A stretch of DNA of 64,000 nucleotides from Cyclobacteriaceae bacterium (GTDB taxonomy: Bacteria > Bacteroidota > Bacteroidia > Cytophagales > Cyclobacteriaceae). Each line of letters begins with the position of its first letter. Position 1 is the first letter of the stretch. The notes below the pieces were generated by a model. The model was not told where the DNA came from and searched no databases. It worked only from the letters and a program-made list of their open reading frames with translations. This document shows positions 1 through 64,000 of the stretch, in pieces. The stretch spans positions 2,166,567 to 2,230,566 of the forward strand of contig JABFRS010000001.1 of the NCBI GenBank assembly GCA_013141055.1, written 5' to 3'. A program made the position numbers and the translations under genes.

Positions 1-1
1 A

Positions 2-268
2 AGCGCGTCATCTGGTTGGATCATCCTCATCACTTATCTTATAAGCTTCCCAATTCTGAAAGTAATTCTATCAAGGACAGCCTGGGGACAGGGTATTGCT
101 CAGCAAATGGCTGATTCCGCAAAGAAAAATCGCGCTGGCGGTGGGTGGTCATCCGGTGGAGGTTGGTATGGAGGTGGCGGCAGTGGCTGGGGCGGAGGAG
201 GTGGCGGTGGCGGCTTCTCCGGTGGTGGCGGAAGTTTCGGCGGCGGTGGAAGTAGCGGAAGCTGGTAA
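2..268 (+). CDS. TPM-domain (YgcG-type) protein, C-terminal end only
   Basis: This is the last 88 codons of a gene that begins before the window. The visible part has one hydrophobic stretch (about residues 6-20 of the fragment, GWIILITYLISFPIL) and then a tail made almost only of Gly, Ser, Trp and Phe (nt 139-265, motifs such as GGGWYGGGGSGW). A membrane anchor followed by a Gly-rich tail is the usual end of TPM_phosphatase/YgcG-like proteins, which are membrane-attached with the TPM domain outside. The TPM domain itself is not in view, so the family call rests only on this tail. The Gly-rich DNA makes other frames look open; these are artefacts. Confidence 0.6.
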   Translation, partial: SASSGWIILITYLISFPILKVILSRTAWGQGIAQQMADSAKKNRAGGGWSSGGGWYGGGGSGWGGGGGGGGFSGGGGSFGGGGSSGSW

Positions 269-324
269 TCAACGATTCTTTATACCGCTCCTTGAATAAA
301 ATAGCTTCAATCATATTACCACGC

Positions 325-332
325 TATTTTTG
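325..332 (+). promoter_or_regulatory. Possible -7 promoter box of glyA
   Basis: TATTTTTG fits the Bacteroidota -7 consensus TAnnTTTG. No TTTG lies at the expected 19-20 base distance upstream. If used, it gives glyA a leader of about 45 bases. Confidence 0.35.
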
Positions 333-380
333 CCCGGTAAAGCAATTCTGTAATCAATCTGAAAATCCATAAATCCTGTT

Positions 381-1652
381 ATGAAGAAAGATAAAATCAT
401 TTTCGACCTCATCGAAAAAGAAAAACATCGTCAGCAAAATGGCATAGAGCTTATTGCTTCTGAGAATTTTGTCTCGACACAGGTTATGAAAGCACAGGGT
501 ACTGTGCTGACTAACAAATATGCAGAAGGACTTCCCGGCAAAAGATATTATGGCGGATGCGAAGTCGTAGATGAAATAGAACAGCTTGCCATTGATCGCG
601 TGAAAGAACTTTTCGGTGCCGAGTGGGCGAATGTTCAACCTCACTCAGGGGCTCAGGCCAATGCAGCAGTTATGCTTGCATGTCTGAAGCCAGGCGATAA
701 AATTCTTGGATTCGATCTTTCACATGGTGGTCACCTGACTCACGGATCTCCTGTTAACTTTTCAGGAAAACTATATCAGCCATCATTTTACGGTGTCGAA
801 CAGGAAACAGGATTGATTGACTTTGATAAAGTAATAGAGATCGCTAAGCGTGAAAAACCTAAGATGGTAATCTGCGGCGCTTCTGCTTACAGTCGTGACT
901 GGGATTATAAAAAATTGCGTGAAGCTGCTGATTCTGTTGGCGCTTTGCTTTTAGCAGATGTGTCTCATCCTGCGGGATTGATTGCACGCGGCTTGTTGAA
1001 CGATCCGATGGAGCATTGTCATATTGTTACAACAACGACTCATAAAACTCTAAGGGGACCTCGTGGTGGATTGATCATGATCGGCAAAAATTTTGATAAC
1101 CCATGGGGACTAAAAACTCCAAAAGGAGAGATCAGAAAAATTTCTTCCCTTCTTGATTCAGGAGTTTTTCCCGGAACACAGGGAGGTCCATTGGAGCATG
1201 TTATCGCGGCGAAAGCCATTGCGTTTCAAGAGGCGATGAGCGATGAGTATATGACCTACATCGTTCAGGTTGCCAAGAATGCAAAAGCGATGGCCGATGA
1301 TTTTCTAAAACGTGGCTACAAGATCATTTCAGGTGGAACAGACAATCACCTGATGTTGATTGATCTTCGCTCAAAGAATCTCACTGGCAAAATTGCTGAA
1401 GAAAGTCTTATCAAGGCGGACATTACTATCAATAAAAACATGGTTCCTTTTGATACTCAATCACCGATGGTGACATCGGGAATGCGCATCGGAACACCGG
1501 CTATCACCAGTCGCGGCCTGAAAGAAAAGGATGTCATTAAGGTCGTTGATTTCATTGATGAAGCATTGAAAAAACCAACTGATGAAAAGCATCTCAAGGG
1601 TGTAAAGCGCAAGGTGAACGCCTTTATGAAGAAGTTTCCCCTTTATAGCTAA
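381..1652 (+). CDS. glyA: Serine hydroxymethyltransferase
   Basis: This cytosolic PLP enzyme interconverts serine plus tetrahydrofolate with glycine plus 5,10-methylene-tetrahydrofolate, the main source of one-carbon units. The 423-residue length fits bacterial GlyA. The N-terminal ELIASENF motif, the [13 protein letters not shown] motif (about residues 46-59) and [14 protein letters not shown] with the PLP-binding lysine at about residue 222 are all present, as is the [11 protein letters not shown] motif near the C-terminus. The ATG at 381 puts the family motif at the right distance. The gene stands alone: tatC follows after 78 bases with its own ribosome-binding site. Confidence 0.97.
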
Positions 1653-1730
1653 TCTTTAAATTTTTATTTCCGGCTGAATCCATTGACTTTCGCGGGATAT
1701 TTGTGAAGAACTCTTTAGGAGTTAATATTT

Positions 1731-2573
1731 ATGAGTGAAGAAAAAGAAATGTCTTTCCTCGATCATCTCGAGGAGCTCCGCTGGCACGTAGTTCGTTCCA
1801 TAGTCGCTGTAGCAGTTTTTACGATTGTTGGTTTTGTGGCCGCTCCATGGATATTTGAGAATATCATTTTTGCTCCCGCAAGAATTGATTTTCCAACGTT
1901 CAAATGGCTTTGCGACATAGGAAACTATTTAGGAACAGAGAGTCTTTGCTTTCCTCCTTTTGATTTCAAGGTGCAAAGCCGGTATATGACAGGTCAGTTT
2001 ACAATGCAGGTCCTTGCTGCTTTCGTAATCGGATTTATTGTTGCTTTCCCTTATGTTTTCTGGGAGATCTGGAGTTTTGTAAAACCAGGACTTCGTCAAA
2101 ATGAAGCGAAAGGTTCTAGCGGTGCTGTCTTCGCGGTTTCATTTTTATTCATTCTAGGAATCTCCTTTGGCTATTTTATTCTTTGCCCGATGATGACGTT
2201 GTTCTTTTCTACCTATTCCATCAGCACGATGATCCAGAATGAATTTGACATCACATCATACGTTTCAACAATTGTAGCTCTTGTCTTTGGAAGTGGTTTA
2301 TTGTTTCAATTGCCTGTGGTTGTTTATTTCATGACAAAGATTGGAGTGCTGACTCCACAGTTTATGCGCACGTATCGTCGACATGCAATTGTTGTGATTC
2401 TGATCATTGGTGCCATCGTTACGCCTCCTGATCCATTAAGCCAGGTGTTGATCTCAATGCCATTGTTCCTGCTTTACGAAATCAGTATCTTCATATCTGC
2501 AGGCGTCATTCGCGGAAAGCGTAAACAGGAAGAGCGTGAAGCTCGCGAAGAGGCTCAAATAAATCCATCATGA
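1731..2573 (+). CDS. tatC: Sec-independent translocase subunit TatC
   Basis: TatC is the inner-membrane receptor of the twin-arginine pathway; it binds signal peptides of folded proteins and works with TatA. The protein has 280 residues with the hallmark N-terminus MSFLDHLEELRWHVVRSI and about six membrane segments, including the AFVIGFIVAFPYVFWEIWSF region and the IGAIVTPPDPLSQ motif before the last helices. A 40-residue insert after TM1 (Cys-containing, residues about 45-85) faces the periplasm; inserts here are common in Bacteroidota TatC. An AGGAG at 1717-1721, nine bases before the ATG, is one of few clear Shine-Dalgarno sites in the window. The stop overlaps the start of rpiB (ATGA), so the two are probably translationally coupled. 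TatA is not nearby. Confidence 0.95.
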   Translation: MSEEKEMSFLDHLEELRWHVVRSIVAVAVFTIVGFVAAPWIFENIIFAPARIDFPTFKWLCDIGNYLGTESLCFPPFDFKVQSRYMTGQFTMQVLAAFVIGFIVAFPYVFWEIWSFVKPGLRQNEAKGSSGAVFAVSFLFILGISFGYFILCPMMTLFFSTYSISTMIQNEFDITSYVSTIVALVFGSGLLFQLPVVVYFMTKIGVLTPQFMRTYRRHAIVVILIIGAIVTPPDPLSQVLISMPLFLLYEISIFISAGVIRGKRKQEEREAREEAQINPS

Positions 2574-3001
2574 AAAAACTAGCGATTGGATCTGATCATG
2601 CAGGCTTTGAATTAAAAGAGATCATTAAAAAGAAGCTTGAGCAGCAAGGCCATACAGTAAAAGATTTCGGGACGTATAGTCTTGAATCTACTGACTATGC
2701 TGATTATGCACATCCATTGTCGCTCGCTGTCGAGAAAAAAGAATTTGAGCAAGGAATACTTATCTGCGGAAGCGGAAATGGAATTGCTATCACAGCAAAC
2801 AAGCATCAGGGGATCCGGGCTGCACTTTGCTGGCTGGAAGAACTTGCTGCTTTAGCCCGTCAGCACAACAATGCAAACGTCTTGTGCCTACCGGCTCGTT
2901 ACATTAGTCCTGAGCTTGCAGAACAGATTACCAATAAGTTTTTAACTACCGAGTTTGAGGGTGGCCGCCATACACGCCGCGTTGAAAAGATCAGCTGTTA
3001 A
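2570..3001 (+). CDS. rpiB: Ribose-5-phosphate isomerase B
   Basis: RpiB interconverts ribose-5-phosphate and ribulose-5-phosphate in the pentose phosphate pathway. The 143 residues match the RpiB/LacA/LacB fold: GSDHAGFELKE at the N-terminus, the active-site Cys in ILICGSGNGIAITANK (about residues 63-78), the NANVLCLPARYIS phosphate-binding region and the C-terminal GGRHTRRVEKI. LacA/LacB are excluded by context, as there is no lactose or tagatose gene nearby. It overlaps tatC by four bases. Its stop TAA shares a TTAA tetranucleotide with the stop of the convergent gene. Confidence 0.93.
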   Translation: MKKLAIGSDHAGFELKEIIKKKLEQQGHTVKDFGTYSLESTDYADYAHPLSLAVEKKEFEQGILICGSGNGIAITANKHQGIRAALCWLEELAALARQHNNANVLCLPARYISPELAEQITNKFLTTEFEGGRHTRRVEKISC

Positions 3002-4389
3002 CGTCTCCAGTAAATTCCATTGTCCTTCCGGTAATGACTTTTGATCATTGGGATTCTCTCAATGAAAGGCTCCATTTTTCCCGCCTCATCAATGATTACG
3101 TCTGGAACATCTTCGGCAACTGCTTTGTTGATTTTTATGATGTTCTCATAGTAATCCGGCCCATCAAAATACTTGCTTGATAATTCCCAATCCAAAAAGT
3201 ATCCGGCAAGTTTGTTTTGTTTTAATAGAGAAATGTCATCACCAACGATCATAACTTTTCTGCCAACAATTGTCTTCTCATAAATTGATTCAGATGGAAA
3301 CATTGCGCTGTAGTCAATCTGATCGAAGACTTTGTGGCGAGATAGAATATTAACAGAGATCAATCCAATGATCAATAACCATAACATGGTTTCCGCAATA
3401 AATTTTCTTCGGATCAACAATAAATAATGGCTGATAAAATATGCAATGGGTGGAATGAATGTAAGGAAACTATGTGGAGTACGACCTGCAGTCAACCAGG
3501 TTTGCAGCATGGCTATTCCTAACCATAAAAAGATCACCTGAAAAAGTTGTGATTGATACTTTGTAAACCTGGCTTCTCGTGTCAGCATGAAAAGCGAAAT
3601 AACAAAGTAGATCAATGGTACAATGCCAAGGGTTAAAATGGACTTCATGGAAACAATTCCTGAGCTCAGCTGGGTAACGTTCGCCACATAAAAGTGAGAC
3701 CAGAGTGCATCAGTTTGTCCATAACAATAGTAGACGATCATGAGTATTCCATGAACAAGACCATACCCAAAGAACAACAATAGAATTTTTCTTATGGTAG
3801 CCCTGGCAAAGATTATAAGAATGAAAACCGTTCCTATCAGGAATACTGTATAAGAAAATACAAAGAGCGATGACATTCCTAAAAAGAATCCAAGATTCAA
3901 TACGATCGAATCTCTGTCAACGCGGAATTCAATTTCTTTAAAGAGATTATTCAATGCCAGAAGCAGCAAGGTAGATGCAAATAACTCGGGTGTGATCGCC
4001 AGTAAATCAAATGAGAAAAAGCATAAGAACCCGAAAATGAGAGCCGGTACATAGTTGTTCTCGTTATAGGCCTTATTGTTAATTAACAGAATTCCGAAAT
4101 AAGAGGCCTGAAAAAAAATTACAATCAACGCAAGGATATGACGCGCCATCAGAGATCTTCCAAACAGAAAGTCAAGAAGCCCATCTGTAACGGCCATCAG
4201 TGGTGCAGTGCTATCTATGATTTCTACATATAGTAATTTCTCTCCCATCACTTCTCCCAACACCATTCCTTTTAATTCCTGAAGGGTCATCGCTGGTAAA
4301 TCGATTAATAGAGGAAGACTGGCCAATACAAGAAGTATCAGCAGGCTGAAAAGGCGATAAGGATCATTTATGCGGAAGTAGCGTAGCAC
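2998..4389 (-). CDS. Polytopic membrane protein, function unknown
   Basis: A 463-residue protein with roughly ten hydrophobic helices spread over residues 10-345 and a C-terminal soluble part (about 350-463). It resembles the uncharacterised Bacteroidota membrane proteins grouped as DUF6427 or glycosyltransferase-39-like, but no catalytic motif is visible and I do not assign an activity. The C-terminal part contains VMIVGDDISLLKQNKLAGYF and PDVIIDEAGKMEPFIERIP, which reads like the lumenal end of a GT-C type membrane transferase. That is inference only. The start is GTG at 4389; the first in-frame ATG lies about 33 codons in, past the first helix. It converges on rpiB with overlapping stops. 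Confidence 0.7.
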   Translation of the reverse strand: MLRYFRINDPYRLFSLLILLVLASLPLLIDLPAMTLQELKGMVLGEVMGEKLLYVEIIDSTAPLMAVTDGLLDFLFGRSLMARHILALIVIFFQASYFGILLINNKAYNENNYVPALIFGFLCFFSFDLLAITPELFASTLLLLALNNLFKEIEFRVDRDSIVLNLGFFLGMSSLFVFSYTVFLIGTVFILIIFARATIRKILLLFFGYGLVHGILMIVYYCYGQTDALWSHFYVANVTQLSSGIVSMKSILTLGIVPLIYFVISLFMLTREARFTKYQSQLFQVIFLWLGIAMLQTWLTAGRTPHSFLTFIPPIAYFISHYLLLIRRKFIAETMLWLLIIGLISVNILSRHKVFDQIDYSAMFPSESIYEKTIVGRKVMIVGDDISLLKQNKLAGYFLDWELSSKYFDGPDYYENIIKINKAVAEDVPDVIIDEAGKMEPFIERIPMIKSHYRKDNGIYWRR

Positions 4390-4479
4390 GAAAAATTCTG
4401 ATTATGGCGCAAATAACTTAAAAATACTTGAGGAAGCTTCGGTTCATGGAAACTATGGCCGATTCCTCTTTGACTTTCC

Positions 4480-4487
4480 TATCTTTG
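4480..4487 (+). promoter_or_regulatory. -7 promoter box of rbfA
   Basis: TATCTTTG is an exact TAnnTTTG match. Only CTCTC separates it from the ATG at 4493, so the transcript may start at or next to the start codon. Confidence 0.55.
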
Positions 4488-4492
4488 CTCTC

Positions 4493-4867
4493 ATGAGCGG
4501 AACCGTGCGACAGCAAAAATTCAGCAAGCTGATACAGAAAGAACTTAGTGACATCTTCCAACGAGATCAGCGTGGTCTTCTGGGAAATGAGTTTATGACT
4601 GTTATGGATGTAAAGATCAGTCCAGACCTGAGTGTTGCCAGAGTATATATTAGCATGGCATTGGTTAAGGACAAAAAGTCTTTACTTGAAAAGCTTGATG
4701 ATCGGAAAAAAGAAATAAGAAAAGCGTTGGGAGATCGCATCCGTAATCAGGCGCGCATTATACCTCATTTGAATTTCTTTCTTGATGAAACCGAAGAAGG
4801 TGCACAGCGCATCGAAGACATTCTCAAGGGCCTTAATATCCCGCCGGCAGAGCCAGACGAAAAATAA
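4493..4867 (+). CDS. rbfA: 30S ribosome-binding factor A
   Basis: RbfA binds the 30S subunit and helps 16S rRNA 5' end maturation, including in the cold. The 124-residue protein has the family pattern: a basic N-terminus (QQKFSKLIQKELSDIFQ), DVKISPDLSVARVYIS in the KH-like core, and RIIPHLNFFLDETEEGAQRI near the end. The ATG at 4493 follows a promoter box by five bases. The LolC-like permease starts 14 bases after its stop, so both are probably one transcript. Confidence 0.94.
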   Translation: MSGTVRQQKFSKLIQKELSDIFQRDQRGLLGNEFMTVMDVKISPDLSVARVYISMALVKDKKSLLEKLDDRKKEIRKALGDRIRNQARIIPHLNFFLDETEEGAQRIEDILKGLNIPPAEPDEK

Positions 4868-4881
4868 TCTTATTCGATTAA

Positions 4882-6102
4882 ATGAATCTTCCTTTCTTTT
4901 TCGCAAGACGTTATTTTCTATCCAGGCGAAAGAAGAATTTCATAAATGTAATTTCCATTTTGTCAATGATATGCGTTGCTTTTGTAACCGCCGCATTGAT
5001 CATCGTGCTTTCTGTTTTCAACGGTCTGGAGGTTTTGTTAGGATCATTGTACACTTCTTTTGATCCCGAACTCAAAATTGAAACCTTAAAAGGAAAATCA
5101 TTCGAGATCAATGACTCGATGATGAAGAACCTTCAATCCATTCAGGGCGTTAAGATCATAACAGAAGTCATTGAAGACTATGCTTATGTGAAGTATCGGG
5201 ATGCAAGCATGGTAGTAACAATAAAAGGTGTAAGCGATAATTTTATTGATCAGCATCGTCTTGATGGTCACATAACAGAAGGTAAACTAAAACTTAAAAA
5301 GGACAGCATTCCATTTGCCATAATTGGAAGAGGGGTTCGTTATACTCTTTCTGCTGAGGTGACGGATGATATGTACGCCATTCAGGTGTTCTACATCAAA
5401 AATTTCAAAAGTGGCACGATCGATCCATCGAAAATGTATGCGCGAAAAAGTATACGCCCTGGTTCTGTATTTGCGATTGAAAAGAACTTCGATGAAAATT
5501 ATATTTTCGTTCCGATCAGCTTTGCAAAAGACCTCCTGGATTATGGCAACAGACGTACAGCGCTTGAAGTGCAAACCGATGGATTGAACATTGATGAAGT
5601 AAAGAAGAAAGTTCAATCGGTATTAGGAGAAAATTTTGTTGTGCTCACAAACAAAGAGCAGCACAAGGATTTATATCGGTTATTGAAGTTCGAAAAGCTT
5701 TTTTCTTTCTTCTCACTATCTCTTCTGCTTCTGGTTGGATGTATCAACATGTTTTTCTCATTGATGATGCTTGCAATTGACAAGAAGAAAGATATCAGCA
5801 TTCTGGCCGCCATCGGTGCACCTTCATCTTTCATAAAAAAAATATTCCTGGCAGAGGGTGCGCTCATATCATTGATCGGTGCAGGGATCGGTCTGTTACT
5901 TGGAGCAACATTGGTTTATTTACAGGACACTGTTGGCCTTGTGGGAATGGGCATGGAGAACGTTATCGTTAACTATTATCCTGTCGAGATGCAGGTATCC
6001 GATTTTCTATTGACGACGGCTGTAATTCTTGTTTTCAGCATACTGATATCAATCAGACCAGCCATTTTAGCCTCCAGATCGTATTCAATCGACCATCTGT
6101 GA
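4882..6102 (+). CDS. LolC/LolE-family ABC transporter permease (FtsX type)
   Basis: A 406-residue inner-membrane permease of the MacB/LolCE superfamily. The N-terminus FFFARRYFLSRRKKNFINVIS followed by TM1 (about residues 22-50) is the LolC/E signature. A periplasmic domain covers about 55-265 and three more helices form the FtsX domain (about 272-400). LolC/LolE extract lipoproteins from the inner membrane for transfer to LolA. No LolD-type ATPase is encoded beside it or elsewhere in the window, so its partner must lie at another locus. It is probably co-transcribed with rbfA. A MacB-like role cannot be excluded, but the short single-permease layout favours LolC/E. Confidence 0.85.
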   Translation: MNLPFFFARRYFLSRRKKNFINVISILSMICVAFVTAALIIVLSVFNGLEVLLGSLYTSFDPELKIETLKGKSFEINDSMMKNLQSIQGVKIITEVIEDYAYVKYRDASMVVTIKGVSDNFIDQHRLDGHITEGKLKLKKDSIPFAIIGRGVRYTLSAEVTDDMYAIQVFYIKNFKSGTIDPSKMYARKSIRPGSVFAIEKNFDENYIFVPISFAKDLLDYGNRRTALEVQTDGLNIDEVKKKVQSVLGENFVVLTNKEQHKDLYRLLKFEKLFSFFSLSLLLLVGCINMFFSLMMLAIDKKKDISILAAIGAPSSFIKKIFLAEGALISLIGAGIGLLLGATLVYLQDTVGLVGMGMENVIVNYYPVEMQVSDFLLTTAVILVFSILISIRPAILASRSYSIDHL

Positions 6103-6180
6103 TGTAAGTTTCATTCGTAAAAAGCTGAAAAACTTTACCGGAGATTACCTATTTTGCAATTCCGCTTTTTCTGAAAAGTG

Positions 6181-6197
6181 CCAAAATTCTGTTTTGG
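6181..6197. repeat. Short inverted repeat CCAAAA-N5-TTTTGG
   Basis: A perfect six-base inverted repeat in the 140-base gap between the LolC-like gene and the SNF2 gene. It has no T-run after it, so it is not a classic terminator. It may be an operator or chance. Nothing else stands out in this gap apart from an imperfect TATTTTG at about 6149-6155. Confidence 0.25.
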
Positions 6198-6242
6198 AGC
6201 TTCTTCTGAAGAGCGAAAACAACATTTTTAGCCCAAAATCGC

Positions 6243-9191
6243 ATGAAAGTTTCGGCAGCTCAGCCCTTTCAACTGATTTACTCGCTCTACCAGCACGAGT
6301 ATCTGGGGTATATATTTGAAGCCTTCATTGTCCGTCTGGATGAGACAGGAAAACTCACCTACCAACATCAGAACATCTCATCAAAAAATGCAAAGGAATT
6401 TGCAAAGGGTCTTGATGAGCGCGATTATGAATTAATAGATTTAATGGACAGCATGAATCAGGATGCTGTGCTTCGTCACTTCTCAAAAAAAATAATGAAG
6501 CCTGATGAGTTCTTCTCCAAGATCTTCAAAAAAGATAAGGGTGAAGAAAAGCTACTTCAGGAACAGATAGATGCTTACATGGAGAAACGGAGAGCTTCCG
6601 TTCTTGAAAAAATAAAAGGCAAACGTCTTTTTGAAATGGGCAATGATGGTGAGCCTACCTGGAGAAAAATTGAAGTTCCCGATCAACGCGCTAATGTAAA
6701 ATTTCACTTTATCCGAAATCAGGAGAACACAACGTACTATCCAACCATTACACACAACGATCAGAATGTAGAAATTCCAAATGCAGGGGCTTACATGGTT
6801 TGTAAAACTCCAGCGTGGGTTGTTGTCAATGGAAAGCTTTATGGTTTCGATAAGTTTGTGGATGGGAAAAAATTAAATCCCTTCCTCACGCGCAAGAATA
6901 TTGTCATTCCAAAAAACCTGGAAGAGAATTACTACAATAATTTTATCACTTCACTTATTGCAAGCTTTGAAGATGTGGAGGTAGAGGGATTTGAGATCGT
7001 AAAAAATGTTTATGAACCTCATCCGCTTCTTACTATTTCTGAATTACCACCTGCTAATACAAAAGAAGCCGCTACTCTCTTCTCAGAACATCCTGAAGAA
7101 AAGCCGAGCAATGACGAAGCTGGAAAAATTGTGTTTGATCTTTCCTTTAAATATGGCAAGTATCGCTTTCGGGGAGATTCAGGTGATGTGAGTGTTTCAA
7201 TGGAAAAGAAAGACAATGATTTTATTTTTCACCGCATTAAAAGAAATATCAATTCAGAAAAAAACTACAAGCAGACGCTGATCAAGTTAGGATTGCCTCT
7301 TTCGGGAACTTTCAGAACAGCGGTCGACAAAGCACATGCTTTTTCATGGATCAATGAGAATCGTGTCAATCTATTGAATTTCGGTTTTGAAGTCAGTCAG
7401 CCTGAGAATCGTGATAAAAAGTATTTTGTAGGAAAGGCAATAATTGAACTTGAAGTCAAAGAAAGTATTGACTGGTTTGATATTCATGCAAAGATTCGTT
7501 TCGGAGAGTATGAGATTTCATTTAAAGAGCTTCGTAAGCTCATCCTGAAAAAGAAAGTTGAGTTCAAGCTTCCCAACGGTGAGATTGCTATTATTCCGGA
7601 AGCATGGCTTATTAAGTACGGTGACTTGTTTGCCATGAGTGAAACACATGGCACGAATGAAAAACCTGTCCTTCATAAATATCACCTCAACCTTGTAAAA
7701 GAACTTCAGGATGGAAATCTTGCCAAGGTTCACATCAGTGACCGACTGAGAAATATTGAAAACTTCACTGGCGTAAAAGATTATCCTTTGCCTGCAGGCT
7801 TTAGTGGTCAATTACGTCCTTACCAAAAGGCCGGTTATAACTGGTTAAGGTTTCTCAACGAATTCAGACTTGGTGGATGCCTCGCAGATGACATGGGACT
7901 TGGGAAAACCGTTCAAACCCTCACTCTTCTCCAATCCGAAAAGGAAAAGGGAAATTCAGGTACATCATTGCTGATCATGCCTACATCTCTTTTGTACAAC
8001 TGGGAAATGGAGGCGGCCAAGTTTGTACCTGACCTGAAAATACTGACTTACACAGGAACGGGTCGAAACAAAGACATTGAACGTTTTTCAAAGTATGATA
8101 TCGTTCTCACCTCTTACGGAATAACACGTTTGGATATTGAGTCTTTGCAGAAATTCAATTTCCATTATGTGATCCTGGATGAATCCCAGGTAATTAAAAA
8201 TCCTACTTCTAATATTGCGAAAGCCGTGCTTCAATTGAAGTCGCGTTTCAAATTGACATTAACCGGAACACCATTAGAAAATACAACGCTTGATCTTTGG
8301 TCACAGATGACTTTTATCAATCCTGGTTTGCTGGGTGGGCAAACGTTTTTCAAAAATGAATACCAGGTACCTATTGAAAAAAGACAGGATGAAGCAAAGA
8401 CGAAAAAACTGAATGCGATCATCAAGCCGTTTATCTTAAGAAGACTAAAATCTCAGGTTGCTACCGACCTTCCGGAAAAAGTAGAAAACATCTATTATAC
8501 CAACTTATCTCCTGCACAAGAGGAGAAGTATGAAGAAGCAAAGTCATTCTATCGACATAAAATTCTTGACCTGATAGAGAAAGAAGGACTTAACAATTCA
8601 CGTATTACCATTTTGGAAGGACTCACGAAACTTCGTCAGATATCCAATCATCCAAAAATGGTGGATATTCATTACAAGGGTGACTCCGGAAAACTGGAAG
8701 ATCTTTCCCACATGATCGAGAATGCTTTACTGGAAGGACACAAGCTTTTAATTTTTAGTCAATTCGTAAAACATCTTGAGATTGTCAGAGAGTTTCTAAA
8801 ATCCAAGAAGATAGATTTTGCATACCTTGATGGATCCAGCATGGATCGTAAAGACCAGGTTGAAAGATTCAATAAGGATCCTAATCTTAAAATATTCCTG
8901 ATTTCCATTAAGGCCGGAGGTCTTGGTCTTAATCTTACCGAAGCAGATTATGTGTTTATTCTGGATCCATGGTGGAATCCAGCTGTTGAGCACCAGGCGA
9001 TCGATCGGGCACATCGCATTGGCCAAAAGAAAAAAGTGTTCACCTACAAGTTCATTACAAGAAATACTGTGGAGGAAAAAATTCTGCAGCTGCAGAAAAA
9101 CAAACTAAGATTATCTGAAAGTCTTATCAGCACAGAAGAAAGCATCGTTAAATCTCTCACACGCGAGGATATTGAAATGATGCTTGCGTAG
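6243..9191 (+). CDS. SNF2-family DEAD/DEAH-box helicase
   Basis: A 982-residue Swi2/Snf2-type ATPase, expected to translocate on double-stranded DNA. The C-terminal half holds both RecA-like lobes: ADDMGLGKTVQTL (Walker A, about 548-560), motif II DESQ at about 646-649, LTGTPLEN, the second-lobe LIFSQFVKHLEI, GGLGLNLTEADYV, and HRIGQKK at about 924. The first 520 residues match no domain I can name and show no membrane segment. Motif II is DESQ rather than the usual DEAQ/DEAH. The gene stands alone with no methylase, nuclease or phage-defence partner beside it, so a housekeeping or transcription-related role (compare RapA) is more likely than defence. Single SNF2 genes like this are frequent in Bacteroidota. 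Confidence 0.92.
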   Translation: MKVSAAQPFQLIYSLYQHEYLGYIFEAFIVRLDETGKLTYQHQNISSKNAKEFAKGLDERDYELIDLMDSMNQDAVLRHFSKKIMKPDEFFSKIFKKDKGEEKLLQEQIDAYMEKRRASVLEKIKGKRLFEMGNDGEPTWRKIEVPDQRANVKFHFIRNQENTTYYPTITHNDQNVEIPNAGAYMVCKTPAWVVVNGKLYGFDKFVDGKKLNPFLTRKNIVIPKNLEENYYNNFITSLIASFEDVEVEGFEIVKNVYEPHPLLTISELPPANTKEAATLFSEHPEEKPSNDEAGKIVFDLSFKYGKYRFRGDSGDVSVSMEKKDNDFIFHRIKRNINSEKNYKQTLIKLGLPLSGTFRTAVDKAHAFSWINENRVNLLNFGFEVSQPENRDKKYFVGKAIIELEVKESIDWFDIHAKIRFGEYEISFKELRKLILKKKVEFKLPNGEIAIIPEAWLIKYGDLFAMSETHGTNEKPVLHKYHLNLVKELQDGNLAKVHISDRLRNIENFTGVKDYPLPAGFSGQLRPYQKAGYNWLRFLNEFRLGGCLADDMGLGKTVQTLTLLQSEKEKGNSGTSLLIMPTSLLYNWEMEAAKFVPDLKILTYTGTGRNKDIERFSKYDIVLTSYGITRLDIESLQKFNFHYVILDESQVIKNPTSNIAKAVLQLKSRFKLTLTGTPLENTTLDLWSQMTFINPGLLGGQTFFKNEYQVPIEKRQDEAKTKKLNAIIKPFILRRLKSQVATDLPEKVENIYYTNLSPAQEEKYEEAKSFYRHKILDLIEKEGLNNSRITILEGLTKLRQISNHPKMVDIHYKGDSGKLEDLSHMIENALLEGHKLLIFSQFVKHLEIVREFLKSKKIDFAYLDGSSMDRKDQVERFNKDPNLKIFLISIKAGGLGLNLTEADYVFILDPWWNPAVEHQAIDRAHRIGQKKKVFTYKFITRNTVEEKILQLQKNKLRLSESLISTEESIVKSLTREDIEMMLA

Positions 9192-9200
9192 CATTAGCTT

Positions 9201-10061
9201 CTACTCCTCACCCATCTCTTTTCGGGTCTTCTTCCATCGATCATGCGACCATAACCAACCCTCAGGCTGTTCACGGATGATTTTCTCCGTTGCTTTAATG
9301 TAGTTCTCAACGATGACAAGATCATCCTTTGCATAGGGTGGCTCAGCAATCTGAATCAGTTCTCCTTCATAATATCCCCGCTTTACTTTTCTACTAACAA
9401 AAAATATTACAGGGTACTGAGTAATGATCGCAAGTTGATTGATGCCTTGAAAGAAGGCTGTATCCTGATGCAAAAAATTAGTCCAATAACGTTTATCATG
9501 ACTCAGTCCCGGAAACTGATCAGCCAAAAGTGCCAGCCCATGCAAGGTTCCTTTCTTTTTTAATGCTTCTCTTCCAACCTTTTCACGTTTGATTGGCAAT
9601 GCTCCAAATCTTTGACGAATAATGTTAGAGAAGTTGTCGAAGAACTGTGAGCTCTGTTGTTGATAAACATAGTAAACCTGTGGAGAAGTCTGAAGACAAA
9701 CTCCTGCCAGCATCCACTCCCAATTGAACTGATGCGCAGTCAAATAGATCATCGCCTGACCTTTCTCTGCAAATTTCTCAATGACTTCAGGATTTTTATA
9801 CTTTATTCTTTTCCTCACCTGGTCTTTTGACATCGTGAGGAGCTTCAGTGTTTCAATCGGATAATCACAGAGATTGCGGTAGAATTCTTTCTCAATCCCC
9901 GCTATCTGTTTTTCTGTTTTTTCAGGAAATGAATTCCTGAGGTTAGACTGTACAATTGTTCTCCTGTACCGGATGATATAGTAACCGACAATAAACATCA
10001 GGTCAGAAATCACATATAGGAATGTGAGTGGCAGGCGTGACAGCAGCTTCAGCAAAAACAT
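9201..10061 (-). CDS. Lysophospholipid acyltransferase, LpxL/HtrB family
   Basis: A 286-residue inner-membrane acyltransferase of the lipid A late-acyltransferase family, which moves acyl chains onto lipid A precursors or related lipids. One N-terminal membrane helix (about residues 2-30) is followed by the catalytic HX4E motif in TAHQFNWEW (His110, Glu115). The LADQFPGLSHDKRYW and FFVSRKVKRG regions are also typical, as is the C-terminal PEGWLWSHDRWKK. An in-frame GTG at 10067 would lie inside the promoter box, so the ATG at 10061 is the better start. Lipid A specificity cannot be told from sequence; Bacteroidota have several such paralogues, some making aminolipids. Confidence 0.85.
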   Translation of the reverse strand: MFLLKLLSRLPLTFLYVISDLMFIVGYYIIRYRRTIVQSNLRNSFPEKTEKQIAGIEKEFYRNLCDYPIETLKLLTMSKDQVRKRIKYKNPEVIEKFAEKGQAMIYLTAHQFNWEWMLAGVCLQTSPQVYYVYQQQSSQFFDNFSNIIRQRFGALPIKREKVGREALKKKGTLHGLALLADQFPGLSHDKRYWTNFLHQDTAFFQGINQLAIITQYPVIFFVSRKVKRGYYEGELIQIAEPPYAKDDLVIVENYIKATEKIIREQPEGWLWSHDRWKKTRKEMGEE

Positions 10062-10066
10062 GAGCA

Positions 10067-10074
10067 CAAAATTA
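10067..10074 (-). promoter_or_regulatory. -7 promoter box of the acyltransferase gene
   Basis: Read on the minus strand, TAATTTTG is an exact TAnnTTTG match, separated from the ATG at 10061 by TGCTC. This is the same five-base spacing as at rbfA. Confidence 0.55.
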
Positions 10075-10089
10075 CGCGAATGTTTTAAT

Positions 10090-10097
10090 TACATTTG
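10090..10097 (+). promoter_or_regulatory. -7 promoter box of the SDR gene
   Basis: TACATTTG matches TAnnTTTG and lies 20 bases before the ATG at 10118. It is only 15 bases from the opposing box of the acyltransferase gene, so the two promoters must share or compete for the same DNA. Confidence 0.45.
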
Positions 10098-10117
10098 TTG
10101 CTCTGTATTCAAATAAA

Positions 10118-10924
10118 ATGAAAGGCAAAGTTGTCATAATCACTGGCGGATCTTCAGGTATTGGTAAGGCTATGGCTGAAGAGTTTGGAAAAAATGGCTC
10201 CAAAATATTTATTACCGGCCGTAACAAATCTGATCTTGATCTGGCTGTTGATGATCTGAAGAAAAAGGGAATTGATGCTACTGGCTTTCAGTCTGACGTA
10301 AGTCTGGAAGGCGACAATAAAAAAATGGCTGAAGAGGCTATTCGCGTTTATGGAAAAATTGACATTCTGATCAACAATGCCGGCATCACCATGCGCGCAC
10401 TCTTTGAAGATGTTGATCTGTCAGTGGTAAAAAAAGTAATGGATATTAATTTTTACGGTGTTCTGTACGCTACAAAATATTGTCTTCCGGAAATCATAAA
10501 GAATAAAGGTTCAGTGATTGGGATTTCATCCATTGCTGGTTATCGCGGATTACCAGGACGCACAGGATACTCCGCTTCTAAATTTGCTCTCAATGGCTTT
10601 CTTGAAGTGCTCCGAACAGAGATGCTTAAAAAAGAAGTTCATGTATTGACCGCTTGTCCGGGTTTCACGACTTCAAACATCAGAAAGCGTTCACTTACAA
10701 AAGATGGTCAGGTTCAGGGAAATTCCCCCCGTGATGAAAAAAACATGATGACAGCAGAAGAATGCGCACATCACATTTATCAGGCGACCATTAAGAGAAA
10801 AAAAATAATTGTCCTGACTACCCAGGGTAAGTTCACTGTTTTCTTAAACAAATGGTTTCCTGTAATGATGGACAAAATGGTTTACAATGTGTTAGCAAAA
10901 GAAGCAGATAGCCCTTTTAAGTAG
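10118..10924 (+). CDS. Short-chain dehydrogenase/reductase
   Basis: A 268-residue classical SDR oxidoreductase. The Rossmann motif TGGSSGIGKA (residues 9-18), NNAG, catalytic Ser in SSIAG and YSASK (Tyr151, Lys155) are all intact, so it should be an active NAD(P)-dependent enzyme. The C-terminal helix with FLNKWFPVMMDKMVYNVLAK suggests membrane association, as in SDRs of the DHRS7/3-ketosphinganine-reductase-like branch that act on lipids. The substrate is not known. Its neighbour across the divergent promoter is a lipid acyltransferase, which fits a lipid role, but this is inference. It converges on the DUF3857 gene with three bases between them. Confidence 0.85.
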   Translation: MKGKVVIITGGSSGIGKAMAEEFGKNGSKIFITGRNKSDLDLAVDDLKKKGIDATGFQSDVSLEGDNKKMAEEAIRVYGKIDILINNAGITMRALFEDVDLSVVKKVMDINFYGVLYATKYCLPEIIKNKGSVIGISSIAGYRGLPGRTGYSASKFALNGFLEVLRTEMLKKEVHVLTACPGFTTSNIRKRSLTKDGQVQGNSPRDEKNMMTAEECAHHIYQATIKRKKIIVLTTQGKFTVFLNKWFPVMMDKMVYNVLAKEADSPFK

Positions 10925-10927
10925 GGG

Positions 10928-12835
10928 TCAGGTCTTATTAAGAAAAACCAGCTTTATATTATCCGCCTTTGTCACGCTCTTGTAGAATTCAACGAGCTCA
11001 TTGTAAGATTCCTTCGGATAAACTCCTTTAAGAACTTTCATCTTTCGAATGTAAACAAGTTTGCCCTCATTGAAATCAAATTTGGTTTCATATTCACCAA
11101 ATCGTGAAGTGATTTTTGCTGGCGTCGGAACAAATTCCGGGTAAAGGTTTTCAGGGAAGGTATAAATGATGGTGTCAATATCTGTGTAATTCATTGGCCA
11201 CACGATTTCGTTTTTCCGTTGAGTATTCTTTTGAGGAATAAAGGACGTCTTGTTCATGAGATTCGGTGAGAGAAAAACCCTCTTTCCACTAACAGATGCG
11301 TAACGATCAAGCGTAAGATCTAATTTCACAATAGCTGAAGGAATTTTGTTTTTTCTATCTGCCATAGCAATTGAGTTGATCGTGAAGCTTGGAATGTCTG
11401 TATTGTTTTGAACCCACTTCTTCTGAGCTTCAAACTGATTACCCAAAATAAAACTCAAATTATTGTTTTCATATTGAAGTCCTTTGTAGGTTGTTACTAC
11501 CTGTGCTTTGGCATTGCCTAATACATCAACGGTGACTTTTGCGGTTCGGGTTTGCTTATTCTGCTCTGCAGTATAGACAGGCGTTTTCACAATTTTTCCG
11601 CCATCAATATCAATCATCACGGCAGATCTGTCGCCGGTAAATGCTCCCATAAAATTAAACGGAGCTGTCTGACTTGTACATTCCATCCACAGGGTGTCCT
11701 TTCCATTTGGAACAGACACTACCACATGATTCGTTTGATGACTTGAGAAAACAAGATCTATATCAGGTTCATTTTCCCCTGCCCGTATTCTAGTATAGTA
11801 TCCTTTTATACCTACCACCTTTAACAGAGACACCATATAATTTGATAGCGCTTTGCAATCTCCGTAGCCGTTGTTGTCTACTGTTGTGGCAGCAAAAGGT
11901 TGCATTCCACCTATTCCTTCCTGAATGCTTACGTATCTAGTTTTGTTTTGTAAAAATTCATAAATGGCTTTCACTTTAAGTTCTGGCGTAGCAAGACCTT
12001 TTGTAAGCTCTATGACTTTTTCTTTTGTTGCTGCAGGAAGCTCCTGTCTCCCTTCCATTAAAACATTACTCCATTTTCCATACTCCTTCCATGTTACCAT
12101 ATTGCCTTGGAATCCTCCATACTCAAATTGTGAAGGTGCAGTCTTAATATTTGGAATCAATTCAGAATGAGGTCGGCTGTAGGGTTCAAATTTTTTTGGT
12201 TTAAAATTTTTGAAAGTCCAGCTTATCGTTTCCCTAACCTCACCAGGGCTCTTAACGCCCGCCGGCATCAGAGTTAATTTAAATCGTGGGGTTAATACCT
12301 TAGGGTATGAAACGGAATAATTTATATTCTCAATTGAGACTTCATCATCTGAATAAAGTTGAAATCCGGGGATACTATACAAATGGTCATTTTGAATTTG
12401 ATATTCGAATTCGACAGTGTATGGATATGTCACCTGAGATAAGTCTGCCCTTTTAATTCTGTCATCTTCATAGAGAGTGAAACCTGAGATAGCGCTTTGA
12501 TCATAAATCTCACTTTGCTTTAGCTTTTTTATCTCTTTTCCAACTGCATCGTATGCAGTGCCCCTGAAATAGGAAATTTTCCGACTCTTATCGTAAGACA
12601 CGACTTCAACAGCATAACTTTTCGCCTTTTCATTTAATATCGTGACTACTCGATGGACGGTCTCCACAGACTTATTAAGACTAAATATCTCAATAACTGT
12701 TTGATCTTCGCGAATCACTGCGTACATGCCGCTTTTTAAACTATCGGGTATTTCACTTACCGGATATTTATTCTCGGCGAAAACCGGAAGCGATAATAAG
12801 AGAATCCCGGAAAGTATAAGGTGATAAGGTTTCAT
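10928..12835 (-). CDS. DUF3857 and transglutaminase-like protein, catalytic Cys present
   Basis: A 635-residue exported protein. From the ATG at 12835 it starts MKPYHLILSGILLLSLPVFA, a clean signal peptide. An upstream ATG at 12937 would add 34 residues and overlap the preceding gene, so it is rejected. An N-terminal DUF3857 beta domain (about residues 45-210) precedes a transglutaminase-like core with the nucleophile in NGYGDCKALSNYM (Cys327), the His in TNHVVVSV and an acidic residue in LWMECTSQ. Papain-like transglutaminase folds in the periplasm can act as peptidases or crosslinkers; the target is unknown. It lies 19 bases downstream of a paralogue lacking the catalytic residues, and the two are surely one operon. 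Confidence 0.85.
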   Translation of the reverse strand: MKPYHLILSGILLLSLPVFAENKYPVSEIPDSLKSGMYAVIREDQTVIEIFSLNKSVETVHRVVTILNEKAKSYAVEVVSYDKSRKISYFRGTAYDAVGKEIKKLKQSEIYDQSAISGFTLYEDDRIKRADLSQVTYPYTVEFEYQIQNDHLYSIPGFQLYSDDEVSIENINYSVSYPKVLTPRFKLTLMPAGVKSPGEVRETISWTFKNFKPKKFEPYSRPHSELIPNIKTAPSQFEYGGFQGNMVTWKEYGKWSNVLMEGRQELPAATKEKVIELTKGLATPELKVKAIYEFLQNKTRYVSIQEGIGGMQPFAATTVDNNGYGDCKALSNYMVSLLKVVGIKGYYTRIRAGENEPDIDLVFSSHQTNHVVVSVPNGKDTLWMECTSQTAPFNFMGAFTGDRSAVMIDIDGGKIVKTPVYTAEQNKQTRTAKVTVDVLGNAKAQVVTTYKGLQYENNNLSFILGNQFEAQKKWVQNNTDIPSFTINSIAMADRKNKIPSAIVKLDLTLDRYASVSGKRVFLSPNLMNKTSFIPQKNTQRKNEIVWPMNYTDIDTIIYTFPENLYPEFVPTPAKITSRFGEYETKFDFNEGKLVYIRKMKVLKGVYPKESYNELVEFYKSVTKADNIKLVFLNKT

Positions 12836-12854
12836 GCTATAATGTTTATGGCTT

Positions 12855-14780
12855 CTATTGTTTTTTCTTGATAACAATTTGCTCAGCCTGTTTTGCAACC
12901 ACCTGGTTATAGAATTCTCTGAGACTTGGATATTCATCCTGAACGAAAAGAGTTCGATTGATTAGAAAAGTACTCGTGATGCTAATGGTATTCCCAATTT
13001 GAGATGCATTGTACAAATACTTTCCTGCGTTGGCGGGCAAAGCCAGCAACTTGCTTTTTGGTAATTCATCTACTACATAACCATCGGGTATTACTATTTT
13101 GCATATGTAAGTTCTGTCAATGGGTGTTCCAAAATCCACAGGATAGATTCTAGTCTCAGTCTTGAATGGGTTCTCTGTGAATTGAAGAGCTACAAACGGA
13201 TTCACATAAATTACATCGCCGGCTTGCGAAGTGTGCTCTGCAATGGTGACAGTGTGAGCCTCACGGGTTTGTTTACCGAGCTCTTTTATGTCCTGAAATT
13301 CACTTTTTGTGATTTGCCATTGCTTATCGGCCATAAAATTCTTCAGATATGCCTCCTCACCATTCTTGATATAGGATTGCCGCATACCTTGTGCATCATA
13401 GCCATCCTTGGCATATGAAAGTTTGCCCGTAAGTTCTCCACTCGCATCAAGCTTCAGATCGGCGTTTACAGCAGTCCTGGCTTTGGTTTTCGTTGCTACG
13501 TTGATCCATCCAAAATTCTTTTTTGAGACCACCATACCCTCCCCGTTTAGACATCTGTCTGGCAAAACATCAAATGGTAAATATTTCTCCGTTGCATCCA
13601 AAAACAGATTTTTATCTTCCAATCTCACCAGACAAACAACGTAGTTAAACTGTTTTGTCATGGGAAATTGCTTGCGGATAAACCCATGATCCCGAGTGCT
13701 TAGCAGTATCATGTCTGTTTCCAGGCCAGCTTTATCCAGCATGGATGCCATCAAAAGATTAATGTCTCCTGATGTTCCTTTCTTCTTCTCAACAATCTTT
13801 TTCAATGGAAGAGCCAGGAAGTCTTCCTCCCCATCGTACTCAACATTTTGTTTGATCCAATCAGAAATTACTTCAATCTTTTTCAATGGGTCTGTGATTC
13901 CCGCTGTAAGGGTTTCTACTTTTTCTTTCAAAAACCCTGAGCCATCTATAACCTTACCAAAATTATCATCGATCATCAGATCAGCCTTCAGCTTCTCCCA
14001 GGTTCCCATGATCTCCTTTTGTTTATAGTACGCAAGAGCATAGTTAACTCTTGAAATATAATCATCGGTAGAAGTCATGAAAGGCTCTTTCTTAAACGCT
14101 GGCACATTTTCAGAAACATAATGAAAAGCCTTTACATCAAAATTGTAATAAGTCATTCTTTTCTCTTCGGATCTGGTAACAGCAACATAACCTTGCATAT
14201 ACTTCTCATATACAAACACCTCCGGAACTAATGCCCAGTATTCACTTAGCTTGGTCGGGATAGTTCTTTGAAATTGCCAGCTTGGAAAATCTGTAAAAAA
14301 CTCTGAGTTCTTTGTATATGAATATTCAATAACGGTACCCACCTTCACATTAGGGATAGTAAACTTTTGTCTGTTAAAATTCTTGTTAAATTTTTCTTTG
14401 AAAATTCCATCCTTAGAGATTTTCGTCTCTACGATTTTACCATTCTCAAGATTATAGGCAGTTGCTTTAAAATTTGAAATCCTCTCTTCTCCTGAATTAT
14501 TGTGGAAGGTTAGGATGGAACCATCAGCCCATTCAAGGCCATCCTTAGTCAATATTTTGATCCGTGTATGTCTTTCAAATGATAATCCAGTCTCTCCATT
14601 GGTTTCTTTTATCAGTGCTATTCCAAAATCAACGAGAACAACTGCAGCTGCTGAGGAGTCTTTGCCGTAAACCGTCATTTTCAAATCCTCCATCGGAATG
14701 TCGCCATACTTTATAGGAGATTTTTGCGCATATGTAAGAAGTGGGATCACAGTCAGAACTGCGAAAAGGAAGCTTTTCAT
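12855..14780 (-). CDS. DUF3857 protein with degenerate transglutaminase fold
   Basis: A 641-residue exported protein with signal peptide MKSFLFAVLTVIPLLTYAQ. The architecture matches the downstream paralogue: an N-terminal DUF3857 beta domain, then a transglutaminase-like core (about residues 285-400). The catalytic positions are changed, however. Where the neighbour has GDCK this one has GDINLL (Ile340), and NHVVV is FNYVVCLV, so both the Cys and the His are gone while LDATEKYLPF keeps the acidic residue. It is therefore expected to be non-enzymatic, perhaps a binding partner. This second type is common beside DUF3857 genes in Bacteroidota. It is first in the pair, and its promoter should lie in 14781-14940. 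Confidence 0.83.
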   Translation of the reverse strand: MKSFLFAVLTVIPLLTYAQKSPIKYGDIPMEDLKMTVYGKDSSAAAVVLVDFGIALIKETNGETGLSFERHTRIKILTKDGLEWADGSILTFHNNSGEERISNFKATAYNLENGKIVETKISKDGIFKEKFNKNFNRQKFTIPNVKVGTVIEYSYTKNSEFFTDFPSWQFQRTIPTKLSEYWALVPEVFVYEKYMQGYVAVTRSEEKRMTYYNFDVKAFHYVSENVPAFKKEPFMTSTDDYISRVNYALAYYKQKEIMGTWEKLKADLMIDDNFGKVIDGSGFLKEKVETLTAGITDPLKKIEVISDWIKQNVEYDGEEDFLALPLKKIVEKKKGTSGDINLLMASMLDKAGLETDMILLSTRDHGFIRKQFPMTKQFNYVVCLVRLEDKNLFLDATEKYLPFDVLPDRCLNGEGMVVSKKNFGWINVATKTKARTAVNADLKLDASGELTGKLSYAKDGYDAQGMRQSYIKNGEEAYLKNFMADKQWQITKSEFQDIKELGKQTREAHTVTIAEHTSQAGDVIYVNPFVALQFTENPFKTETRIYPVDFGTPIDRTYICKIVIPDGYVVDELPKSKLLALPANAGKYLYNASQIGNTISITSTFLINRTLFVQDEYPSLREFYNQVVAKQAEQIVIKKKQ

Positions 14781-14940
14781 CGAATAGGGGTTAGGTAGGT
14801 AATTAAAATTAACAGATTTAATTCTATATATCTCTTTTTCTTATAACAATTTGGTCCCTCCCTTTTCTTTACCCCGTATTCTTATAAAGAAATAGCAATG
14901 TAGGTTTACTTTTATGACCTTTAATCTATCTCATAAATAA

Positions 14941-16314
14941 GTGTCCAAATCCAAATCACAATTTTTCTGTCAAAGCTGTGGGTATGAAGCCTCCAAATGG
15001 CTTGGTAAATGCCCTTCGTGTGGAACATGGAATTCTTTCGTTGAAGAAATCGTAACAAAAGGCTCTGAAAAAAATGATTGGCGACAGGACACCACTCGTT
15101 CTAAAGTTAATCAGCCCAAAAACCTGGATGAAATTCAGACGAGTACGGAAAACCGGATCATTTCTCACAACCAGGAACTCGATCGTGTGCTGGGAGGAGG
15201 CATTGTTCCTGGTTCTTTGGTATTGATCGGAGGAGAGCCCGGCATCGGCAAGTCAACCTTAATGCTTCAAATTGGCCTCTTATTGAAAAGTTTGAAAGTG
15301 CTTTACGTTTCTGGTGAAGAAAGTGAGCAGCAACTTAAGATGAGAGCCCAGCGTCTTGGCATTGCCAATGGTGCAAAAAATTTCTTTACGCTGACTGAAA
15401 CAAATACAAAGAATATATTTCTCGCAATTGAGTCGTTATTGCCTCAGCTTGTCATCATTGATTCCATTCAAACTTTATTCTCTCCTTTATTAGAGAGTAC
15501 ACCCGGAAGCATTGGCCAGGTTAGACAAACTGCTGGTGAGCTCATGAAGTTTGCAAAAGAAACAAACACTCCTGTCTTTCTGGTCGGTCATATCACGAAG
15601 GACGGTTCGCTCGCCGGACCAAAAGTTCTAGAACACATGGTTGATACGGTTCTTCAGTTTGAAGGAGATCAGCATCTGGCGTATCGTATTCTGCGCACAA
15701 CAAAAAATCGTTTTGGTTCTACAGCAGAAATTGGAATCTATGAAATGCTTGGAACCGGATTGAGAGAAGTCAGTAATCCATCTGAAATTCTAATCTCACA
15801 AAAAGACGGGCCTCATACCGGTGCAACAATTGCTGCAACACTTGAAGGCAATCGTCCTCTGCTCATCGAAGTTCAATCTTTGGTAAGTCCTGCTTCATAC
15901 GGAACACCACAAAGAACCCCTACCGGCTTTGATCAGAAAAGATTAAACATGTTGCTGGCAGTTCTTGAAAAAAGATGCGGATTTAGGATGGGAACCCAGG
16001 ATGTCTTTCTAAACATGGCAGGAGGTATTCGTGTTGAAGATCCCGCTATTGATTTGGCAATTTGTATTTCAATTATATCATCGATGGAAGAGGTTTCCAT
16101 TTCTGATAAAATCTGTTTCGCTGGCGAGATTGGATTGGGTGGCGAACTCAGGGCCGTCAATCGCATTGATCAACGCATCTCAGAAGCAGAAAAACTTGGC
16201 TTTGAAGAAATCTATGTTTCCAAATTCAATCAAAAAACATCTCTCACAAGAAGTAAGATAAAGATTCATTCCGTTGGTAAACTCACAGAAGTATTCCAGG
16301 CACTTTTCGGATAG
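14941..16314 (+). CDS. radA: DNA repair protein RadA
   Basis: RadA (Sms) is a DnaB-like branched-DNA helicase that helps RecA-dependent recombination and repair. The 457 residues show the three parts in order: an N-terminal zinc finger (CQSCG, Cys10/Cys13, and CPSCG), the RecA-like ATPase with GGEPGIGKST (Lys104) and the RadA-specific KNRFG motif (about residues 254-258), and a Lon-like C-terminal domain. The start is GTG at 14941, which places the first zinc-finger Cys at residue 10, as usual. A TACTTTTA about 25 bases upstream may be an imperfect -7 box. It converges on the next gene with three bases between stops. Confidence 0.96.
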   Translation: MSKSKSQFFCQSCGYEASKWLGKCPSCGTWNSFVEEIVTKGSEKNDWRQDTTRSKVNQPKNLDEIQTSTENRIISHNQELDRVLGGGIVPGSLVLIGGEPGIGKSTLMLQIGLLLKSLKVLYVSGEESEQQLKMRAQRLGIANGAKNFFTLTETNTKNIFLAIESLLPQLVIIDSIQTLFSPLLESTPGSIGQVRQTAGELMKFAKETNTPVFLVGHITKDGSLAGPKVLEHMVDTVLQFEGDQHLAYRILRTTKNRFGSTAEIGIYEMLGTGLREVSNPSEILISQKDGPHTGATIAATLEGNRPLLIEVQSLVSPASYGTPQRTPTGFDQKRLNMLLAVLEKRCGFRMGTQDVFLNMAGGIRVEDPAIDLAICISIISSMEEVSISDKICFAGEIGLGGELRAVNRIDQRISEAEKLGFEEIYVSKFNQKTSLTRSKIKIHSVGKLTEVFQALFG

Positions 16315-16317
16315 AAA

Positions 16318-17205
16318 CTAATTGACTCCTTGCAATCCTCCCGTATGGAGAATTAGTATAGAAGAATTTTTTTTGAATCTTCCTTTTTTTATTTCTTCCA
16401 TCACTGCCCAGACTAGTTTGCCAGTATAAACATGGTCAAGTGGAATATTATATTGCTCCCTCATCTCAGAAATAAATTTTGTCAGTTGAGGTGTCGTTTT
16501 TGCATAACCACCATGATCATATGAGGTAAGCAATGACCAGTTCGTAAATTTCCTGTCTGAATAATTTTCTATTAGTTCATCGATTTTTCTTTTTAAAAAA
16601 TTTCCATCTTTTAAAACGGATACACCAAGGACCTCGTTCTTACCATCCAGCCCCACGATCATCCCTGCAATAGTTCCTCCTGTACCTACCGGCAAACAGA
16701 CATAATCGAATTCATTATCGGCCAAAAGATGCTTCGCAAACTCAGCACATCCTTTGATTGCAAAATCGTTCGTTCCTCCTTCTGGGATCAGATAAAATTT
16801 TCCAAACTCTTTTATTAATGTCTGGATAAACTGGTCATCTGTTTTCTCCTTGTATGCTGTTCTTGATACATAGTGAAGATGCATCCCTTTATCTCTTGCG
16901 AATGAAAGTGTGGAGTTTAGGGGAAGAGTTTCTTCACCACGGACTACTCCAATACTTTCTAAACCCGCTTCCTTTGCTGCTGACGCCGTAGCATAAATAT
17001 GATTTGAATATGCTCCTCCAAATGTCAACAGCTTATTGTTGCCAAGTCTGATCGCTTCTTCAATATTGTATCTCAGCTTCCAAAGCTTATTTCCCGAAAT
17101 CTCCTGATGATTCAGATCTTCTCTTTTAATAAAAAGCCTGATTCGCTTTTCCTCAAAAGCACTGTTTTTAAGCTCCGTGAAAGGGGTGTTGATATAATTA
17201 ATCAA
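16318..17205 (-). CDS. PLP-dependent enzyme, ACC deaminase / D-cysteine desulfhydrase family
   Basis: A 295-residue fold-type II PLP enzyme. The PLP lysine is in EISGNKLWKLRYN (Lys40), followed by the GGAYSNH motif (about residues 63-69) and the glycine-rich GTGGTIAGM phosphate loop. The family includes ACC deaminase, D-cysteine desulfhydrase and L-cysteate sulfo-lyase, and the three cannot be separated safely here. At 295 residues it is shorter than true ACC deaminases (about 338) and fits the short Bacteroidota homologues. An opposing role in amino-acid scavenging is possible but not shown by context. The start ATG at 17205 lies 46 bases from the divergent radical SAM gene. Confidence 0.85.
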   Translation of the reverse strand: MINYINTPFTELKNSAFEEKRIRLFIKREDLNHQEISGNKLWKLRYNIEEAIRLGNNKLLTFGGAYSNHIYATASAAKEAGLESIGVVRGEETLPLNSTLSFARDKGMHLHYVSRTAYKEKTDDQFIQTLIKEFGKFYLIPEGGTNDFAIKGCAEFAKHLLADNEFDYVCLPVGTGGTIAGMIVGLDGKNEVLGVSVLKDGNFLKRKIDELIENYSDRKFTNWSLLTSYDHGGYAKTTPQLTKFISEMREQYNIPLDHVYTGKLVWAVMEEIKKGRFKKNSSILILHTGGLQGVN

Positions 17206-17239
17206 TGCTATTTATTATAGTAATTACTAATTAATGTAG

Positions 17240-17247
17240 TATTTTTG
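17240..17247 (+). promoter_or_regulatory. -7 promoter box of the PA0069-type radical SAM gene
   Basis: TATTTTTG, an exact consensus match, sits four bases before the GTG start at 17252. Confidence 0.5.
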
Positions 17248-17251
17248 ATTT

Positions 17252-18304
17252 GTGGAGGATTCATACTTCAAAGGTCGGGGAGCACAGATCAAAACAGAAA
17301 ACAAATTTCTGAAAGCCCAATATGTTACTGAACATGTGGAGGGTCTTGACGAACCATTGCTTGAAACACCTGCCACTCAGATCTTCATTGAAAATCCGAA
17401 AAAGATAATTAATAAGGTCGACAGTCCTGATCTTGGAATGGGATACTCTATGAATCCTTATCAAGGTTGTGAGCACGGATGCATTTATTGTTATGCAAGA
17501 AATACACATGAATACTACGGCTTTAGTGCAGGTCTTGATTTTGAAAGCAAGATCATCATTAAGCAAAATGCAGCTCAGGTTCTCGAGCAGCAACTACTTT
17601 CAAAAAACTGGCAGCCCGCTCCTATCATGTTATCAGGCAACACCGATTGCTATCAGCCACAGGAACGTAAGTTTGAACTAACACGCAAGATCCTGCAAGT
17701 AATGGCAAAGTATCGCCATCCAGTAAGTCTCATCACAAAGAACAGTCTCATCACACGCGATATTGATATCCTTCAGGATCTGGCATCCGATAATCTGGTT
17801 CACGTTGCCATTTCAATTACCACACTTAATGAAGATCTGCGTCGTGCAATGGAGCCGCGAACTGCAAGCGCAATAAAGCGACTTAAAACAATTGAAGCTT
17901 TGACAAACGCAAAGATTCCTGTCGTTATAATGACGGCACCAATCATTCCAGGATTAAATCATCATGAAATTCCAATGCTTATTAAAGCTGCCGCTGAACA
18001 TGGAGCACTTTCCGCGGGAATGACTGTTGTCAGATTGAATGGATCTATTGGAAAAATCTTTGAAGACTGGCTTCGTAAAAATTTTCCCGATCGGTTTGAT
18101 AAAGTTTGGAATCAGATCTGTTCGTTACATGGTGGAAGTGTCAATGATTCGAACTTTGGAAGAAGGATGGCTGGTGAGGGAAATATTGCTGATGTTATTC
18201 ATCAATTGTTTCGGTCTTCAAAAAAGAAATATCTCTCAGGTCGCGTAATTCCTCCTTACGATTTGACAAAATTCAGAAAAGGCGGCAATCTCAGCCTGTT
18301 TTGA
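17252..18304 (+). CDS. PA0069-family radical SAM protein
   Basis: A 350-residue radical SAM enzyme of the PA0069/Rv2578c (SplB-related) group. The [4Fe-4S] cluster motif is CEHGCIYCYA (Cys-X3-Cys-X2-Cys, about residues 75-82), preceded by MNPYQGCEHGC as in this family. Downstream are the SGNTDCYQPQE and GLNHHEIP stretches, also characteristic. The reaction is unknown; the similarity to spore photoproduct lyase hints at nucleic-acid repair but is not proof. The GTG start is used because it gives the family N-terminus GRGAQI and is the only start close to the promoter box. It stands alone between divergent and unrelated genes. Confidence 0.88.
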   Translation: MEDSYFKGRGAQIKTENKFLKAQYVTEHVEGLDEPLLETPATQIFIENPKKIINKVDSPDLGMGYSMNPYQGCEHGCIYCYARNTHEYYGFSAGLDFESKIIIKQNAAQVLEQQLLSKNWQPAPIMLSGNTDCYQPQERKFELTRKILQVMAKYRHPVSLITKNSLITRDIDILQDLASDNLVHVAISITTLNEDLRRAMEPRTASAIKRLKTIEALTNAKIPVVIMTAPIIPGLNHHEIPMLIKAAAEHGALSAGMTVVRLNGSIGKIFEDWLRKNFPDRFDKVWNQICSLHGGSVNDSNFGRRMAGEGNIADVIHQLFRSSKKKYLSGRVIPPYDLTKFRKGGNLSLF

Positions 18305-18320
18305 TTGATGAGTTCTTCCA

Positions 18321-18328
18321 TATATTTG
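18321..18328 (+). promoter_or_regulatory. -7 promoter box of the small secreted protein gene
   Basis: TATATTTG, exact match, four bases before the GTG at 18333. A TTTG at 18300-18303, 17 bases upstream, could be the -33 element at slightly short spacing. Confidence 0.5.
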
Positions 18329-18332
18329 TACT

Positions 18333-18707
18333 GTGAAGGGAAAACTCATCATCATGCTGCTGACTGTTTATCTGATCTCCTCGACGGAGTTTCATCAGAT
18401 CTTACGTCTGCCTTTGCTGATGAAACATTACACTGAGCATCGCTCACAGGTTGAAGACATGACCTTCTGGCAATTTCTTGTGATGCATTACGAAACAGAT
18501 GTTCCTCATGATGACACAGACATGAGACTGCCTTTTAAAGATTGTCATCATTCTGTAACAAATCCTTTCACTGCTATTCCTTCTCAGAACATAGCGCTTA
18601 ACCTACCCATCATCAGCATTAACGAGCCCATACATTTCGTTACCAACTCATCCTTCCATTCTTCTTATCTGGATGAGATCTTTCAGCCGCCTAAGATCAG
18701 GGCCTGA
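18333..18707 (+). CDS. Small exported protein upstream of a metal-efflux pump, function unknown
   Basis: A 124-residue protein with an N-terminal hydrophobic segment (MKGKLIIMLLTVYLISS) that looks like a signal peptide or anchor. The mature part has many possible metal ligands: LLMKHYTEHRSQ, FLVMHYETDVPHDDTDM, and LPFKDCHHS with Cys-His-His (about residue 69-72). Similar ORFs with an acidic stretch followed by LPFK precede CusA-type pumps in other Bacteroidota, as far as I recall. No named domain was recognised. Its position 123 bases before the pump suggests a periplasmic metal sensor or chaperone, which is a guess. Start is GTG at 18333, four bases after a promoter box. Confidence 0.7.
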   Translation: MKGKLIIMLLTVYLISSTEFHQILRLPLLMKHYTEHRSQVEDMTFWQFLVMHYETDVPHDDTDMRLPFKDCHHSVTNPFTAIPSQNIALNLPIISINEPIHFVTNSSFHSSYLDEIFQPPKIRA

Positions 18708-18746
18708 TTTCCTTTTTATACTCTTTCATTTTTACTGAATTAAGGT

Positions 18747-18765
18747 AAGATCTGCAGTTGATCTT
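18747..18765 (+). other. Hairpin AAGATC-N7-GATCTT before the efflux pump gene
   Basis: A perfect six-base inverted repeat with a seven-base loop, followed by TTG. It could be a weak terminator of the small gene or an operator for the pump. The rest of the 123-base gap shows no clear TAnnTTTG box. Confidence 0.3.
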
Positions 18766-18830
18766 TTGTGTCAGGATAATTTTCCGGCATAAACGATGCA
18801 CGGCATATACTTATCATTAACAAGAAATTT

Positions 18831-21800
18831 ATGCTGGATCGCATTATTCATTTCTCTATAAAAAATAAGCTGGTCATTGTTTTGTTCACAATGGGCTTGA
18901 TTGCCTGGGGAACTTACTCAGCTACTCAATTACCCATTGATGCTGTACCTGACATTACTAATAATCAGGTGCAGGTCATAACAGTGGCTCCTTCACAATC
19001 TGCTCTTGACATTGAGAGGTTGGTAACTTTTCCTGTAGAGCAAAGCATTGCAACTATTCCGGATATCGAAGAGGTCCGATCATTTTCCCGCTTCGGTCTC
19101 TCTGTAGTAACGATTGTATTTAAAGAAGAGGTGGATGTTTACTGGGCTCGTCAACAGGTGAGTGAGCGAATTGCTGAAATTCAGAATCAAATTCCAAAGG
19201 GAATCGGCTCCCCTAAGCTTGCTCCCATAACTACAGGACTGGGTGAGATCTATCAATATGTTATTCACGCATTGCCTGGTTATGAAAAGAAATATTCTGT
19301 AACAGATTTGCGCTCCATTCAGGATTGGATCATTCGCCGACAACTCCTGGGAACAGAAGGTGTAGCCGATGTAAGCAGTTTTGGTGGATATCTGAAGCAG
19401 TATGAAATAGCTTTGAATACAGATAAGCTTAGAAGTTTTAATCTCAGTGTGAGCGATATTTTTTCAGCGCTTGAAAGAAATAATCAGAACACGGGAGGTT
19501 CATACATTGATAAAAAACCTAATGCCTATTTTATACGATCCGAAGGTTTGGTTACCAGTCTTCAGGATCTGGAGTCAATCGTCCTCAAAAGTACTTCTAA
19601 CGGCATACCTATACTTCTTCGCGATGTAGCAACCGTGCAATTCGGTCATGCTATACGATATGGTGCGATGACTTACAATGGAGAAGGTGAAGTAACCGGT
19701 GCGATTGTTATGATGCTGAAAGGTGAAAATTCTTCCAACGTAATCCGGAATGTTAAAGAACGCATTGAAATGATCCGCAAGAATTTACCAGAGGGTGTAA
19801 CCATTGATCCATTCCTTGACCGAACTAAACTTGTCAACAAAGCCATTACAACAGTTTCCAGAAATCTCGCTGAAGGTGCGTTGATTGTAATTTTTGTTCT
19901 GGTTCTTTTACTGGGAAATCTGAGAGCAGGATTGATTGTTGCGTCTGTTATTCCTCTCGCTATGCTCTTTGCAATATCGATGATGAATGTCTTCGGCGTC
20001 TCAGGTAATCTGATGAGTCTAGGTGCTATTGACTTTGGTTTAATCGTAGATGGAGCCGTTATCATTGTGGAGGCAACGATGCATCATTTGGGCTTACGAA
20101 TGTTGCAAGGAAGATCTTCTCAGCAGGAAATGGATGAAGAAGTTTACTTGTCAGCAAGTAAGATCCGAAAGAGTGCTGCATTTGGTGAATTAATTATTCT
20201 GATAGTTTATCTGCCAATTCTGGCTTTGGTAGGTGTGGAAGGAAAAATGTTCCGGCCCATGGCACAAACAGTATCCTTTGCTATTCTGGGTGCTTTTATC
20301 TTATCGATAACATACATCCCTATGATGAGTGCTTTATTTCTCAGCAAAAATCCTGAGCACAAAGAATCCATCTCACAAAAGCTAATGAACTTTCTTCATG
20401 GTCTTTATGATCCATTGATCCGGTTGTCCATTAAGTATCGGTCTGTTGTCTTTTCCGTTTCCGGAGCTTTGTTCATTTTCAGTCTATGGGTATTTTCTTC
20501 TCTCGGAGCTGAATTCATACCAACGTTGGATGAAGGCGACTTTGCCGTGGAAACCAGAGTCCTGGCTGGCAGTAGTCTTTCTGAAACGGTCGATGCAACT
20601 ATCAAAGCAAGTAAAGTCTTGCTAAAAAAATTTCCCGATGAAGTAGAGCAGATTGTTGGAAAGATTGGATCATCTGAAATTCCTATCGACCCTATGCCTT
20701 TGGAAGCTGCTGATCTCATAGTGGTCCTTAAAGACAAAAGCAGTTGGAAAAAAGCCTCAAGCCGGGATGAGCTTGCTGACCAAATGACAGAAGCTCTTGA
20801 GGTTGTGCCGGGCGTCACTTTTGGATTTCAGCAGCCTATTCAAATGAGATTTAATGAATTAATGACGGGTGCTCGTCAGGATGTTGTTGTTAAAATTTAC
20901 GGTGAGGATCTTGATCAGTTATCAGGTTATGCCAATCGCGTTGCGAAAATCATTCCAACTATTGAAGGAGCTAAGGATCTATATGTTGAAAAGATAACGG
21001 GTCTCCCCCAGATCGTTGTTTCTATCAATCGTGAACGTCTTGCTCAATTCGGTATAGACGTTGAGACAATTAATCAAACGATCAACATCGCTTTTGCCGG
21101 GCAGAGTGCCGGACTCGTATTTGAAAATGAGAAACGTTTTGATCTCGTCGTGAGGATGGAGCTGGCTAACAGAAAAAGCATTGAAGATATTTCTTCCCTC
21201 TTCATTACTTCCGGTTCTGGAAAGCAAGTGCCCCTGTCACAGCTGGCAGATATTCAACTGAAGATGAGTGCCAATCAAATCCAGCGTGATGATGCCAAGA
21301 GAAGAATCATTATTGGGTTCAATGTACGTGGGCGTGATGTAGAGAGTATTGTAAATGAGCTTCAGCTAAAAATCGATCAACAGATAAAATTTGCACCAGG
21401 ATACTTCCCGACATTCGGCGGAACATTTAAAAATTTACAGGAGGCCAGAGGAAGACTTTATGTAGCAGTTCCCGTTGCTCTGTTATTGATCTTTGTTCTT
21501 CTCTATTTCACCTTTCATTCTGTTAAGCAAAGCCTTCTCATCTATACAGCTATTCCGCTCTCAGCAATTGGTGGGATTTTCACACTCTGGTTGCGTGACA
21601 TGCCCTTTAGCATTTCGGCAGCAGTAGGATTCATTGCCCTGTTTGGAGTTTCAGTTCTTAATGGCATTGTCCTTATCGCTGAGTTTAATCACATCAGGCA
21701 AGAGGGAGAAACGGATCTTATTTCTATTATATTAAAAGGTACCGCTACACGACTTCGGCCAGTTATAATGACTGCATGCGTTGCGTCGCTGGGCTTTTTA

Positions 21801-23204
21801 CCGATGGCTTTTTCTCATGGAGATGGCGCGGAAGTGCAGCGGCCATTAGCAACCGTTGTAATGGGCGGATTGATCACCGCTACTGTTCTTACTCTTATTG
21901 TACTGCCTTGTCTTTATTATGCAATAGAAAAATTTCAATTGAAGAAAATGAAAACACAATCGTTCGCTCTTCTTATTGCTGGATTGCTTCTCATTCCGGC
22001 ATTGAGTAATGCCCAGCAAAAGACAATCTCACGTGAAGAGGCTATCTCCATCGCATTGAAAAATAACGATGCGATCAAGTCTGCTGCTTTGGAGGTCGAG
22101 GTTCAAAAACAATTGAAGCGAACCTCCACCGAAATTCCTAAAACAAATGCCATGCTGATGTATGGTCAATACAACAGTAATAACCAGGATAATAATCTGA
22201 CCATTACTCAAAGCATCCCATTTCCAACTTTATTCATTAGTCAGGCTAAGTTGGGGGAAGCTAAAGTTCAGAGTAGCGTGTACAGGAAAGCATTATCAGA
22301 AAATGAGATCGTTCTTCAGGTGAAGCAAACATATCTGACATTACAGTTTCTGATTTCGCAGCAAAAATTATTTCTCCGACAGGACAGTATTTATTCTGAT
22401 CTGGTAAAGATCACAGGATTACAATTTAAAACCGGAGAAGGAACGCTGTTGCAAAAAACTTCAGCAGAGGCACGCTATGATGAGATCCAAAACCTTATTC
22501 GTCAGAACGAAGCCGATCTAAAAGTATATTACCATCAACTGAATATCCTGTTAAATTCTTCAGACAACATTCTGATCGCTGAAGAGACTCTTTCACCTTT
22601 TACAACAACATTGGAAGATGACTCATCACAGGTTTCGCAAAATCCTCAATTGGCATATCAGCAATCTTTATCATTGATCGCTCAGCAGGAAAAGAAAGTT
22701 GAAATCAATAAGGCCCTACCTGATCTGACGATTGGCTATTTTAATCAGTCATTAATAGGTTATCAGCAATTCACTGATGGAAGCAATCCTTTCTTCGATT
22801 CAAACAAACGCTTCACGGGAATTACTGCCGGTGTATCTATTCCGCTTTGGTTTCTTCCCCATCACGCACGCATTAAATCCGCCGCGATCCGATCTGAAGC
22901 TGCACACTATCAGGCGCAATATTTCCGTAAGCAGCTTTCCGGCCAATGGCAAAAAACTATTCAGGAGTTCTATAAAAACCGAAATAATCTTGATTACTAC
23001 ACCCGATCAGCTTTACCCAATGCAAAGCTCATTCTACGTCAGTCTCAATTAGCTTATAAAACCGGAGAGATCGGTCAGGCAGAATATCGTCTTAATCTCC
23101 AGCAGGCACTTGGTATTGAAGAAGGTTATCTTCAATCAATTGTTCAGTACAATCAAAGTATAATCACTCTCGAGTTTTTATCAGGTCGTTCATCAAAAGA
23201 TTAA
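18831..23204 (+). CDS. CusA/CzcA-type heavy-metal RND pump fused to a TolC-like outer-membrane channel
   Basis: A 1457-residue fusion. Residues 1-1039 are a full HME-family RND pump, a proton-driven inner-membrane exporter. The TM4 motif DFGLIVDGAVIIVE (Asp401, Asp407, Glu414) is of the CzcA type linked with divalent ions (Zn, Co, Cd, Ni), not the CusA type. Two periplasmic porter loops lie at about 35-335 and 550-870. Residues 1040-1457 are a TolC-family outer-membrane factor, introduced by MKTQSFALLIAGLLLIPALS and NAQQ, a perfect-looking signal peptide (ATG at 21948). Pump-TolC fusions of about 1440 residues are frequent in Bacteroidota. The adaptor follows after nine bases, so one transcript encodes the whole tripartite system. 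Confidence 0.93.
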   Translation: MLDRIIHFSIKNKLVIVLFTMGLIAWGTYSATQLPIDAVPDITNNQVQVITVAPSQSALDIERLVTFPVEQSIATIPDIEEVRSFSRFGLSVVTIVFKEEVDVYWARQQVSERIAEIQNQIPKGIGSPKLAPITTGLGEIYQYVIHALPGYEKKYSVTDLRSIQDWIIRRQLLGTEGVADVSSFGGYLKQYEIALNTDKLRSFNLSVSDIFSALERNNQNTGGSYIDKKPNAYFIRSEGLVTSLQDLESIVLKSTSNGIPILLRDVATVQFGHAIRYGAMTYNGEGEVTGAIVMMLKGENSSNVIRNVKERIEMIRKNLPEGVTIDPFLDRTKLVNKAITTVSRNLAEGALIVIFVLVLLLGNLRAGLIVASVIPLAMLFAISMMNVFGVSGNLMSLGAIDFGLIVDGAVIIVEATMHHLGLRMLQGRSSQQEMDEEVYLSASKIRKSAAFGELIILIVYLPILALVGVEGKMFRPMAQTVSFAILGAFILSITYIPMMSALFLSKNPEHKESISQKLMNFLHGLYDPLIRLSIKYRSVVFSVSGALFIFSLWVFSSLGAEFIPTLDEGDFAVETRVLAGSSLSETVDATIKASKVLLKKFPDEVEQIVGKIGSSEIPIDPMPLEAADLIVVLKDKSSWKKASSRDELADQMTEALEVVPGVTFGFQQPIQMRFNELMTGARQDVVVKIYGEDLDQLSGYANRVAKIIPTIEGAKDLYVEKITGLPQIVVSINRERLAQFGIDVETINQTINIAFAGQSAGLVFENEKRFDLVVRMELANRKSIEDISSLFITSGSGKQVPLSQLADIQLKMSANQIQRDDAKRRIIIGFNVRGRDVESIVNELQLKIDQQIKFAPGYFPTFGGTFKNLQEARGRLYVAVPVALLLIFVLLYFTFHSVKQSLLIYTAIPLSAIGGIFTLWLRDMPFSISAAVGFIALFGVSVLNGIVLIAEFNHIRQEGETDLISIILKGTATRLRPVIMTACVASLGFLPMAFSHGDGAEVQRPLATVVMGGLITATVLTLIVLPCLYYAIEKFQLKKMKTQSFALLIAGLLLIPALSNAQQKTISREEAISIALKNNDAIKSAALEVEVQKQLKRTSTEIPKTNAMLMYGQYNSNNQDNNLTITQSIPFPTLFISQAKLGEAKVQSSVYRKALSENEIVLQVKQTYLTLQFLISQQKLFLRQDSIYSDLVKITGLQFKTGEGTLLQKTSAEARYDEIQNLIRQNEADLKVYYHQLNILLNSSDNILIAEETLSPFTTTLEDDSSQVSQNPQLAYQQSLSLIAQQEKKVEINKALPDLTIGYFNQSLIGYQQFTDGSNPFFDSNKRFTGITAGVSIPLWFLPHHARIKSAAIRSEAAHYQAQYFRKQLSGQWQKTIQEFYKNRNNLDYYTRSALPNAKLILRQSQLAYKTGEIGQAEYRLNLQQALGIEEGYLQSIVQYNQSIITLEFLSGRSSKD

Positions 23205-23213
23205 TCACATACA

Positions 23214-24389
23214 ATGAAAAAATTCATTCATACCATTCTTATAAAAAGACTCATTGTCGCAGCCCTCTGTATTACATCTTTTTCATTGCTTCTTTCTGGT
23301 TGCAAACAAAAGGAAGCGAACATGGAGGTACAGGAAGCTGTCGCTGAAGATGAGCGGTTTGTCACTTTAACAAAGGAGCAAGCCCAAAACATAGGCATTG
23401 AAACAGGAACTATTGAAAACCGTGTGCTAAGTGGTGCGATCAGTGTGTCGGGGATGCTTGATGTTCCTCCTCAGAATATGGTCAATATGACAGCACCTTT
23501 TGGGGGCTTTCTGAGATCTACTTCATTATTGCAAGGGATGCATATTGCGAAGGGTCAGTCAATTGCAGTGATTGAAAATCCTGAGTACATACAGCTTCAG
23601 CAGGATTTCCTGGATACTAAAGCACAGGCAGAATTTCTAACCGCAGAAAATCAGCGGCAACAGGAACTGGCAAAGGAAAATGTAAACTCTCAGAAAGTTT
23701 TACAAAAATCTATTGCCGATCTCACAAGCATGAAAGCAAGGAACAATGGCCTTCGGGCTAAATTAAAAATGCTGAACATTGATCCTGATAAGCTGGATTC
23801 AGAAGCAATCCGTTCCACCATTGAACTTCGCTCGCCTATCAATGGTTATGTTACTCAAGTGAACAGTGCTGTTGGTTCTTTTGTAAGTCAAACCGATGTG
23901 ATGTTCCGGATTGTTGACACGGATCATCTTCATACAGAACTGATTGCGTTTGAGCGCGACATTCCTAAAATAAAAATTGGACAAACCATCAGATTTACAC
24001 TTGCCAATGAATCAACGGAAAGGACAGCGAAAGTATATCTCATTGGACGGGAAATCAGCGCAGACAGAACAGTGCGAATTCATGGCCACATTGATAAAGA
24101 TGATCGTGAACTAATTCCTGGAATGTATTTAAAAGCAATGATTGAAACAGGCGGTCAATCTTTACCCACTCTGCCGGAAAATGCGATTGTGAATCATGAA
24201 GACAAAAATTTCATTTTTATTAAAGACGCTGGCAATGAAAATAGTTTTGAAATGATTGAAATTGGAACCGGACTCAGGCAAAATGGTTTTGTAGAGGTTG
24301 ACATGCCTTCCGACAGGTCTGCAAAAAATGTAATCGTTGTATTGAAGGGAGCCTATAATCTTTTATCTAAAATGAAGAATGTTGAATAG
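23214..24389 (+). CDS. RND efflux periplasmic adaptor lipoprotein (CusB/CzcB family)
   Basis: A 391-residue membrane-fusion protein linking the RND pump with its outer-membrane channel. The N-terminus has a basic and hydrophobic signal with lipobox LLLSGC (Cys about residue 30), so it should be lipid-anchored. A lipoyl/barrel-sandwich half (VNMTAPFGGFLRSTSLLQGM, about 85-105), an alpha-helical hairpin (about 120-190), the matching second half (LRSPINGYVTQVNSAVG) and a beta-barrel domain follow. No His-rich metal-binding tail is present. It lies nine bases after the fused pump and belongs to the same operon; the next gene has its own promoter. Confidence 0.92.
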   Translation: MKKFIHTILIKRLIVAALCITSFSLLLSGCKQKEANMEVQEAVAEDERFVTLTKEQAQNIGIETGTIENRVLSGAISVSGMLDVPPQNMVNMTAPFGGFLRSTSLLQGMHIAKGQSIAVIENPEYIQLQQDFLDTKAQAEFLTAENQRQQELAKENVNSQKVLQKSIADLTSMKARNNGLRAKLKMLNIDPDKLDSEAIRSTIELRSPINGYVTQVNSAVGSFVSQTDVMFRIVDTDHLHTELIAFERDIPKIKIGQTIRFTLANESTERTAKVYLIGREISADRTVRIHGHIDKDDRELIPGMYLKAMIETGGQSLPTLPENAIVNHEDKNFIFIKDAGNENSFEMIEIGTGLRQNGFVEVDMPSDRSAKNVIVVLKGAYNLLSKMKNVE

Positions 24390-24408
24390 GTTAAACATTC
24401 TCACGCAT

Positions 24409-24416
24409 TAACTTTG
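24409..24416 (+). promoter_or_regulatory. -7 promoter box of the NicO-like gene
   Basis: TAACTTTG, exact match, four bases (GTCA) before the ATG at 24421. Confidence 0.5.
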
Positions 24417-24420
24417 GTCA

Positions 24421-25035
24421 ATGATTACCCTTATCACCGGCAGTCTTATTCTTAGTCTTCTTCATGGTCTTATTCCCAATCACTGGCTTCCGGTGCTGGC
24501 GATCAGTAAAAAAGAAAAGTGGGATTTGGCAGAAACGACACGCATTACACTTATTGCCGGTCTCGCCCATGCAACAAGCACAGTTTTAATAGGAGTTCTT
24601 CTGGCCCTTATTGGTGCTCAGCTTTCTGCAGCATTGGAAAATTTTACAGCTTATATCGCTCCTGCTCTTCTGGTAACGCTTGGTATTTTCTATATCTATC
24701 AGCACAGTCGTCATCACCATTTTCACATTCATGGTCATCCCGAAAAAGTAACGAATAAAAACAGGCTCATTCTTTCTTTGGCTTCTGCAATGTTTTTTTC
24801 ACCGTGCTTTGAAATTGAAGCTTACTTTCTGGTGGCAGGTGCGCAGGCCTGGTGGTTAGTAACTTTGCTTGCAGCATTGTACACCATAGTGACTGTGGGT
24901 GGCATGATTATTTGGGTAAGACTCGCGCATAGCGGTCTATTAAAGTTGAATTGGCATTCTTTGGAGCACAATGCTGGCATTATCACGGGAGTAACTCTTA
25001 TGCTTTCCGGTATTTTAGCCTTCCTGCTTCATTAA
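24421..25035 (+). CDS. NicO/RcnA-like or LysE-superfamily membrane protein, putative metal exporter
   Basis: A 204-residue inner-membrane protein with about six helices. Helix 1 carries LLHGLIPNHWLPVLA and helix 2 GLAHATSTVLIG, resembling the HGxxPxHW-type and HxxxT motifs of nickel/cobalt (NicO, RcnA) and related LysE-superfamily proteins. A His-rich loop (SRHHHFHIHGHPEK, about residues 97-110) separates helices 3 and 4, as in RcnA-like exporters. The last helices include FFSPCFEIEAYF and HNAGIITG. It directly follows the RND adaptor gene and so probably belongs to the same metal-resistance module, although a promoter box four bases before the ATG suggests separate expression. A cytochrome-biogenesis or sulfite-exporter type relative cannot be excluded. 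Confidence 0.7.
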   Translation: MITLITGSLILSLLHGLIPNHWLPVLAISKKEKWDLAETTRITLIAGLAHATSTVLIGVLLALIGAQLSAALENFTAYIAPALLVTLGIFYIYQHSRHHHFHIHGHPEKVTNKNRLILSLASAMFFSPCFEIEAYFLVAGAQAWWLVTLLAALYTIVTVGGMIIWVRLAHSGLLKLNWHSLEHNAGIITGVTLMLSGILAFLLH

Positions 25036-25060
25036 GTAAACTTTGACCGCTTTAACGGAA

Positions 25061-26290
25061 ATGAAAATGCAATCATTGATCGACTCTATGCTAAGCGACG
25101 AGATACAGGATTTTCTTTTAGAGCATGAAAATGGAGATGTACAAAAACTTCTTCTGAAGCAGGATACTGTTCATAACGTTCCTACCGAATTCATTGCACA
25201 ACAACTTACAGGACGCAAAAAAGCGAAAGTAAAATTCAAGACTTTTTATAACACAAGAGGAATAGCCTTTCCTCCATCCATTAATCTTGAACAAAGTTCA
25301 TCAGAGGCAACAGCAAAATTCAAACTCGCTTTACTCAAAAGTCTTTATCCAGATGAGGAGAAAATAATTAGTGCCGCCGACCTGACAGGAGGCTTTGGTG
25401 TGGATACGCAGTTTTTAAGTTTACGCGCTCAGCACATCGATTACATTGAGCCCGATACTTCTCTCTACGAAATCGCGAAGCACAATCATAAGCTTCTGAA
25501 TTCTCACAATCAGAATAATATTACACACTACAACGCTTCTGCAGAAGACTATCTCGATACGCTGGATGAACCCATGGATCTTTTATTCCTGGATCCTTCC
25601 AGAAGAAAAAAAACTCAGAAAATATTCAAGCTTGCTGATAGCGAACCGAATGTGGTTCTCCTTCAAAAAGAGCTTCTGCAAAAAGCAACGCATGTTTTAA
25701 TCAAAACTTCTCCGTTGATGGACATTCAGCAAGGATGTCGTGAGCTTGAGAATGTATCCCAGGTAATCATCGTAGCCGTTGATAATGAATGCAAGGAGTT
25801 GCTTTTTCTTTTGGAGAAGAATTTTTCCGGTGAGCCCGTTATCAGAATAGCAGATCTTAATCATTATGGAGAAATTCTAAGTGACTTCTCATTTTCTCTG
25901 GAAGCAGAAAGGAATGCACAAATTTCTTACTCAAATCCGTTAACATTTCTGTATGAACCTTCCGCAGCAACTTTAAAAGCCGGGGCGTTCAAATGGATTG
26001 GTGAAAAGTTCAATCTTAAAAAGTTAGCACCTAACTCACATCTTTATACTTCTTCAGAGCCGGTCGACTTTCCGGGAAGAATTTTTACAATTCTGGAATC
26101 TCTTAAACTTGATAAAAAAATCAATGAGAAATTTCCAAAGGGATATGCTAACATCATTACACGCAACTATCCTTTAAGCGTGGAGGAAATAAAAGCCAAG
26201 ACTGGTTTAAAAGAAGGTGGGGAAGAGTATCTTATCTGCACTCAAGGTGAAAAAGAAAAATTTGTCCTGCTTGTTGAGCGCCTGAAATAA
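25061..26290 (+). CDS. THUMP-like-domain class I SAM-dependent methyltransferase
   Basis: A protein of about 409 residues with a Rossmann methyltransferase core. The SAM-binding motif I is SAADLTGGFGVDTQFLS (about residues 108-124) and the acidic end of strand 2 is YIEPD. The catalytic-like LLFLDPSRR motif (DPxR rather than DPPY/NPPY) is found at about residue 180. The C-terminal 100 residues correspond to the THUMP-like domain of this Bacteroidota family, with GAFKWIG and the terminal KFVLLVERL. The substrate is likely RNA but not established. A TTG at 25043 could serve as start but falls inside an AAACTTTG promoter-like box; the ATG at 25061 is preferred. Confidence 0.82.
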   Translation: MKMQSLIDSMLSDEIQDFLLEHENGDVQKLLLKQDTVHNVPTEFIAQQLTGRKKAKVKFKTFYNTRGIAFPPSINLEQSSSEATAKFKLALLKSLYPDEEKIISAADLTGGFGVDTQFLSLRAQHIDYIEPDTSLYEIAKHNHKLLNSHNQNNITHYNASAEDYLDTLDEPMDLLFLDPSRRKKTQKIFKLADSEPNVVLLQKELLQKATHVLIKTSPLMDIQQGCRELENVSQVIIVAVDNECKELLFLLEKNFSGEPVIRIADLNHYGEILSDFSFSLEAERNAQISYSNPLTFLYEPSAATLKAGAFKWIGEKFNLKKLAPNSHLYTSSEPVDFPGRIFTILESLKLDKKINEKFPKGYANIITRNYPLSVEEIKAKTGLKEGGEEYLICTQGEKEKFVLLVERLK

Positions 26291-26311
26291 AACTCCTCTA
26301 ATCATTTTTAC

Positions 26312-26665
26312 ATGAATTCTGAAAACATTCCCTTTCAAACTATTGACTGGGGTTCGGTTGAAAGCATTGAGCAATCCGGAGAAACGGGTACTGTTAGCTC
26401 AAAAACAATTCAATATCCTGGTCTTCGGATTCGGTTAATTGAATACTCCTCCAACTATTCGGCAGATCATTGGTGCCATAAAGGTCATATTGTTCATTGT
26501 CTTGAAGGTTCGTTTACAACTCATTCTGAAAACGGCGAGAGCGTTCATCTTACTAAAGGAATGAGCTATGTTGTATCCGATGATCTCAGTTCTCATCGTT
26601 CCGTATCGGCTACTGGGGTTAAGCTAATGATTATCGACGGTGATTTTCTGAAGTTGAGACAATAA
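26312..26665 (+). CDS. Small cupin-fold protein (DHCW-motif type)
   Basis: A 117-residue single-domain cupin. The metal-site region reads YSADHWCHKGHIVHCLEG (about residues 51-68), matching the small family known for its Asp-His-Trp-Cys-like motif, followed by GESVHLTKGMSYVV and SSHRSVS. Several His residues could hold a metal ion. No enzymatic role is known. It follows the methyltransferase by 21 bases, probably on the same transcript, and is closed by a hairpin terminator. Confidence 0.75.
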   Translation: MNSENIPFQTIDWGSVESIEQSGETGTVSSKTIQYPGLRIRLIEYSSNYSADHWCHKGHIVHCLEGSFTTHSENGESVHLTKGMSYVVSDDLSSHRSVSATGVKLMIIDGDFLKLRQ

Positions 26666-26666
26666 A

Positions 26667-26693
26667 AAACGCGACCTGTTTGAGATCGCGTTT
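26667..26693. terminator. Bidirectional terminator between cupin and SPFH genes
   Basis: An eight-base perfect stem AAACGCGA/TCGCGTTT with an 11-base loop. On the minus strand it is followed by six Ts, serving the SPFH gene; on the plus strand the tail is TTTAATATTT. Confidence 0.8.
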
Positions 26694-26714
26694 AATATTT
26701 ATTTCGTTCTGAAT

Positions 26715-27635
26715 TTATTTACCTACAGAAATTCCTTTTCCCATTGCCATCATCTGTTGCATGGTGCGCTGCATGTTTTCTCCTGATCCATCAAGGAAAA
26801 TAACATTTCCTTTACCTGCTTCTGCAAAATGCTTAATGGATTCTGTCCACATGGAGAATAAGAGAAAAGAAGAGTCGAGACTTGCTCCCTGCATTTCTTT
26901 CGCTGCCTGTGACATACCTTTTGCCACCTCCTCACGGAATAAGGCAACACCTTGTCCACGAAGAGCCGCTGCAATTTTTTCTGCTTCTGCTGCGATCTTG
27001 ATTGCGTTACCTTCTGCTTCTGCAGCTTTGGTCTTTGTGATCAATAAAGCCTGACCTTCATTTTCGGCCGCTGCACGAAGATTGTTGGATGCTACTACCT
27101 GTGCCATTGACTTCATGATGGCGTCATCAAAAGCAATGTCATTCAATTGCAAATCCAATAAATGAAATCCCCAGCCTTCAAGTGTGTGATCGAGCTGCTC
27201 TTTCACTTCTTTGACAATCTCAGTACGGAGAGATAAAATTTCTGCTTGCTTTTTAGTTGCAACGAAACTTCTGATAGATCCTTCAATAGTGCGAATCAAA
27301 GCCTGCATAAAACTTCTTTCATCCATGAACTTGAACGCTACATTCTTTATCGTTTCCTCTTCCTGGTTATAGACCGCAAAAAGAAGCATTGCTTTGAAAT
27401 TAACATTTGCTTGGTCAATGGTGGTTGCTTGAAATTCCAATTCAACAGAACGATTCTGGATGGATATCCTTTTATAGATCTGTTGAATGATCGGCAATTT
27501 AAAATTCAATCCTGGGCGCATGATGCGACTGTACTTTCCGAATACAGTAACCACCGCGATCGTTCCTTGCCGCACAGTGACAAAGCACATGAGCAAGAGA
27601 AGCGCCAGCAGTCCTAATAAAATAAGAGGTGCCAT
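26715..27635 (-). CDS. SPFH/Band 7 domain protein
   Basis: A 306-residue stomatin/prohibitin-like membrane scaffold. One N-terminal membrane helix (residues 3-22) is followed by the SPFH domain (RQGTIAVVTVFGKYSRIMRP, to about 190) and a coiled-coil with repeated EAEG/AEAEK segments (about 205-260). Such proteins assemble in membrane microdomains and often modulate proteases or quinone enzymes. The C-terminus FSMWTESIKHFAEAGKGNVIF is also typical of the family. No NfeD partner is encoded beside it. It is a single-gene unit ending at a strong terminator. Confidence 0.88.
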   Translation of the reverse strand: MAPLILLGLLALLLLMCFVTVRQGTIAVVTVFGKYSRIMRPGLNFKLPIIQQIYKRISIQNRSVELEFQATTIDQANVNFKAMLLFAVYNQEEETIKNVAFKFMDERSFMQALIRTIEGSIRSFVATKKQAEILSLRTEIVKEVKEQLDHTLEGWGFHLLDLQLNDIAFDDAIMKSMAQVVASNNLRAAAENEGQALLITKTKAAEAEGNAIKIAAEAEKIAAALRGQGVALFREEVAKGMSQAAKEMQGASLDSSFLLFSMWTESIKHFAEAGKGNVIFLDGSGENMQRTMQQMMAMGKGISVGK

Positions 27636-27729
27636 AAATGTTAAAGATTTGGGTTAAACGGGAGTGTTAAAGACCTGACAATGTTGCAAAAAAGAATTTG
27701 TAATTGCTATACGCATTTATGCGCATTCG

Positions 27730-28212
27730 TCACAAAAACTTGATGATTTCCTCAACCGGAGTTTCATTCTCAAACTTTTTTACCAACCGCTTTTCTTTTG
27801 AATAAATAAAAAGGGTGGGCGTACCCATGCTTCCCATCACATTTAAAACTTCAGGCAGATCCGCGCGTGCAAAAATTACGTTGGGCTGATCATTGAGATG
27901 GTAGGTTGAAGCAAAGTCTGTTATTTCCTTGTTGTCCCTGGCGGCAATAAAATAAATGGAATATTCTCGAAAAGCACTGAGATGTTGATAGATGTCGTCC
28001 GCTTCACGTTGACAATGATCACAGTCAGGGCTAAAGAAAACAAGAATGGTTTTTCCAGAAAGAGAATCTACCCTGATCTTTTCACCTGTCATGCGCTCAA
28101 GCCTTAATGCAGGCATCTCATTGACAACAACCTCTTCTGTCGTGCTTTCAGTCTTTTTATTTGAACAGGCGATCGCGAACAACAAAAGAAATACTATAAT
28201 GAAATTTCTCAT
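27730..28212 (-). CDS. Thioredoxin-like (TlpA/AhpC-type) lipoprotein
   Basis: A 160-residue exported thioredoxin-fold protein. From the ATG at 28212 the signal peptide MRNFIIVFLLLFAIAC ends in a lipobox (Cys16), so it is probably a lipoprotein. The active site is SPDCDHC (Cys64-X2-Cys67) and the cis-proline loop is GTPTLFIY. It should act as a periplasmic thiol oxidoreductase, perhaps in cytochrome maturation or resupply of reducing power. A longer reading frame back to 28365 is rejected: it would cover the upstream small gene and hide the signal peptide. Its start overlaps the stop of that gene as ATGA. Confidence 0.85.
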   Translation of the reverse strand: MRNFIIVFLLLFAIACSNKKTESTTEEVVVNEMPALRLERMTGEKIRVDSLSGKTILVFFSPDCDHCQREADDIYQHLSAFREYSIYFIAARDNKEITDFASTYHLNDQPNVIFARADLPEVLNVMGSMGTPTLFIYSKEKRLVKKFENETPVEEIIKFL

Positions 28213-28406
28213 CGTGGATAAAAATATCTTAGCGTATGATAGACAAGCCAGAAGAGTATAGATAGTGAACCATATACTTTCAACACCTTGCTCCTGTTTT
28301 GAACGTCTTCCCACCAAAGCATTGCCCATGGTTTCATCAATCCAATGATCAGGAACAAAACGCACGTGAGCGTGAGCAGTAGAATGAATATTTCTAAGTA
28401 ATACAT
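28209..28406 (-). CDS. Small two-helix membrane protein, function unknown
   Basis: A 65-residue protein with two membrane segments (about residues 4-24 and 46-60) joined by a short loop containing KPWAMLWWEDVQNR. It is usually overlooked because the frame remains open upstream to 28562. The ATG at 28406 fits better: a -7 box lies eight bases before it, and the product begins MYYLEIFILLL. Its stop overlaps the start of the TlpA-like lipoprotein by four bases (ATGA), which argues for coupled translation and a shared role at the membrane. No family is recognised. Confidence 0.65.
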   Translation of the reverse strand: MYYLEIFILLLTLTCVLFLIIGLMKPWAMLWWEDVQNRSKVLKVYGSLSILFWLVYHTLRYFYPR

Positions 28407-28414
28407 CGGCGGTT

Positions 28415-28422
28415 CAAAGTTA
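28415..28422 (-). promoter_or_regulatory. -7 promoter box of the small membrane protein-TlpA operon
   Basis: On the minus strand TAACTTTG, exact consensus, eight bases before the ATG at 28406. Confidence 0.45.
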
Positions 28423-28460
28423 AACAAGTTGATGCTTTCCTTTTGAATTTTCGGAATGCA

Positions 28461-28492
28461 TTTGGAGCAGGCCGGGTGACAAGGTACTTTTG
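28461..28492 (+). promoter_or_regulatory. Complete Bacteroidota-type promoter of mfd
   Basis: TTTG at 28461-28464, a 20-base spacer and TACTTTTG at 28485-28492 reproduce the full -33/-7 consensus. It is the best two-element promoter seen in the window, and it lies downstream of the longest possible mfd start (TTG 28443), so that start is unlikely. Confidence 0.65.
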
Positions 28493-28511
28493 CAACTTTC
28501 CTGATGGATTT

Positions 28512-31500
28512 TTGAGGGCGGTTGATTTCATTTCGCTGTATAAATCTGATAGCCTGATTCAAAATCTGGCAGAGGGAATTCGTGCGTCTTCTTCAAAAAC
28601 TCTTAAGCTAAAAGGGCTAACAGGAAGTCTGGATGCAATAATCCTGGCAGCAGCTTATAAAAGTGTCCGGTCCAGCCATCTCGTGATCATGCACGATAAG
28701 GAAGAGGCTGCCTACTTTTCCAATGATCTTCAGAATCTGCTCGATGAAAAAGAGGTTTTTCTTTTTCCGATGTCCTACAAAAGACCTTATGAGTATGATG
28801 AAACCGAAAATGCCAATGTGCTGATGCGAGCCGAGGCATTGAATCATCTCAGTGCTCATCCAGGTTCACAAATCCTGATCACCTACCCTGAAGCTCTTTC
28901 CGAAAAAGTTATTACCAAAAAATCTCTCGCTACCAACACTTTTGTTGTTCAGAAAAAAGAGAAGCTGGATCGTGAGTTTTTGGAAGAATTTCTTCACTCT
29001 TATGATTTTGAAAAAACTGATTTTGTTTACGAGGCGGGTCAGTTTGCCATTCGTGGAGGAATCATCGATGTGTTTTCTTTCGCCCACGAACTCCCCTATC
29101 GCATTGAGTTGTTTGGTGATGAAGTCGACAGTATCCGAAGCTTTGATCCTGGATCACAGCTTTCGGTTGATACACTCGACAAGGTAAGCCTCATGCCCAA
29201 TGTGCAGACTCGCCTGGTTCAGGAAGATCGTCAATCACTTCTTGAGTTTATGACACCCTCCACCCGACTTTGGATAAAGGATGTAAAGCTCACCACCGAC
29301 ATTCTTGATAAGTGTTTTGAAAAGGCCAGCAATAGTTTTGATAAAATCGTTCGCGAAAGCGGAAGCGCAAAGCTTGCTCTTCAGCCCGATCATCTTTTCG
29401 AGTCTTCTGAATCATTTATAAAGCAGATTGCCTCATTTCCAATCATAGAATTCGGAAGTCGTTTCCACTTTACAACTTCAAAAAGTTTTGAGTTCAAATC
29501 AGCAACTCAACCTTCTTTCAATAAAAATTTTGAATTGCTGGCCAAAGATCTTTTGGACCACCAGCTTCAGGGATACTCAAATTTTATTGCGGCAGAACAA
29601 CCCAAACAACTGGAACGTCTGCAGGGAATCTTTGAAGAGATTCATCCTGGTCTGAAATTTCAACCGCTTGATTTTCCCTTGCGTCAGGGATTTGTTGACC
29701 ATTCTCTGAAAATAGTCTGTTACACCGACCACCAGATCTTTGAGCGCTATCATCGCTTTCGTGCAAAAGAAAAATTCAGCAAATCGAAAGCGATCACATT
29801 CAAAGAACTTCAATCCCTTCAGCCAGGAGATTTTGTAACGCATATTGATTACGGTATATGCAAGTTTGCGGGCCTTGAAAAGAAAGAAGTAAATGGTAAA
29901 GAACAAGAAGCAGTGCGTCTTGTTTTTCGTGATAATGACATGCTGTATGCAAGCATTCATTCACTTCATAAAATTTCCAAATACTCAGGTAAAGAAGGTG
30001 CTCCTCCGGTAATCAGTAAGCTCGGATCGGATGAATGGGAAAATAAAAAATCCAAAGTAAGGGGTAAGGTAAAGGATATTGCCCGCGAGCTTATTGAACT
30101 TTACGCCAAGCGAAAGAAAAATCCCGGCTTCGCCTTTTCACCAGATAGTTTTCTGCAAGCCGAACTGGAATCTTCTTTTATTTATGAAGATACTCCCGAC
30201 CAGGCGAGCGCCACTGAAGACGTCAAAAAGGATATGGAAAACCCTCATCCCATGGATCGCCTGGTTTGTGGAGACGTTGGTTTTGGTAAGACAGAAGTTG
30301 CAATCCGGGCTGCATTTAAGGCAACGGCGGATGGAAAACAGATTGCCATATTGGTGCCCACCACTATTCTGGCGATGCAGCATCACAGGACTTTTGCTGA
30401 ACGTTTGGCAAACTTCCCCGTGAAGATTGACTATGTCTCCCGCTTTAAAACTGAAAAAGAGATCAAAGAAATTTTAAAAGAAACGAAAGAAGGAAACATA
30501 AACATTCTTATTGGCACTCATCGAATCGTCAGTAAAGATGTGGAGTTTAAAAACCTTGGGTTGCTGATCATTGATGAAGAGCAAAAGTTTGGTGTAAAGG
30601 TCAAAGACCGTTTAAAAGAGTTAAGGATAAACATTGATGTGCTCACTTTAACTGCGACTCCAATTCCAAGGACGCTGCATTTTTCCTTAATGGGTGCACG
30701 CGATCTCAGCATTATTGCAACACCTCCACCTAATCGTCAGCCCGTAACAACTGAGCTTCATTCTTATAATGAAGAGATCATTCGAGATGCCGTTAGTCAT
30801 GAGCTCAGAAGGGGCGGACAGGTTTTCTTTGTTCATAACCGTGTGAGTGATATTGAGAGCATTGCGAATGTGATCTATAAACTTGTGCCAGACTCCCGCA
30901 TTGGTATTGCTCATGGACAAATGGAAGGCGATAAACTTGAAAAAGTTATGATGCGTTTCATAGATGGAGAATATGACGTTTTGGTTTCTACTAATATTAT
31001 TGAGTCCGGGCTTGATATTCCAAACGCAAATACGATCATGATCAATCAGGCACACATGTTTGGTTTAAGCGATCTCCATCAGATGCGTGGAAGAGTAGGA
31101 CGGTCTAATAAAAAAGCGTTTTGTTATTTATTAACTCCACCTGCATCGTTGCTGTCTTCTGATTCACGCAAACGTTTGGCAGCACTTGAGGAGTTTTCTG
31201 AACTGGGCGACGGTTTCAAAGTAGCGATGCGCGATCTTGACATTCGTGGTGCTGGAAATTTATTAGGTGGTGAGCAAAGTGGTTTTATCAATGATCTTGG
31301 GTTTGATACCTATCACAGAATTCTGGATGATGCCATTCATGAATTAAAGGAGAATGAATTCAAAGATCTCTTCACTGAAGAACTTTCTGAAAAAGCAAAG
31401 CTTGTCGTTCCTGACTGCGTGATTGAAACAGATCTTGAAATACTTATTCCTGAAAATTATGTAGCAAGTGTCCGTGAGCGCCTTCAACTTTACTCAACGC

Positions 31501-31889
31501 TTGATAGTATTAAAGATGAACCGACACTTCAGGCGTTTACTCTTTCATTGAAAGATCGCTTTGGAGAAATTCCTCCTTCTGTTTTTCAACTGATTGATAC
31601 CGTCAGACTACGTTGGGCGGGTGAGCATCTTGGATTTGAAAAGATAAGTTTGAAAAACGGAAGAGCCAGAGCAACGTTTGTAGGAAACAACGACGAGTAT
31701 TTCAAGTCGGATATCTTCGGAGGCATCCTGACTTTTGTGCAGACACATTCCAAACAGTGCCGCTTGAAAGATCAGACGGGGCGTCCCACTTTATTTATAG
31801 ATAACATTGGTTCTGTAGAGGATGCATTGAAAATTCTGGGTCCTTTGATGGTTTTACTCACTTCTAAGGATGCGGCGACCGGCAAATAA
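28512..31889 (+). CDS. mfd: Transcription-repair coupling factor
   Basis: Mfd removes RNA polymerase stalled at DNA lesions and recruits UvrA. About 1125 residues show the usual order: UvrB-like N-terminal modules (to about 340), the CarD-like RNA-polymerase interaction domain (PGDFVTHIDYGICKFAGL, about 438-455), the RecG-like translocase with GDVGFGKTEVA (Lys593), motif II DEEQ (about 688) and TATPIPRTLHFSL, and the C-terminal TRCF domain. The start is uncertain. A TTG at 28443 gives 1148 residues but lies upstream of the promoter; the TTG at 28512 (MRAVDFISLYKSD) agrees with the family N-terminus and is chosen. It diverges from the small membrane protein gene. Confidence 0.95.
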   Translation: MRAVDFISLYKSDSLIQNLAEGIRASSSKTLKLKGLTGSLDAIILAAAYKSVRSSHLVIMHDKEEAAYFSNDLQNLLDEKEVFLFPMSYKRPYEYDETENANVLMRAEALNHLSAHPGSQILITYPEALSEKVITKKSLATNTFVVQKKEKLDREFLEEFLHSYDFEKTDFVYEAGQFAIRGGIIDVFSFAHELPYRIELFGDEVDSIRSFDPGSQLSVDTLDKVSLMPNVQTRLVQEDRQSLLEFMTPSTRLWIKDVKLTTDILDKCFEKASNSFDKIVRESGSAKLALQPDHLFESSESFIKQIASFPIIEFGSRFHFTTSKSFEFKSATQPSFNKNFELLAKDLLDHQLQGYSNFIAAEQPKQLERLQGIFEEIHPGLKFQPLDFPLRQGFVDHSLKIVCYTDHQIFERYHRFRAKEKFSKSKAITFKELQSLQPGDFVTHIDYGICKFAGLEKKEVNGKEQEAVRLVFRDNDMLYASIHSLHKISKYSGKEGAPPVISKLGSDEWENKKSKVRGKVKDIARELIELYAKRKKNPGFAFSPDSFLQAELESSFIYEDTPDQASATEDVKKDMENPHPMDRLVCGDVGFGKTEVAIRAAFKATADGKQIAILVPTTILAMQHHRTFAERLANFPVKIDYVSRFKTEKEIKEILKETKEGNINILIGTHRIVSKDVEFKNLGLLIIDEEQKFGVKVKDRLKELRINIDVLTLTATPIPRTLHFSLMGARDLSIIATPPPNRQPVTTELHSYNEEIIRDAVSHELRRGGQVFFVHNRVSDIESIANVIYKLVPDSRIGIAHGQMEGDKLEKVMMRFIDGEYDVLVSTNIIESGLDIPNANTIMINQAHMFGLSDLHQMRGRVGRSNKKAFCYLLTPPASLLSSDSRKRLAALEEFSELGDGFKVAMRDLDIRGAGNLLGGEQSGFINDLGFDTYHRILDDAIHELKENEFKDLFTEELSEKAKLVVPDCVIETDLEILIPENYVASVRERLQLYSTLDSIKDEPTLQAFTLSLKDRFGEIPPSVFQLIDTVRLRWAGEHLGFEKISLKNGRARATFVGNNDEYFKSDIFGGILTFVQTHSKQCRLKDQTGRPTLFIDNIGSVEDALKILGPLMVLLTSKDAATGK

Positions 31890-32090
31890 AGTCGGACTGG
31901 CGAGAATTTCAGGGTTTAATAAGCAATCATTCACTGCAATACTTTACTTGACCTGCCGTTATTGGTGAACTGAAAAAAGCAGCGACCCCCTGACCTTCCA
32001 TTAAGGATTCATCAAAAAATCGCTACGCTTTGGAAAACACGGAATTATCTCTTTATATTAGCGGTTGCTTTACTCCATAAAACAGATAAA

Positions 32091-33317
32091 ATGAAGCAGA
32101 TAAAAGGTCTCTTAGCAGTTGTTGGCGGCACAGTGGTAATCGCGTCTTGTTCACTCATTGGAGGAAACAAAAATGCAAAACCGACTGCCATTAATCCCGG
32201 TCAGCTTAGCACAGCTACCAACTTGAAATACAATGATGAGGAGACCGGTGGTTTCCAGGTCAAGGATTTCGAAGGTCAGCCTGATGCTCCAAATACCGTC
32301 TTTATTGAAGGAGGCCGTGCTGTCATGGGCTCTTACGAAGAAGATGTTATGGCATATCGCGATAACGTTGAGCGTACTGTTTCTGTAGCATCTTTTTATA
32401 TGGATGAAACAGAAATTGCCAATATCCACTGGTTGGAGTACATGCATTATCTGGCGAAAGACTCTTCTCAGGAAGTATATCAGGCTTCTCTTCCCGACAC
32501 ATTGGTATGGGTTGGAAAGCTTGCATTCAACGATCCTTACGTAGATCATTACTTAAGATATCCTGGTTTCCGCTACTTCCCGGTTGTTGGTGTTAGCTGG
32601 ACTCAGGCAACCAACTATGCTAGATGGCGTACCGATGCCGTTAACCGTGAGTTGATGAAAGAATCAGGTCAGGATCTTCCTGAAGTTCCGGCAGGTGGCA
32701 GAATTCCTCTTGAGTCTGGTGTTGTTATTCCTGCTTATCGTCTTCCAACAGAAGCTGAATGGGAATATGCTGCACAAGCTCTCATCGGAACTCAGTGGCT
32801 TGAAGAAATGCAAACTCACCAACGTATCTATCCTTGGGATGGACACGCTCTTCGTAATCCTTACGGAAAGCAAATGGGTTTCTTCCTTGCAAACTTTAAA
32901 AGAGGTCGTGGTGATTATGCGGGTATCGCAGGTCGTCTGAATGACGGAGCTCTCATCACTTCTTATATATATGAATTCCCTCCTAATGATTACGGTCTTT
33001 ACAATATGGCTGGTAATGTGAGCGAGTGGGTAATGGATGTTTACCGTCCTCTTTCATATCAGGATTTCGATGACTTGAACCCAATCAGAAGAGATGGTTT
33101 CCTTGACGATGCAAAAGGTTATAACAGTGACTTTGAAAAAAATCCTCAAGGCTTTACATCATTGATCACTGACAAAGCTCGTGTTTACAAAGGTGGTTCA
33201 TGGAAAGACGTAGCGTACTGGATGTCACCTGGTACTCGTAGATATCTTGATCAGGATTCTGCTACTGCAACAATCGGTTTCCGTTGTGCAATGATTCGCG
33301 CAGGTTCTAATTACTAG
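32091..33317 (+). CDS. gldJ: Gliding motility/type IX secretion lipoprotein GldJ
   Basis: A 408-residue outer-membrane-associated lipoprotein of the formylglycine-enzyme (SUMF1) fold. The lipobox is VVIASC (Cys about residue 20). The stretches GGFQVKDFEG, FIEGGRAVMGSYEEDVM, SFYMDETEIANIHWLEY, PDTLVW and FPVVGVSWTQA followed by WRTDAVN match GldJ more closely than GldK, whose start region and spacing differ. The fold's C-terminal GNVSEWVMDVYRP and GGSWKD motifs are intact. GldJ stabilises GldK and the T9SS ring, which drives secretion and gliding. porU and porV, which flank gldJ in some relatives, are not here. A terminator follows 20 bases after the stop. Confidence 0.85.
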   Translation: MKQIKGLLAVVGGTVVIASCSLIGGNKNAKPTAINPGQLSTATNLKYNDEETGGFQVKDFEGQPDAPNTVFIEGGRAVMGSYEEDVMAYRDNVERTVSVASFYMDETEIANIHWLEYMHYLAKDSSQEVYQASLPDTLVWVGKLAFNDPYVDHYLRYPGFRYFPVVGVSWTQATNYARWRTDAVNRELMKESGQDLPEVPAGGRIPLESGVVIPAYRLPTEAEWEYAAQALIGTQWLEEMQTHQRIYPWDGHALRNPYGKQMGFFLANFKRGRGDYAGIAGRLNDGALITSYIYEFPPNDYGLYNMAGNVSEWVMDVYRPLSYQDFDDLNPIRRDGFLDDAKGYNSDFEKNPQGFTSLITDKARVYKGGSWKDVAYWMSPGTRRYLDQDSATATIGFRCAMIRAGSNY

Positions 33318-33336
33318 TCTTAAAAAATTTATAATG

Positions 33337-33366
33337 AAACCCTTCAGGAAACTGAGGGGTTTTTTT
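33337..33366 (+). terminator. Rho-independent terminator of gldJ
   Basis: An 11-base stem AAACCCTTCAG/CTGAGGGGTTT (one G-T pair) with a GAAA loop and a run of seven Ts. Confidence 0.9.
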
Positions 33367-33451
33367 ATGTCCATTCCACTGGCTGAATTGTTTGAATTCC
33401 TGTAAAATCAAGCGTTTTTACAATAATCAATGGTTACGGCTCACAGATCTT

Positions 33452-34150
33452 TTATTGTGCTTCCGCTAAACATGCAATGCTTAACTCGCTGCAGCCGCAC
33501 GAAATCAAATGTTGACCACACGCTTCAATCGTCGCTCCCGTTGTAATCACATCGTCCACCAATAAAATTCGCTTGCCTTTCAAATCCGTTAAACTCTGTA
33601 CAGAAAAAACATCTTTAACATTTTCCCATCGTTCAATCCTGTTCTTGTTCGTTTGTGTTACGGTTGACTGCATTCGTATTGAAATTGATTCATCCCATTG
33701 AATATTCATCGCCGCACTCAAACCCGAGGCAAGCATCGAACTTTGATTATACCCACGTTGCCGTTGACGTGAGGAGTGAAGCGGAACAGGAAGAATGAGA
33801 TCAAACTCTCTTTCAAAACCGGATAAAGAAAGTTCTTTTCCAAACAATTGACCGAGCCTTACACCTACCTCAGGATGATTGTTGTATTTCAATTGATGTA
33901 GCAGATGTTGAACAATACCACGCTTCCGGAACTTCAGAAATGCCCATCCATGTTTCAATGGCAGTCGTCCTGTGAGCTTATTTTTAATCGGGTTTTCCGT
34001 ACAAAGGTGATAGTTTGTTTTTGGCAGATTGCTTAGACAAGCGGTACAAAGCATATCTTCTCCTTTCACCAAAGAACCCGAACAGGCCAGGCAGTAGTGC
34101 GGGAAAAACAGTGAAATGAAATCCTCTACAATGGTATTTGATGATTGCAT
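33452..34150 (-). CDS. ComF-family phosphoribosyltransferase-like protein
   Basis: A 232-residue protein of the ComF/GntX family. The N-terminal zinc-ribbon is FPHYCLACSG and MLCTACLSNLP (Cys pairs at about residues 19/22 and 34/37). The phosphoribosyltransferase PRPP loop is RILLVDDVITTGATIEACG (about 193-211), and RQRGYNQSSMLA is another family hallmark. ComF helps handle incoming single-stranded DNA in competent bacteria; enzymatic activity has not been shown for the family. Start ATG at 34150. Confidence 0.9.
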   Translation of the reverse strand: MQSSNTIVEDFISLFFPHYCLACSGSLVKGEDMLCTACLSNLPKTNYHLCTENPIKNKLTGRLPLKHGWAFLKFRKRGIVQHLLHQLKYNNHPEVGVRLGQLFGKELSLSGFEREFDLILPVPLHSSRQRQRGYNQSSMLASGLSAAMNIQWDESISIRMQSTVTQTNKNRIERWENVKDVFSVQSLTDLKGKRILLVDDVITTGATIEACGQHLISCGCSELSIACLAEAQ

Positions 34151-34198
34151 TTGATTTACGCCCCAGCGAAGGAGATATTTGATTTAAAATTTACTCAC

Positions 34199-34537
34199 AT
34201 GGATATTGTTAAGCAATTCGATGATTACCGGAGTCGCATGAACGAAAAGATTGCGGATGCCGATAATCTTATCATAAAACGCATTTTCAACCTGGACACA
34301 AATGCCTATGCTCCCGGGATTCTGGATGTCAAAACAAAAGAGCTCATTGGTCTTACTTGCTCCCTCGTTCTTCGCTGTGACGATTGTGTAAAGTATCACC
34401 TCGGCAAATGCAAAGAAGCTGGCTTCAAAACAGAAGAAGTAAATGAAGCCATGGGTGTTGCTACTCTGATTGGAGGGACAATCGTGATTCCTCATTTGAG
34501 AAGAGCTTTTGAATATTGGGAGGCGCTCCATGTTTAA
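34199..34537 (+). CDS. Carboxymuconolactone decarboxylase / AhpD-like protein
   Basis: A 112-residue AhpD-fold protein. The redox-type motif is LVLRCDDCVKYHLGKC (Cys60-X2-Cys63, His67), as in AhpD-like members, followed by GVATLIGGTIVIPH. Members with this CxxC-type site often act as alkylhydroperoxidase-like thiol proteins; true carboxymuconolactone decarboxylases lack it. The start is set at the ATG at 34199; an in-frame TTG at 34145 lies inside the comF start. It overlaps the next gene by eight bases, so their products may work together. Confidence 0.83.
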   Translation: MDIVKQFDDYRSRMNEKIADADNLIIKRIFNLDTNAYAPGILDVKTKELIGLTCSLVLRCDDCVKYHLGKCKEAGFKTEEVNEAMGVATLIGGTIVIPHLRRAFEYWEALHV

Positions 34538-34913
34538 ACGCGACCTTGAAAATGAAAAAAACTGGCAGGCACTTCTTCTAGAGGTGCAGCGGATGCTTGG
34601 CGAAAAGCCCAAGGATCTTAATGGTGTTCTTTTCCTTATTGGCGTGCAGGAATTGGGTAAAGGCTACCAGCTTTTTACCAAGGAGCAAAAGCAGGACCTG
34701 ATGCACATCGCCATTTGTAAGGTTCTCAGCTATTCGGGCTATTACGAACTTGAGGGTCAAGACGCAGAAGGCTGGCCACATTGGAAAATGGTTAAAAAGA
34801 TGCCCCGATTTGACCTCCTTGAGCAGGAGAAGCTACTGAAAATGCATGTCCTTGAATATTTTGAAAAAGAATTTGATTGGACACCCCCTCCCCGTGAAAG
34901 CAGTATTTCGTGA
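34530..34913 (+). CDS. Conserved Bacteroidota protein of unknown function
   Basis: A 127-residue soluble, acidic protein with no membrane segment. Readable features are MFKRDLENEKNWQALLLEVQ at the start, NGVLFLIGVQELGKGYQ in the middle and GWPHWKMVKKMPRFD near the end. I recognise the general type from Bacteroidota genomes but no domain name. The ATG at 34530 begins eight bases before the stop of the AhpD-like gene in another frame, indicating coupling. A TTG at 34509 would add seven residues and is less likely. Confidence 0.65.
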   Translation: MFKRDLENEKNWQALLLEVQRMLGEKPKDLNGVLFLIGVQELGKGYQLFTKEQKQDLMHIAICKVLSYSGYYELEGQDAEGWPHWKMVKKMPRFDLLEQEKLLKMHVLEYFEKEFDWTPPPRESSIS

Positions 34914-35008
34914 TGCCCACGGAATTCTTGATTGAATTCTTTAAGGGCTTGCTTATCTTTAAGTTATAAGTTTAAACTAACTACTCACTAGTTTCGTTTT
35001 CATCAGAG

Positions 35009-38000
35009 ATGGGGAACCAGGTAAAGGTTGTAGATGAAAAGATTGCCTCCTTCCGAAAGAAATATTATCTAAACTTATTTCTTCGTGGAACAATTCTCTC
35101 TTTGTCGTTGCTGTTGGGATATTTTCTCCTGGCAACAGTCATGGAGTATAATCTATGGTTAGGCAAAGGTGTCAGGCTTTCACTCTTTATTCTTTTTTTT
35201 CTAACCGTTGCTTATTGCCTCTATCGGTTTTTGCGCCAACCTCTCACCTGGTGGTTTTCCGGTAACGGGATCGGGAAGGAGCAAAGCGCTCAAATTATCG
35301 GAAAGCATTTCCCAACAATTCAGGACAGGCTTCTAAATTTCCTCCAGTTATCATCTGTTACTGAAGGAAGAAGTGCTCTGCTCGAAGCTAGTCTTGAACA
35401 AAAGGCGTCCGCTTTTGAAAGTTTTGCCTTTGAAAGCATCATCGACTTCAGGGAAAATAAACGCTACTTAAAATATCTCGCGATTCCTCTTCTTCTGTTT
35501 GCTGCCATCTTCGTAATCAACGGAAGCATTTTTACACAAAGCGCTGATCGGATCATTCATTTCAATCAGGAGTTTTCTCCAAAAGCTCCTTTCGATTTCA
35601 TTGTTAAAAATGAACAGCTCCTTGCTTTTCCAAATGAGGACTTCACATTGCGGATCAGCCTGAAAGGCGAGGCCGTTCCCGATGCGGCTTATATTGTTGT
35701 TAATCAGCAACGATTAAAAATGGAGGCAGAAACTCCTGGCGAATTTGTTTACACTTTTGAAAAACTTCAACAGGATTTCAATTTTCAGATTGAGGCGGCC
35801 GGATTTTATTCAAGTCCATACTCTTTAAGAATTGTTAATCGTCCTGAACTGTTAAACCTGAAGGTCCAGCTTCAATTTCCACGATACATCGGTCGTCCTT
35901 CTCAGGATCTTGTCAACGCTGGAAATCTTGAAATTCCTGAGGGAACCAGAATTAAATGGATGGTAAATGCTGCTAACACACGCGCGGCGGTTATTTCTTT
36001 CGCTTCTGGCAAAGGTTCAGAACCAATGCAACAGCTTGATAATCAATCTTTTGAATTCAATAAAAACTTCTTTAATCAGGACGAATATTCAATTGTTCTG
36101 GAGAATGAGAACAGCAAAAATAAAGATCGCATCGTTTATAGCATTGATGTGATCAAGGATCAATATCCATCCATCGTTGTTGAACATCTAAGGGATTCTG
36201 TTCTTTTCAAATCAATTATTCTTGCCGGAAATATTCAGGATGATTACGGCATATCACAGTTGGATCTTCATTATGAGATCAAGGGATCGGGTGATAAAGA
36301 GACGAAAGGAACTATACCATTAACGATTGACAATAAACAGTTTCAGCAGAATTTCTTCTATCCATGGATGCTGGACTCGCTGCATTTAGATGCCGGCGAT
36401 CGCCTTCAATATTATCTTGAGGTTTGGGACAATGATGGAGTGCATGGAAGAAAGTCAACCAAATCGGCAGCTTACCAATTTGAACTTCCCCGTGCGGAAG
36501 AATTTAAAGCAGATATCAAGCGCTCCCAATCCTCCACGGAAAATGAGCTTGAGAAAAGTTTGTCAAAAGCAAAGTCTCTCAAAGAAGCAATTAATGAAGC
36601 TGAGCAAAAACTGAAAGGCAAGCAATCCCTGGACTGGCAGGACAAAAAAATGCTTGAGAATCTTATTCAGCAAAAGAAGAATCTTGATCAGAATGTGAGT
36701 CAGCTCCAGGAACAGAATAAATTACTGGAAGAGAAGAAGAAATCCTTTTCTGAGCAAAACGAAAAAATCCGGGAGAAGTCAGAACAGATACAAAAGTTAA
36801 TGAACGAGCTTCTCAACGATGAGACTAAAAAACTTTTCGAAGAGTTGGAAAAAATGCTGAAAGAAAATCAGGATCCATCCCAGATTCAAAAGATGCTTGA
36901 CAAAATGGATCGTCAGGAGATCAATCTGGAAAAGGGACTTGAAAGAACTCTCGAGTTATTCAAGCAATTGCAATATGACTATAAGCTTGATCAAGCCATT
37001 CAGGAAATAAAAGAGCAAAAAGAAAAGCAGGAAGAATTATTGGAAAAGACCCAGGAACTGGCAGGGGAGAAGCCTGAAAAAAAATCTGACAAGGGTGATG
37101 AAAAAGGCAAGGACGGGGATCAGAAGAACAAGGATAAGAACGATAAAGGCGATAAGCAGGGTGATGAAAAAACCGGGGATCAAAAGGGGAAGGAAGATGC
37201 TCCTTCGAGTGAAGAATTGGCGGAAGAACAGGAAAAATTGAACGAAAAGGCCGATGAGTTCAAGAAAACCATTGAAGAGCTCAATAAGATGGGTGAAGAT
37301 CTTGATGAATCCAAAGATGCTCCCACAGAAGAAGAAATAGAGCAAATGAAGGATCTTCAGAAGCAAAGCAAAGAATCTCTTAAAGAAGGTAGTCCTAAAA
37401 AAGCTGCGGGTACTCAAAAGAAATCAGCTGAAAAAATGAAGCAGATGCAGCAGACTCTTGAAGGAATGCAAAATGAAATGTCAATGGAAATTGATCAGCA
37501 GAATCTTGAATCACTGCGTCAAATCATTCATGGTTTAATAAAACTTTCATTTGATCAGGAATCATTGATCAAAGATTTCAATGCTATTCAGCAAAGTGAT
37601 CCGAAATATGTAACGCTTTCACAAAATCAATTAAAGATAAAGGACGACTCTAAAGTGCTGGAAGACAGCTTGTTAGCTCTTGCTAAAAAAGATCCTTTCA
37701 TGGGTAATGTAGTCACACGTGAAATCGGAGAGTTGAATGGTCACCTGGATAAGGCTGTTGAAAATATAAAAGACAGAAAGAAAAGTAATGCGAGCACCGA
37801 TATGCAATACTCTATGACAAGTATTAATAATCTTGCGCTGATGCTCAATGACCACTTTGATATGATGATGGATATGATGGCGAATGCTATGCCATCGAGT
37901 GGTAAAGGCAAAAAGAAAAAAGGACAACAGAGTCTTGGTGATATGCAGCAAAAACTTAATCAACAGATTGAGCAGATTAAGAACAGCGGAAAGAGCGGAA

Positions 38001-38431
38001 GACAATTATCAGAAGAGTTAGCAAAGATGGCGGCTGAACAGGAACGGATCAGAAGAGCTCTTCATGATATGCAGGAAAAGATGAAACAAAATGGAGGAAA
38101 GTCTATTGGCGGTGATCTGCCTGGTAAAATGGAACAGACCGAGATGGATCTTGTTAACAAACAATTGACTGAACAAACCATTAAAAGACAGAAAGAGATC
38201 TTGACAAGATTACTTGAATCTGAGAAGTCGATGAGGGAACAGGAGCAGGATGAAGAGAGAAAAGGAGAGGCTGCAAAAGAATATCAGAAAGAAATTCCGA
38301 AGGCGTTTGAAGAATACTTACGTTTAAAAGAAAAAGAAGTAGAATTGCTCAAAACCATGCCTCCACGCTTATACCCATACTATAAGAAAGAGGTGAATGA
38401 GTATTTTAAAAGACTTGGCAACCAGAAGTAA
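35009..38431 (+). CDS. Large DUF4175-like coiled-coil membrane protein
   Basis: A 1140-residue protein with three N-terminal membrane segments (about residues 20-45, 55-75 and 150-170). A periplasmic beta-rich region (about 190-500) is followed by a very long coiled coil rich in Glu, Lys and Gln (about 500-1130). Residues about 690-735 are a low-complexity Lys/Asp/Gly run (KGDEKGKDGDQKNKDK and similar) that interrupts the coil. The layout fits the DUF4175-type proteins of Bacteroidota, whose role is unknown. It is followed after six bases by an RsbW-like kinase gene, then ybeY and mnmG, an order recalled from other Cytophagales. Confidence 0.8.
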   Translation: MGNQVKVVDEKIASFRKKYYLNLFLRGTILSLSLLLGYFLLATVMEYNLWLGKGVRLSLFILFFLTVAYCLYRFLRQPLTWWFSGNGIGKEQSAQIIGKHFPTIQDRLLNFLQLSSVTEGRSALLEASLEQKASAFESFAFESIIDFRENKRYLKYLAIPLLLFAAIFVINGSIFTQSADRIIHFNQEFSPKAPFDFIVKNEQLLAFPNEDFTLRISLKGEAVPDAAYIVVNQQRLKMEAETPGEFVYTFEKLQQDFNFQIEAAGFYSSPYSLRIVNRPELLNLKVQLQFPRYIGRPSQDLVNAGNLEIPEGTRIKWMVNAANTRAAVISFASGKGSEPMQQLDNQSFEFNKNFFNQDEYSIVLENENSKNKDRIVYSIDVIKDQYPSIVVEHLRDSVLFKSIILAGNIQDDYGISQLDLHYEIKGSGDKETKGTIPLTIDNKQFQQNFFYPWMLDSLHLDAGDRLQYYLEVWDNDGVHGRKSTKSAAYQFELPRAEEFKADIKRSQSSTENELEKSLSKAKSLKEAINEAEQKLKGKQSLDWQDKKMLENLIQQKKNLDQNVSQLQEQNKLLEEKKKSFSEQNEKIREKSEQIQKLMNELLNDETKKLFEELEKMLKENQDPSQIQKMLDKMDRQEINLEKGLERTLELFKQLQYDYKLDQAIQEIKEQKEKQEELLEKTQELAGEKPEKKSDKGDEKGKDGDQKNKDKNDKGDKQGDEKTGDQKGKEDAPSSEELAEEQEKLNEKADEFKKTIEELNKMGEDLDESKDAPTEEEIEQMKDLQKQSKESLKEGSPKKAAGTQKKSAEKMKQMQQTLEGMQNEMSMEIDQQNLESLRQIIHGLIKLSFDQESLIKDFNAIQQSDPKYVTLSQNQLKIKDDSKVLEDSLLALAKKDPFMGNVVTREIGELNGHLDKAVENIKDRKKSNASTDMQYSMTSINNLALMLNDHFDMMMDMMANAMPSSGKGKKKKGQQSLGDMQQKLNQQIEQIKNSGKSGRQLSEELAKMAAEQERIRRALHDMQEKMKQNGGKSIGGDLPGKMEQTEMDLVNKQLTEQTIKRQKEILTRLLESEKSMREQEQDEERKGEAAKEYQKEIPKAFEEYLRLKEKEVELLKTMPPRLYPYYKKEVNEYFKRLGNQK
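37094..37184 (+). repeat. Imperfect direct repeats in the coiled-coil gene
   Basis: A GGTGATGAAAAA...GGGGATCA module occurs at 37094-37123 and again at 37160-37183, encoding the KGDEKGKDGDQK-like and QGDEKTGDQK runs. This part of the gene is prone to slippage and length variation. Confidence 0.55.
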
Positions 38432-38437
38432 CATTCT

Positions 38438-38842
38438 ATGAAGAACATTCGGATTGAAGTACCTGCATTAACTGAGAATATCAGGATGATCGAAAGCTTC
38501 ATTGATAATGCGCGGGAACAATTTCACCTGGATGATGATATCTACGGCAATATTATGATTGCTGTCACCGAGGCTGTCAACAATGCGATCAAGCATGGAA
38601 GTAATAATGACACCACTAAAAATGTTTTGTTGACTCTTAAGCTTGAAGACTCAATGATCAAGTTTAGAATTGAAGATCAGGGTAAAGGCTTTAATTATGA
38701 GAATTTACCCGACCCCACTTCTCCTGAAAACCTTGAAAAACCAGGAGGAAGAGGCATATTTCTCATGAAACATCTTTCCGACGAAGTCGATTTCAAAGAC
38801 GGGGGAAGGATCGTTGAGCTTAGCTTTTACATGAATGCCTGA
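38438..38842 (+). CDS. RsbW/SpoIIAB-like ATP-binding protein (anti-sigma kinase fold)
   Basis: A 134-residue stand-alone GHKL ATPase domain. The N box is AVTEAVNNAIKHG (about residues 47-59), the G1 box EDQGKGF and the G2 box GGRGIFLMKHL. Proteins of this kind are serine kinases that bind sigma factors or STAS-domain partners. No sigma factor, STAS protein or PP2C phosphatase gene lies nearby, so its partner is unknown. It starts six bases after the DUF4175-like gene and shares one base with ybeY. Confidence 0.88.
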   Translation: MKNIRIEVPALTENIRMIESFIDNAREQFHLDDDIYGNIMIAVTEAVNNAIKHGSNNDTTKNVLLTLKLEDSMIKFRIEDQGKGFNYENLPDPTSPENLEKPGGRGIFLMKHLSDEVDFKDGGRIVELSFYMNA

Positions 38843-39261
38843 TGGCAAACATTCACTTCTTCTCAGAAGGAATCTCTTTCAAATTTCCTCATCCAATTAA
38901 AACTGCCAAATGGCTTAAGAAGGTTGCTTCCAAAGAGGGAAGGAATATCGAATCCCTCACTTACATCCTTTGCTCAGACGACTTCTTAAAATCTCTCAAC
39001 AAGCAGTTCTTAAACCATTCCACCTACACTGACATTCTCTCTTTTGATACTTCTGAGGGAGATCGAATAGAAGGAGAAATCTATATCAGTATTCCCCGGG
39101 TTCGTGAAAACGCCAAAAAATTTGGGCAGAGTTTTGACCAGGAACTAAGAAGGGTAGTAGTACATGGACTTCTTCACTTTCTAGGACACCAGGACAAAAC
39201 GATTCAGCAAAAGACCCAAATGCGAATCAAAGAAGAAGCTTGCCTATCTTTGTGGAAATAA
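38842..39261 (+). CDS. ybeY: Endoribonuclease YbeY
   Basis: YbeY is a zinc-dependent RNase that matures the 16S rRNA 3' end and controls ribosome quality. The 139-residue protein has the zinc site HGLLHFLGHQD (family HGxLHLxGxDH form, about residues 112-122, with the last His replaced by Gln-Asp order) and LNKQFLNHSTYTDILSFD before it. The start ATG shares one base with the stop of the RsbW-like gene (TGATG). The first parS-like site begins directly after its stop. Confidence 0.93.
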   Translation: MANIHFFSEGISFKFPHPIKTAKWLKKVASKEGRNIESLTYILCSDDFLKSLNKQFLNHSTYTDILSFDTSEGDRIEGEIYISIPRVRENAKKFGQSFDQELRRVVVHGLLHFLGHQDKTIQQKTQMRIKEEACLSLWK

Positions 39262-39275
39262 GTTTCACGTGAAAC
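39262..39275. promoter_or_regulatory. parS-like centromere site 1
   Basis: GTTTCACGTGAAAC is a perfect 14-base palindrome equal to the core of the bacterial parS consensus (TGTTNCACGTGAAACA). It lies just after ybeY. ParB bound here would load the segregation machinery near the origin. Confidence 0.8.
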
Positions 39276-39299
39276 GGAATAGTTCTAAAGGATGGAACT

Positions 39300-39313
39300 G
39301 TTTCACGTGGAAC
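39300..39313. promoter_or_regulatory. parS-like centromere site 2
   Basis: GTTTCACGTGGAAC, preceded by T, fits the parS core with the usual variation at the second N position. It is 38 bases centre to centre from site 1 and 14 bases before the mnmG start. Confidence 0.78.
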
Positions 39314-39327
39314 GCACTTTTTAATCT

Positions 39328-41193
39328 ATGTTTCCAGAATACGATGTAATTGTTGTTGGAGCCGGTCATGCGGGCTGTGAGGCTGCTGCTGCTGCTGCCA
39401 ATATGGGGTCGAGGGTTCTATTGGTAACAATGAACATGGCAACCATTGGACAAATGAGCTGTAATCCAGCAATGGGTGGAGTAGCAAAAGGTCAAATTGT
39501 AAGGGAGATCGATGCTCTTGGGGGGTATTCCGGCATCGTATCGGACAAATCAATGATTCAATTCAGAATGTTGAATCGCTCAAAAGGTCCTGCTATGTGG
39601 AGCCCAAGAACTCAAAACGACAGATTGCGCTTTTCGGAAGAATGGAGATTAATGCTTGAACGCACTCCCAATCTGGATTTCTGGCAAGAAATGGTTTCGG
39701 GCTTGTTGGTTGAGAATAATAAAGTGGTCGGAGTAAAGACTGCCCTCGGGCTAGATATAAAAGGTAAATCTGTTGTTCTGACAAACGGCACTTTCCTCAA
39801 TGGGAAAATCCATATAGGAGAAAAGAACTTCGGCGGAGGAAGAACCGCAGAAAAAGCCGCTACGGGACTTACTGAAGATCTGGTACGAATGGGCTTTGAG
39901 TCGGGAAGGATGAAAACAGGAACTCCTCCCCGTGTAGATGGCCGATCTCTTGACTACTCCAAAATGGAAGAACAAAAAGGAGATGAGAACCCAGGGAAGT
40001 TCTCCTTTCTTGAATCAACCAAAGCACCTGAAAATCAACTGAGCTGCTGGATAACCTATACCAATACTGATGTTCACGAAGAGTTGGAAAAAGGCTTTGC
40101 TCAGTCGCCAATGTTCCAGGGAAGAATTCAGGGACTTGGACCAAGATATTGTCCATCCATTGAGGATAAGATCAATCGCTTTGCTGACAGAGATCGTCAT
40201 CAGATTTTCGTTGAGCCAGAAGGATGGAACACTGTGGAAATCTATGTCAATGGATTCTCAACTTCTTTACCTGAAGATGTTCAACACAAGGCACTAACAA
40301 AGATCCCTGGTTTTGAAAAGGCAAGGATGTTCAGACCTGGCTATGCGATCGAGTATGATTACTTTCCACCTACACAGCTTAAGCTTACATTGGAGACGCA
40401 ACTAGTTGAAAATCTGTACTTTGCGGGTCAAATTAATGGAACAACCGGCTATGAAGAAGCAGCATGCCAGGGACTAATGGCAGGAATTAATGCTCATAAC
40501 AAAGTCTTTTCAAAAGATCCATTCATTCTCAAAAGATCAGAAGCTTACATTGGAGTACTCATTGATGATCTTGTAAATAAAGGGACAACGGAGCCTTACA
40601 GAATGTTCACATCAAGGGCAGAGTATAGAATTCTTCTTCGCCAGGATAATGCTGACTTACGATTAACTGAGAAAGGTCATGCGATCGGCTTAGCCACTGA
40701 TGACCGCCTGGCTTCGCTTCATAAAAAGAAAGAAGATCTGAAAACTATCCTTCACGATCTCGCAACGATCAAAGTATTGCCAGAAGAAATAAACGAGGGA
40801 CTCGCTGGACTAAACACTTCGCCGATTCGCGAAAAAACTTCTATATCTAATCTTCTAAGGAGACCAGAAATAGGAGTGAATGAAGTTCAACAACTCCATC
40901 CATCATTGTCGCAATTGATCAACAAATTCTCCAAGGCTGTGGCAGAGCAAGCTGAAATTGTTGTGAAATATGAACCTTACATTGATCGTGAACAGAAAAT
41001 GGCTGAAAAAATTGAAAGCCTTGACAATTACAAAATCCATTCTGACTTTGACTACGATCGTGTAAAAGCTCTTTCATCAGAGGCCCGTGAGAAATTAAAG
41101 AAAATGAGGCCTGCCACCATTGGACAGATGTCACGCATTAGTGGGGTATCTCCCTCTGATGTTTCAGTTATGACTGTTTATCTTGGCAAATAA
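39328..41193 (+). CDS. mnmG: tRNA uridine-5-carboxymethylaminomethyl modification enzyme MnmG
   Basis: MnmG (GidA) with MnmE places carboxymethylaminomethyl groups on U34 of tRNAs. The 621-residue FAD protein has the dinucleotide-binding motif [12 protein letters not shown] (about residues 7-18) and, further on, [23 protein letters not shown], the second GxGxxG-like [13 protein letters not shown] and the C-terminal [19 protein letters not shown]. Its gene often lies near the replication origin in bacteria, which agrees with the DnaA-box cluster 2.5 kb downstream and the parS sites just upstream. Its stop shares a base with the next gene's start. Confidence 0.97.
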
Positions 41194-42071
41194 TGTCTCT
41201 TGAAAAAGTAGAAAGTTGTCCGGTATGCAGCGGAAAATCTTTTCATTCATTCTTGATTTGTAAAGATCATACAACCACTGGCGAGTTGTTTCATGTGGAA
41301 CAATGCAACCAATGTAGAATGACGATTACCAATCCAAGGCCGAAGGAAGAAGAAGCAGGTAAATACTATCAATCAACCTCATACATCTCGCATACATCCA
41401 CAGCTGCGGGAATAATGGATTATATCTATCTGATTGTCAGGCGATTTACTCTTAAGTGGAAGTATTCTCTGATTAAATCTCACATCCAAAGTGGTAAATT
41501 ACTCGATATGGGTGCGGGCACTGGACATTTTCTCAACTACTGTAAAAGTGCAGGCATTGAAGCCTATGGCGTTGAGCCATCACAGGCACGAACAAGTGCT
41601 AACAACAATAATATATTTCAGGCTTTGAATGACCTTCCTGAAGCAAAGTTTCGCGTGATCACACTCTGGCACGTTCTTGAACATGTTTATGATCTTAAAG
41701 AAACTCTGACTCAACTCAAGAACAAGCTGGAAGAAAATGGCACCATTTTAGTTGCCGTACCAAACCTGCAATCTTTTGATGCAAAACATTATCAGGATCA
41801 GTGGGCTGCTTATGATGTTCCGCGACATGTTTGGCACTTTTCAAAGGAAAGTATGAAAGCTTTAATGGAAAATAACGGACTTCATGTTAAAGAGATTATT
41901 CCGATGAAACTGGATTCTTATTACGTAAGTCTTCTGAGTGAAAAGAATATCTCCAATGGAAAATTGTCTTTAACAGGAGTCGTAAAAGGAATTTGGAACG
42001 GATTAAGATCCAACCTGAAAGCGGGTAATGAAATGAACTATTCAAGTCTTATTTATATCATAAAAAAATGA
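41193..42071 (+). CDS. Class I SAM-dependent methyltransferase with N-terminal zinc-ribbon-like motif
   Basis: A 292-residue methyltransferase of the Methyltransf_23 type. The N-terminus has paired cysteines (CPVCSG at about residues 9-14 and CNQC at about 37-40) like a zinc ribbon. MTITNPRPKEEE follows, the usual lead-in of this family. SAM motif I is LLDMGAGTGHFL (about residues 102-113) and WHVLEHVYD gives the post-motif. The substrate is unknown. The Cys region overlaps a parS-like DNA sequence (41287-41302). It overlaps mnmG by one base and the Ig-like lipoprotein by four (ATGA). Confidence 0.85.
   Translation: MSLEKVESCPVCSGKSFHSFLICKDHTTTGELFHVEQCNQCRMTITNPRPKEEEAGKYYQSTSYISHTSTAAGIMDYIYLIVRRFTLKWKYSLIKSHIQSGKLLDMGAGTGHFLNYCKSAGIEAYGVEPSQARTSANNNNIFQALNDLPEAKFRVITLWHVLEHVYDLKETLTQLKNKLEENGTILVAVPNLQSFDAKHYQDQWAAYDVPRHVWHFSKESMKALMENNGLHVKEIIPMKLDSYYVSLLSEKNISNGKLSLTGVVKGIWNGLRSNLKAGNEMNYSSLIYIIKK
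41287..41302. promoter_or_regulatory. Possible third parS-like site inside a coding region
   Basis: TGTTTCATGTGGAACA is a near match to parS (changes in the central CACGTG to CATGTG and one arm position). It lies in the methyltransferase gene, 2.0 kb from the pair and 2.4 kb before the DnaA-box cluster. It may be a weak or decayed site. Confidence 0.4.
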
Positions 42072-43687
42072 AGAGCAGGATAATTAACGTCTTAATTTTC
42101 CTTTTGCTCTACAGTGCTTGCGCAACAATCACTAGTCCGAATGGAGGTCCCAAAGATCTCAAACCACCAAAGCTGGTATCATCAAGTCCATCCAATAATC
42201 AAAAAAATTTCCTGGGGGAAACCGTCATTCTAACTTTCAACGAATACATAAGGCTGAATAATCCTAAAGAAGAAATTATTATTAGCCCATCTGCCGGCAA
42301 GGAGGTTGAAATCAAAATGAGAAAAAATGAAGTCAGCATCAAACCCAAAGATGGTTGGAAGGGAGAAACGACTTACAGCATACAGTTCCGGGAAGGAATA
42401 AAAGATGCATCAGAAGGAAATGCTCCACTCAATTTAAAGCTCGCATTCAGCACAGGCGATATCATTGATTCTCTCAAACTAAGTGGAAAAGTCTTTGATC
42501 TTCCAAAAGGAATCGCCGCCGAAAAAATAACGGTCGCAATCTTTGAAGCTGACACCTTTGACATTTTCTCTGATAGTCCGTCCTACTTTACTAAGACAGA
42601 TAAGGCGGGAAACTTCTCACTTGAGAATATTAAAGAAGGAGTTTATAAGATCTATGCCTTTGATGATAAAAACAAGAATTTGAAAGTTGAGAGCAGAGCA
42701 GAGCGCTATGGCTTCGTCGCCGATAAAATTGACCTGAAGCACAACACCGATTCTCTTGATATGGGACTCGTCATGATGGATTCAAGACCGCTTAAGATCA
42801 ACAGCATTCGAAGCCTCGGAATAAAATCCAGATTACGATTCAATAAATTCATCACTGGATACAAGATCGAAGGCGACAGCAACACCATCAATTCCTTTGG
42901 AGACGATCAGGCAGAAGTTCTCTTCTGGAATCCCCCTACGCTTGGCGACAGTATAAAGCTTCGCATAACAGCCATTGATAGTTTATCGAATGTGACAGAC
43001 TCAATTTTCTACATTAAAAAAACTCCGAACCAACCAAACAATGATGCTTTCAAATGGTCTACTTCCGATCCAACGCTAGAATCTGAAACTGGAAAATTTA
43101 AGGCTATCATGAATTTCAATAAACCTATCACAACCATAAACTTTGATAGCGTTTATATTGAAAGAGACACTGTCAACGTGATACCGATCACCAAAGAAGA
43201 CATAACGATTGATAACCAGAAAAAAACTCTGACCATTGAAAAAGAGCTGGATAAAAAATTATTCAAGGCGGAAAAAGATCCGGTGTTCATATTAAAAACC
43301 GGAAAAGGTTTTGTTTACACAATTGAGAACGATACAAGCAAGGCCACAAGCAGACCAGTCTATACACTATGGCCGGAAGATTCCGGAATAGTACTGGTTG
43401 AAGTAACTACCTCGGAAAAAGATTTCATCATTCAACTAGTCTCCAGCGATGGTAAAATAGCCGCCAGTGTGAGGAACCTCAAAACATTCTCATTCAAAAA
43501 CATAAACCCCACAGAATACCAGCTTAGAGCGATCGTTGATACCAATAAAAACGGAACGTGGGATCCTGGAAATATCTTCAAAGGCATTGAACCAGAAAGG
43601 GTGATTTATTATAAGAACTCCGAAGGGGCAAGATCATTCCCCCTGAGAGCCAACTGGGACGTGGGTCCACTCATCCTCAGGTTCTGA
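42068..43687 (+). CDS. Ig-like domain lipoprotein (SusE/Big_5 type)
   Basis: A 539-residue exported protein with lipobox LLYSAC (Cys18) and the start CATITSPNGGPKDLKPP, a sequence shared by a widespread Bacteroidota family. An Ig-like Big_5 domain (about residues 35-130, VSSSPSNNQKNFLGETVIL) is followed by further beta-sandwich segments and a carboxypeptidase-regulatory-like stretch. Its role is unknown; it is probably an outer-membrane or surface scaffold lipoprotein. Its start overlaps the methyltransferase stop by four bases. It is the last gene before the origin-like region. Confidence 0.82.
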   Translation: MKSRIINVLIFLLLYSACATITSPNGGPKDLKPPKLVSSSPSNNQKNFLGETVILTFNEYIRLNNPKEEIIISPSAGKEVEIKMRKNEVSIKPKDGWKGETTYSIQFREGIKDASEGNAPLNLKLAFSTGDIIDSLKLSGKVFDLPKGIAAEKITVAIFEADTFDIFSDSPSYFTKTDKAGNFSLENIKEGVYKIYAFDDKNKNLKVESRAERYGFVADKIDLKHNTDSLDMGLVMMDSRPLKINSIRSLGIKSRLRFNKFITGYKIEGDSNTINSFGDDQAEVLFWNPPTLGDSIKLRITAIDSLSNVTDSIFYIKKTPNQPNNDAFKWSTSDPTLESETGKFKAIMNFNKPITTINFDSVYIERDTVNVIPITKEDITIDNQKKTLTIEKELDKKLFKAEKDPVFILKTGKGFVYTIENDTSKATSRPVYTLWPEDSGIVLVEVTTSEKDFIIQLVSSDGKIAASVRNLKTFSFKNINPTEYQLRAIVDTNKNGTWDPGNIFKGIEPERVIYYKNSEGARSFPLRANWDVGPLILRF

Positions 43688-44018
43688 TAACTTGTGGATA
43701 AATAACCATAAGTACAGGATCATTCAATAAATTTGAAAATGAGTGGAGGGAACGTGGGTAAAATGCACAGCAAAGCAAAGTTGTCCACACCTGTGGATTT
43801 GTTGAAGACATCCATTAACAAAACCGAATTCTGTTAAGAGTTGGTTTAACATTGACGATAAGAGCCAGTTGGGTCTAAAACTACCAACACATTATGCACA
43901 ATTCACTGACAAAAAGAAATCAAAAGATGCTATCCACAAATGCACAAGGACAATTATTACTATTTTTTATTATTTCTAAAATATAAATCATTAATACTGT
44001 CATGTGTATTGTGGGTAA
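43688..44018. other. Putative chromosomal replication origin (oriC)
   Basis: The 252-base gap (43688-43939) plus the first bases of the next gene hold a cluster of DnaA boxes (consensus TTATCCACA). A perfect one lies at 43693-43701 (minus strand). TTGTCCACA at 43781-43789 (one mismatch) and TGTGGATTT at 43792-43800 (two mismatches) form a palindrome; CTATCCACA at 43930-43938 and TGTGGGTAA at 44010-44018 have one mismatch each. A weaker CGTGGGTAA lies at 43753-43761. An AT-rich tract follows. Plus-strand coding DNA is richer in C to the left and in G to the right in hand counts. dnaA itself is not nearby, which is common in Bacteroidota. Confidence 0.7.
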
Positions 44019-45907
44019 CTATTTCGCTGTCTGGATTTGCCCAGGAATCAGAGGTTAGAATTGCCAATGAATATTTTTTAAAAGGCGACAAGGAAAAAGC
44101 TCTGGTGATGTATCAGGCTCTCTCAAAAAATGTTGAAAACATCCCGGCCATTCATGCCAACTACCTAAACCTTTTACTCGACCTTGGAAAATTCAAAGAG
44201 GCTGAGGACTATGTTGAAAGAGTGTTGAGAAAACAGGATGACCGCATCACATATCGTGTTGACCTGTTAATTGTATACGTGCGGTCAGGAGATCTTCCAA
44301 AGGCTGATAAATATTTTAAGGCGCTTGTAAAAAATTCTTTGCCAGATGTGTACAAAGCGAAATCCATTTCCGATTATCTCGCTGCGCACAATCTTCCGGA
44401 GTATGCAACTACTACTTTACTGGAGATCCGCCAGTCGCTTAACAATCCAGCGATCTTTACTCTCGAAATGGCTAACCTTTATCGAATGCAGGGGAAAAGG
44501 GATAATATGGTGGAGGAGTATCTCAATTATATCACTCAATCTCCAGCCAATATTAATTATGTAAAAAATCTTCTCCAGTTATTTCTGAATAAGCCGGACG
44601 AGCTTGAGTCGTTGGAAAGGATGTTGTATGATAAAGTTCAGAAATTTCCTGACTCGGAAGTTTATTCCGATTTGCTGATTTGGGTGAACCTTCAACAGAA
44701 AAATTTTTACGGTGCTTTCATTCAGGCAAGAGCTTATGATAAGCGATTCCGGAAGGAGGCTTCCAAGACATTGGAAATCGCACAGATCGCCTTGAATAAT
44801 AAAGACTATGAGAATGCTGACAAGAGTTTTTCATATGTCATCAAAGAATTTGCCAACACCGACAATTATCTACCCGCTCGGTTGGGTCTCATCCGTGCAC
44901 GGGAGGCTAAAGTGAAAAGAAAGTTTCCAGTTAACCGGGATTCTGTACGATATCTCACGAAAGAGTACCTGTCTTTTATTTCACGCTATCCTGACAATGG
45001 CAATAGTTATGAAGCCGCTGTCAACGAAGCTCTCCTTCACGCTTACTTTCTTGACGAAAAAGATTCTGCTATTTCGAAACTGACACTCATAGCCAACCAT
45101 CCCAGGGTACCCGCTTACCTTAAATCAAAAGCTAAACTTGAACTTGGCGATATCTATCTTCTTAAAGAGGAGCCATGGGAATCGACATTGCTGTATTCTC
45201 AGGTTGAAAAAAATCAAAGGGATGCACCGCTGGGATATGAAGCTAAGCTGAGAAATGCGAAGCTTTCATATTATAAAGGAGATTTCAGATTGGCTCAGGA
45301 GCATTTGGATATTCTGAAACAGGCGACGACACGGGAGATAGCAAATGATGCAATGGAATTGAGCATGCGCATTAAGGAAAATACAGCAATGGATTCTGTT
45401 GGCGTTTCCCTGAAAGAGTATGCCGCTATTGAATTGCTTCTGGTCCAAAATAAAACGGACGAGGCACTTTCACGCTTGCAGGCTTTTACAGGATTGACAA
45501 AAGTTAAAATATCAAAAAAGGAAGCCACCAATAGAAACATCAAATGGACACCTGATCAGGTTGCGAATGACTCCATACTGGTTGATGCCCCATCCATGGT
45601 TACAAGCTCCATCAAAGATGATGTGTATATGCTTGAAGCTAATTTGCGAATCAAGCGGGCAGAATTTGAGAAGGCAGTGGTATTACTGGAGAAAATTGAA
45701 ACAGAATTTCCAGAGGATATTCTGGCAGATGACGCTTCTTTTATGAAAGCAGATATCTATGAGCACTATTTAAAGAACAAAGAGAAGGCGATGGAAATCT
45801 ATAGGATCTTTCTGGACAAATACCCTGGTAGCGTTTATGCAGCGGAAGCCAGAAAAAGATTCCGTACGTTGCGTGGAGATTTTCAGGGTGATAAAATTGT
45901 TCCTTAA
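43940..45907 (+). CDS. Exported tetratricopeptide-repeat protein
   Basis: A 655-residue helical-repeat protein. The first 35 residues contain a hydrophobic segment (SLILSCVLWVTISLSG and FAQ) and read as a signal peptide with a long N-terminal part. TPR units run through most of the chain (ANEYFLKGDKEKALVMYQAL at about 40-58; KAVVLLEKIETEFPEDILAD near 570; KEKAMEIYRIFLDKYPGS at about 615). It presumably binds protein partners in the periplasm. The ATG at 43940 is the only start with a signal peptide, but it places the AT-rich tract within the gene; a later TTG near 44009 would lose the signal. Confidence 0.8.
   Translation: MHKDNYYYFLLFLKYKSLILSCVLWVTISLSGFAQESEVRIANEYFLKGDKEKALVMYQALSKNVENIPAIHANYLNLLLDLGKFKEAEDYVERVLRKQDDRITYRVDLLIVYVRSGDLPKADKYFKALVKNSLPDVYKAKSISDYLAAHNLPEYATTTLLEIRQSLNNPAIFTLEMANLYRMQGKRDNMVEEYLNYITQSPANINYVKNLLQLFLNKPDELESLERMLYDKVQKFPDSEVYSDLLIWVNLQQKNFYGAFIQARAYDKRFRKEASKTLEIAQIALNNKDYENADKSFSYVIKEFANTDNYLPARLGLIRAREAKVKRKFPVNRDSVRYLTKEYLSFISRYPDNGNSYEAAVNEALLHAYFLDEKDSAISKLTLIANHPRVPAYLKSKAKLELGDIYLLKEEPWESTLLYSQVEKNQRDAPLGYEAKLRNAKLSYYKGDFRLAQEHLDILKQATTREIANDAMELSMRIKENTAMDSVGVSLKEYAAIELLLVQNKTDEALSRLQAFTGLTKVKISKKEATNRNIKWTPDQVANDSILVDAPSMVTSSIKDDVYMLEANLRIKRAEFEKAVVLLEKIETEFPEDILADDASFMKADIYEHYLKNKEKAMEIYRIFLDKYPGSVYAAEARKRFRTLRGDFQGDKIVP
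43951..43998. other. AT-rich tract, possible DNA-unwinding element
   Basis: 48 bases with very few G or C, between the DnaA box at 43930 and the one at 44010. It lies inside the signal-peptide codons of the TPR gene, if that gene starts at 43940. Confidence 0.5.
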
Positions 45908-45933
45908 CAAAACGTATTCTCCCTTTCCCCTTT

Positions 45934-47379
45934 ATGTTCAAACGAATTTTTCTTCTCCTCACTGGCGCTTTACTGGTACTGATTGCAGTACTTCTTTTCA
46001 ACACCTTTCAATTCAAATCGAAACAACTGGATGTTGAAGCGGTTGCGGCACCGGAATTTTCCCCAACATCACTTCAGCATCTTCAGGAAGCCATTCGATA
46101 TAAAACCATCTCCTATGATGACCCAAAGCTGTTTGATTCAATACAGTTTTTGAATTTTCATAAATATCTCGAAGCAACATACCCAAAGGTGCATGCGAAC
46201 CTGACACATGAGACCGTAGCAGGCTATAGTCTTCTTTATAAGTGGAATGGTAGAAACGCATCTTTAAAACCAATCATTTTAATGGCGCATCAGGATGTTG
46301 TGCCCATTGAAGAAGCCACGCAGACGATGTGGTCCGTTGATCCTTTTGGAGGAGAGATGAAGGATGGTTTTGTCTGGGGACGCGGGACAGCAGATGATAA
46401 AATTAATGTCATTAGCATTTTTGAATCAGCTGAAAAGTTGTTGAGCGAGAATTTTCAACCGGAGCGAACAATATATTTTGCTTTCGGACACGATGAAGAA
46501 ACTGGTGGAAAGGGAGCGATTGCAACCGCAGCATTGCTAAAGTCCAGAAACATTACAGCAGATTTGATTCTTGATGAAGGTGGGATTGTTACAAAGGATA
46601 AAATTCCGGGCATGACAAAACCCGCCGCGCTTATTGGAACATCTGAAAAAGGATACTTATCACTTCAACTGACAGCAGAAAAAAACGGTGGTCACTCATC
46701 GATGCCAGAAGCGGAGACATCCATTGACATTTTATCAAAAGCGATTATTCGCTTGAGAGAAAATCCATTCGACCCAAGATTTTCTGAATCAACTCAGGGA
46801 TTTATGGAGCACATCGGACCAGAGATGCCATCTTTTCAAAAGATAATTTTTGCGAATCGCTGGTTATTTGAAGGAGTGATCATTGGAATTTATGAAAAGA
46901 CCGGTGGGGGAAATGCAATCGTGAGAACCACAGTAGCCCCAACAATTATTAATGCCGGAATGAAGGATAATGTTATTCCAACGATTTCAAAAGCAATCAT
47001 AAATTTTCGTTTGTTGCCTGGCGACAATTCCCAACAGGTAATCAATCGCGTGAAAACCACCATCAATGACGAAAGAATTAAAGTAGAAATACACGGAGGA
47101 TTTATTGGTGAGCCAACCGGCGTTACATCTGAGAACAGCTTTGCTTATAAAAAAGTCGATGAAATAACGAAGAGAACTTTTGCAAACACAATTACTACAC
47201 CTTTCCTGATGATAGGAGGAACAGACTCACGTCATTATGGAGAAGTTTCGGAAGGCATAATCAAGTTCAGTCCGATGACGGATCCTATTGGATTTCATGG
47301 TATAAATGAAAGAGTTAGCCTTGATGCTTATAAAACAACTCTTTGGTTCTATGAGCAACTGCTTCGTAACACCCAGTAA
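45934..47379 (+). CDS. M20-family metallopeptidase (carboxypeptidase S/PM20D1-like)
   Basis: A 481-residue zinc peptidase with one N-terminal membrane helix (about residues 3-24). The zinc-binding and catalytic residues are in MAHQDVVPIE (His), WGRGTADDK (Asp), GHDEETGG (Glu-Glu, catalytic and metal) and, C-terminally, TDSRHYGEVSEGIIKF (His). The family hydrolyses dipeptides or N-acyl amino acids. The PM20D1-like length and membrane anchor point to a periplasmic enzyme. It follows the TPR gene after 26 bases, perhaps on one transcript, and converges on the permease gene. Confidence 0.9.
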   Translation: MFKRIFLLLTGALLVLIAVLLFNTFQFKSKQLDVEAVAAPEFSPTSLQHLQEAIRYKTISYDDPKLFDSIQFLNFHKYLEATYPKVHANLTHETVAGYSLLYKWNGRNASLKPIILMAHQDVVPIEEATQTMWSVDPFGGEMKDGFVWGRGTADDKINVISIFESAEKLLSENFQPERTIYFAFGHDEETGGKGAIATAALLKSRNITADLILDEGGIVTKDKIPGMTKPAALIGTSEKGYLSLQLTAEKNGGHSSMPEAETSIDILSKAIIRLRENPFDPRFSESTQGFMEHIGPEMPSFQKIIFANRWLFEGVIIGIYEKTGGGNAIVRTTVAPTIINAGMKDNVIPTISKAIINFRLLPGDNSQQVINRVKTTINDERIKVEIHGGFIGEPTGVTSENSFAYKKVDEITKRTFANTITTPFLMIGGTDSRHYGEVSEGIIKFSPMTDPIGFHGINERVSLDAYKTTLWFYEQLLRNTQ

Positions 47380-47383
47380 AGTA

Positions 47384-50104
47384 TTATTCGCTCCGTAAGG
47401 ATTTTATTGGATCATTGGAGGCTGCCTTAAACGATTGGAAGCTCATGGTGAACCAGGCAATCAAAAAGGTAAACACTCCAGCAAGAAGATAAACAAAGAT
47501 TCCAATTTCTGCCTTGTAGGTATAATTCTTCAACCACCAATCCACACCGAACCAGGCGAGCGGCACAGCAAGCACGAAAGCAATGACAATAAGCTTTCCG
47601 AATTCTTTTGAAAGAAGAATGATAATGCTGCTGACGGAAGCACCCAAAACTTTTCTAATGCCTATTTCTTTAGTGCGCTGTTCAGCAGTAAAAGAAGTTA
47701 AAGCAAACAGTCCCAGGCTTGCGATCATAATTGCGAGCACCGCAAAAATTGAAAAGATATTTCCCAGGCGCTGCTCACTATCATACATCTTACCGAAGTC
47801 TTCATCGAGAAAGGAATATTGAAAAGGTTGTCCAGGAGCAAGTTGTTTCCAGATCTTTTCAATTGATTGAATGACTTCCCGGGAGTTGCTTCCATTAAAT
47901 CGGAGGCTTACAAATCCGTCACTTTTATCAAGGAACAAACCCATGCCGGAAATACTTTCTTTCATCGATGAGAAGTGAAAACTTTCGATGACGCCAATCA
48001 CAGTCCAGCTGATAATATTGTCAGGATTCGGTGATCCATTAGAGAGAACGGCAAAGGAACTTATTTTTTTTCCGACAGGATCTTCACCAAGACCTAACTT
48101 TTGAACGGCTTCTTCATTAAGGATCACAGCAGAAGAGTCGGACGGGAATTGTTCAGAAAAATCACGACCGGATTTAATCTTCATTTTAAAAGTTTTCACA
48201 TAATCGTGGTCCACATCCCAATTTTGAATCCCCACCAGATTATCAGAGCTCGGAGGATTTCCTTCCTTCCAAAACGAATTATTGTTGCGTGAGCTGTTTT
48301 CATTTGTAACAGGAAGGAAGCCGGAAATAGAAACGCTTTCGATAGAATTTATTTTGAGTGCTTCACTTTTAAACGTTTGTACTTTATTTGGACGAAGAGC
48401 ATACGCATCGTGCACAATCAATACCTGACTTTTGTCAAAGCCAAGTTTTTTGGTCTGTACGAAACTTAACTGACGATTAACAGTAATGGCGCCGACAATC
48501 AGGAAGATGGATATTACAAATTGAAAGACAACGAGACCGCTGCGGATAAAGCCACTCTTTGATCCTAACGCAACCTGTCCTTTTAAAACCTGAGCAGGTT
48601 TAAAAGCCGACAAGAAAAAAGACGGATAAACACCAGCAGCAACGCCAATCAATAATGCTGCTCCAAAGAGGATCAGATAAAAAGCCGGGCTTGAAAAAGG
48701 AATATGAAGTTCCTTTAAAGAAAGAGCGTTGAATACGGGAAGAAAAAAGAACGCAACACCAATGGCAAAGACGAATGAGAATAGAGTGATAAGGGTTGAC
48801 TCTGTTAGAAACTGCCAAACAAGATATGAACGTAAGGAACCCATAACTTTTCTGACACCAACTTCCTTTGCGCGATTGCCAGATCTGGCAGTCGACAAAT
48901 TCATAAAATTGATACAGGCGATTGTGAGAATGAAGAGAGCGATCGTGCCAAAGAGATAAACATATGTAATGCTTCCGTTTGGTTCGAACTCACCTTCCAG
49001 GTCTGAATGAAGATGGATATCCAGCAAAGGAGAAAGAGAAATTTCATACTTGTTACCTGCAGCTTTAAATTTTTCCATGGTGAAATCACCACCCAGAACT
49101 TTTGCGAGTTGTGGTTCAATATATTTTTTAAGGAATACAGGAAGTTTTGATTCCAGCTCTTTGCCGGATGCTCCTTCTTTCAGTAAAAGATATGTTGTGA
49201 AATTGTTGCTAAGAAAAACAGGTGATTGTGCTTCACGTGCTACGGGCCAATTACCAACCATGGCAAACAGAATATCAAAATGAAAATGAGATGCTTGCGG
49301 AATATTCTCATACACAGCCGTGATCTTAGCATTGTATTTATTATCCATGATCATAGACTGACCTAAAGCATCCTTCCCCGGAAAATATTTGTCGGCTATA
49401 CGTTTACTGATCGCGATGCTGGCAGGTTGAGTTAAAGCAGTTTTCGGATCACCCTGAAGTACCTTGACGGAAAAAACTTTGAAGAATGTGCTGTCAGTCC
49501 ACATTACATTATGCTCCTTTATATTTTCAACACCATCAGCTGCTCTCACAAGGTAAGATCCGTAAGAACGAAATCTGACGGTAGCTTCTATTTCAGGATA
49601 ATCCTGCTGAAGAGCATTGGCAACAGGAGCAGAACTGAATAGCATCTTGTGATTCTCACCACCAAACGTTATTTCATTCTTTACTCTGTAAATGCGATCG
49701 GCCTTTGTATTATAGGCATCATATCCAAGCTCATCTTTTATGAACAGCACGATGATAAGGCACGCAGCCACACCAACAGCCAATCCGGCAATATTGATGA
49801 AGGAATAAAATCCCTGTTTGCGCAAATTGCGAAATGCTATGGTTAAATAGTTGCGGATCATGATACGAGCAGTTGAATTTTCAGAATGTAAAGTTTGCTT
49901 TTGAATATTTGATAGCCCTCGATTGTTGCCAAAAGTTTTCAGCACAACCTGATAAGCGTCAATAAATTTTTTTCCATGCTCCATTTCGACTTCCACAGAC
50001 GAGCAGACATGATCAATAAGTTCTTCCTGAATACCGTCAGCGATGATGCCGCGATAATTCAGATCTTTAATGATATAATCAATATGGTCTTCCGTCAGCT
50101 TCAC
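47384..50104 (-). CDS. FtsX-type ABC transporter permease with N-terminal prefix domain
   Basis: A 906-residue protein of the MacB/FtsX superfamily with the fused double arrangement. Residues 1-75 form a soluble prefix (IDYIIKDLNYRGIIADGIQE and EELIDHVCSSVEVEME) seen in PadR-linked permeases of Cytophagales. Then come TM1, a MacB periplasmic domain, FtsX domain 1 (about 385-530), a second periplasmic domain and FtsX domain 2 (about 780-895). No ATPase is encoded nearby. The gene is preceded by, and overlaps, a padR regulator (ATGA). Such pairs probably respond to membrane stress or antimicrobials, which is inferred. Confidence 0.85.
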   Translation of the reverse strand: MKLTEDHIDYIIKDLNYRGIIADGIQEELIDHVCSSVEVEMEHGKKFIDAYQVVLKTFGNNRGLSNIQKQTLHSENSTARIMIRNYLTIAFRNLRKQGFYSFINIAGLAVGVAACLIIVLFIKDELGYDAYNTKADRIYRVKNEITFGGENHKMLFSSAPVANALQQDYPEIEATVRFRSYGSYLVRAADGVENIKEHNVMWTDSTFFKVFSVKVLQGDPKTALTQPASIAISKRIADKYFPGKDALGQSMIMDNKYNAKITAVYENIPQASHFHFDILFAMVGNWPVAREAQSPVFLSNNFTTYLLLKEGASGKELESKLPVFLKKYIEPQLAKVLGGDFTMEKFKAAGNKYEISLSPLLDIHLHSDLEGEFEPNGSITYVYLFGTIALFILTIACINFMNLSTARSGNRAKEVGVRKVMGSLRSYLVWQFLTESTLITLFSFVFAIGVAFFFLPVFNALSLKELHIPFSSPAFYLILFGAALLIGVAAGVYPSFFLSAFKPAQVLKGQVALGSKSGFIRSGLVVFQFVISIFLIVGAITVNRQLSFVQTKKLGFDKSQVLIVHDAYALRPNKVQTFKSEALKINSIESVSISGFLPVTNENSSRNNNSFWKEGNPPSSDNLVGIQNWDVDHDYVKTFKMKIKSGRDFSEQFPSDSSAVILNEEAVQKLGLGEDPVGKKISSFAVLSNGSPNPDNIISWTVIGVIESFHFSSMKESISGMGLFLDKSDGFVSLRFNGSNSREVIQSIEKIWKQLAPGQPFQYSFLDEDFGKMYDSEQRLGNIFSIFAVLAIMIASLGLFALTSFTAEQRTKEIGIRKVLGASVSSIIILLSKEFGKLIVIAFVLAVPLAWFGVDWWLKNYTYKAEIGIFVYLLAGVFTFLIAWFTMSFQSFKAASNDPIKSLRSE

Positions 50105-50460
50105 CCTAGTTGTACCTGAAGTACTTCCGACATGGTTTTAATGAATGATACAAAATCAGCAACACGATCTTTCGCAATGGTGCGACCCGAAGGAGTAAGC
50201 GTATAATATTTTCTAACGCGTTTCCCCATCATGACAACTTCTGTTTTAAGAAGACCTTCCGATTCAAGTTTGTGAAGGGTTGGATACAAAGCACCTTCTG
50301 TGAGGTGCAGTTTACTTTCGGAGAGTTCTTTTACACGTTGCGTTATTTCATAACCGTACATTTTGCCGTGGTCTTTAAGAACCTTCAGAACAATGGTTTG
50401 CAGTGTGCCTTTCAGCAGTTCAGGGGAATGGATCGTCTGATACATAAGAGAATTATGCAT
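50101..50460 (-). CDS. PadR-family transcriptional regulator
   Basis: A 119-residue winged-helix repressor. Key stretches are LLKGTLQTIVLKVLKDHG and MYGYEITQRV in the helix-turn-helix, and LTEGALYPTLHKLESEGLL in the wing, followed by KYYTLTPSGR. It should bind DNA near its own gene and repress the linked permease. The start is ATG at 50460; a Met five residues on is a possible alternative. Its stop overlaps the permease start by four bases. Confidence 0.92.
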   Translation of the reverse strand: MHNSLMYQTIHSPELLKGTLQTIVLKVLKDHGKMYGYEITQRVKELSESKLHLTEGALYPTLHKLESEGLLKTEVVMMGKRVRKYYTLTPSGRTIAKDRVADFVSFIKTMSEVLQVQLG

Positions 50461-50556
50461 ATAAGACGTAGGGATCAGTCAACGGGTTGCACCAGTGGAA
50501 TGATTTTTTCAGGCTCTTTGAGGAAAAACGTACCTTCACTCCAGTAATTCTTACCC

Positions 50557-51363
50557 ATGAAAGCTGTTTACGCGCTGATCACAGTTTTTTTAATCCTCAT
50601 TATTTTTTTCACACAGTGGTATCTGTGCACCGTTCGGGGATTTTGTGAAAGGGTAGCAATCCTGGAAATTCTCATGATGCTGATGTTTGCTTTTCTTATC
50701 GGATTTGCGGGCTCATGGCTCGTCAGCGAGAATATTTTTTTATCTATCAGAATGCAGGTTGGCAAATTGCTGAAAGATAAAAGCAAGCTCACGGAGAAAC
50801 TGCAGTTAATGGAAAGAGAGAATCAGTCGGCGCGAAAGCACCTGGCGGAATGGCAACAGGAGGCAGCGATGTTAGCGCAAGGCAAAAAAGCAACCGAGCC
50901 ATTGTTAGTAGAAGCCCAAACGCAGGTGAATACACTTCGTGAAGAATTGGAGCGATATCAGCGACGATATGAAAACCTTAAGCAGGAAACAGACTCCATA
51001 AGAGAAATTACTTCTCATTTGAAGAATGAACTGGCTGAGCAGAAGATGCGTGCAGAGAAATTGCAAAGCTCATTGCTGGAAAGTCCATCGGAAAAGAAGG
51101 GAGAGATAAAAAATCCTTTTCACTCAAGGTTTACGCCTTCAACAAAGCAGGCTAAAAGTGATCTGACACTGATCAGCGGAATTGGCCCCGCTATCCAGAA
51201 AAAACTGAATGAACTCGGAATTTATACTTTTCAGCAGCTTAGCGAGCTAACCCCAGAAATGATTGAAAGAATAACAGAGAAGATTAAATTTTTCCCTGAC
51301 AGGATTGGTCGTGACAATTGGATCGGACAAGCCGCAGCGTTGACGAGAGTTAAGAAAAGTTAA
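50557..51363 (+). CDS. Membrane-anchored coiled-coil protein with C-terminal helix-hairpin-helix
   Basis: A 268-residue protein with two N-terminal membrane helices (about residues 4-20 and 32-55), a coiled coil (about 70-180) and a C-terminal helix-hairpin-helix region, LISGIGPAIQKKLNELGIYT (about 205-224) followed by FQQLSELTPEMIERITEKI. Such tails resemble the HHH domains of DUF4332-type proteins and are common in Bacteroidota. The helix-hairpin-helix may bind DNA or protein; the membrane anchor makes a DNA role uncertain. The gene diverges from padR. Confidence 0.75.
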   Translation: MKAVYALITVFLILIIFFTQWYLCTVRGFCERVAILEILMMLMFAFLIGFAGSWLVSENIFLSIRMQVGKLLKDKSKLTEKLQLMERENQSARKHLAEWQQEAAMLAQGKKATEPLLVEAQTQVNTLREELERYQRRYENLKQETDSIREITSHLKNELAEQKMRAEKLQSSLLESPSEKKGEIKNPFHSRFTPSTKQAKSDLTLISGIGPAIQKKLNELGIYTFQQLSELTPEMIERITEKIKFFPDRIGRDNWIGQAAALTRVKKS

Positions 51364-51398
51364 GTGGAAATTATCTTTTAGGATTATATCTTAGATTC

Positions 51399-52088
51399 AT
51401 GATCAATCGCTTTCCTAATGACCGCGTAAACAATTTCAGTGATGCGATCTTCGCGATTGCCATAACATTACTGGTACTCGAGGTGAAAGTCCCTCCCACT
51501 GAGGATCTGCAGACGGTGGGAACCATAGGAATACTGAATCGCCTTATTCCAAGCTTCATTGGACTTCTGATCAGTTTTTTTGTTACTGCTTTATACTGGA
51601 GAGCTCACCTGACTCATGCCCAGTTTATCAAGACTTATGACAATTCTTTGTTGTGGCTCACGATCTGGCTCCTTCTCTTTGTCGTGATGCTCCCATTCTC
51701 TACAGGATTTTATTCAAAGAACTTTAATTACAATGGCCCATTCATCTTCTACTGTGTGAACATGATCCTCATTGGCCTGTTCAATTATCTGATCGTCCGG
51801 AATATTATTAAGAAAGACAAAGACCATGAGTTGATATCACCAATAATGGGCAAATGGTTTAAGTTCCGCGCCAGCATAGCTCCCATCATTTGGCTTCTCT
51901 CTATAGGAATGGTGTTCATCAATCCCAGTCTTGCACGCTGGACATTCTTCCTCATTTTCCTTGTTTTGATGATTGGGGACCGACGATTCAAGAAAAAGTC
52001 AAAGAAATTGGATGAAGCCAGAGCCCGTGAATTAGAGCTGGCAAAGGAGGCTGAATTGGCCACAATTGTCCAGTCACCCAGGGATTGA
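51399..52088 (+). CDS. TMEM175-like potassium channel protein
   Basis: A 229-residue six-helix membrane protein. The first helix carries RVNNFSDAIFAIAITLLVLE, the FSD hallmark of the DUF1211/TMEM175 family (bacterial tetrameric leak K+ channels). Further helices at about residues 45-65, 80-102, 115-130, 152-172 and 178-195 complete the set. The C-terminal tail is charged and helical. It follows the previous gene by 35 bases. Confidence 0.88.
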   Translation: MINRFPNDRVNNFSDAIFAIAITLLVLEVKVPPTEDLQTVGTIGILNRLIPSFIGLLISFFVTALYWRAHLTHAQFIKTYDNSLLWLTIWLLLFVVMLPFSTGFYSKNFNYNGPFIFYCVNMILIGLFNYLIVRNIIKKDKDHELISPIMGKWFKFRASIAPIIWLLSIGMVFINPSLARWTFFLIFLVLMIGDRRFKKKSKKLDEARARELELAKEAELATIVQSPRD

Positions 52089-52094
52089 TTTTCT

Positions 52095-52127
52095 AACCTG
52101 TTCCTAAAAACCCGCAGGAAATAGGTT
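52095..52127 (+). other. Imperfect hairpin downstream of the TMEM175-like gene
   Basis: Arms AACCT-G-TTCCT and AGGAA-AT-AGGTT with a ten-base loop and a small internal bulge. No T-run follows, so termination is doubtful. The rest of this 150-base gap holds TATATTCG at 52224-52231, a one-mismatch -7 box seven bases before the MarR gene. Confidence 0.3.
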
Positions 52128-52238
52128 TCCGCTGATAAAATTGAATACAGAACATTCTCTTAATAAAGGAATGCTGGAAAAATAATTTGGAAAAAATGCT
52201 CTGCATGCATAACAAATTATTTATATATTCGCTACCGT

Positions 52239-52700
52239 TTGAAAAGAGAGGAAACCATAGATTTTAATATCAAAGCCGCCTGGCATGCAATCGCCCGCAT
52301 GTACAATCAGCAAGCATTGAAGTATGGTGGAACGATGTCGGTTGGCTTCGCTTTATTAAACATTCACTCTGAAGAAGGAACCCCTGCTACGAAAATTGGT
52401 CCGATGATGGGTCTTGAGACCCGAAGCCTTACTCGACTTTTGAAGTCAATGGAAGAAAAAGGACTTATTTATCGCGAGGCAGACAAAAACGACAAGAGAT
52501 CTGTCAGGATCTTTATGACGAAGGCAGGAAAAAAGAACAAGGAAAAGGCTCGTGAAACAGTTTTAAGATTCAACGAGGCAATTCGCGAAGAGATATCAGG
52601 ACAGAAGCTTTCTGTTTTTTTTGAAGTAGTTCAATCCATCAATAAGACAATCGAACGAAATCAGATTTATCAAGGTGTTGCTCAAACGAACAACCAGTAA
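52239..52700 (+). CDS. MarR-family transcriptional regulator
   Basis: A 153-residue winged-helix regulator. The N-terminus MKREETIDFNIKAAWHAIAR is that of the MarR proteins in front of Bacteroidota fatty-acid operons. The recognition region is GLETRSLTRLLKSMEEKGL, and the wing holds DKNDKRSVRIFMTKAG. It probably senses acyl-CoA or a related ligand and controls the beta-oxidation genes that start 16 bases later. The TTG start at 52239 is chosen, since no ATG precedes the conserved region. Confidence 0.88.
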   Translation: MKREETIDFNIKAAWHAIARMYNQQALKYGGTMSVGFALLNIHSEEGTPATKIGPMMGLETRSLTRLLKSMEEKGLIYREADKNDKRSVRIFMTKAGKKNKEKARETVLRFNEAIREEISGQKLSVFFEVVQSINKTIERNQIYQGVAQTNNQ

Positions 52701-52715
52701 TTAATAATAAGAATT

Positions 52716-55115
52716 ATGAATCGTACCATTCGCAAAGTTGCAGTTTTAGGTTCCGGTATCATGGGTTCGCGCATTGCGTGCCATTTTGCCAACATTGGAT
52801 GTAATGTCTTATTACTTGACATTGCGCCGAAAGAACTCAATGAAGAAGAAAAAAAGAAGGGGCTTACTTTGGATCATCCTTCTGTAAAAAACAGAATTGT
52901 TCAGAGTTCTTTTGATAGCACTCTTAAATCCAATCCAGCTCCTCTATACAGCAAGAAGTTTGCATCGCGCGTGACGCTTGGAAATTTTACAGATGACATG
53001 GCCAAGATCAAGAACTGCGATTGGACGATTGAGGTAGTGGTGGAAAATCTTGATGTAAAAAAGATCGTCTACGCGGAAGTTGAAAAGCACAGAACTCCCG
53101 GTACACTCATCACTTCAAATACATCGGGTATTCCTATTCACTTAATGGCAGAAGGTCGCAGCGAAGATTTTCAAAAGAATTTCTGTGGAACTCACTTCTT
53201 CAATCCTCCACGCTATCTGAAGTTGCTGGAAATTATTCCAACAGGAAAGACCGATCCTGAGATCACAAAATTCTTAATGTATTATGGAGACAAGTTCCTG
53301 GGAAAGACGACCGTGCTTTGTAAGGATACTCCTGCGTTCATTGGTAATCGTGTTGGGATCTATGGTTTGCTGAAGGTTATTGATTCCATGAAGAAGTTTG
53401 ATCTCAACGTTGATGAGATTGATAAACTAACCGGACCTGTTATCGGACGACCAAAGTCTGCAACGTTCAGAACATCGGATGTTGTTGGGCTTGACACGCT
53501 CGTAAAGGTTTCAAACAATCTTTATGCGGGATTAGTCAAGGATGAAGGTCGTGAGATGTTCAAGTTGCCAGAAGTAGTGACAAAGCTTGAGCAAAACAAA
53601 TGGCTTGGTGATAAAACGGGCCAGGGATTCTATAAAAAAACAAAGGGAGCAAAAGGCCAGACAGAAATTCTTACTCTTGATCTTAAGACCCTTGAGTATA
53701 AAGCAAAAGAGAAAGTAAAGTTTGCGACACTTGAAACCACCAAAGGAATTGATAATCTAAAGGATCGTTTTAAAGTACTTCTGGCCGGTAAAGACAAGGC
53801 AGGAGATTTTTATCGTGATGCTTTCTTTGGGTTATTCCAATATGTAACAAACAGAATCCCTGAAATCAGTGACGAGCTTTTCCGCATTGATGATGCAGTC
53901 TGCGGTGGCTTTGGATGGGAACTTGGTCCATTCGAAACCTGGGATGCAGTCGGTGTTGAGAAGAGTATTCCACTAATGGAAGCTTCAAACTATAAACCCG
54001 CTCAATGGGTTTATGATATGCTGGCAGCGGGCAACAAATCTTTTTATAAAGTAGAGGGAGGTCAACGTAAGTACTACGATATACCATCGAAATCATATAA
54101 GTCGATTCCAGGAAAAGAAAGTTTTATCATCCTTGAGAACAAGAGTGAGAATGTTGTATGGAAAAACCCGGGATCAAAAATTACAGATTTGGGAGACGGA
54201 GTTCTTGATTTTTCATGGCATACAAAGAGTTTCACACTTGGAAGTGAAGTGGTCGAAGGTTTAAACAAAGCCATTGATCTTGCTGAAAAAGATTACCGAG
54301 GCTTAGTCGTGGGTCATCAGGGCGCAGACTTTTCTTTAGGCGCAAACCTTGGACTCGTGTTCATGTATGCAATTGAACAAGAGTATGATGAGATTGATTT
54401 CATGATCAAAGCATTCCAGAATTCTGTGATGCGCATTCGTTATTCATCAGTACCGGTGGTGGTTTGTCCTCAAGGAAGAACATTGGGTGGTGGCTGTGAA
54501 ATGACAATGCATGCAGACATCGCACAAGCTGCAGCAGAAACATATATTGGTTTGGTTGAGGTGGGGGTTGGACTGATCCCAGGTGGTGGTGGCACAAAAG
54601 AATTTACGAAGAGAGTAAGTGACTCGCTGGAAGAAGGAGATGTTGAATTGAATGCATTACAGAATGCGTTTATGAATATTGCAACAGCACGTGTTGCAAC
54701 TTCCGCAGAAGAAGCGCGCGAGATTGGAATTTTAAAGAAGCTTGATCGTGTGTCAATGAATAAGGATCGTCAGATCACAGATGCAAAAGAAGCTGTGATT
54801 GAATTAGCAGACGCAGGATACACAATGCCATTGCAGGCAAAGAATATTAAAGTTCAGGGTCGTACCGGCCAGGCATTGTTCCTCGCAGGACTTCAGGGTA
54901 TGTTGATGGGAAAATATGTTTCTGAACACGATGTAAAAGTTGCCAAGTGGATCGCAAATATCATGTGCGGAGGCGACCTGACATCACCACAAGAAGTGAG
55001 TGAGCAATACTTATTGGATCTTGAACGTGAAGCATTCTTATCATTAACAGGTGAGAAGAAAACACTTGAGAGAATACAGGCAATTCTCACCGGTGGTAAG
55101 CCTTTAAGAAATTGA
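52716..55115 (+). CDS. fadJ: 3-hydroxyacyl-CoA dehydrogenase / enoyl-CoA hydratase (bifunctional)
   Basis: A 799-residue two-function beta-oxidation enzyme. The N-terminal dehydrogenase has GSGIMGSRIACHFANIG (NAD site, residues about 12-28), the ITSNTSGI motif and the FCGTHFFNPPRYLKLLEIIP motif (about 147-166). The C-terminal hydratase fold (about 530-790) has GADFSLGANLGL and GRTLGGGCEMTMHADI, with the active-site acid in VGLIPGGGGTKE. The order (dehydrogenase first) is opposite to E. coli FadB/FadJ and typical of Bacteroidota, so the symbol is by function. The thiolase gene follows after 59 bases. Confidence 0.9.
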   Translation: MNRTIRKVAVLGSGIMGSRIACHFANIGCNVLLLDIAPKELNEEEKKKGLTLDHPSVKNRIVQSSFDSTLKSNPAPLYSKKFASRVTLGNFTDDMAKIKNCDWTIEVVVENLDVKKIVYAEVEKHRTPGTLITSNTSGIPIHLMAEGRSEDFQKNFCGTHFFNPPRYLKLLEIIPTGKTDPEITKFLMYYGDKFLGKTTVLCKDTPAFIGNRVGIYGLLKVIDSMKKFDLNVDEIDKLTGPVIGRPKSATFRTSDVVGLDTLVKVSNNLYAGLVKDEGREMFKLPEVVTKLEQNKWLGDKTGQGFYKKTKGAKGQTEILTLDLKTLEYKAKEKVKFATLETTKGIDNLKDRFKVLLAGKDKAGDFYRDAFFGLFQYVTNRIPEISDELFRIDDAVCGGFGWELGPFETWDAVGVEKSIPLMEASNYKPAQWVYDMLAAGNKSFYKVEGGQRKYYDIPSKSYKSIPGKESFIILENKSENVVWKNPGSKITDLGDGVLDFSWHTKSFTLGSEVVEGLNKAIDLAEKDYRGLVVGHQGADFSLGANLGLVFMYAIEQEYDEIDFMIKAFQNSVMRIRYSSVPVVVCPQGRTLGGGCEMTMHADIAQAAAETYIGLVEVGVGLIPGGGGTKEFTKRVSDSLEEGDVELNALQNAFMNIATARVATSAEEAREIGILKKLDRVSMNKDRQITDAKEAVIELADAGYTMPLQAKNIKVQGRTGQALFLAGLQGMLMGKYVSEHDVKVAKWIANIMCGGDLTSPQEVSEQYLLDLEREAFLSLTGEKKTLERIQAILTGGKPLRN

Positions 55116-55174
55116 TTTGAAATTTTAAGAAAATTGGAGTCGGTTAATTATAGATAAGATTAAACACAAAGATT

Positions 55175-56350
55175 ATGGATGCATATATAGTAGGAGGTTA
55201 TCGCACGGCGGTGGGGAAGGCAAAGAAGGGAGGATTTCGTTTTGTAAGACCGGATGATCTTGCAACAGATGTGATCAAATACCTGGTTAAATCAATTCCA
55301 GGCCTTGAAAATAAAATGGTTGACGATCTTATCGTTGGCAATGCTGTTCCGGAAGCAGAGCAGGGGATGCAAATGGGAAGAATGATCTCTCTGATGGCAC
55401 TTGGAATTGAAGTTCCGGGACTTGTAATCAATCGTTATTGTGGTTCGGGTGTTGAAGCCATTGCAATCGCCAGCGCACGTATTCATGCCGGTCAGGCGGA
55501 TATCATCATCGCGGGAGGAACGGAATCCATGTCATTGGTACCAGTAATGGGATTCAAAACAGCTTTGAATTATACGATAGCCAAAGAACATCCGACTTAC
55601 TATACAAGCATGGGTCTAACGGCTGAAGAGATATCAAGAGAGTATAAAGTGACAAGGGAAGAACAGGATCAGTTCTCATACGAATCACACATGAAAGCGG
55701 CAGCGGCATGGAAAGAAGGAAAATTCAAGGATGAGATTGTACCGATCTCCGTGAAAGAAGTTTATGTTGATGAGAACATGAAGAAAAAGACCCGCGAGTA
55801 TATCGTTGAGAAAGATGAAGGTATTCGTGCGGACACAACGGTTGAAGGACTTTCAAAACTGAAGCCTGTATTCGCAGCAGGCGGAACAGTGACCGCAGGA
55901 AATTCTTCTCAGACATCTGATGGGGCAGCATTTGTTGTTGTGATGAGCGAACGAATGGTGAAGCAACTTAATCTCAAGCCAATCGCCCGAATGGTAAGTT
56001 ATGCAACAGCAGGTGTTGATCCCCGTGTGATGGGCATTGGACCCGTAGCAGCAATTCCAAAGGCATTGAAAATTGCGGGCAAGCAATTGAATGATATTGA
56101 TTTGATTGAGTTGAACGAAGCTTTCGCGGCACAATCACTGGCAGTTGTGAAAACACTGGGTATTGATCGTAGCAAAGTGAATGTGAACGGTGGCGCAATC
56201 GCGGTGGGCCATCCACTGGGATCTTCCGGAGCACGTTTATCCGTTCAGTTATTTAATGAGATGAGAAGACAGAAAAAGAAATACGGAATGGTCACAGCGT
56301 GCGTTGGTGGTGGCCAGGGAGTAGCGGGTATTTATGAATTCCTTAGCTAA
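55175..56350 (+). CDS. fadA: Acetyl-CoA C-acyltransferase (thiolase)
   Basis: A 391-residue thiolase that completes the beta-oxidation cycle by releasing acetyl-CoA. The acyl-binding Cys is in NRYCGSGVEAIAIAS (about residue 90), the catalytic His in NVNGGAIAVGHPLGSSGAR (about residue 348), and the second Cys in MVTACVGGGQG (about residue 378). Fits the operon with the upstream dehydrogenase/hydratase and the downstream acyl-CoA dehydrogenase. Confidence 0.94.
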   Translation: MDAYIVGGYRTAVGKAKKGGFRFVRPDDLATDVIKYLVKSIPGLENKMVDDLIVGNAVPEAEQGMQMGRMISLMALGIEVPGLVINRYCGSGVEAIAIASARIHAGQADIIIAGGTESMSLVPVMGFKTALNYTIAKEHPTYYTSMGLTAEEISREYKVTREEQDQFSYESHMKAAAAWKEGKFKDEIVPISVKEVYVDENMKKKTREYIVEKDEGIRADTTVEGLSKLKPVFAAGGTVTAGNSSQTSDGAAFVVVMSERMVKQLNLKPIARMVSYATAGVDPRVMGIGPVAAIPKALKIAGKQLNDIDLIELNEAFAAQSLAVVKTLGIDRSKVNVNGGAIAVGHPLGSSGARLSVQLFNEMRRQKKKYGMVTACVGGGQGVAGIYEFLS

Positions 56351-56391
56351 TGGATAACAACCAAAAACGATCAAAGAAATATTAAAAACAT

Positions 56392-58194
56392 ATGGCAACG
56401 ACAACACAAATTAACAAAGCGATCAAAGGAGGAGAGTTCCTGATTCGTGAAACGAAGGCGCATGAAATTTTCACACCGGAAGATTTCAATGAAGAGCAAA
56501 AAATGATTGCACAAACGTGTAAAGATTTTTTGAAGCAGGAAGTATATCCACGTCTGGATGAGATTGATTCGCAAAAGGATCCTAAGCTAATGCCGGCATT
56601 ACTTGATAAAGCGGGTGAGCTGGGTCTGCTGGGAACATCGGTTCCTCAGGAGTTAGGTGGTTTCGGAATGGATTTCAACACAACGATGCTTGTTGCCGAA
56701 ACACTTGGTGCTGGATATTCTTTTGCTGTAGCAATCTCAGCTCATACAGGAATCGGAACATTACCGATCCTTTATTATGGAAATGAAGCTCAGAAGAAAA
56801 AGTACATCCCAAATCTTGCTTCTGGCAAATGGAAAGCTTCTTATTGCTTGACCGAGCCTGATTCAGGTTCAGATGCCAATAGCGGAAAGACAAAAGCAAC
56901 GCTATCCTCTGATGGAAAAAACTATCTGATCAATGGACAAAAGATGTGGATCACCAATGGCGGTTTCGCTGACATCTTTATTGTTTTTGCAAAGATTGAA
57001 AACGACAAGAATCTTACCGCCTTCATCGTTGAGAAAACATTCGGCGGCATCACAATGAATGAAGAAGAGAAAAAGATGGGGATCAAGGGATCATCCACAC
57101 GTCAGATATTCTTCAACGATTGTAAAGTTCCTGTTGAAAATATGTTGAGCGACCGTGAAAACGGTTTTAAGATCGCTGTTAACATTTTGAATATTGGTCG
57201 TATCAAGCTAGGCGTTGCAGCAGTAGGTGGAAGCAAGATGACAATTTCTGCAGCGATTAAGTATGCAAAAGAACGCAAACAGTTTGGAACACCGATTTCT
57301 AACTTCGGTGCGATCAAACATAAGATCGCAGAAGTTACAACTGCCATTTATGCTTCGGAGTCTGCACACTATCGTGCATCTCAGAATATTGATGATGCTT
57401 ACAATGCCTTTGTTGCGGAAGGTATGGATTCCGCGAAAGCGAGACTTAAAGCATTGGAAGAATTTGCTATTGAGTGCGCGATATTAAAGGTGCATGGATC
57501 AGAAGTGCTTGACTTAGCAGTTGATGAAGGTGTTCAGATCTTTGGAGGAATGGGATTCTCAGCAGAAAGTCCGATGGATCGTGCCTACAGAGATGCGCGT
57601 ATCAACAGGATCTTCGAAGGAACAAATGAAATCAATCGACTTCTTACAATTGATATGTTGATGAAACGTGCAATGAAAGGAACGTTGGATCTTATGAATC
57701 CTGCAATGGCAGTTCAAAAAGAATTGATGGGTATTCCGGATTTTGGAGCAAGTGATGACACTGCACTTTTCGCAAAAGAAAAGAAGGCTCTTAATAATCT
57801 AAAGAAAGCCGGCCTAATGGTTTCGGGTGCAGCGGTACAGAAGTTTATGATGAAACTTTCTGAAGAGCAGGAGGTATTGATGAATCTTGCCGACATGCTT
57901 ATCGAAGGTTACGTTGCAGAATCAGTTTTGCTTCGCGTAGAAAAGCAGATTGGAGTTCGTGGAGAAAAGGCTTGTGCAATGGAAAAGGAAATGGCAATTA
58001 TTTATCTGCATGGTGCGATTGAGAAAGCAGCAAGCGCGGGTAAACAGGCTATCTACGCATTTGCAGAAGGTGATGAATTGAGATTGATGCTCCTGGGATT
58101 GAAGAGATTTACAAAGATCGATCCTTACAATCTTAAAGAAGCAAGAAGAAGGGTTGCAGTCTACGCTGTTGAAAAGGGAGAATATCCTTTTTAG
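56392..58194 (+). CDS. Acyl-CoA dehydrogenase
   Basis: A 600-residue FAD enzyme for the first step of beta-oxidation. The FAD/substrate motifs YCLTEPDSGSDANS (about residues 154-167), WITNGGFADIF, and KERKQFGTPISNFGAIK are present. The catalytic base region is IFEGTNEINRLL (Glu about residue 410). Beyond about residue 420 it has a helical C-terminal extension of 170 residues, placing it with the long Bacteroidota/VLCAD-like group. It is the last gene of the operon and is followed by a strong terminator. Confidence 0.92.
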   Translation: MATTTQINKAIKGGEFLIRETKAHEIFTPEDFNEEQKMIAQTCKDFLKQEVYPRLDEIDSQKDPKLMPALLDKAGELGLLGTSVPQELGGFGMDFNTTMLVAETLGAGYSFAVAISAHTGIGTLPILYYGNEAQKKKYIPNLASGKWKASYCLTEPDSGSDANSGKTKATLSSDGKNYLINGQKMWITNGGFADIFIVFAKIENDKNLTAFIVEKTFGGITMNEEEKKMGIKGSSTRQIFFNDCKVPVENMLSDRENGFKIAVNILNIGRIKLGVAAVGGSKMTISAAIKYAKERKQFGTPISNFGAIKHKIAEVTTAIYASESAHYRASQNIDDAYNAFVAEGMDSAKARLKALEEFAIECAILKVHGSEVLDLAVDEGVQIFGGMGFSAESPMDRAYRDARINRIFEGTNEINRLLTIDMLMKRAMKGTLDLMNPAMAVQKELMGIPDFGASDDTALFAKEKKALNNLKKAGLMVSGAAVQKFMMKLSEEQEVLMNLADMLIEGYVAESVLLRVEKQIGVRGEKACAMEKEMAIIYLHGAIEKAASAGKQAIYAFAEGDELRLMLLGLKRFTKIDPYNLKEARRRVAVYAVEKGEYPF

Positions 58195-58212
58195 AATTTC
58201 ATATAATTATTG

Positions 58213-58242
58213 AAAAGGGTCAGAGAAATCTGGCCCTTTTTT
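58213..58242 (+). terminator. Rho-independent terminator of the beta-oxidation operon
   Basis: A 12-base stem AAAAGGGTCAGA/TCTGGCCCTTTT (one G-T pair) with a GAAA loop and six Ts. Confidence 0.93.
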
Positions 58243-58406
58243 GTTTTAGAGAATCCAAAGTGAAAAGAACTCTGTCTGGAGTGGCCTTCGCTTCTTTTCT
58301 TCTTACCAACACCTTAAGCAGGATTCCATACACCTCGGCTTTATTCGGCCAACAAGAGGGCATCCTTCTCGTAAAGAACCCCAAATTAGTAGTGTAAATA
58401 CAGATT

Positions 58407-59678
58407 ATGAGAAAATCAGGACTCATCTTTTTTCTAAGTCTCTTGCTGAGCAGCTCTGTCCTTCAGGCACAGCCTCTCACAATTGATCAATGCTATGAGC
58501 TGGCACGGAAAAATTATCCATTGATCAAGCAAAAGGAATTGCTGGTCAAGAGCATGGAGTTTACCATCGCGAATGCTCAATCAGGCTATCTGCCTCAGGT
58601 CACGATCTACGGACAGGCAACCTATCAGTCAGATGTCACACGATTACCCGTTTCCGGAATTCCTGGATTGGGTGGTGTTGAACCCTTATCCAAGGATCAG
58701 TATAAAGTCTACGGAGAATTGAATCAGACCATTTATGATGGAGGAGCCATTAAAAATCAGGCATCTGTTCAAACAGCCGGTACTCTTGTGGAGCAACAAA
58801 AAGTAGAAGTTGAATTGTATAAGATCAAAGAAAGGATCAATCAGCTTTTCTTCGGTGTATTGCTGATGGATGCACAACTTGTTCAGGTTGACTTATTAAA
58901 AGACGATTTGAAAACATCGTTAGCGAAAACTGAATCGGCCATTCGTAATGGAACAGCTTTTAAAACGAATGCAGACATTTTACAGGCAGAGCTTTTAAAA
59001 TCAGATCAACGCATCATTGAAATGAAGTCTGCGCGTAAAGGATATCTTGATATGCTCGGATATTTTATCAATCAGACGTTGGGAGATAATACCATCCTTG
59101 AGAAACCGGCGATTATTTTATTTGAGAAGACAGCATCAATCAAGCGACCAGAGTTGACACTATATCAATTCCAAAGTGATTTGATTGGCGCACAATACAA
59201 GTCGAATACGACACGTAACATGCCAAAGTTGGGATTTTTTGTTCAAGGTGGATATGGTAAGCCGGCATTAAATCAGTTGAATAATTCGTTCGACACATAT
59301 TATCTCGGTGGAGTGAGAATGAGCTGGGCGCTGTCCGGATTTTATAACTCAAAAAGAGACAAACAACTTTTAGATGTAAACGCACAGGTTGTTAATACGC
59401 AGAAAGACATTTTTCTCTTCAACACAGATCTTACGTTAAAACAACAAAGCCAGGAAGTATACAAGCTTCAGGACTTGATCACGGTAGACAATCAGATTAT
59501 TGAGTTGCGCGTGAAGATAAAAAACACATCAAAATCACAGCACGAGAACGGAGTAATCTCTACCAGTGACTACTTAAGAGAGTTGAATGCAGAGGATGCT
59601 TCCAAACAGAACCTGCTCCTTCACCAGGTGCAATTGATGCTTGCCCAGTATAATTATCAAACTACAACAGGAAACTAA
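58407..59678 (+). CDS. TolC-family outer-membrane efflux protein
   Basis: A 423-residue outer-membrane channel with signal peptide MRKSGLIFFLSLLLSSSVLQA. Two repeats of the OEP fold follow, with the first-helix motif LTIDQCYELARKNYPLI (about residues 24-40) and the beta-strand segment LGFFVQGGYGKP. It begins a five-or-more gene export operon with adaptor, two ATPases and two permeases, nine bases before the adaptor start. Confidence 0.9.
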   Translation: MRKSGLIFFLSLLLSSSVLQAQPLTIDQCYELARKNYPLIKQKELLVKSMEFTIANAQSGYLPQVTIYGQATYQSDVTRLPVSGIPGLGGVEPLSKDQYKVYGELNQTIYDGGAIKNQASVQTAGTLVEQQKVEVELYKIKERINQLFFGVLLMDAQLVQVDLLKDDLKTSLAKTESAIRNGTAFKTNADILQAELLKSDQRIIEMKSARKGYLDMLGYFINQTLGDNTILEKPAIILFEKTASIKRPELTLYQFQSDLIGAQYKSNTTRNMPKLGFFVQGGYGKPALNQLNNSFDTYYLGGVRMSWALSGFYNSKRDKQLLDVNAQVVNTQKDIFLFNTDLTLKQQSQEVYKLQDLITVDNQIIELRVKIKNTSKSQHENGVISTSDYLRELNAEDASKQNLLLHQVQLMLAQYNYQTTTGN

Positions 59679-59687
59679 CAATTCGTT

Positions 59688-60614
59688 ATGAAAAATTTTA
59701 TCATAAACTCTTCAACAAATATGAATCTAAAACTCGCTGCCATCGCGCTTTTGATTGGATTGAGTTCCTGTGGAAATAAATCCGGTGACTATGATGCATC
59801 CGGAAACTTTGAAGCAGAAGAGACGATCATCTCAGCAGAAGCAACTGGAAAAATTCTTCAACTGAATATGGATGAAGGCCAGGTTTTGAAATCCGGTCAA
59901 CAGATTGGTTACATCGACACCATTCAGCTTTATCTGAAGAAGAAGCAATTGAGTTATTCTGTTAAAGCTGTTCTAGCAAAGAGACCGGATGCTTCCAGTC
60001 AGCTTTCAACGATTCAAAAACAGATCGAAACGGCTACTTATGAAAAAGCCAGAGTCGAGAATCTGTTAAAGGATGACGCAGCGACAAAAAAACAACTTGA
60101 TGATTTAAATGCACAGATTGATTTGCTGCAGAAGCAATATCGCTCACTGCAGGTGTCACTCGGCATCAGTACGAATTCATTTCAGAGTGAGACGCTTCCT
60201 TTGATTGCTCAGATTGAGCAGCTGGAAGACCAAATAAAAAAATCAGTAATCATTAATCCCCTTGAAGGAACCGTTCTTACCAAGTATGCTGAGAAGGATG
60301 AAGTGGTTACAGCGGGCAAAGCCATTTACAAAATTGCTGATTTGTCTAAGATCTTATTGAGAGTTTATATCTCGGGAGACCAACTCACGTCTATTAAGAT
60401 TGGGCAAAAGATAAAAGTATCTGTGGATGATGTTGATGGAGGCTCTAAAAATTATGAAGGTGTTGTGGAATGGGTATCCGACAAGGCAGAGTTTACACCC
60501 AAGACAATTCAAACCAAGGAAGAACGGGCAAATCTTGTTTATGCAGTCAAGATCAAGGTTAGCAATGATGGATTTCTGAAAATAGGAATGTACGCAGACG
60601 TAAACTTTAAGTAA
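59688..60614 (+). CDS. HlyD/membrane-fusion-type efflux adaptor lipoprotein
   Basis: A 308-residue periplasmic adaptor. The lipobox LIGLSSC (Cys about residue 28) follows a hydrophobic segment; a Met at residue 12 (59721) may be the true start. The biotinyl-lipoyl-like halves are EATGKILQLNMDEGQVLKSG (about 47-66) and INPLEGTVLTKYAEKDEVV. They flank a coiled-coil hairpin (about 85-180), as in YbhG/YhiI-type adaptors that work with ABC-2 exporters. Confidence 0.9.
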   Translation: MKNFIINSSTNMNLKLAAIALLIGLSSCGNKSGDYDASGNFEAEETIISAEATGKILQLNMDEGQVLKSGQQIGYIDTIQLYLKKKQLSYSVKAVLAKRPDASSQLSTIQKQIETATYEKARVENLLKDDAATKKQLDDLNAQIDLLQKQYRSLQVSLGISTNSFQSETLPLIAQIEQLEDQIKKSVIINPLEGTVLTKYAEKDEVVTAGKAIYKIADLSKILLRVYISGDQLTSIKIGQKIKVSVDDVDGGSKNYEGVVEWVSDKAEFTPKTIQTKEERANLVYAVKIKVSNDGFLKIGMYADVNFK

Positions 60615-60634
60615 GGGGACAAACATTCTGAATC

Positions 60635-61558
60635 ATGGAAACTTCTGTTAAGGTCGAGGGTATTCATAAAAGCTTCAAGGTCGGAAAGACTGAAGTAAAG
60701 GCTTTGAATGACATATCATTTGAAGTTACGAAGGGAGAAGTGTTTGGATTGATTGGTCCTGATGGAGCCGGAAAGACGACACTTTTCAGAATTCTAACAA
60801 CACTCATGCTGGCGAATGAAGGGAACGCCTGGGTGGATGGATTTGAAGTAAAGCAGCAATACAGAGAAATAAGAAACAGGGTTGGGTATATGCCCGGTCG
60901 CTTTTCACTTTACCAGGATCTTACCGTTGAAGAAAACCTTAATTTTTTTGCAACGCTGTTCAATACAACGCTTGAAGAGAATTATGATCTGGTTAAAAGC
61001 ATTTATCAGCAGATCGAGCCATTCAAAAAAAGAAAGGCAGGAGCCTTGTCCGGTGGGATGAAACAAAAACTCGCGTTGAGTTGTGCATTGATACACAGAC
61101 CGACGGTTTTATTTCTGGATGAACCTACGACAGGTGTGGATGCGGTTTCGCGAAAGGAATTTTGGGAACTTCTCCGTCAGTTGCAGGAGCATGGAATTAC
61201 GATTGTTGTTTCAACACCATACATGGATGAAGCAAGTCTTTGTGATCGTGTAGCGCTGATGCAAGGTGGAAGAATAATGGAGATCAACTCTCCAAAGGCA
61301 ATCACTGAAAATTTCAAAAAGCCACTGTGGGCAGTACGATCAGAAAACATGTATCAGTTGATGCTCAATCTGCGTGCTCTTGAAAGTGTAGATACATGCT
61401 ATCCTTTTGGACAATATCATCATGTGGTGTTCAAAGGAGATATAAACAATGTGGAGGAGGCAAAGCAGGCAATCTCAGGATTGTCTGATAAGAATATTGA
61501 AGTTCAAAGAATTCAGGCCACGATAGAAGATTGTTTTATGGAACTCATGCGCAAATGA
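60635..61558 (+). CDS. ABC transporter ATP-binding protein 1
   Basis: A 307-residue ABC ATPase. Walker A is GPDGAGKTT (about residues 41-49), the signature LSGGMKQKLAL (about 137-147), and Walker B VLFLDEPTTGVD. The C-terminal 75 residues are an extension typical of ABC-2 export ATPases. The GPDGAG start of Walker A (Asp instead of Asn) is typical of the first ATPase of YbhF-type pairs. It overlaps the next gene by four bases. Confidence 0.92.
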   Translation: METSVKVEGIHKSFKVGKTEVKALNDISFEVTKGEVFGLIGPDGAGKTTLFRILTTLMLANEGNAWVDGFEVKQQYREIRNRVGYMPGRFSLYQDLTVEENLNFFATLFNTTLEENYDLVKSIYQQIEPFKKRKAGALSGGMKQKLALSCALIHRPTVLFLDEPTTGVDAVSRKEFWELLRQLQEHGITIVVSTPYMDEASLCDRVALMQGGRIMEINSPKAITENFKKPLWAVRSENMYQLMLNLRALESVDTCYPFGQYHHVVFKGDINNVEEAKQAISGLSDKNIEVQRIQATIEDCFMELMRK

Positions 61559-62298
61559 AAAACGAAAACGCAATATCAGTTCAACAGCTGACCAAACGGT
61601 TTGGTGCCTTCACTGCGGTGAATGGAATCACCTTTGATGTCAAGCAAGGTGAGATCTTCGGATTTCTGGGTGCAAATGGGGCGGGCAAAACTACTGCGAT
61701 GCGAATGCTTTGTGGATTATCTTTTCCAACAAGCGGACAGGCATCGGTAGCAGGTTATGATCTTTTCAAGGATGCAGAAAAAATAAAAAAAAGCATCGGG
61801 TACATGAGTCAGAAATTTTCATTGTATGAAGACCTTACGATTCGTGAGAACATCCGCTTCTATGGAGGCATTTATGGATTGAGTGATAAGGATATAAAGC
61901 TGAAAACAGATTTAATGGTAGACCAGCTTCACCTGCAGGAACAAGTTGACAAGCTTGTTAAATCATTGCCACTAGGATGGAAACAGAAACTTTCATTTTC
62001 TGTGTCTATGCTTCATCAGCCAAAGATTGTTTTCCTGGATGAACCAACAGGCGGTGTCGATCCCGTAACGCGACGCGAATTCTGGACGATGATCTATGAA
62101 GCAGCAGGCAATGGAACCACAGTTTTTGTTACGACACACTATATGGATGAAGCTGAGTATTGCGACAGAGTTTCTATCATGGTTGATGGAAGAATAGATG
62201 CTCTTGATACACCAATGGAATTGAAGCGTCAATTCAATGCTCCAAGTATGGAGGAAGTTTTTGTTCACCTGGCGAGAAAAGCAAAACGAGGAGAATAA
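61555..62298 (+). CDS. ABC transporter ATP-binding protein 2
   Basis: A 247-residue ABC ATPase. Walker A is GANGAGKTTAMR (about residues 40-51) and Walker B VFLDEPTGGVDP. The signature region reads KSLPLGWKQKLSF, so the LSGGQ motif is degenerate (SLPLG), which suggests that only one composite ATP site of the pair is fully active. The start is the ATG at 61555, overlapping the previous stop as ATGA; the frame's earlier start at 61531 lies within the upstream gene. In relatives the two ATPases can be fused as one chain (YbhF). Confidence 0.9.
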   Translation: MKNENAISVQQLTKRFGAFTAVNGITFDVKQGEIFGFLGANGAGKTTAMRMLCGLSFPTSGQASVAGYDLFKDAEKIKKSIGYMSQKFSLYEDLTIRENIRFYGGIYGLSDKDIKLKTDLMVDQLHLQEQVDKLVKSLPLGWKQKLSFSVSMLHQPKIVFLDEPTGGVDPVTRREFWTMIYEAAGNGTTVFVTTHYMDEAEYCDRVSIMVDGRIDALDTPMELKRQFNAPSMEEVFVHLARKAKRGE

Positions 62299-62299
62299 C

Positions 62300-63406
62300 A
62301 TGAAACAGTTCTACTTTTTTGTACAAAAAGAATTTTATCACTTGTTGAGGGATCCCCGCACCATGCTGATCCTTTTCGGAATGCCTTTGATGCTCATTCT
62401 GATCTTCGGTTTTGCCCTGACGAATGAAGTCAAGAATACACGCATCGCGATCCTCGACAACTCAAAGGATCCGGTAACAGCGGAGATCATTCAACAGCTT
62501 GAAGCAAGCCGCTACTTTGATAACGTTCAAAATGTTAACAGCAACGATGAACTGGAGGCAGCCTTTCGACAGGGAAAGATTAAGATGGCAGTAGTATTCT
62601 CTTCGCGCTTTCAATATTCACTGATGCATGAGAATCAGGCTGCGATACAATTAATAGCAGATGCTACTGATCCTAATGTTGCCAGCACATTGACGAATTA
62701 CGCAACAGCCATCATTATCGACTATCAAAAAAGCATGAAAGGACAGATCGATCTTCCTTACTCCATTAACACAGAATTGAGAATGCTTTACAATCCGCAA
62801 TTGAAAGGATCCTACAATTTCGTACCTGGAGTTATGGCGATGGTGCTCATGCTTGTATGTGCGATGATGACTTCCATCTCTATTGTAAAAGAGAAAGAGA
62901 TTGGAACGATGGAGATCATCCTGGTATCTCCGATTGTGCCGATCCGCGTGGTGATTGCTAAAATGGTTCCCTATTTTTTACTATCAAGCGTCAATATCGC
63001 GAGTGTACTACTATTAAGTGTTTTTGTCCTTGATGTGCCAATTCAGGGAAATCTCGTTTTGCTGGTGGCAGAATGTTTATTATTCACCATCACAGTTCTC
63101 GCTCTTGGACTTTTGATTTCATCGGTTACGGATTCGCAGCAAATCGCCATGCTTCTTTCGCTTATGGGCTTATTTCTTCCAACGGTGATGTTAAGTGGAT
63201 TCATGTTTCCAATTGAGAATATGCCAGTGGCCCTGCAAGTGATTTCCAATATTGTTCCAGCCAAATGGTTTTACATCATCGTTAAGACAGTAATGATAAA
63301 AGGACTTGGGTTTGAATTCATATGGAAGGAAACGTTAATACTAATTGGAATGACTGTTTTCTTCATGGTTGTAAGTATTAAGAAATTTAAAATACGTTTG
63401 GAATGA
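62300..63406 (+). CDS. ABC-2 type transporter permease 1
   Basis: A 368-residue inner-membrane permease of the YhhJ/YbhS/YbhR group. It begins QFYFFVQKEFYHLLRDPRTM, then TM1 (about residues 22-40), a large extracytoplasmic domain (about 45-180) and five helices in the C-terminal half (LVCAMMTSISIVKEKE; PTVMLSGFMFPIEN). The ATG at 62300 follows GAGGAG (62288-62293) at six bases, a clear Shine-Dalgarno site, which settles the start against 62237 in the previous gene. Confidence 0.9.
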   Translation: MKQFYFFVQKEFYHLLRDPRTMLILFGMPLMLILIFGFALTNEVKNTRIAILDNSKDPVTAEIIQQLEASRYFDNVQNVNSNDELEAAFRQGKIKMAVVFSSRFQYSLMHENQAAIQLIADATDPNVASTLTNYATAIIIDYQKSMKGQIDLPYSINTELRMLYNPQLKGSYNFVPGVMAMVLMLVCAMMTSISIVKEKEIGTMEIILVSPIVPIRVVIAKMVPYFLLSSVNIASVLLLSVFVLDVPIQGNLVLLVAECLLFTITVLALGLLISSVTDSQQIAMLLSLMGLFLPTVMLSGFMFPIENMPVALQVISNIVPAKWFYIIVKTVMIKGLGFEFIWKETLILIGMTVFFMVVSIKKFKIRLE

Positions 63407-64000
63407 GAACGCTTCGAATTTTACTGGAAAAAGAGTTTAGGCAAATATTTCGTGATCCATCGATCCTGCGCATTATTTTCCTCATGCCGATCGTTCAATT
63501 GATCGTGATGCCATTGGCTGCCGACTACGAAGTTAAAAATGTTAAACTTTGTATCGTCGACTTTGATCATTCTTCATACTCACAGAAGCTTGTAAATAAA
63601 ATTACGTCTACAGACTATTTTCAGTTGGTCGACTATACAGACTCATATGACAAAGCATTGAAGTATGTTGAGAATGATGAAGCAGATCTTGTGCTGCAAA
63701 TTCCATCTTCGTTTGAAAAGCAGATTGTGAAAGAAGATAAGTCAACCCTATTCATGTCTTTGAACGCAATCAATGGAGCGAAAGCAAATCTTGGAGGATC
63801 ATATCTGAGAAGTATCATTAGTGATTTTAACAGAGAAGTGAGATTAGAATGGCTTCAATTACCAAAGTTAAATCCTCAGCCAACGATTCAGGTAACGTCA
63901 CTCAACTGGTTTAATCCAACCATGAACTACCAGATCTTCATGGTTCCTGGAATTCTTGTGATCTTGGTTACAATGGTGGGCGCTTTCTTATCTGCCTTGA
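63403..64000 (+). CDS. ABC-2 type transporter permease 2 (partial, cut by window end)
   Basis: The first 199 residues of a second permease, with no stop before the window end. It starts MRTLRILLEKEFRQIFRDPS at the ATG at 63403, overlapping the previous stop as ATGA. TM1 (IIFLMPIVQLIVMPLAADY) is followed by an extracytoplasmic domain to about residue 180, then the start of the next helix (IFMVPGILVILVTMVGAFL). It pairs with permease 1 and completes a YbhFSR-like exporter. Substrate unknown; drugs or lipids are usual for the type. Confidence 0.88.
   Translation, partial: MRTLRILLEKEFRQIFRDPSILRIIFLMPIVQLIVMPLAADYEVKNVKLCIVDFDHSSYSQKLVNKITSTDYFQLVDYTDSYDKALKYVENDEADLVLQIPSSFEKQIVKEDKSTLFMSLNAINGAKANLGGSYLRSIISDFNREVRLEWLQLPKLNPQPTIQVTSLNWFNPTMNYQIFMVPGILVILVTMVGAFLSAL

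Follow-up and report, generated by a model that had tools for sequence, protein, structure and literature searches.

A probable chromosomal replication origin near mnmG in a Cytophagales bacterium, with a predicted unwinding element that overlaps the start of a TPR protein gene

Systems comparable with the locus analysed here include the mnmG-linked origins of Flavobacteriaceae and the origin of Prevotella intermedia, a Bacteroidetes species outside the Cytophagales. In the passages of the respective reports that deal with the origin, oriC is placed at or beside mnmG, with Ori-Finder and GC skew in agreement, in the Flavobacteriaceae Mariniflexile litorale (PMC11278836) and Algorimicrobium (PMC12843772). 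For Mariniflexile, the same passages state that dnaA did not fit the skew, whereas the figure legend labels mnmG as the terminus, contradicting the text (PMC11278836). In P. intermedia, a box cluster lies at the skew switch far from dnaA, and the authors call this common in Bacteroidetes in the section concerned (PMC4755523). The third system, the basal unwinding system (BUS), is described for Bacillus subtilis and others, in the part of the source that defines it, as tandem DnaA boxes, the upstream one being the stronger, with a spacer of at most 16 bp and thereafter central-A trinucleotides on one of the strands (PMC8287927).

The window, that is, the whole 64,000-nucleotide stretch of DNA that was analysed, corresponds to C1:2,166,567–2,230,566, C1 being one of the two contigs that make up the 4.65-Mb genome. 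The nearest relatives of its MnmG protein are found in Cytophagales/Cyclobacteriaceae metagenome assemblies (73–85% protein identity; L077–L081). Judged from sequence, window positions 43688–44018 are very probably the DnaA-dependent chromosomal oriC of this Cytophagales (Cyclobacteriaceae-like) bacterium. The first-pass annotation had reached the same reading, which is supported by the corrected skew, the box density, conservation, the parS neighbourhood and 50-bp helix instability. The features of mnmG-linked origins of Bacteroidota are present, namely, mnmG within a few kilobases, a remote dnaA and a conserved position. The annotated features, in window coordinates, are as follows.

39261–39276, no strand: parS-like palindrome in the ybeY–mnmG gap, two mismatches to the consensus
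39299–39314, no strand: parS-like palindrome in the ybeY–mnmG gap, one mismatch to the consensus
39328–41193, plus strand: mnmG (gidA)
41287–41302, no strand: third parS-like site, one mismatch from the consensus and lying within a methyltransferase gene
42068–43687, plus strand: gene for an Ig-like (Big_5) protein, left neighbour of oriC (open reading frame and family match)
43688–44018, no strand: probable oriC, made up of the clustered DnaA boxes, the unwinding region and the reverse box that closes the module (boxes, skew, density, conservation, stability)
43693–43701, minus strand: DnaA box TTATCCACA, perfect, the only perfect one in the window
43781–43789, plus strand: DnaA box TTGTCCACA, one mismatch
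43792–43800, minus strand: weak DnaA box AAATCCACA, two mismatches, facing the TTGTCCACA box
43892–43900, plus strand: DnaA box TTATGCACA, one mismatch, absent from the first-pass annotation
43930–43938, plus strand: DnaA box CTATCCACA, conserved, preceding the unwinding region and ending 1 bp before the TPR ATG
43938–43946, plus strand: weak tandem box AAATGCACA, three mismatches, containing the start codon (ATG 43940–43942), likewise a new addition
43940–45907, plus strand: gene for a TPR protein with a signal-peptide-like start (by eye), codons 1–26 overlapping oriC (open reading frame, alignment, codon test)
43949–43998, no strand: predicted DNA unwinding element, 88% AT, with the lowest 50-bp helix stability both in the window and in the 1.93 Mb sampled
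43954–43968, plus strand: DnaA-trio-like run TTA TTA CTA TTT TTT (other strand 3'-AAT AAT GAT AAA AAA-5')
44010–44018, minus strand: reverse DnaA box TTACCCACA, past the unwinding region and within the TPR gene

The 252-base gap at 43688–43939 had been singled out as the longest in the window, which holds for gaps between the main open reading frames, the stretch 63407–64000 reaching the window edge. Scans for promoters and terminators near oriC returned no more matches than in shuffled sequences. Within 43688–44018, 326 bp carry seven DnaA boxes: five have no more than one mismatch, and two are weaker, of which AAATGCACA has one base in common with the box at 43930. The perfect box on the minus strand and the boxes at 43930–43938 (plus) and 44010–44018 (minus) were found where they had been reported. 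The supposed head-to-head pair at 43781–43800 does consist of two facing boxes, but one is good and the other weak (two mismatches). An equal density of boxes elsewhere in the genome had been named as an argument against an origin; within the sampled 1.93 Mb (42% of the genome), no place is comparable, the five-box cluster being the densest and unrelated 350-bp stretches holding at most three. With 595 boxes of no more than one mismatch counted over 1,930,564 sampled bases, 0.108 are expected per 350 bp, and the Poisson estimate for five boxes is about 1e-7 per stretch, or roughly 6e-4 over the sampled DNA. Genome-wide, perfect boxes are barely enriched (38 versus 31 in a reversed-pattern control), whereas one-mismatch boxes are enriched (1333 versus 931). 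A smaller group of three boxes, one of them perfect, spans 145 bp between open reading frames at C1:2,158,669–2,158,813 (L159:8669–8813), 7.8 kb left of the window and about 51 kb from oriC, and is possibly a DnaA-titration or regulatory site. A pair of perfect boxes at C1:2,019,258 and 2,019,566 was considered as an origin and rejected: it lies within open reading frames and its skew fit is 39.8 log-likelihood units worse.

Along contig C1, negative GC skew prevails over the first 2.13 Mb and positive skew thereafter to about 3.0 Mb, in the raw values as well as at third codon positions. When a change point was fitted to 445 open reading frames with gene orientation included as a covariate, the switch fell at C1:2,210,466, which is window position 43,900 (support 2,199,818–2,210,466; bootstrap 95% interval 2.186–2.219 Mb). 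Over 0–3.0 Mb, the best cut of the corrected fit is at 2,200,665, 10 kb to the left, with the oriC site 1.25 log-likelihood units behind. The raw cumulative skew forms a broad trough at about 2.13–2.20 Mb with its minimum at C1:2,129,200 (window position −37,366), 81 kb to the left, perhaps because nine consecutive open reading frames at 2,112–2,127 kb lie on the minus strand. Over the part of the genome analysed, the expectation of a skew minimum near 44 kb of the window is borne out by the orientation-corrected switch but not by the raw curve. In the relative G024, the best cut is at 2,565,262 and the equivalent site at 2,574,800, 9.5 kb off, is 3.7 log-likelihood units behind, 2.9% of cuts equalling it. 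In G042, the best cut, at 2,651,141 (support 2.64–2.88 Mb), outscores the site (3.365 Mb) by 5.45 units, and 18% of cuts equal the site; here the best cut lies 0.5–0.7 Mb from the locus, so that skew points elsewhere, which counts against an origin and is possibly due to rearrangement. On a coarser grid, the site scores −10.4 (G024) and −7.1 (G042) relative to the best cut. For contig C2, a tentative terminus estimate gives a cut at 421 kb (support 233–426 kb); as the two contigs are unordered, no replichore balance is derived from it. Within the window, positions 36001–39000 display a strong AT skew (0.27) and a GC skew of 0.16–0.17, mostly over the open reading frame at 35009–38431.

The presence of mnmG and parS-like sites within 5 kb of the candidate origin, which the first-pass annotation had pointed out, is confirmed by the gene at 39328–41193 and the three palindromes listed above, scored against the parS consensus. 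Across the genome, a scan allowing up to two mismatches returned eight distinct places (11 matches versus 6 in a reversed-pattern control). Both one-mismatch places of the genome and one of the six others lie 2.4–4.4 kb left of the box cluster. Seven relatives were scanned with the core palindrome, and five of them (G024, G031, G042, G050 and G055) carry a pair of sites 3.9–5.1 kb upstream of the TPR gene; all nine zero-mismatch sites of the seven relatives fall in these pairs. In G074, there is a single one-mismatch site 3.3 kb from the TPR gene, and in G066 the core-palindrome scan found no parS site near that gene. Given that match counts are close to those of reversed-pattern controls in several genomes, it is the position of the sites that constitutes the evidence. 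By this measure, the sites form an origin-proximal parS cluster beside oriC, made up of putative ParB sites.

To assess conservation, we surveyed 80 mnmG loci with flanks of up to 10 kb, calling a cluster at a score of at least 4, with a perfect box counting 2. Such clusters are present in 24 loci and absent from 56. In 15 of the 24, all with names belonging to Cytophagales, the cluster lies 1.5–2.8 kb downstream of mnmG; eight others are 3.5–5.9 kb downstream and one is upstream. Three of the 15 near clusters (L083, L084 and L106) come without a TPR match, and where a TPR relative was detected (13 of the 80 loci), box density ahead of that gene is 12.05 per kb versus 0.445 per kb elsewhere. 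The TPR protein itself has a match, in some cases partial, in 73 of 77 related genomes, own genome included. The genus comparison, drawn from among the matches listed and including the own genome, covers 29 loci for box counts and 28 genomes for the start region; L194, in which a contig end cuts the gene, was left out of the 29-locus count, and G046 (L187) was left out after it. Summed over the 29 loci, 106 boxes fall within the 440 bp that surround the beginning of the TPR gene, compared with none inside the gene and one upstream in equal stretches. Individual loci hold zero to six boxes, the zero being L187, which is cut by a contig end. G046 has two TPR-protein matches of nearly equal quality, on contigs C26 and C65; the flank upstream of the former is cut short by the contig end, and the latter, among the matches listed, carries the exact box–ATG module.

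Helix stability was computed in 50-bp and 80-bp windows. In 50-bp windows, 43949–43998 is the sole place of such instability in the sampled DNA; in 80-bp windows, the gap at 17186–17194 is slightly less stable than the oriC tract. The 80-bp stability minimum of the window, at 17186–17265, lies between two divergent open reading frames. The AT-rich tract proposed earlier does exist, but it is located inside the TPR open frame (ATG at 43940) and not in the gap, so that oriC is not purely 'between' the Ig-like and TPR genes, as had been claimed. In the own genome, the trio-like run counts five triplets after a 15-bp spacer from the box (shuffle P 0.006), a BUS being defined by three or more trios no further than 16 bp from a DnaA box. 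Across the genus, scanned to 24 nt, strict DnaA-trio runs of at least three occur in 8 of 28 genomes, the mean run being 2.0 as against 1.3 for shuffled sequences and 1.5 for the complementary strand; loose runs, defined by a central T on the strand of the box, occur in 19 of 28. Because it is clear in the own genome and weak across the genus, the DnaA-trio was left out as membership evidence.

The most unusual aspect of the locus is the relationship between the origin and the TPR start codon. The last forward box ends 1 bp from the TPR ATG in 20 of 28 genus genomes and overlaps it in another 3; in three of those 23 (G024, G032 and G020), the forward box has two mismatches. The order of the module in the genus is forward box, weak tandem box, AT-rich tract and a TGTG element, which in the own genome is the reverse box. 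At nine more distant loci, 51–68 bp separate the last forward box from the ATG and the AT-rich tract lies in this interval; in four of the nine a reverse box sits at or just after the ATG. From this comparison we infer that the DNA arrangement came first and that, in this genus, an upstream shift of the start codon brought the gene into it. With its start codon at the border of the last forward box, the gene would use the melting tract as its first 25 or so codons, and the unwinding tract seems to be coding in this genus, where it would specify the N-terminus of a probable secreted TPR protein. Several sequence properties bear on this assignment. Residues 3–12 are 43% Asn or Tyr, compared with 12% in the body of the protein, making for an odd N-terminus, and nucleotide identity in alignment columns 1–25 is 6.4 sd above the amino-acid-identity trend (26 genomes). 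Third positions of identical amino acids agree at 0.75 in these columns versus 0.38–0.55 elsewhere (26 genomes), and codon 2 is CAC in all 17 genomes with His there, whereas the rest of the genes have 75 CAC versus 71 CAT. These codon-constraint figures are only indicative, since base composition (78% AT) inflates them and the genomes are related; G023 was left out of the alignment and of the Asn/Tyr and AT figures, and both G023 and G039 out of the codon test.

One reading that would restore a conventional intergenic origin is that the TPR gene starts downstream, leaving codons 1–25 untranslated. More distant relatives do start after the AT-rich tract, and such a tract is expected of an unwinding element whether translated or not. 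However, in 26 of 28 genomes (all but G023 and G039) an uninterrupted frame begins with an ATG at the box or no more than 7 bp from it, although codons 2–25 are 76% AT. In 12 of the 28, codons 2–30 lack any further ATG, GTG or TTG, and the own genome has none before codon 24. Furthermore, the hydrophobic stretch of the signal-like sequence, identified by eye, needs the upstream start. We consider a downstream start unlikely and retain the upstream ATG as the predicted one. A second alternative holds that the boxes are a DnaA-regulated promoter or a datA-like titration site of the TPR gene and that the true origin is elsewhere. In 23 of 28 genomes, the forward box nearest the gene adjoins or runs into the start codon, as a repressor site might, the three-box group some 51 kb away could be seen as another such site, and both the uncorrected skew minimum 81 kb to the left and the skew of G042 depart from the locus. 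Yet the corrected skew switch falls on the site, parS-like sites adjoin it and recur near the TPR gene in six of seven relatives (as a pair in five), and the most unstable sampled 50 bp belong to the module. Moreover, control of the start codon fails to explain the conserved element, given that the box is 51–68 bp from the ATG at the nine distant loci. With this evidence in hand, a purely regulatory or titration role appears very improbable, and an origin at 43688–44018 is the reading we prefer.

An origin adjoining dnaA is common in other phyla, and default annotation would place it there in this genome as well; the record of G042 indeed begins at dnaA (C1:412). Here, dnaA is at C1:1,039,477, 1.17 Mb from the box cluster, in agreement with the earlier remark that it is not beside the candidate oriC. 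Against an origin at dnaA, the 3.5 kb around the gene contain a single one-mismatch box and skew is negative on both sides of it. In G024, dnaA lies 55 log-likelihood units below the best cut, and in G042 no fit of the right sign exists at dnaA, the coarser grid giving −20.3. This placement can therefore be practically dismissed. Besides dnaA, G024 contains seven weak DnaA-family matches of near-equal score, perhaps insertion-element helper ATPases.

Taking 43688–44018 as the origin, initiation might proceed as follows. DnaA would bind the boxes at 43693–43938, and the 43930 box with its weak tandem partner would load a DnaA filament onto the AT-rich tract at 43949–43998. From the 43930 box, DnaA may spread along the trinucleotide run at 43954–43968, by analogy with BUS; the helix would melt at 43949–43998 and helicases would be loaded, with the reverse box at 44010 closing the module. 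ParB bound to the parS-like sites 2.4–4.4 kb to the left would then segregate the new origins. DnaA binding could compete with expression of the TPR gene, and transcription through the tract could help to open the origin. The combined scenario, in which the unwinding element is translated, DnaA at the box blocks TPR expression and transcription assists opening, thereby coupling envelope-protein synthesis to replication timing, is rather doubtful at present and offered tentatively.

For Cytophagales, the locus would represent a conserved oriC with linked parS-like sites, and records rotated to dnaA, such as that of the relative G042, would misplace the origin in this group. Because of the coding overlap, a search confined to intergenic regions would miss the unwinding element. 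The overlap also raises the question of whether one stretch of DNA serves replication initiation and translation initiation at once. The titles and abstracts that searches of open-licence PMC papers for such an overlap returned showed none. What appears to be new is an apparently translated unwinding element, with translation being predicted, that is conserved through a genus.

Compared with the described systems, the present locus resembles the Flavobacteriaceae origins in its mnmG linkage; relative to the passages on those origins, the anatomy, that is, the boxes, unwinding element, parS-like sites and overlap, is given only here. It shares with the origin of P. intermedia, as presented in the relevant section, a box cluster and a skew switch remote from dnaA (PMC4755523). 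The likeness to BUS, as defined in the part of the source cited, extends to tandem boxes, a 15-bp spacer and a trinucleotide run (PMC8287927). By contrast, the present locus differs from BUS in overlapping a start codon and coding sequence, and its trio is weak in many relatives. Since Bacteroidota are already known, from the reports quoted, to include species with mnmG-linked origins remote from dnaA, the location itself is a known one, and it is the coding overlap that constitutes the variant.
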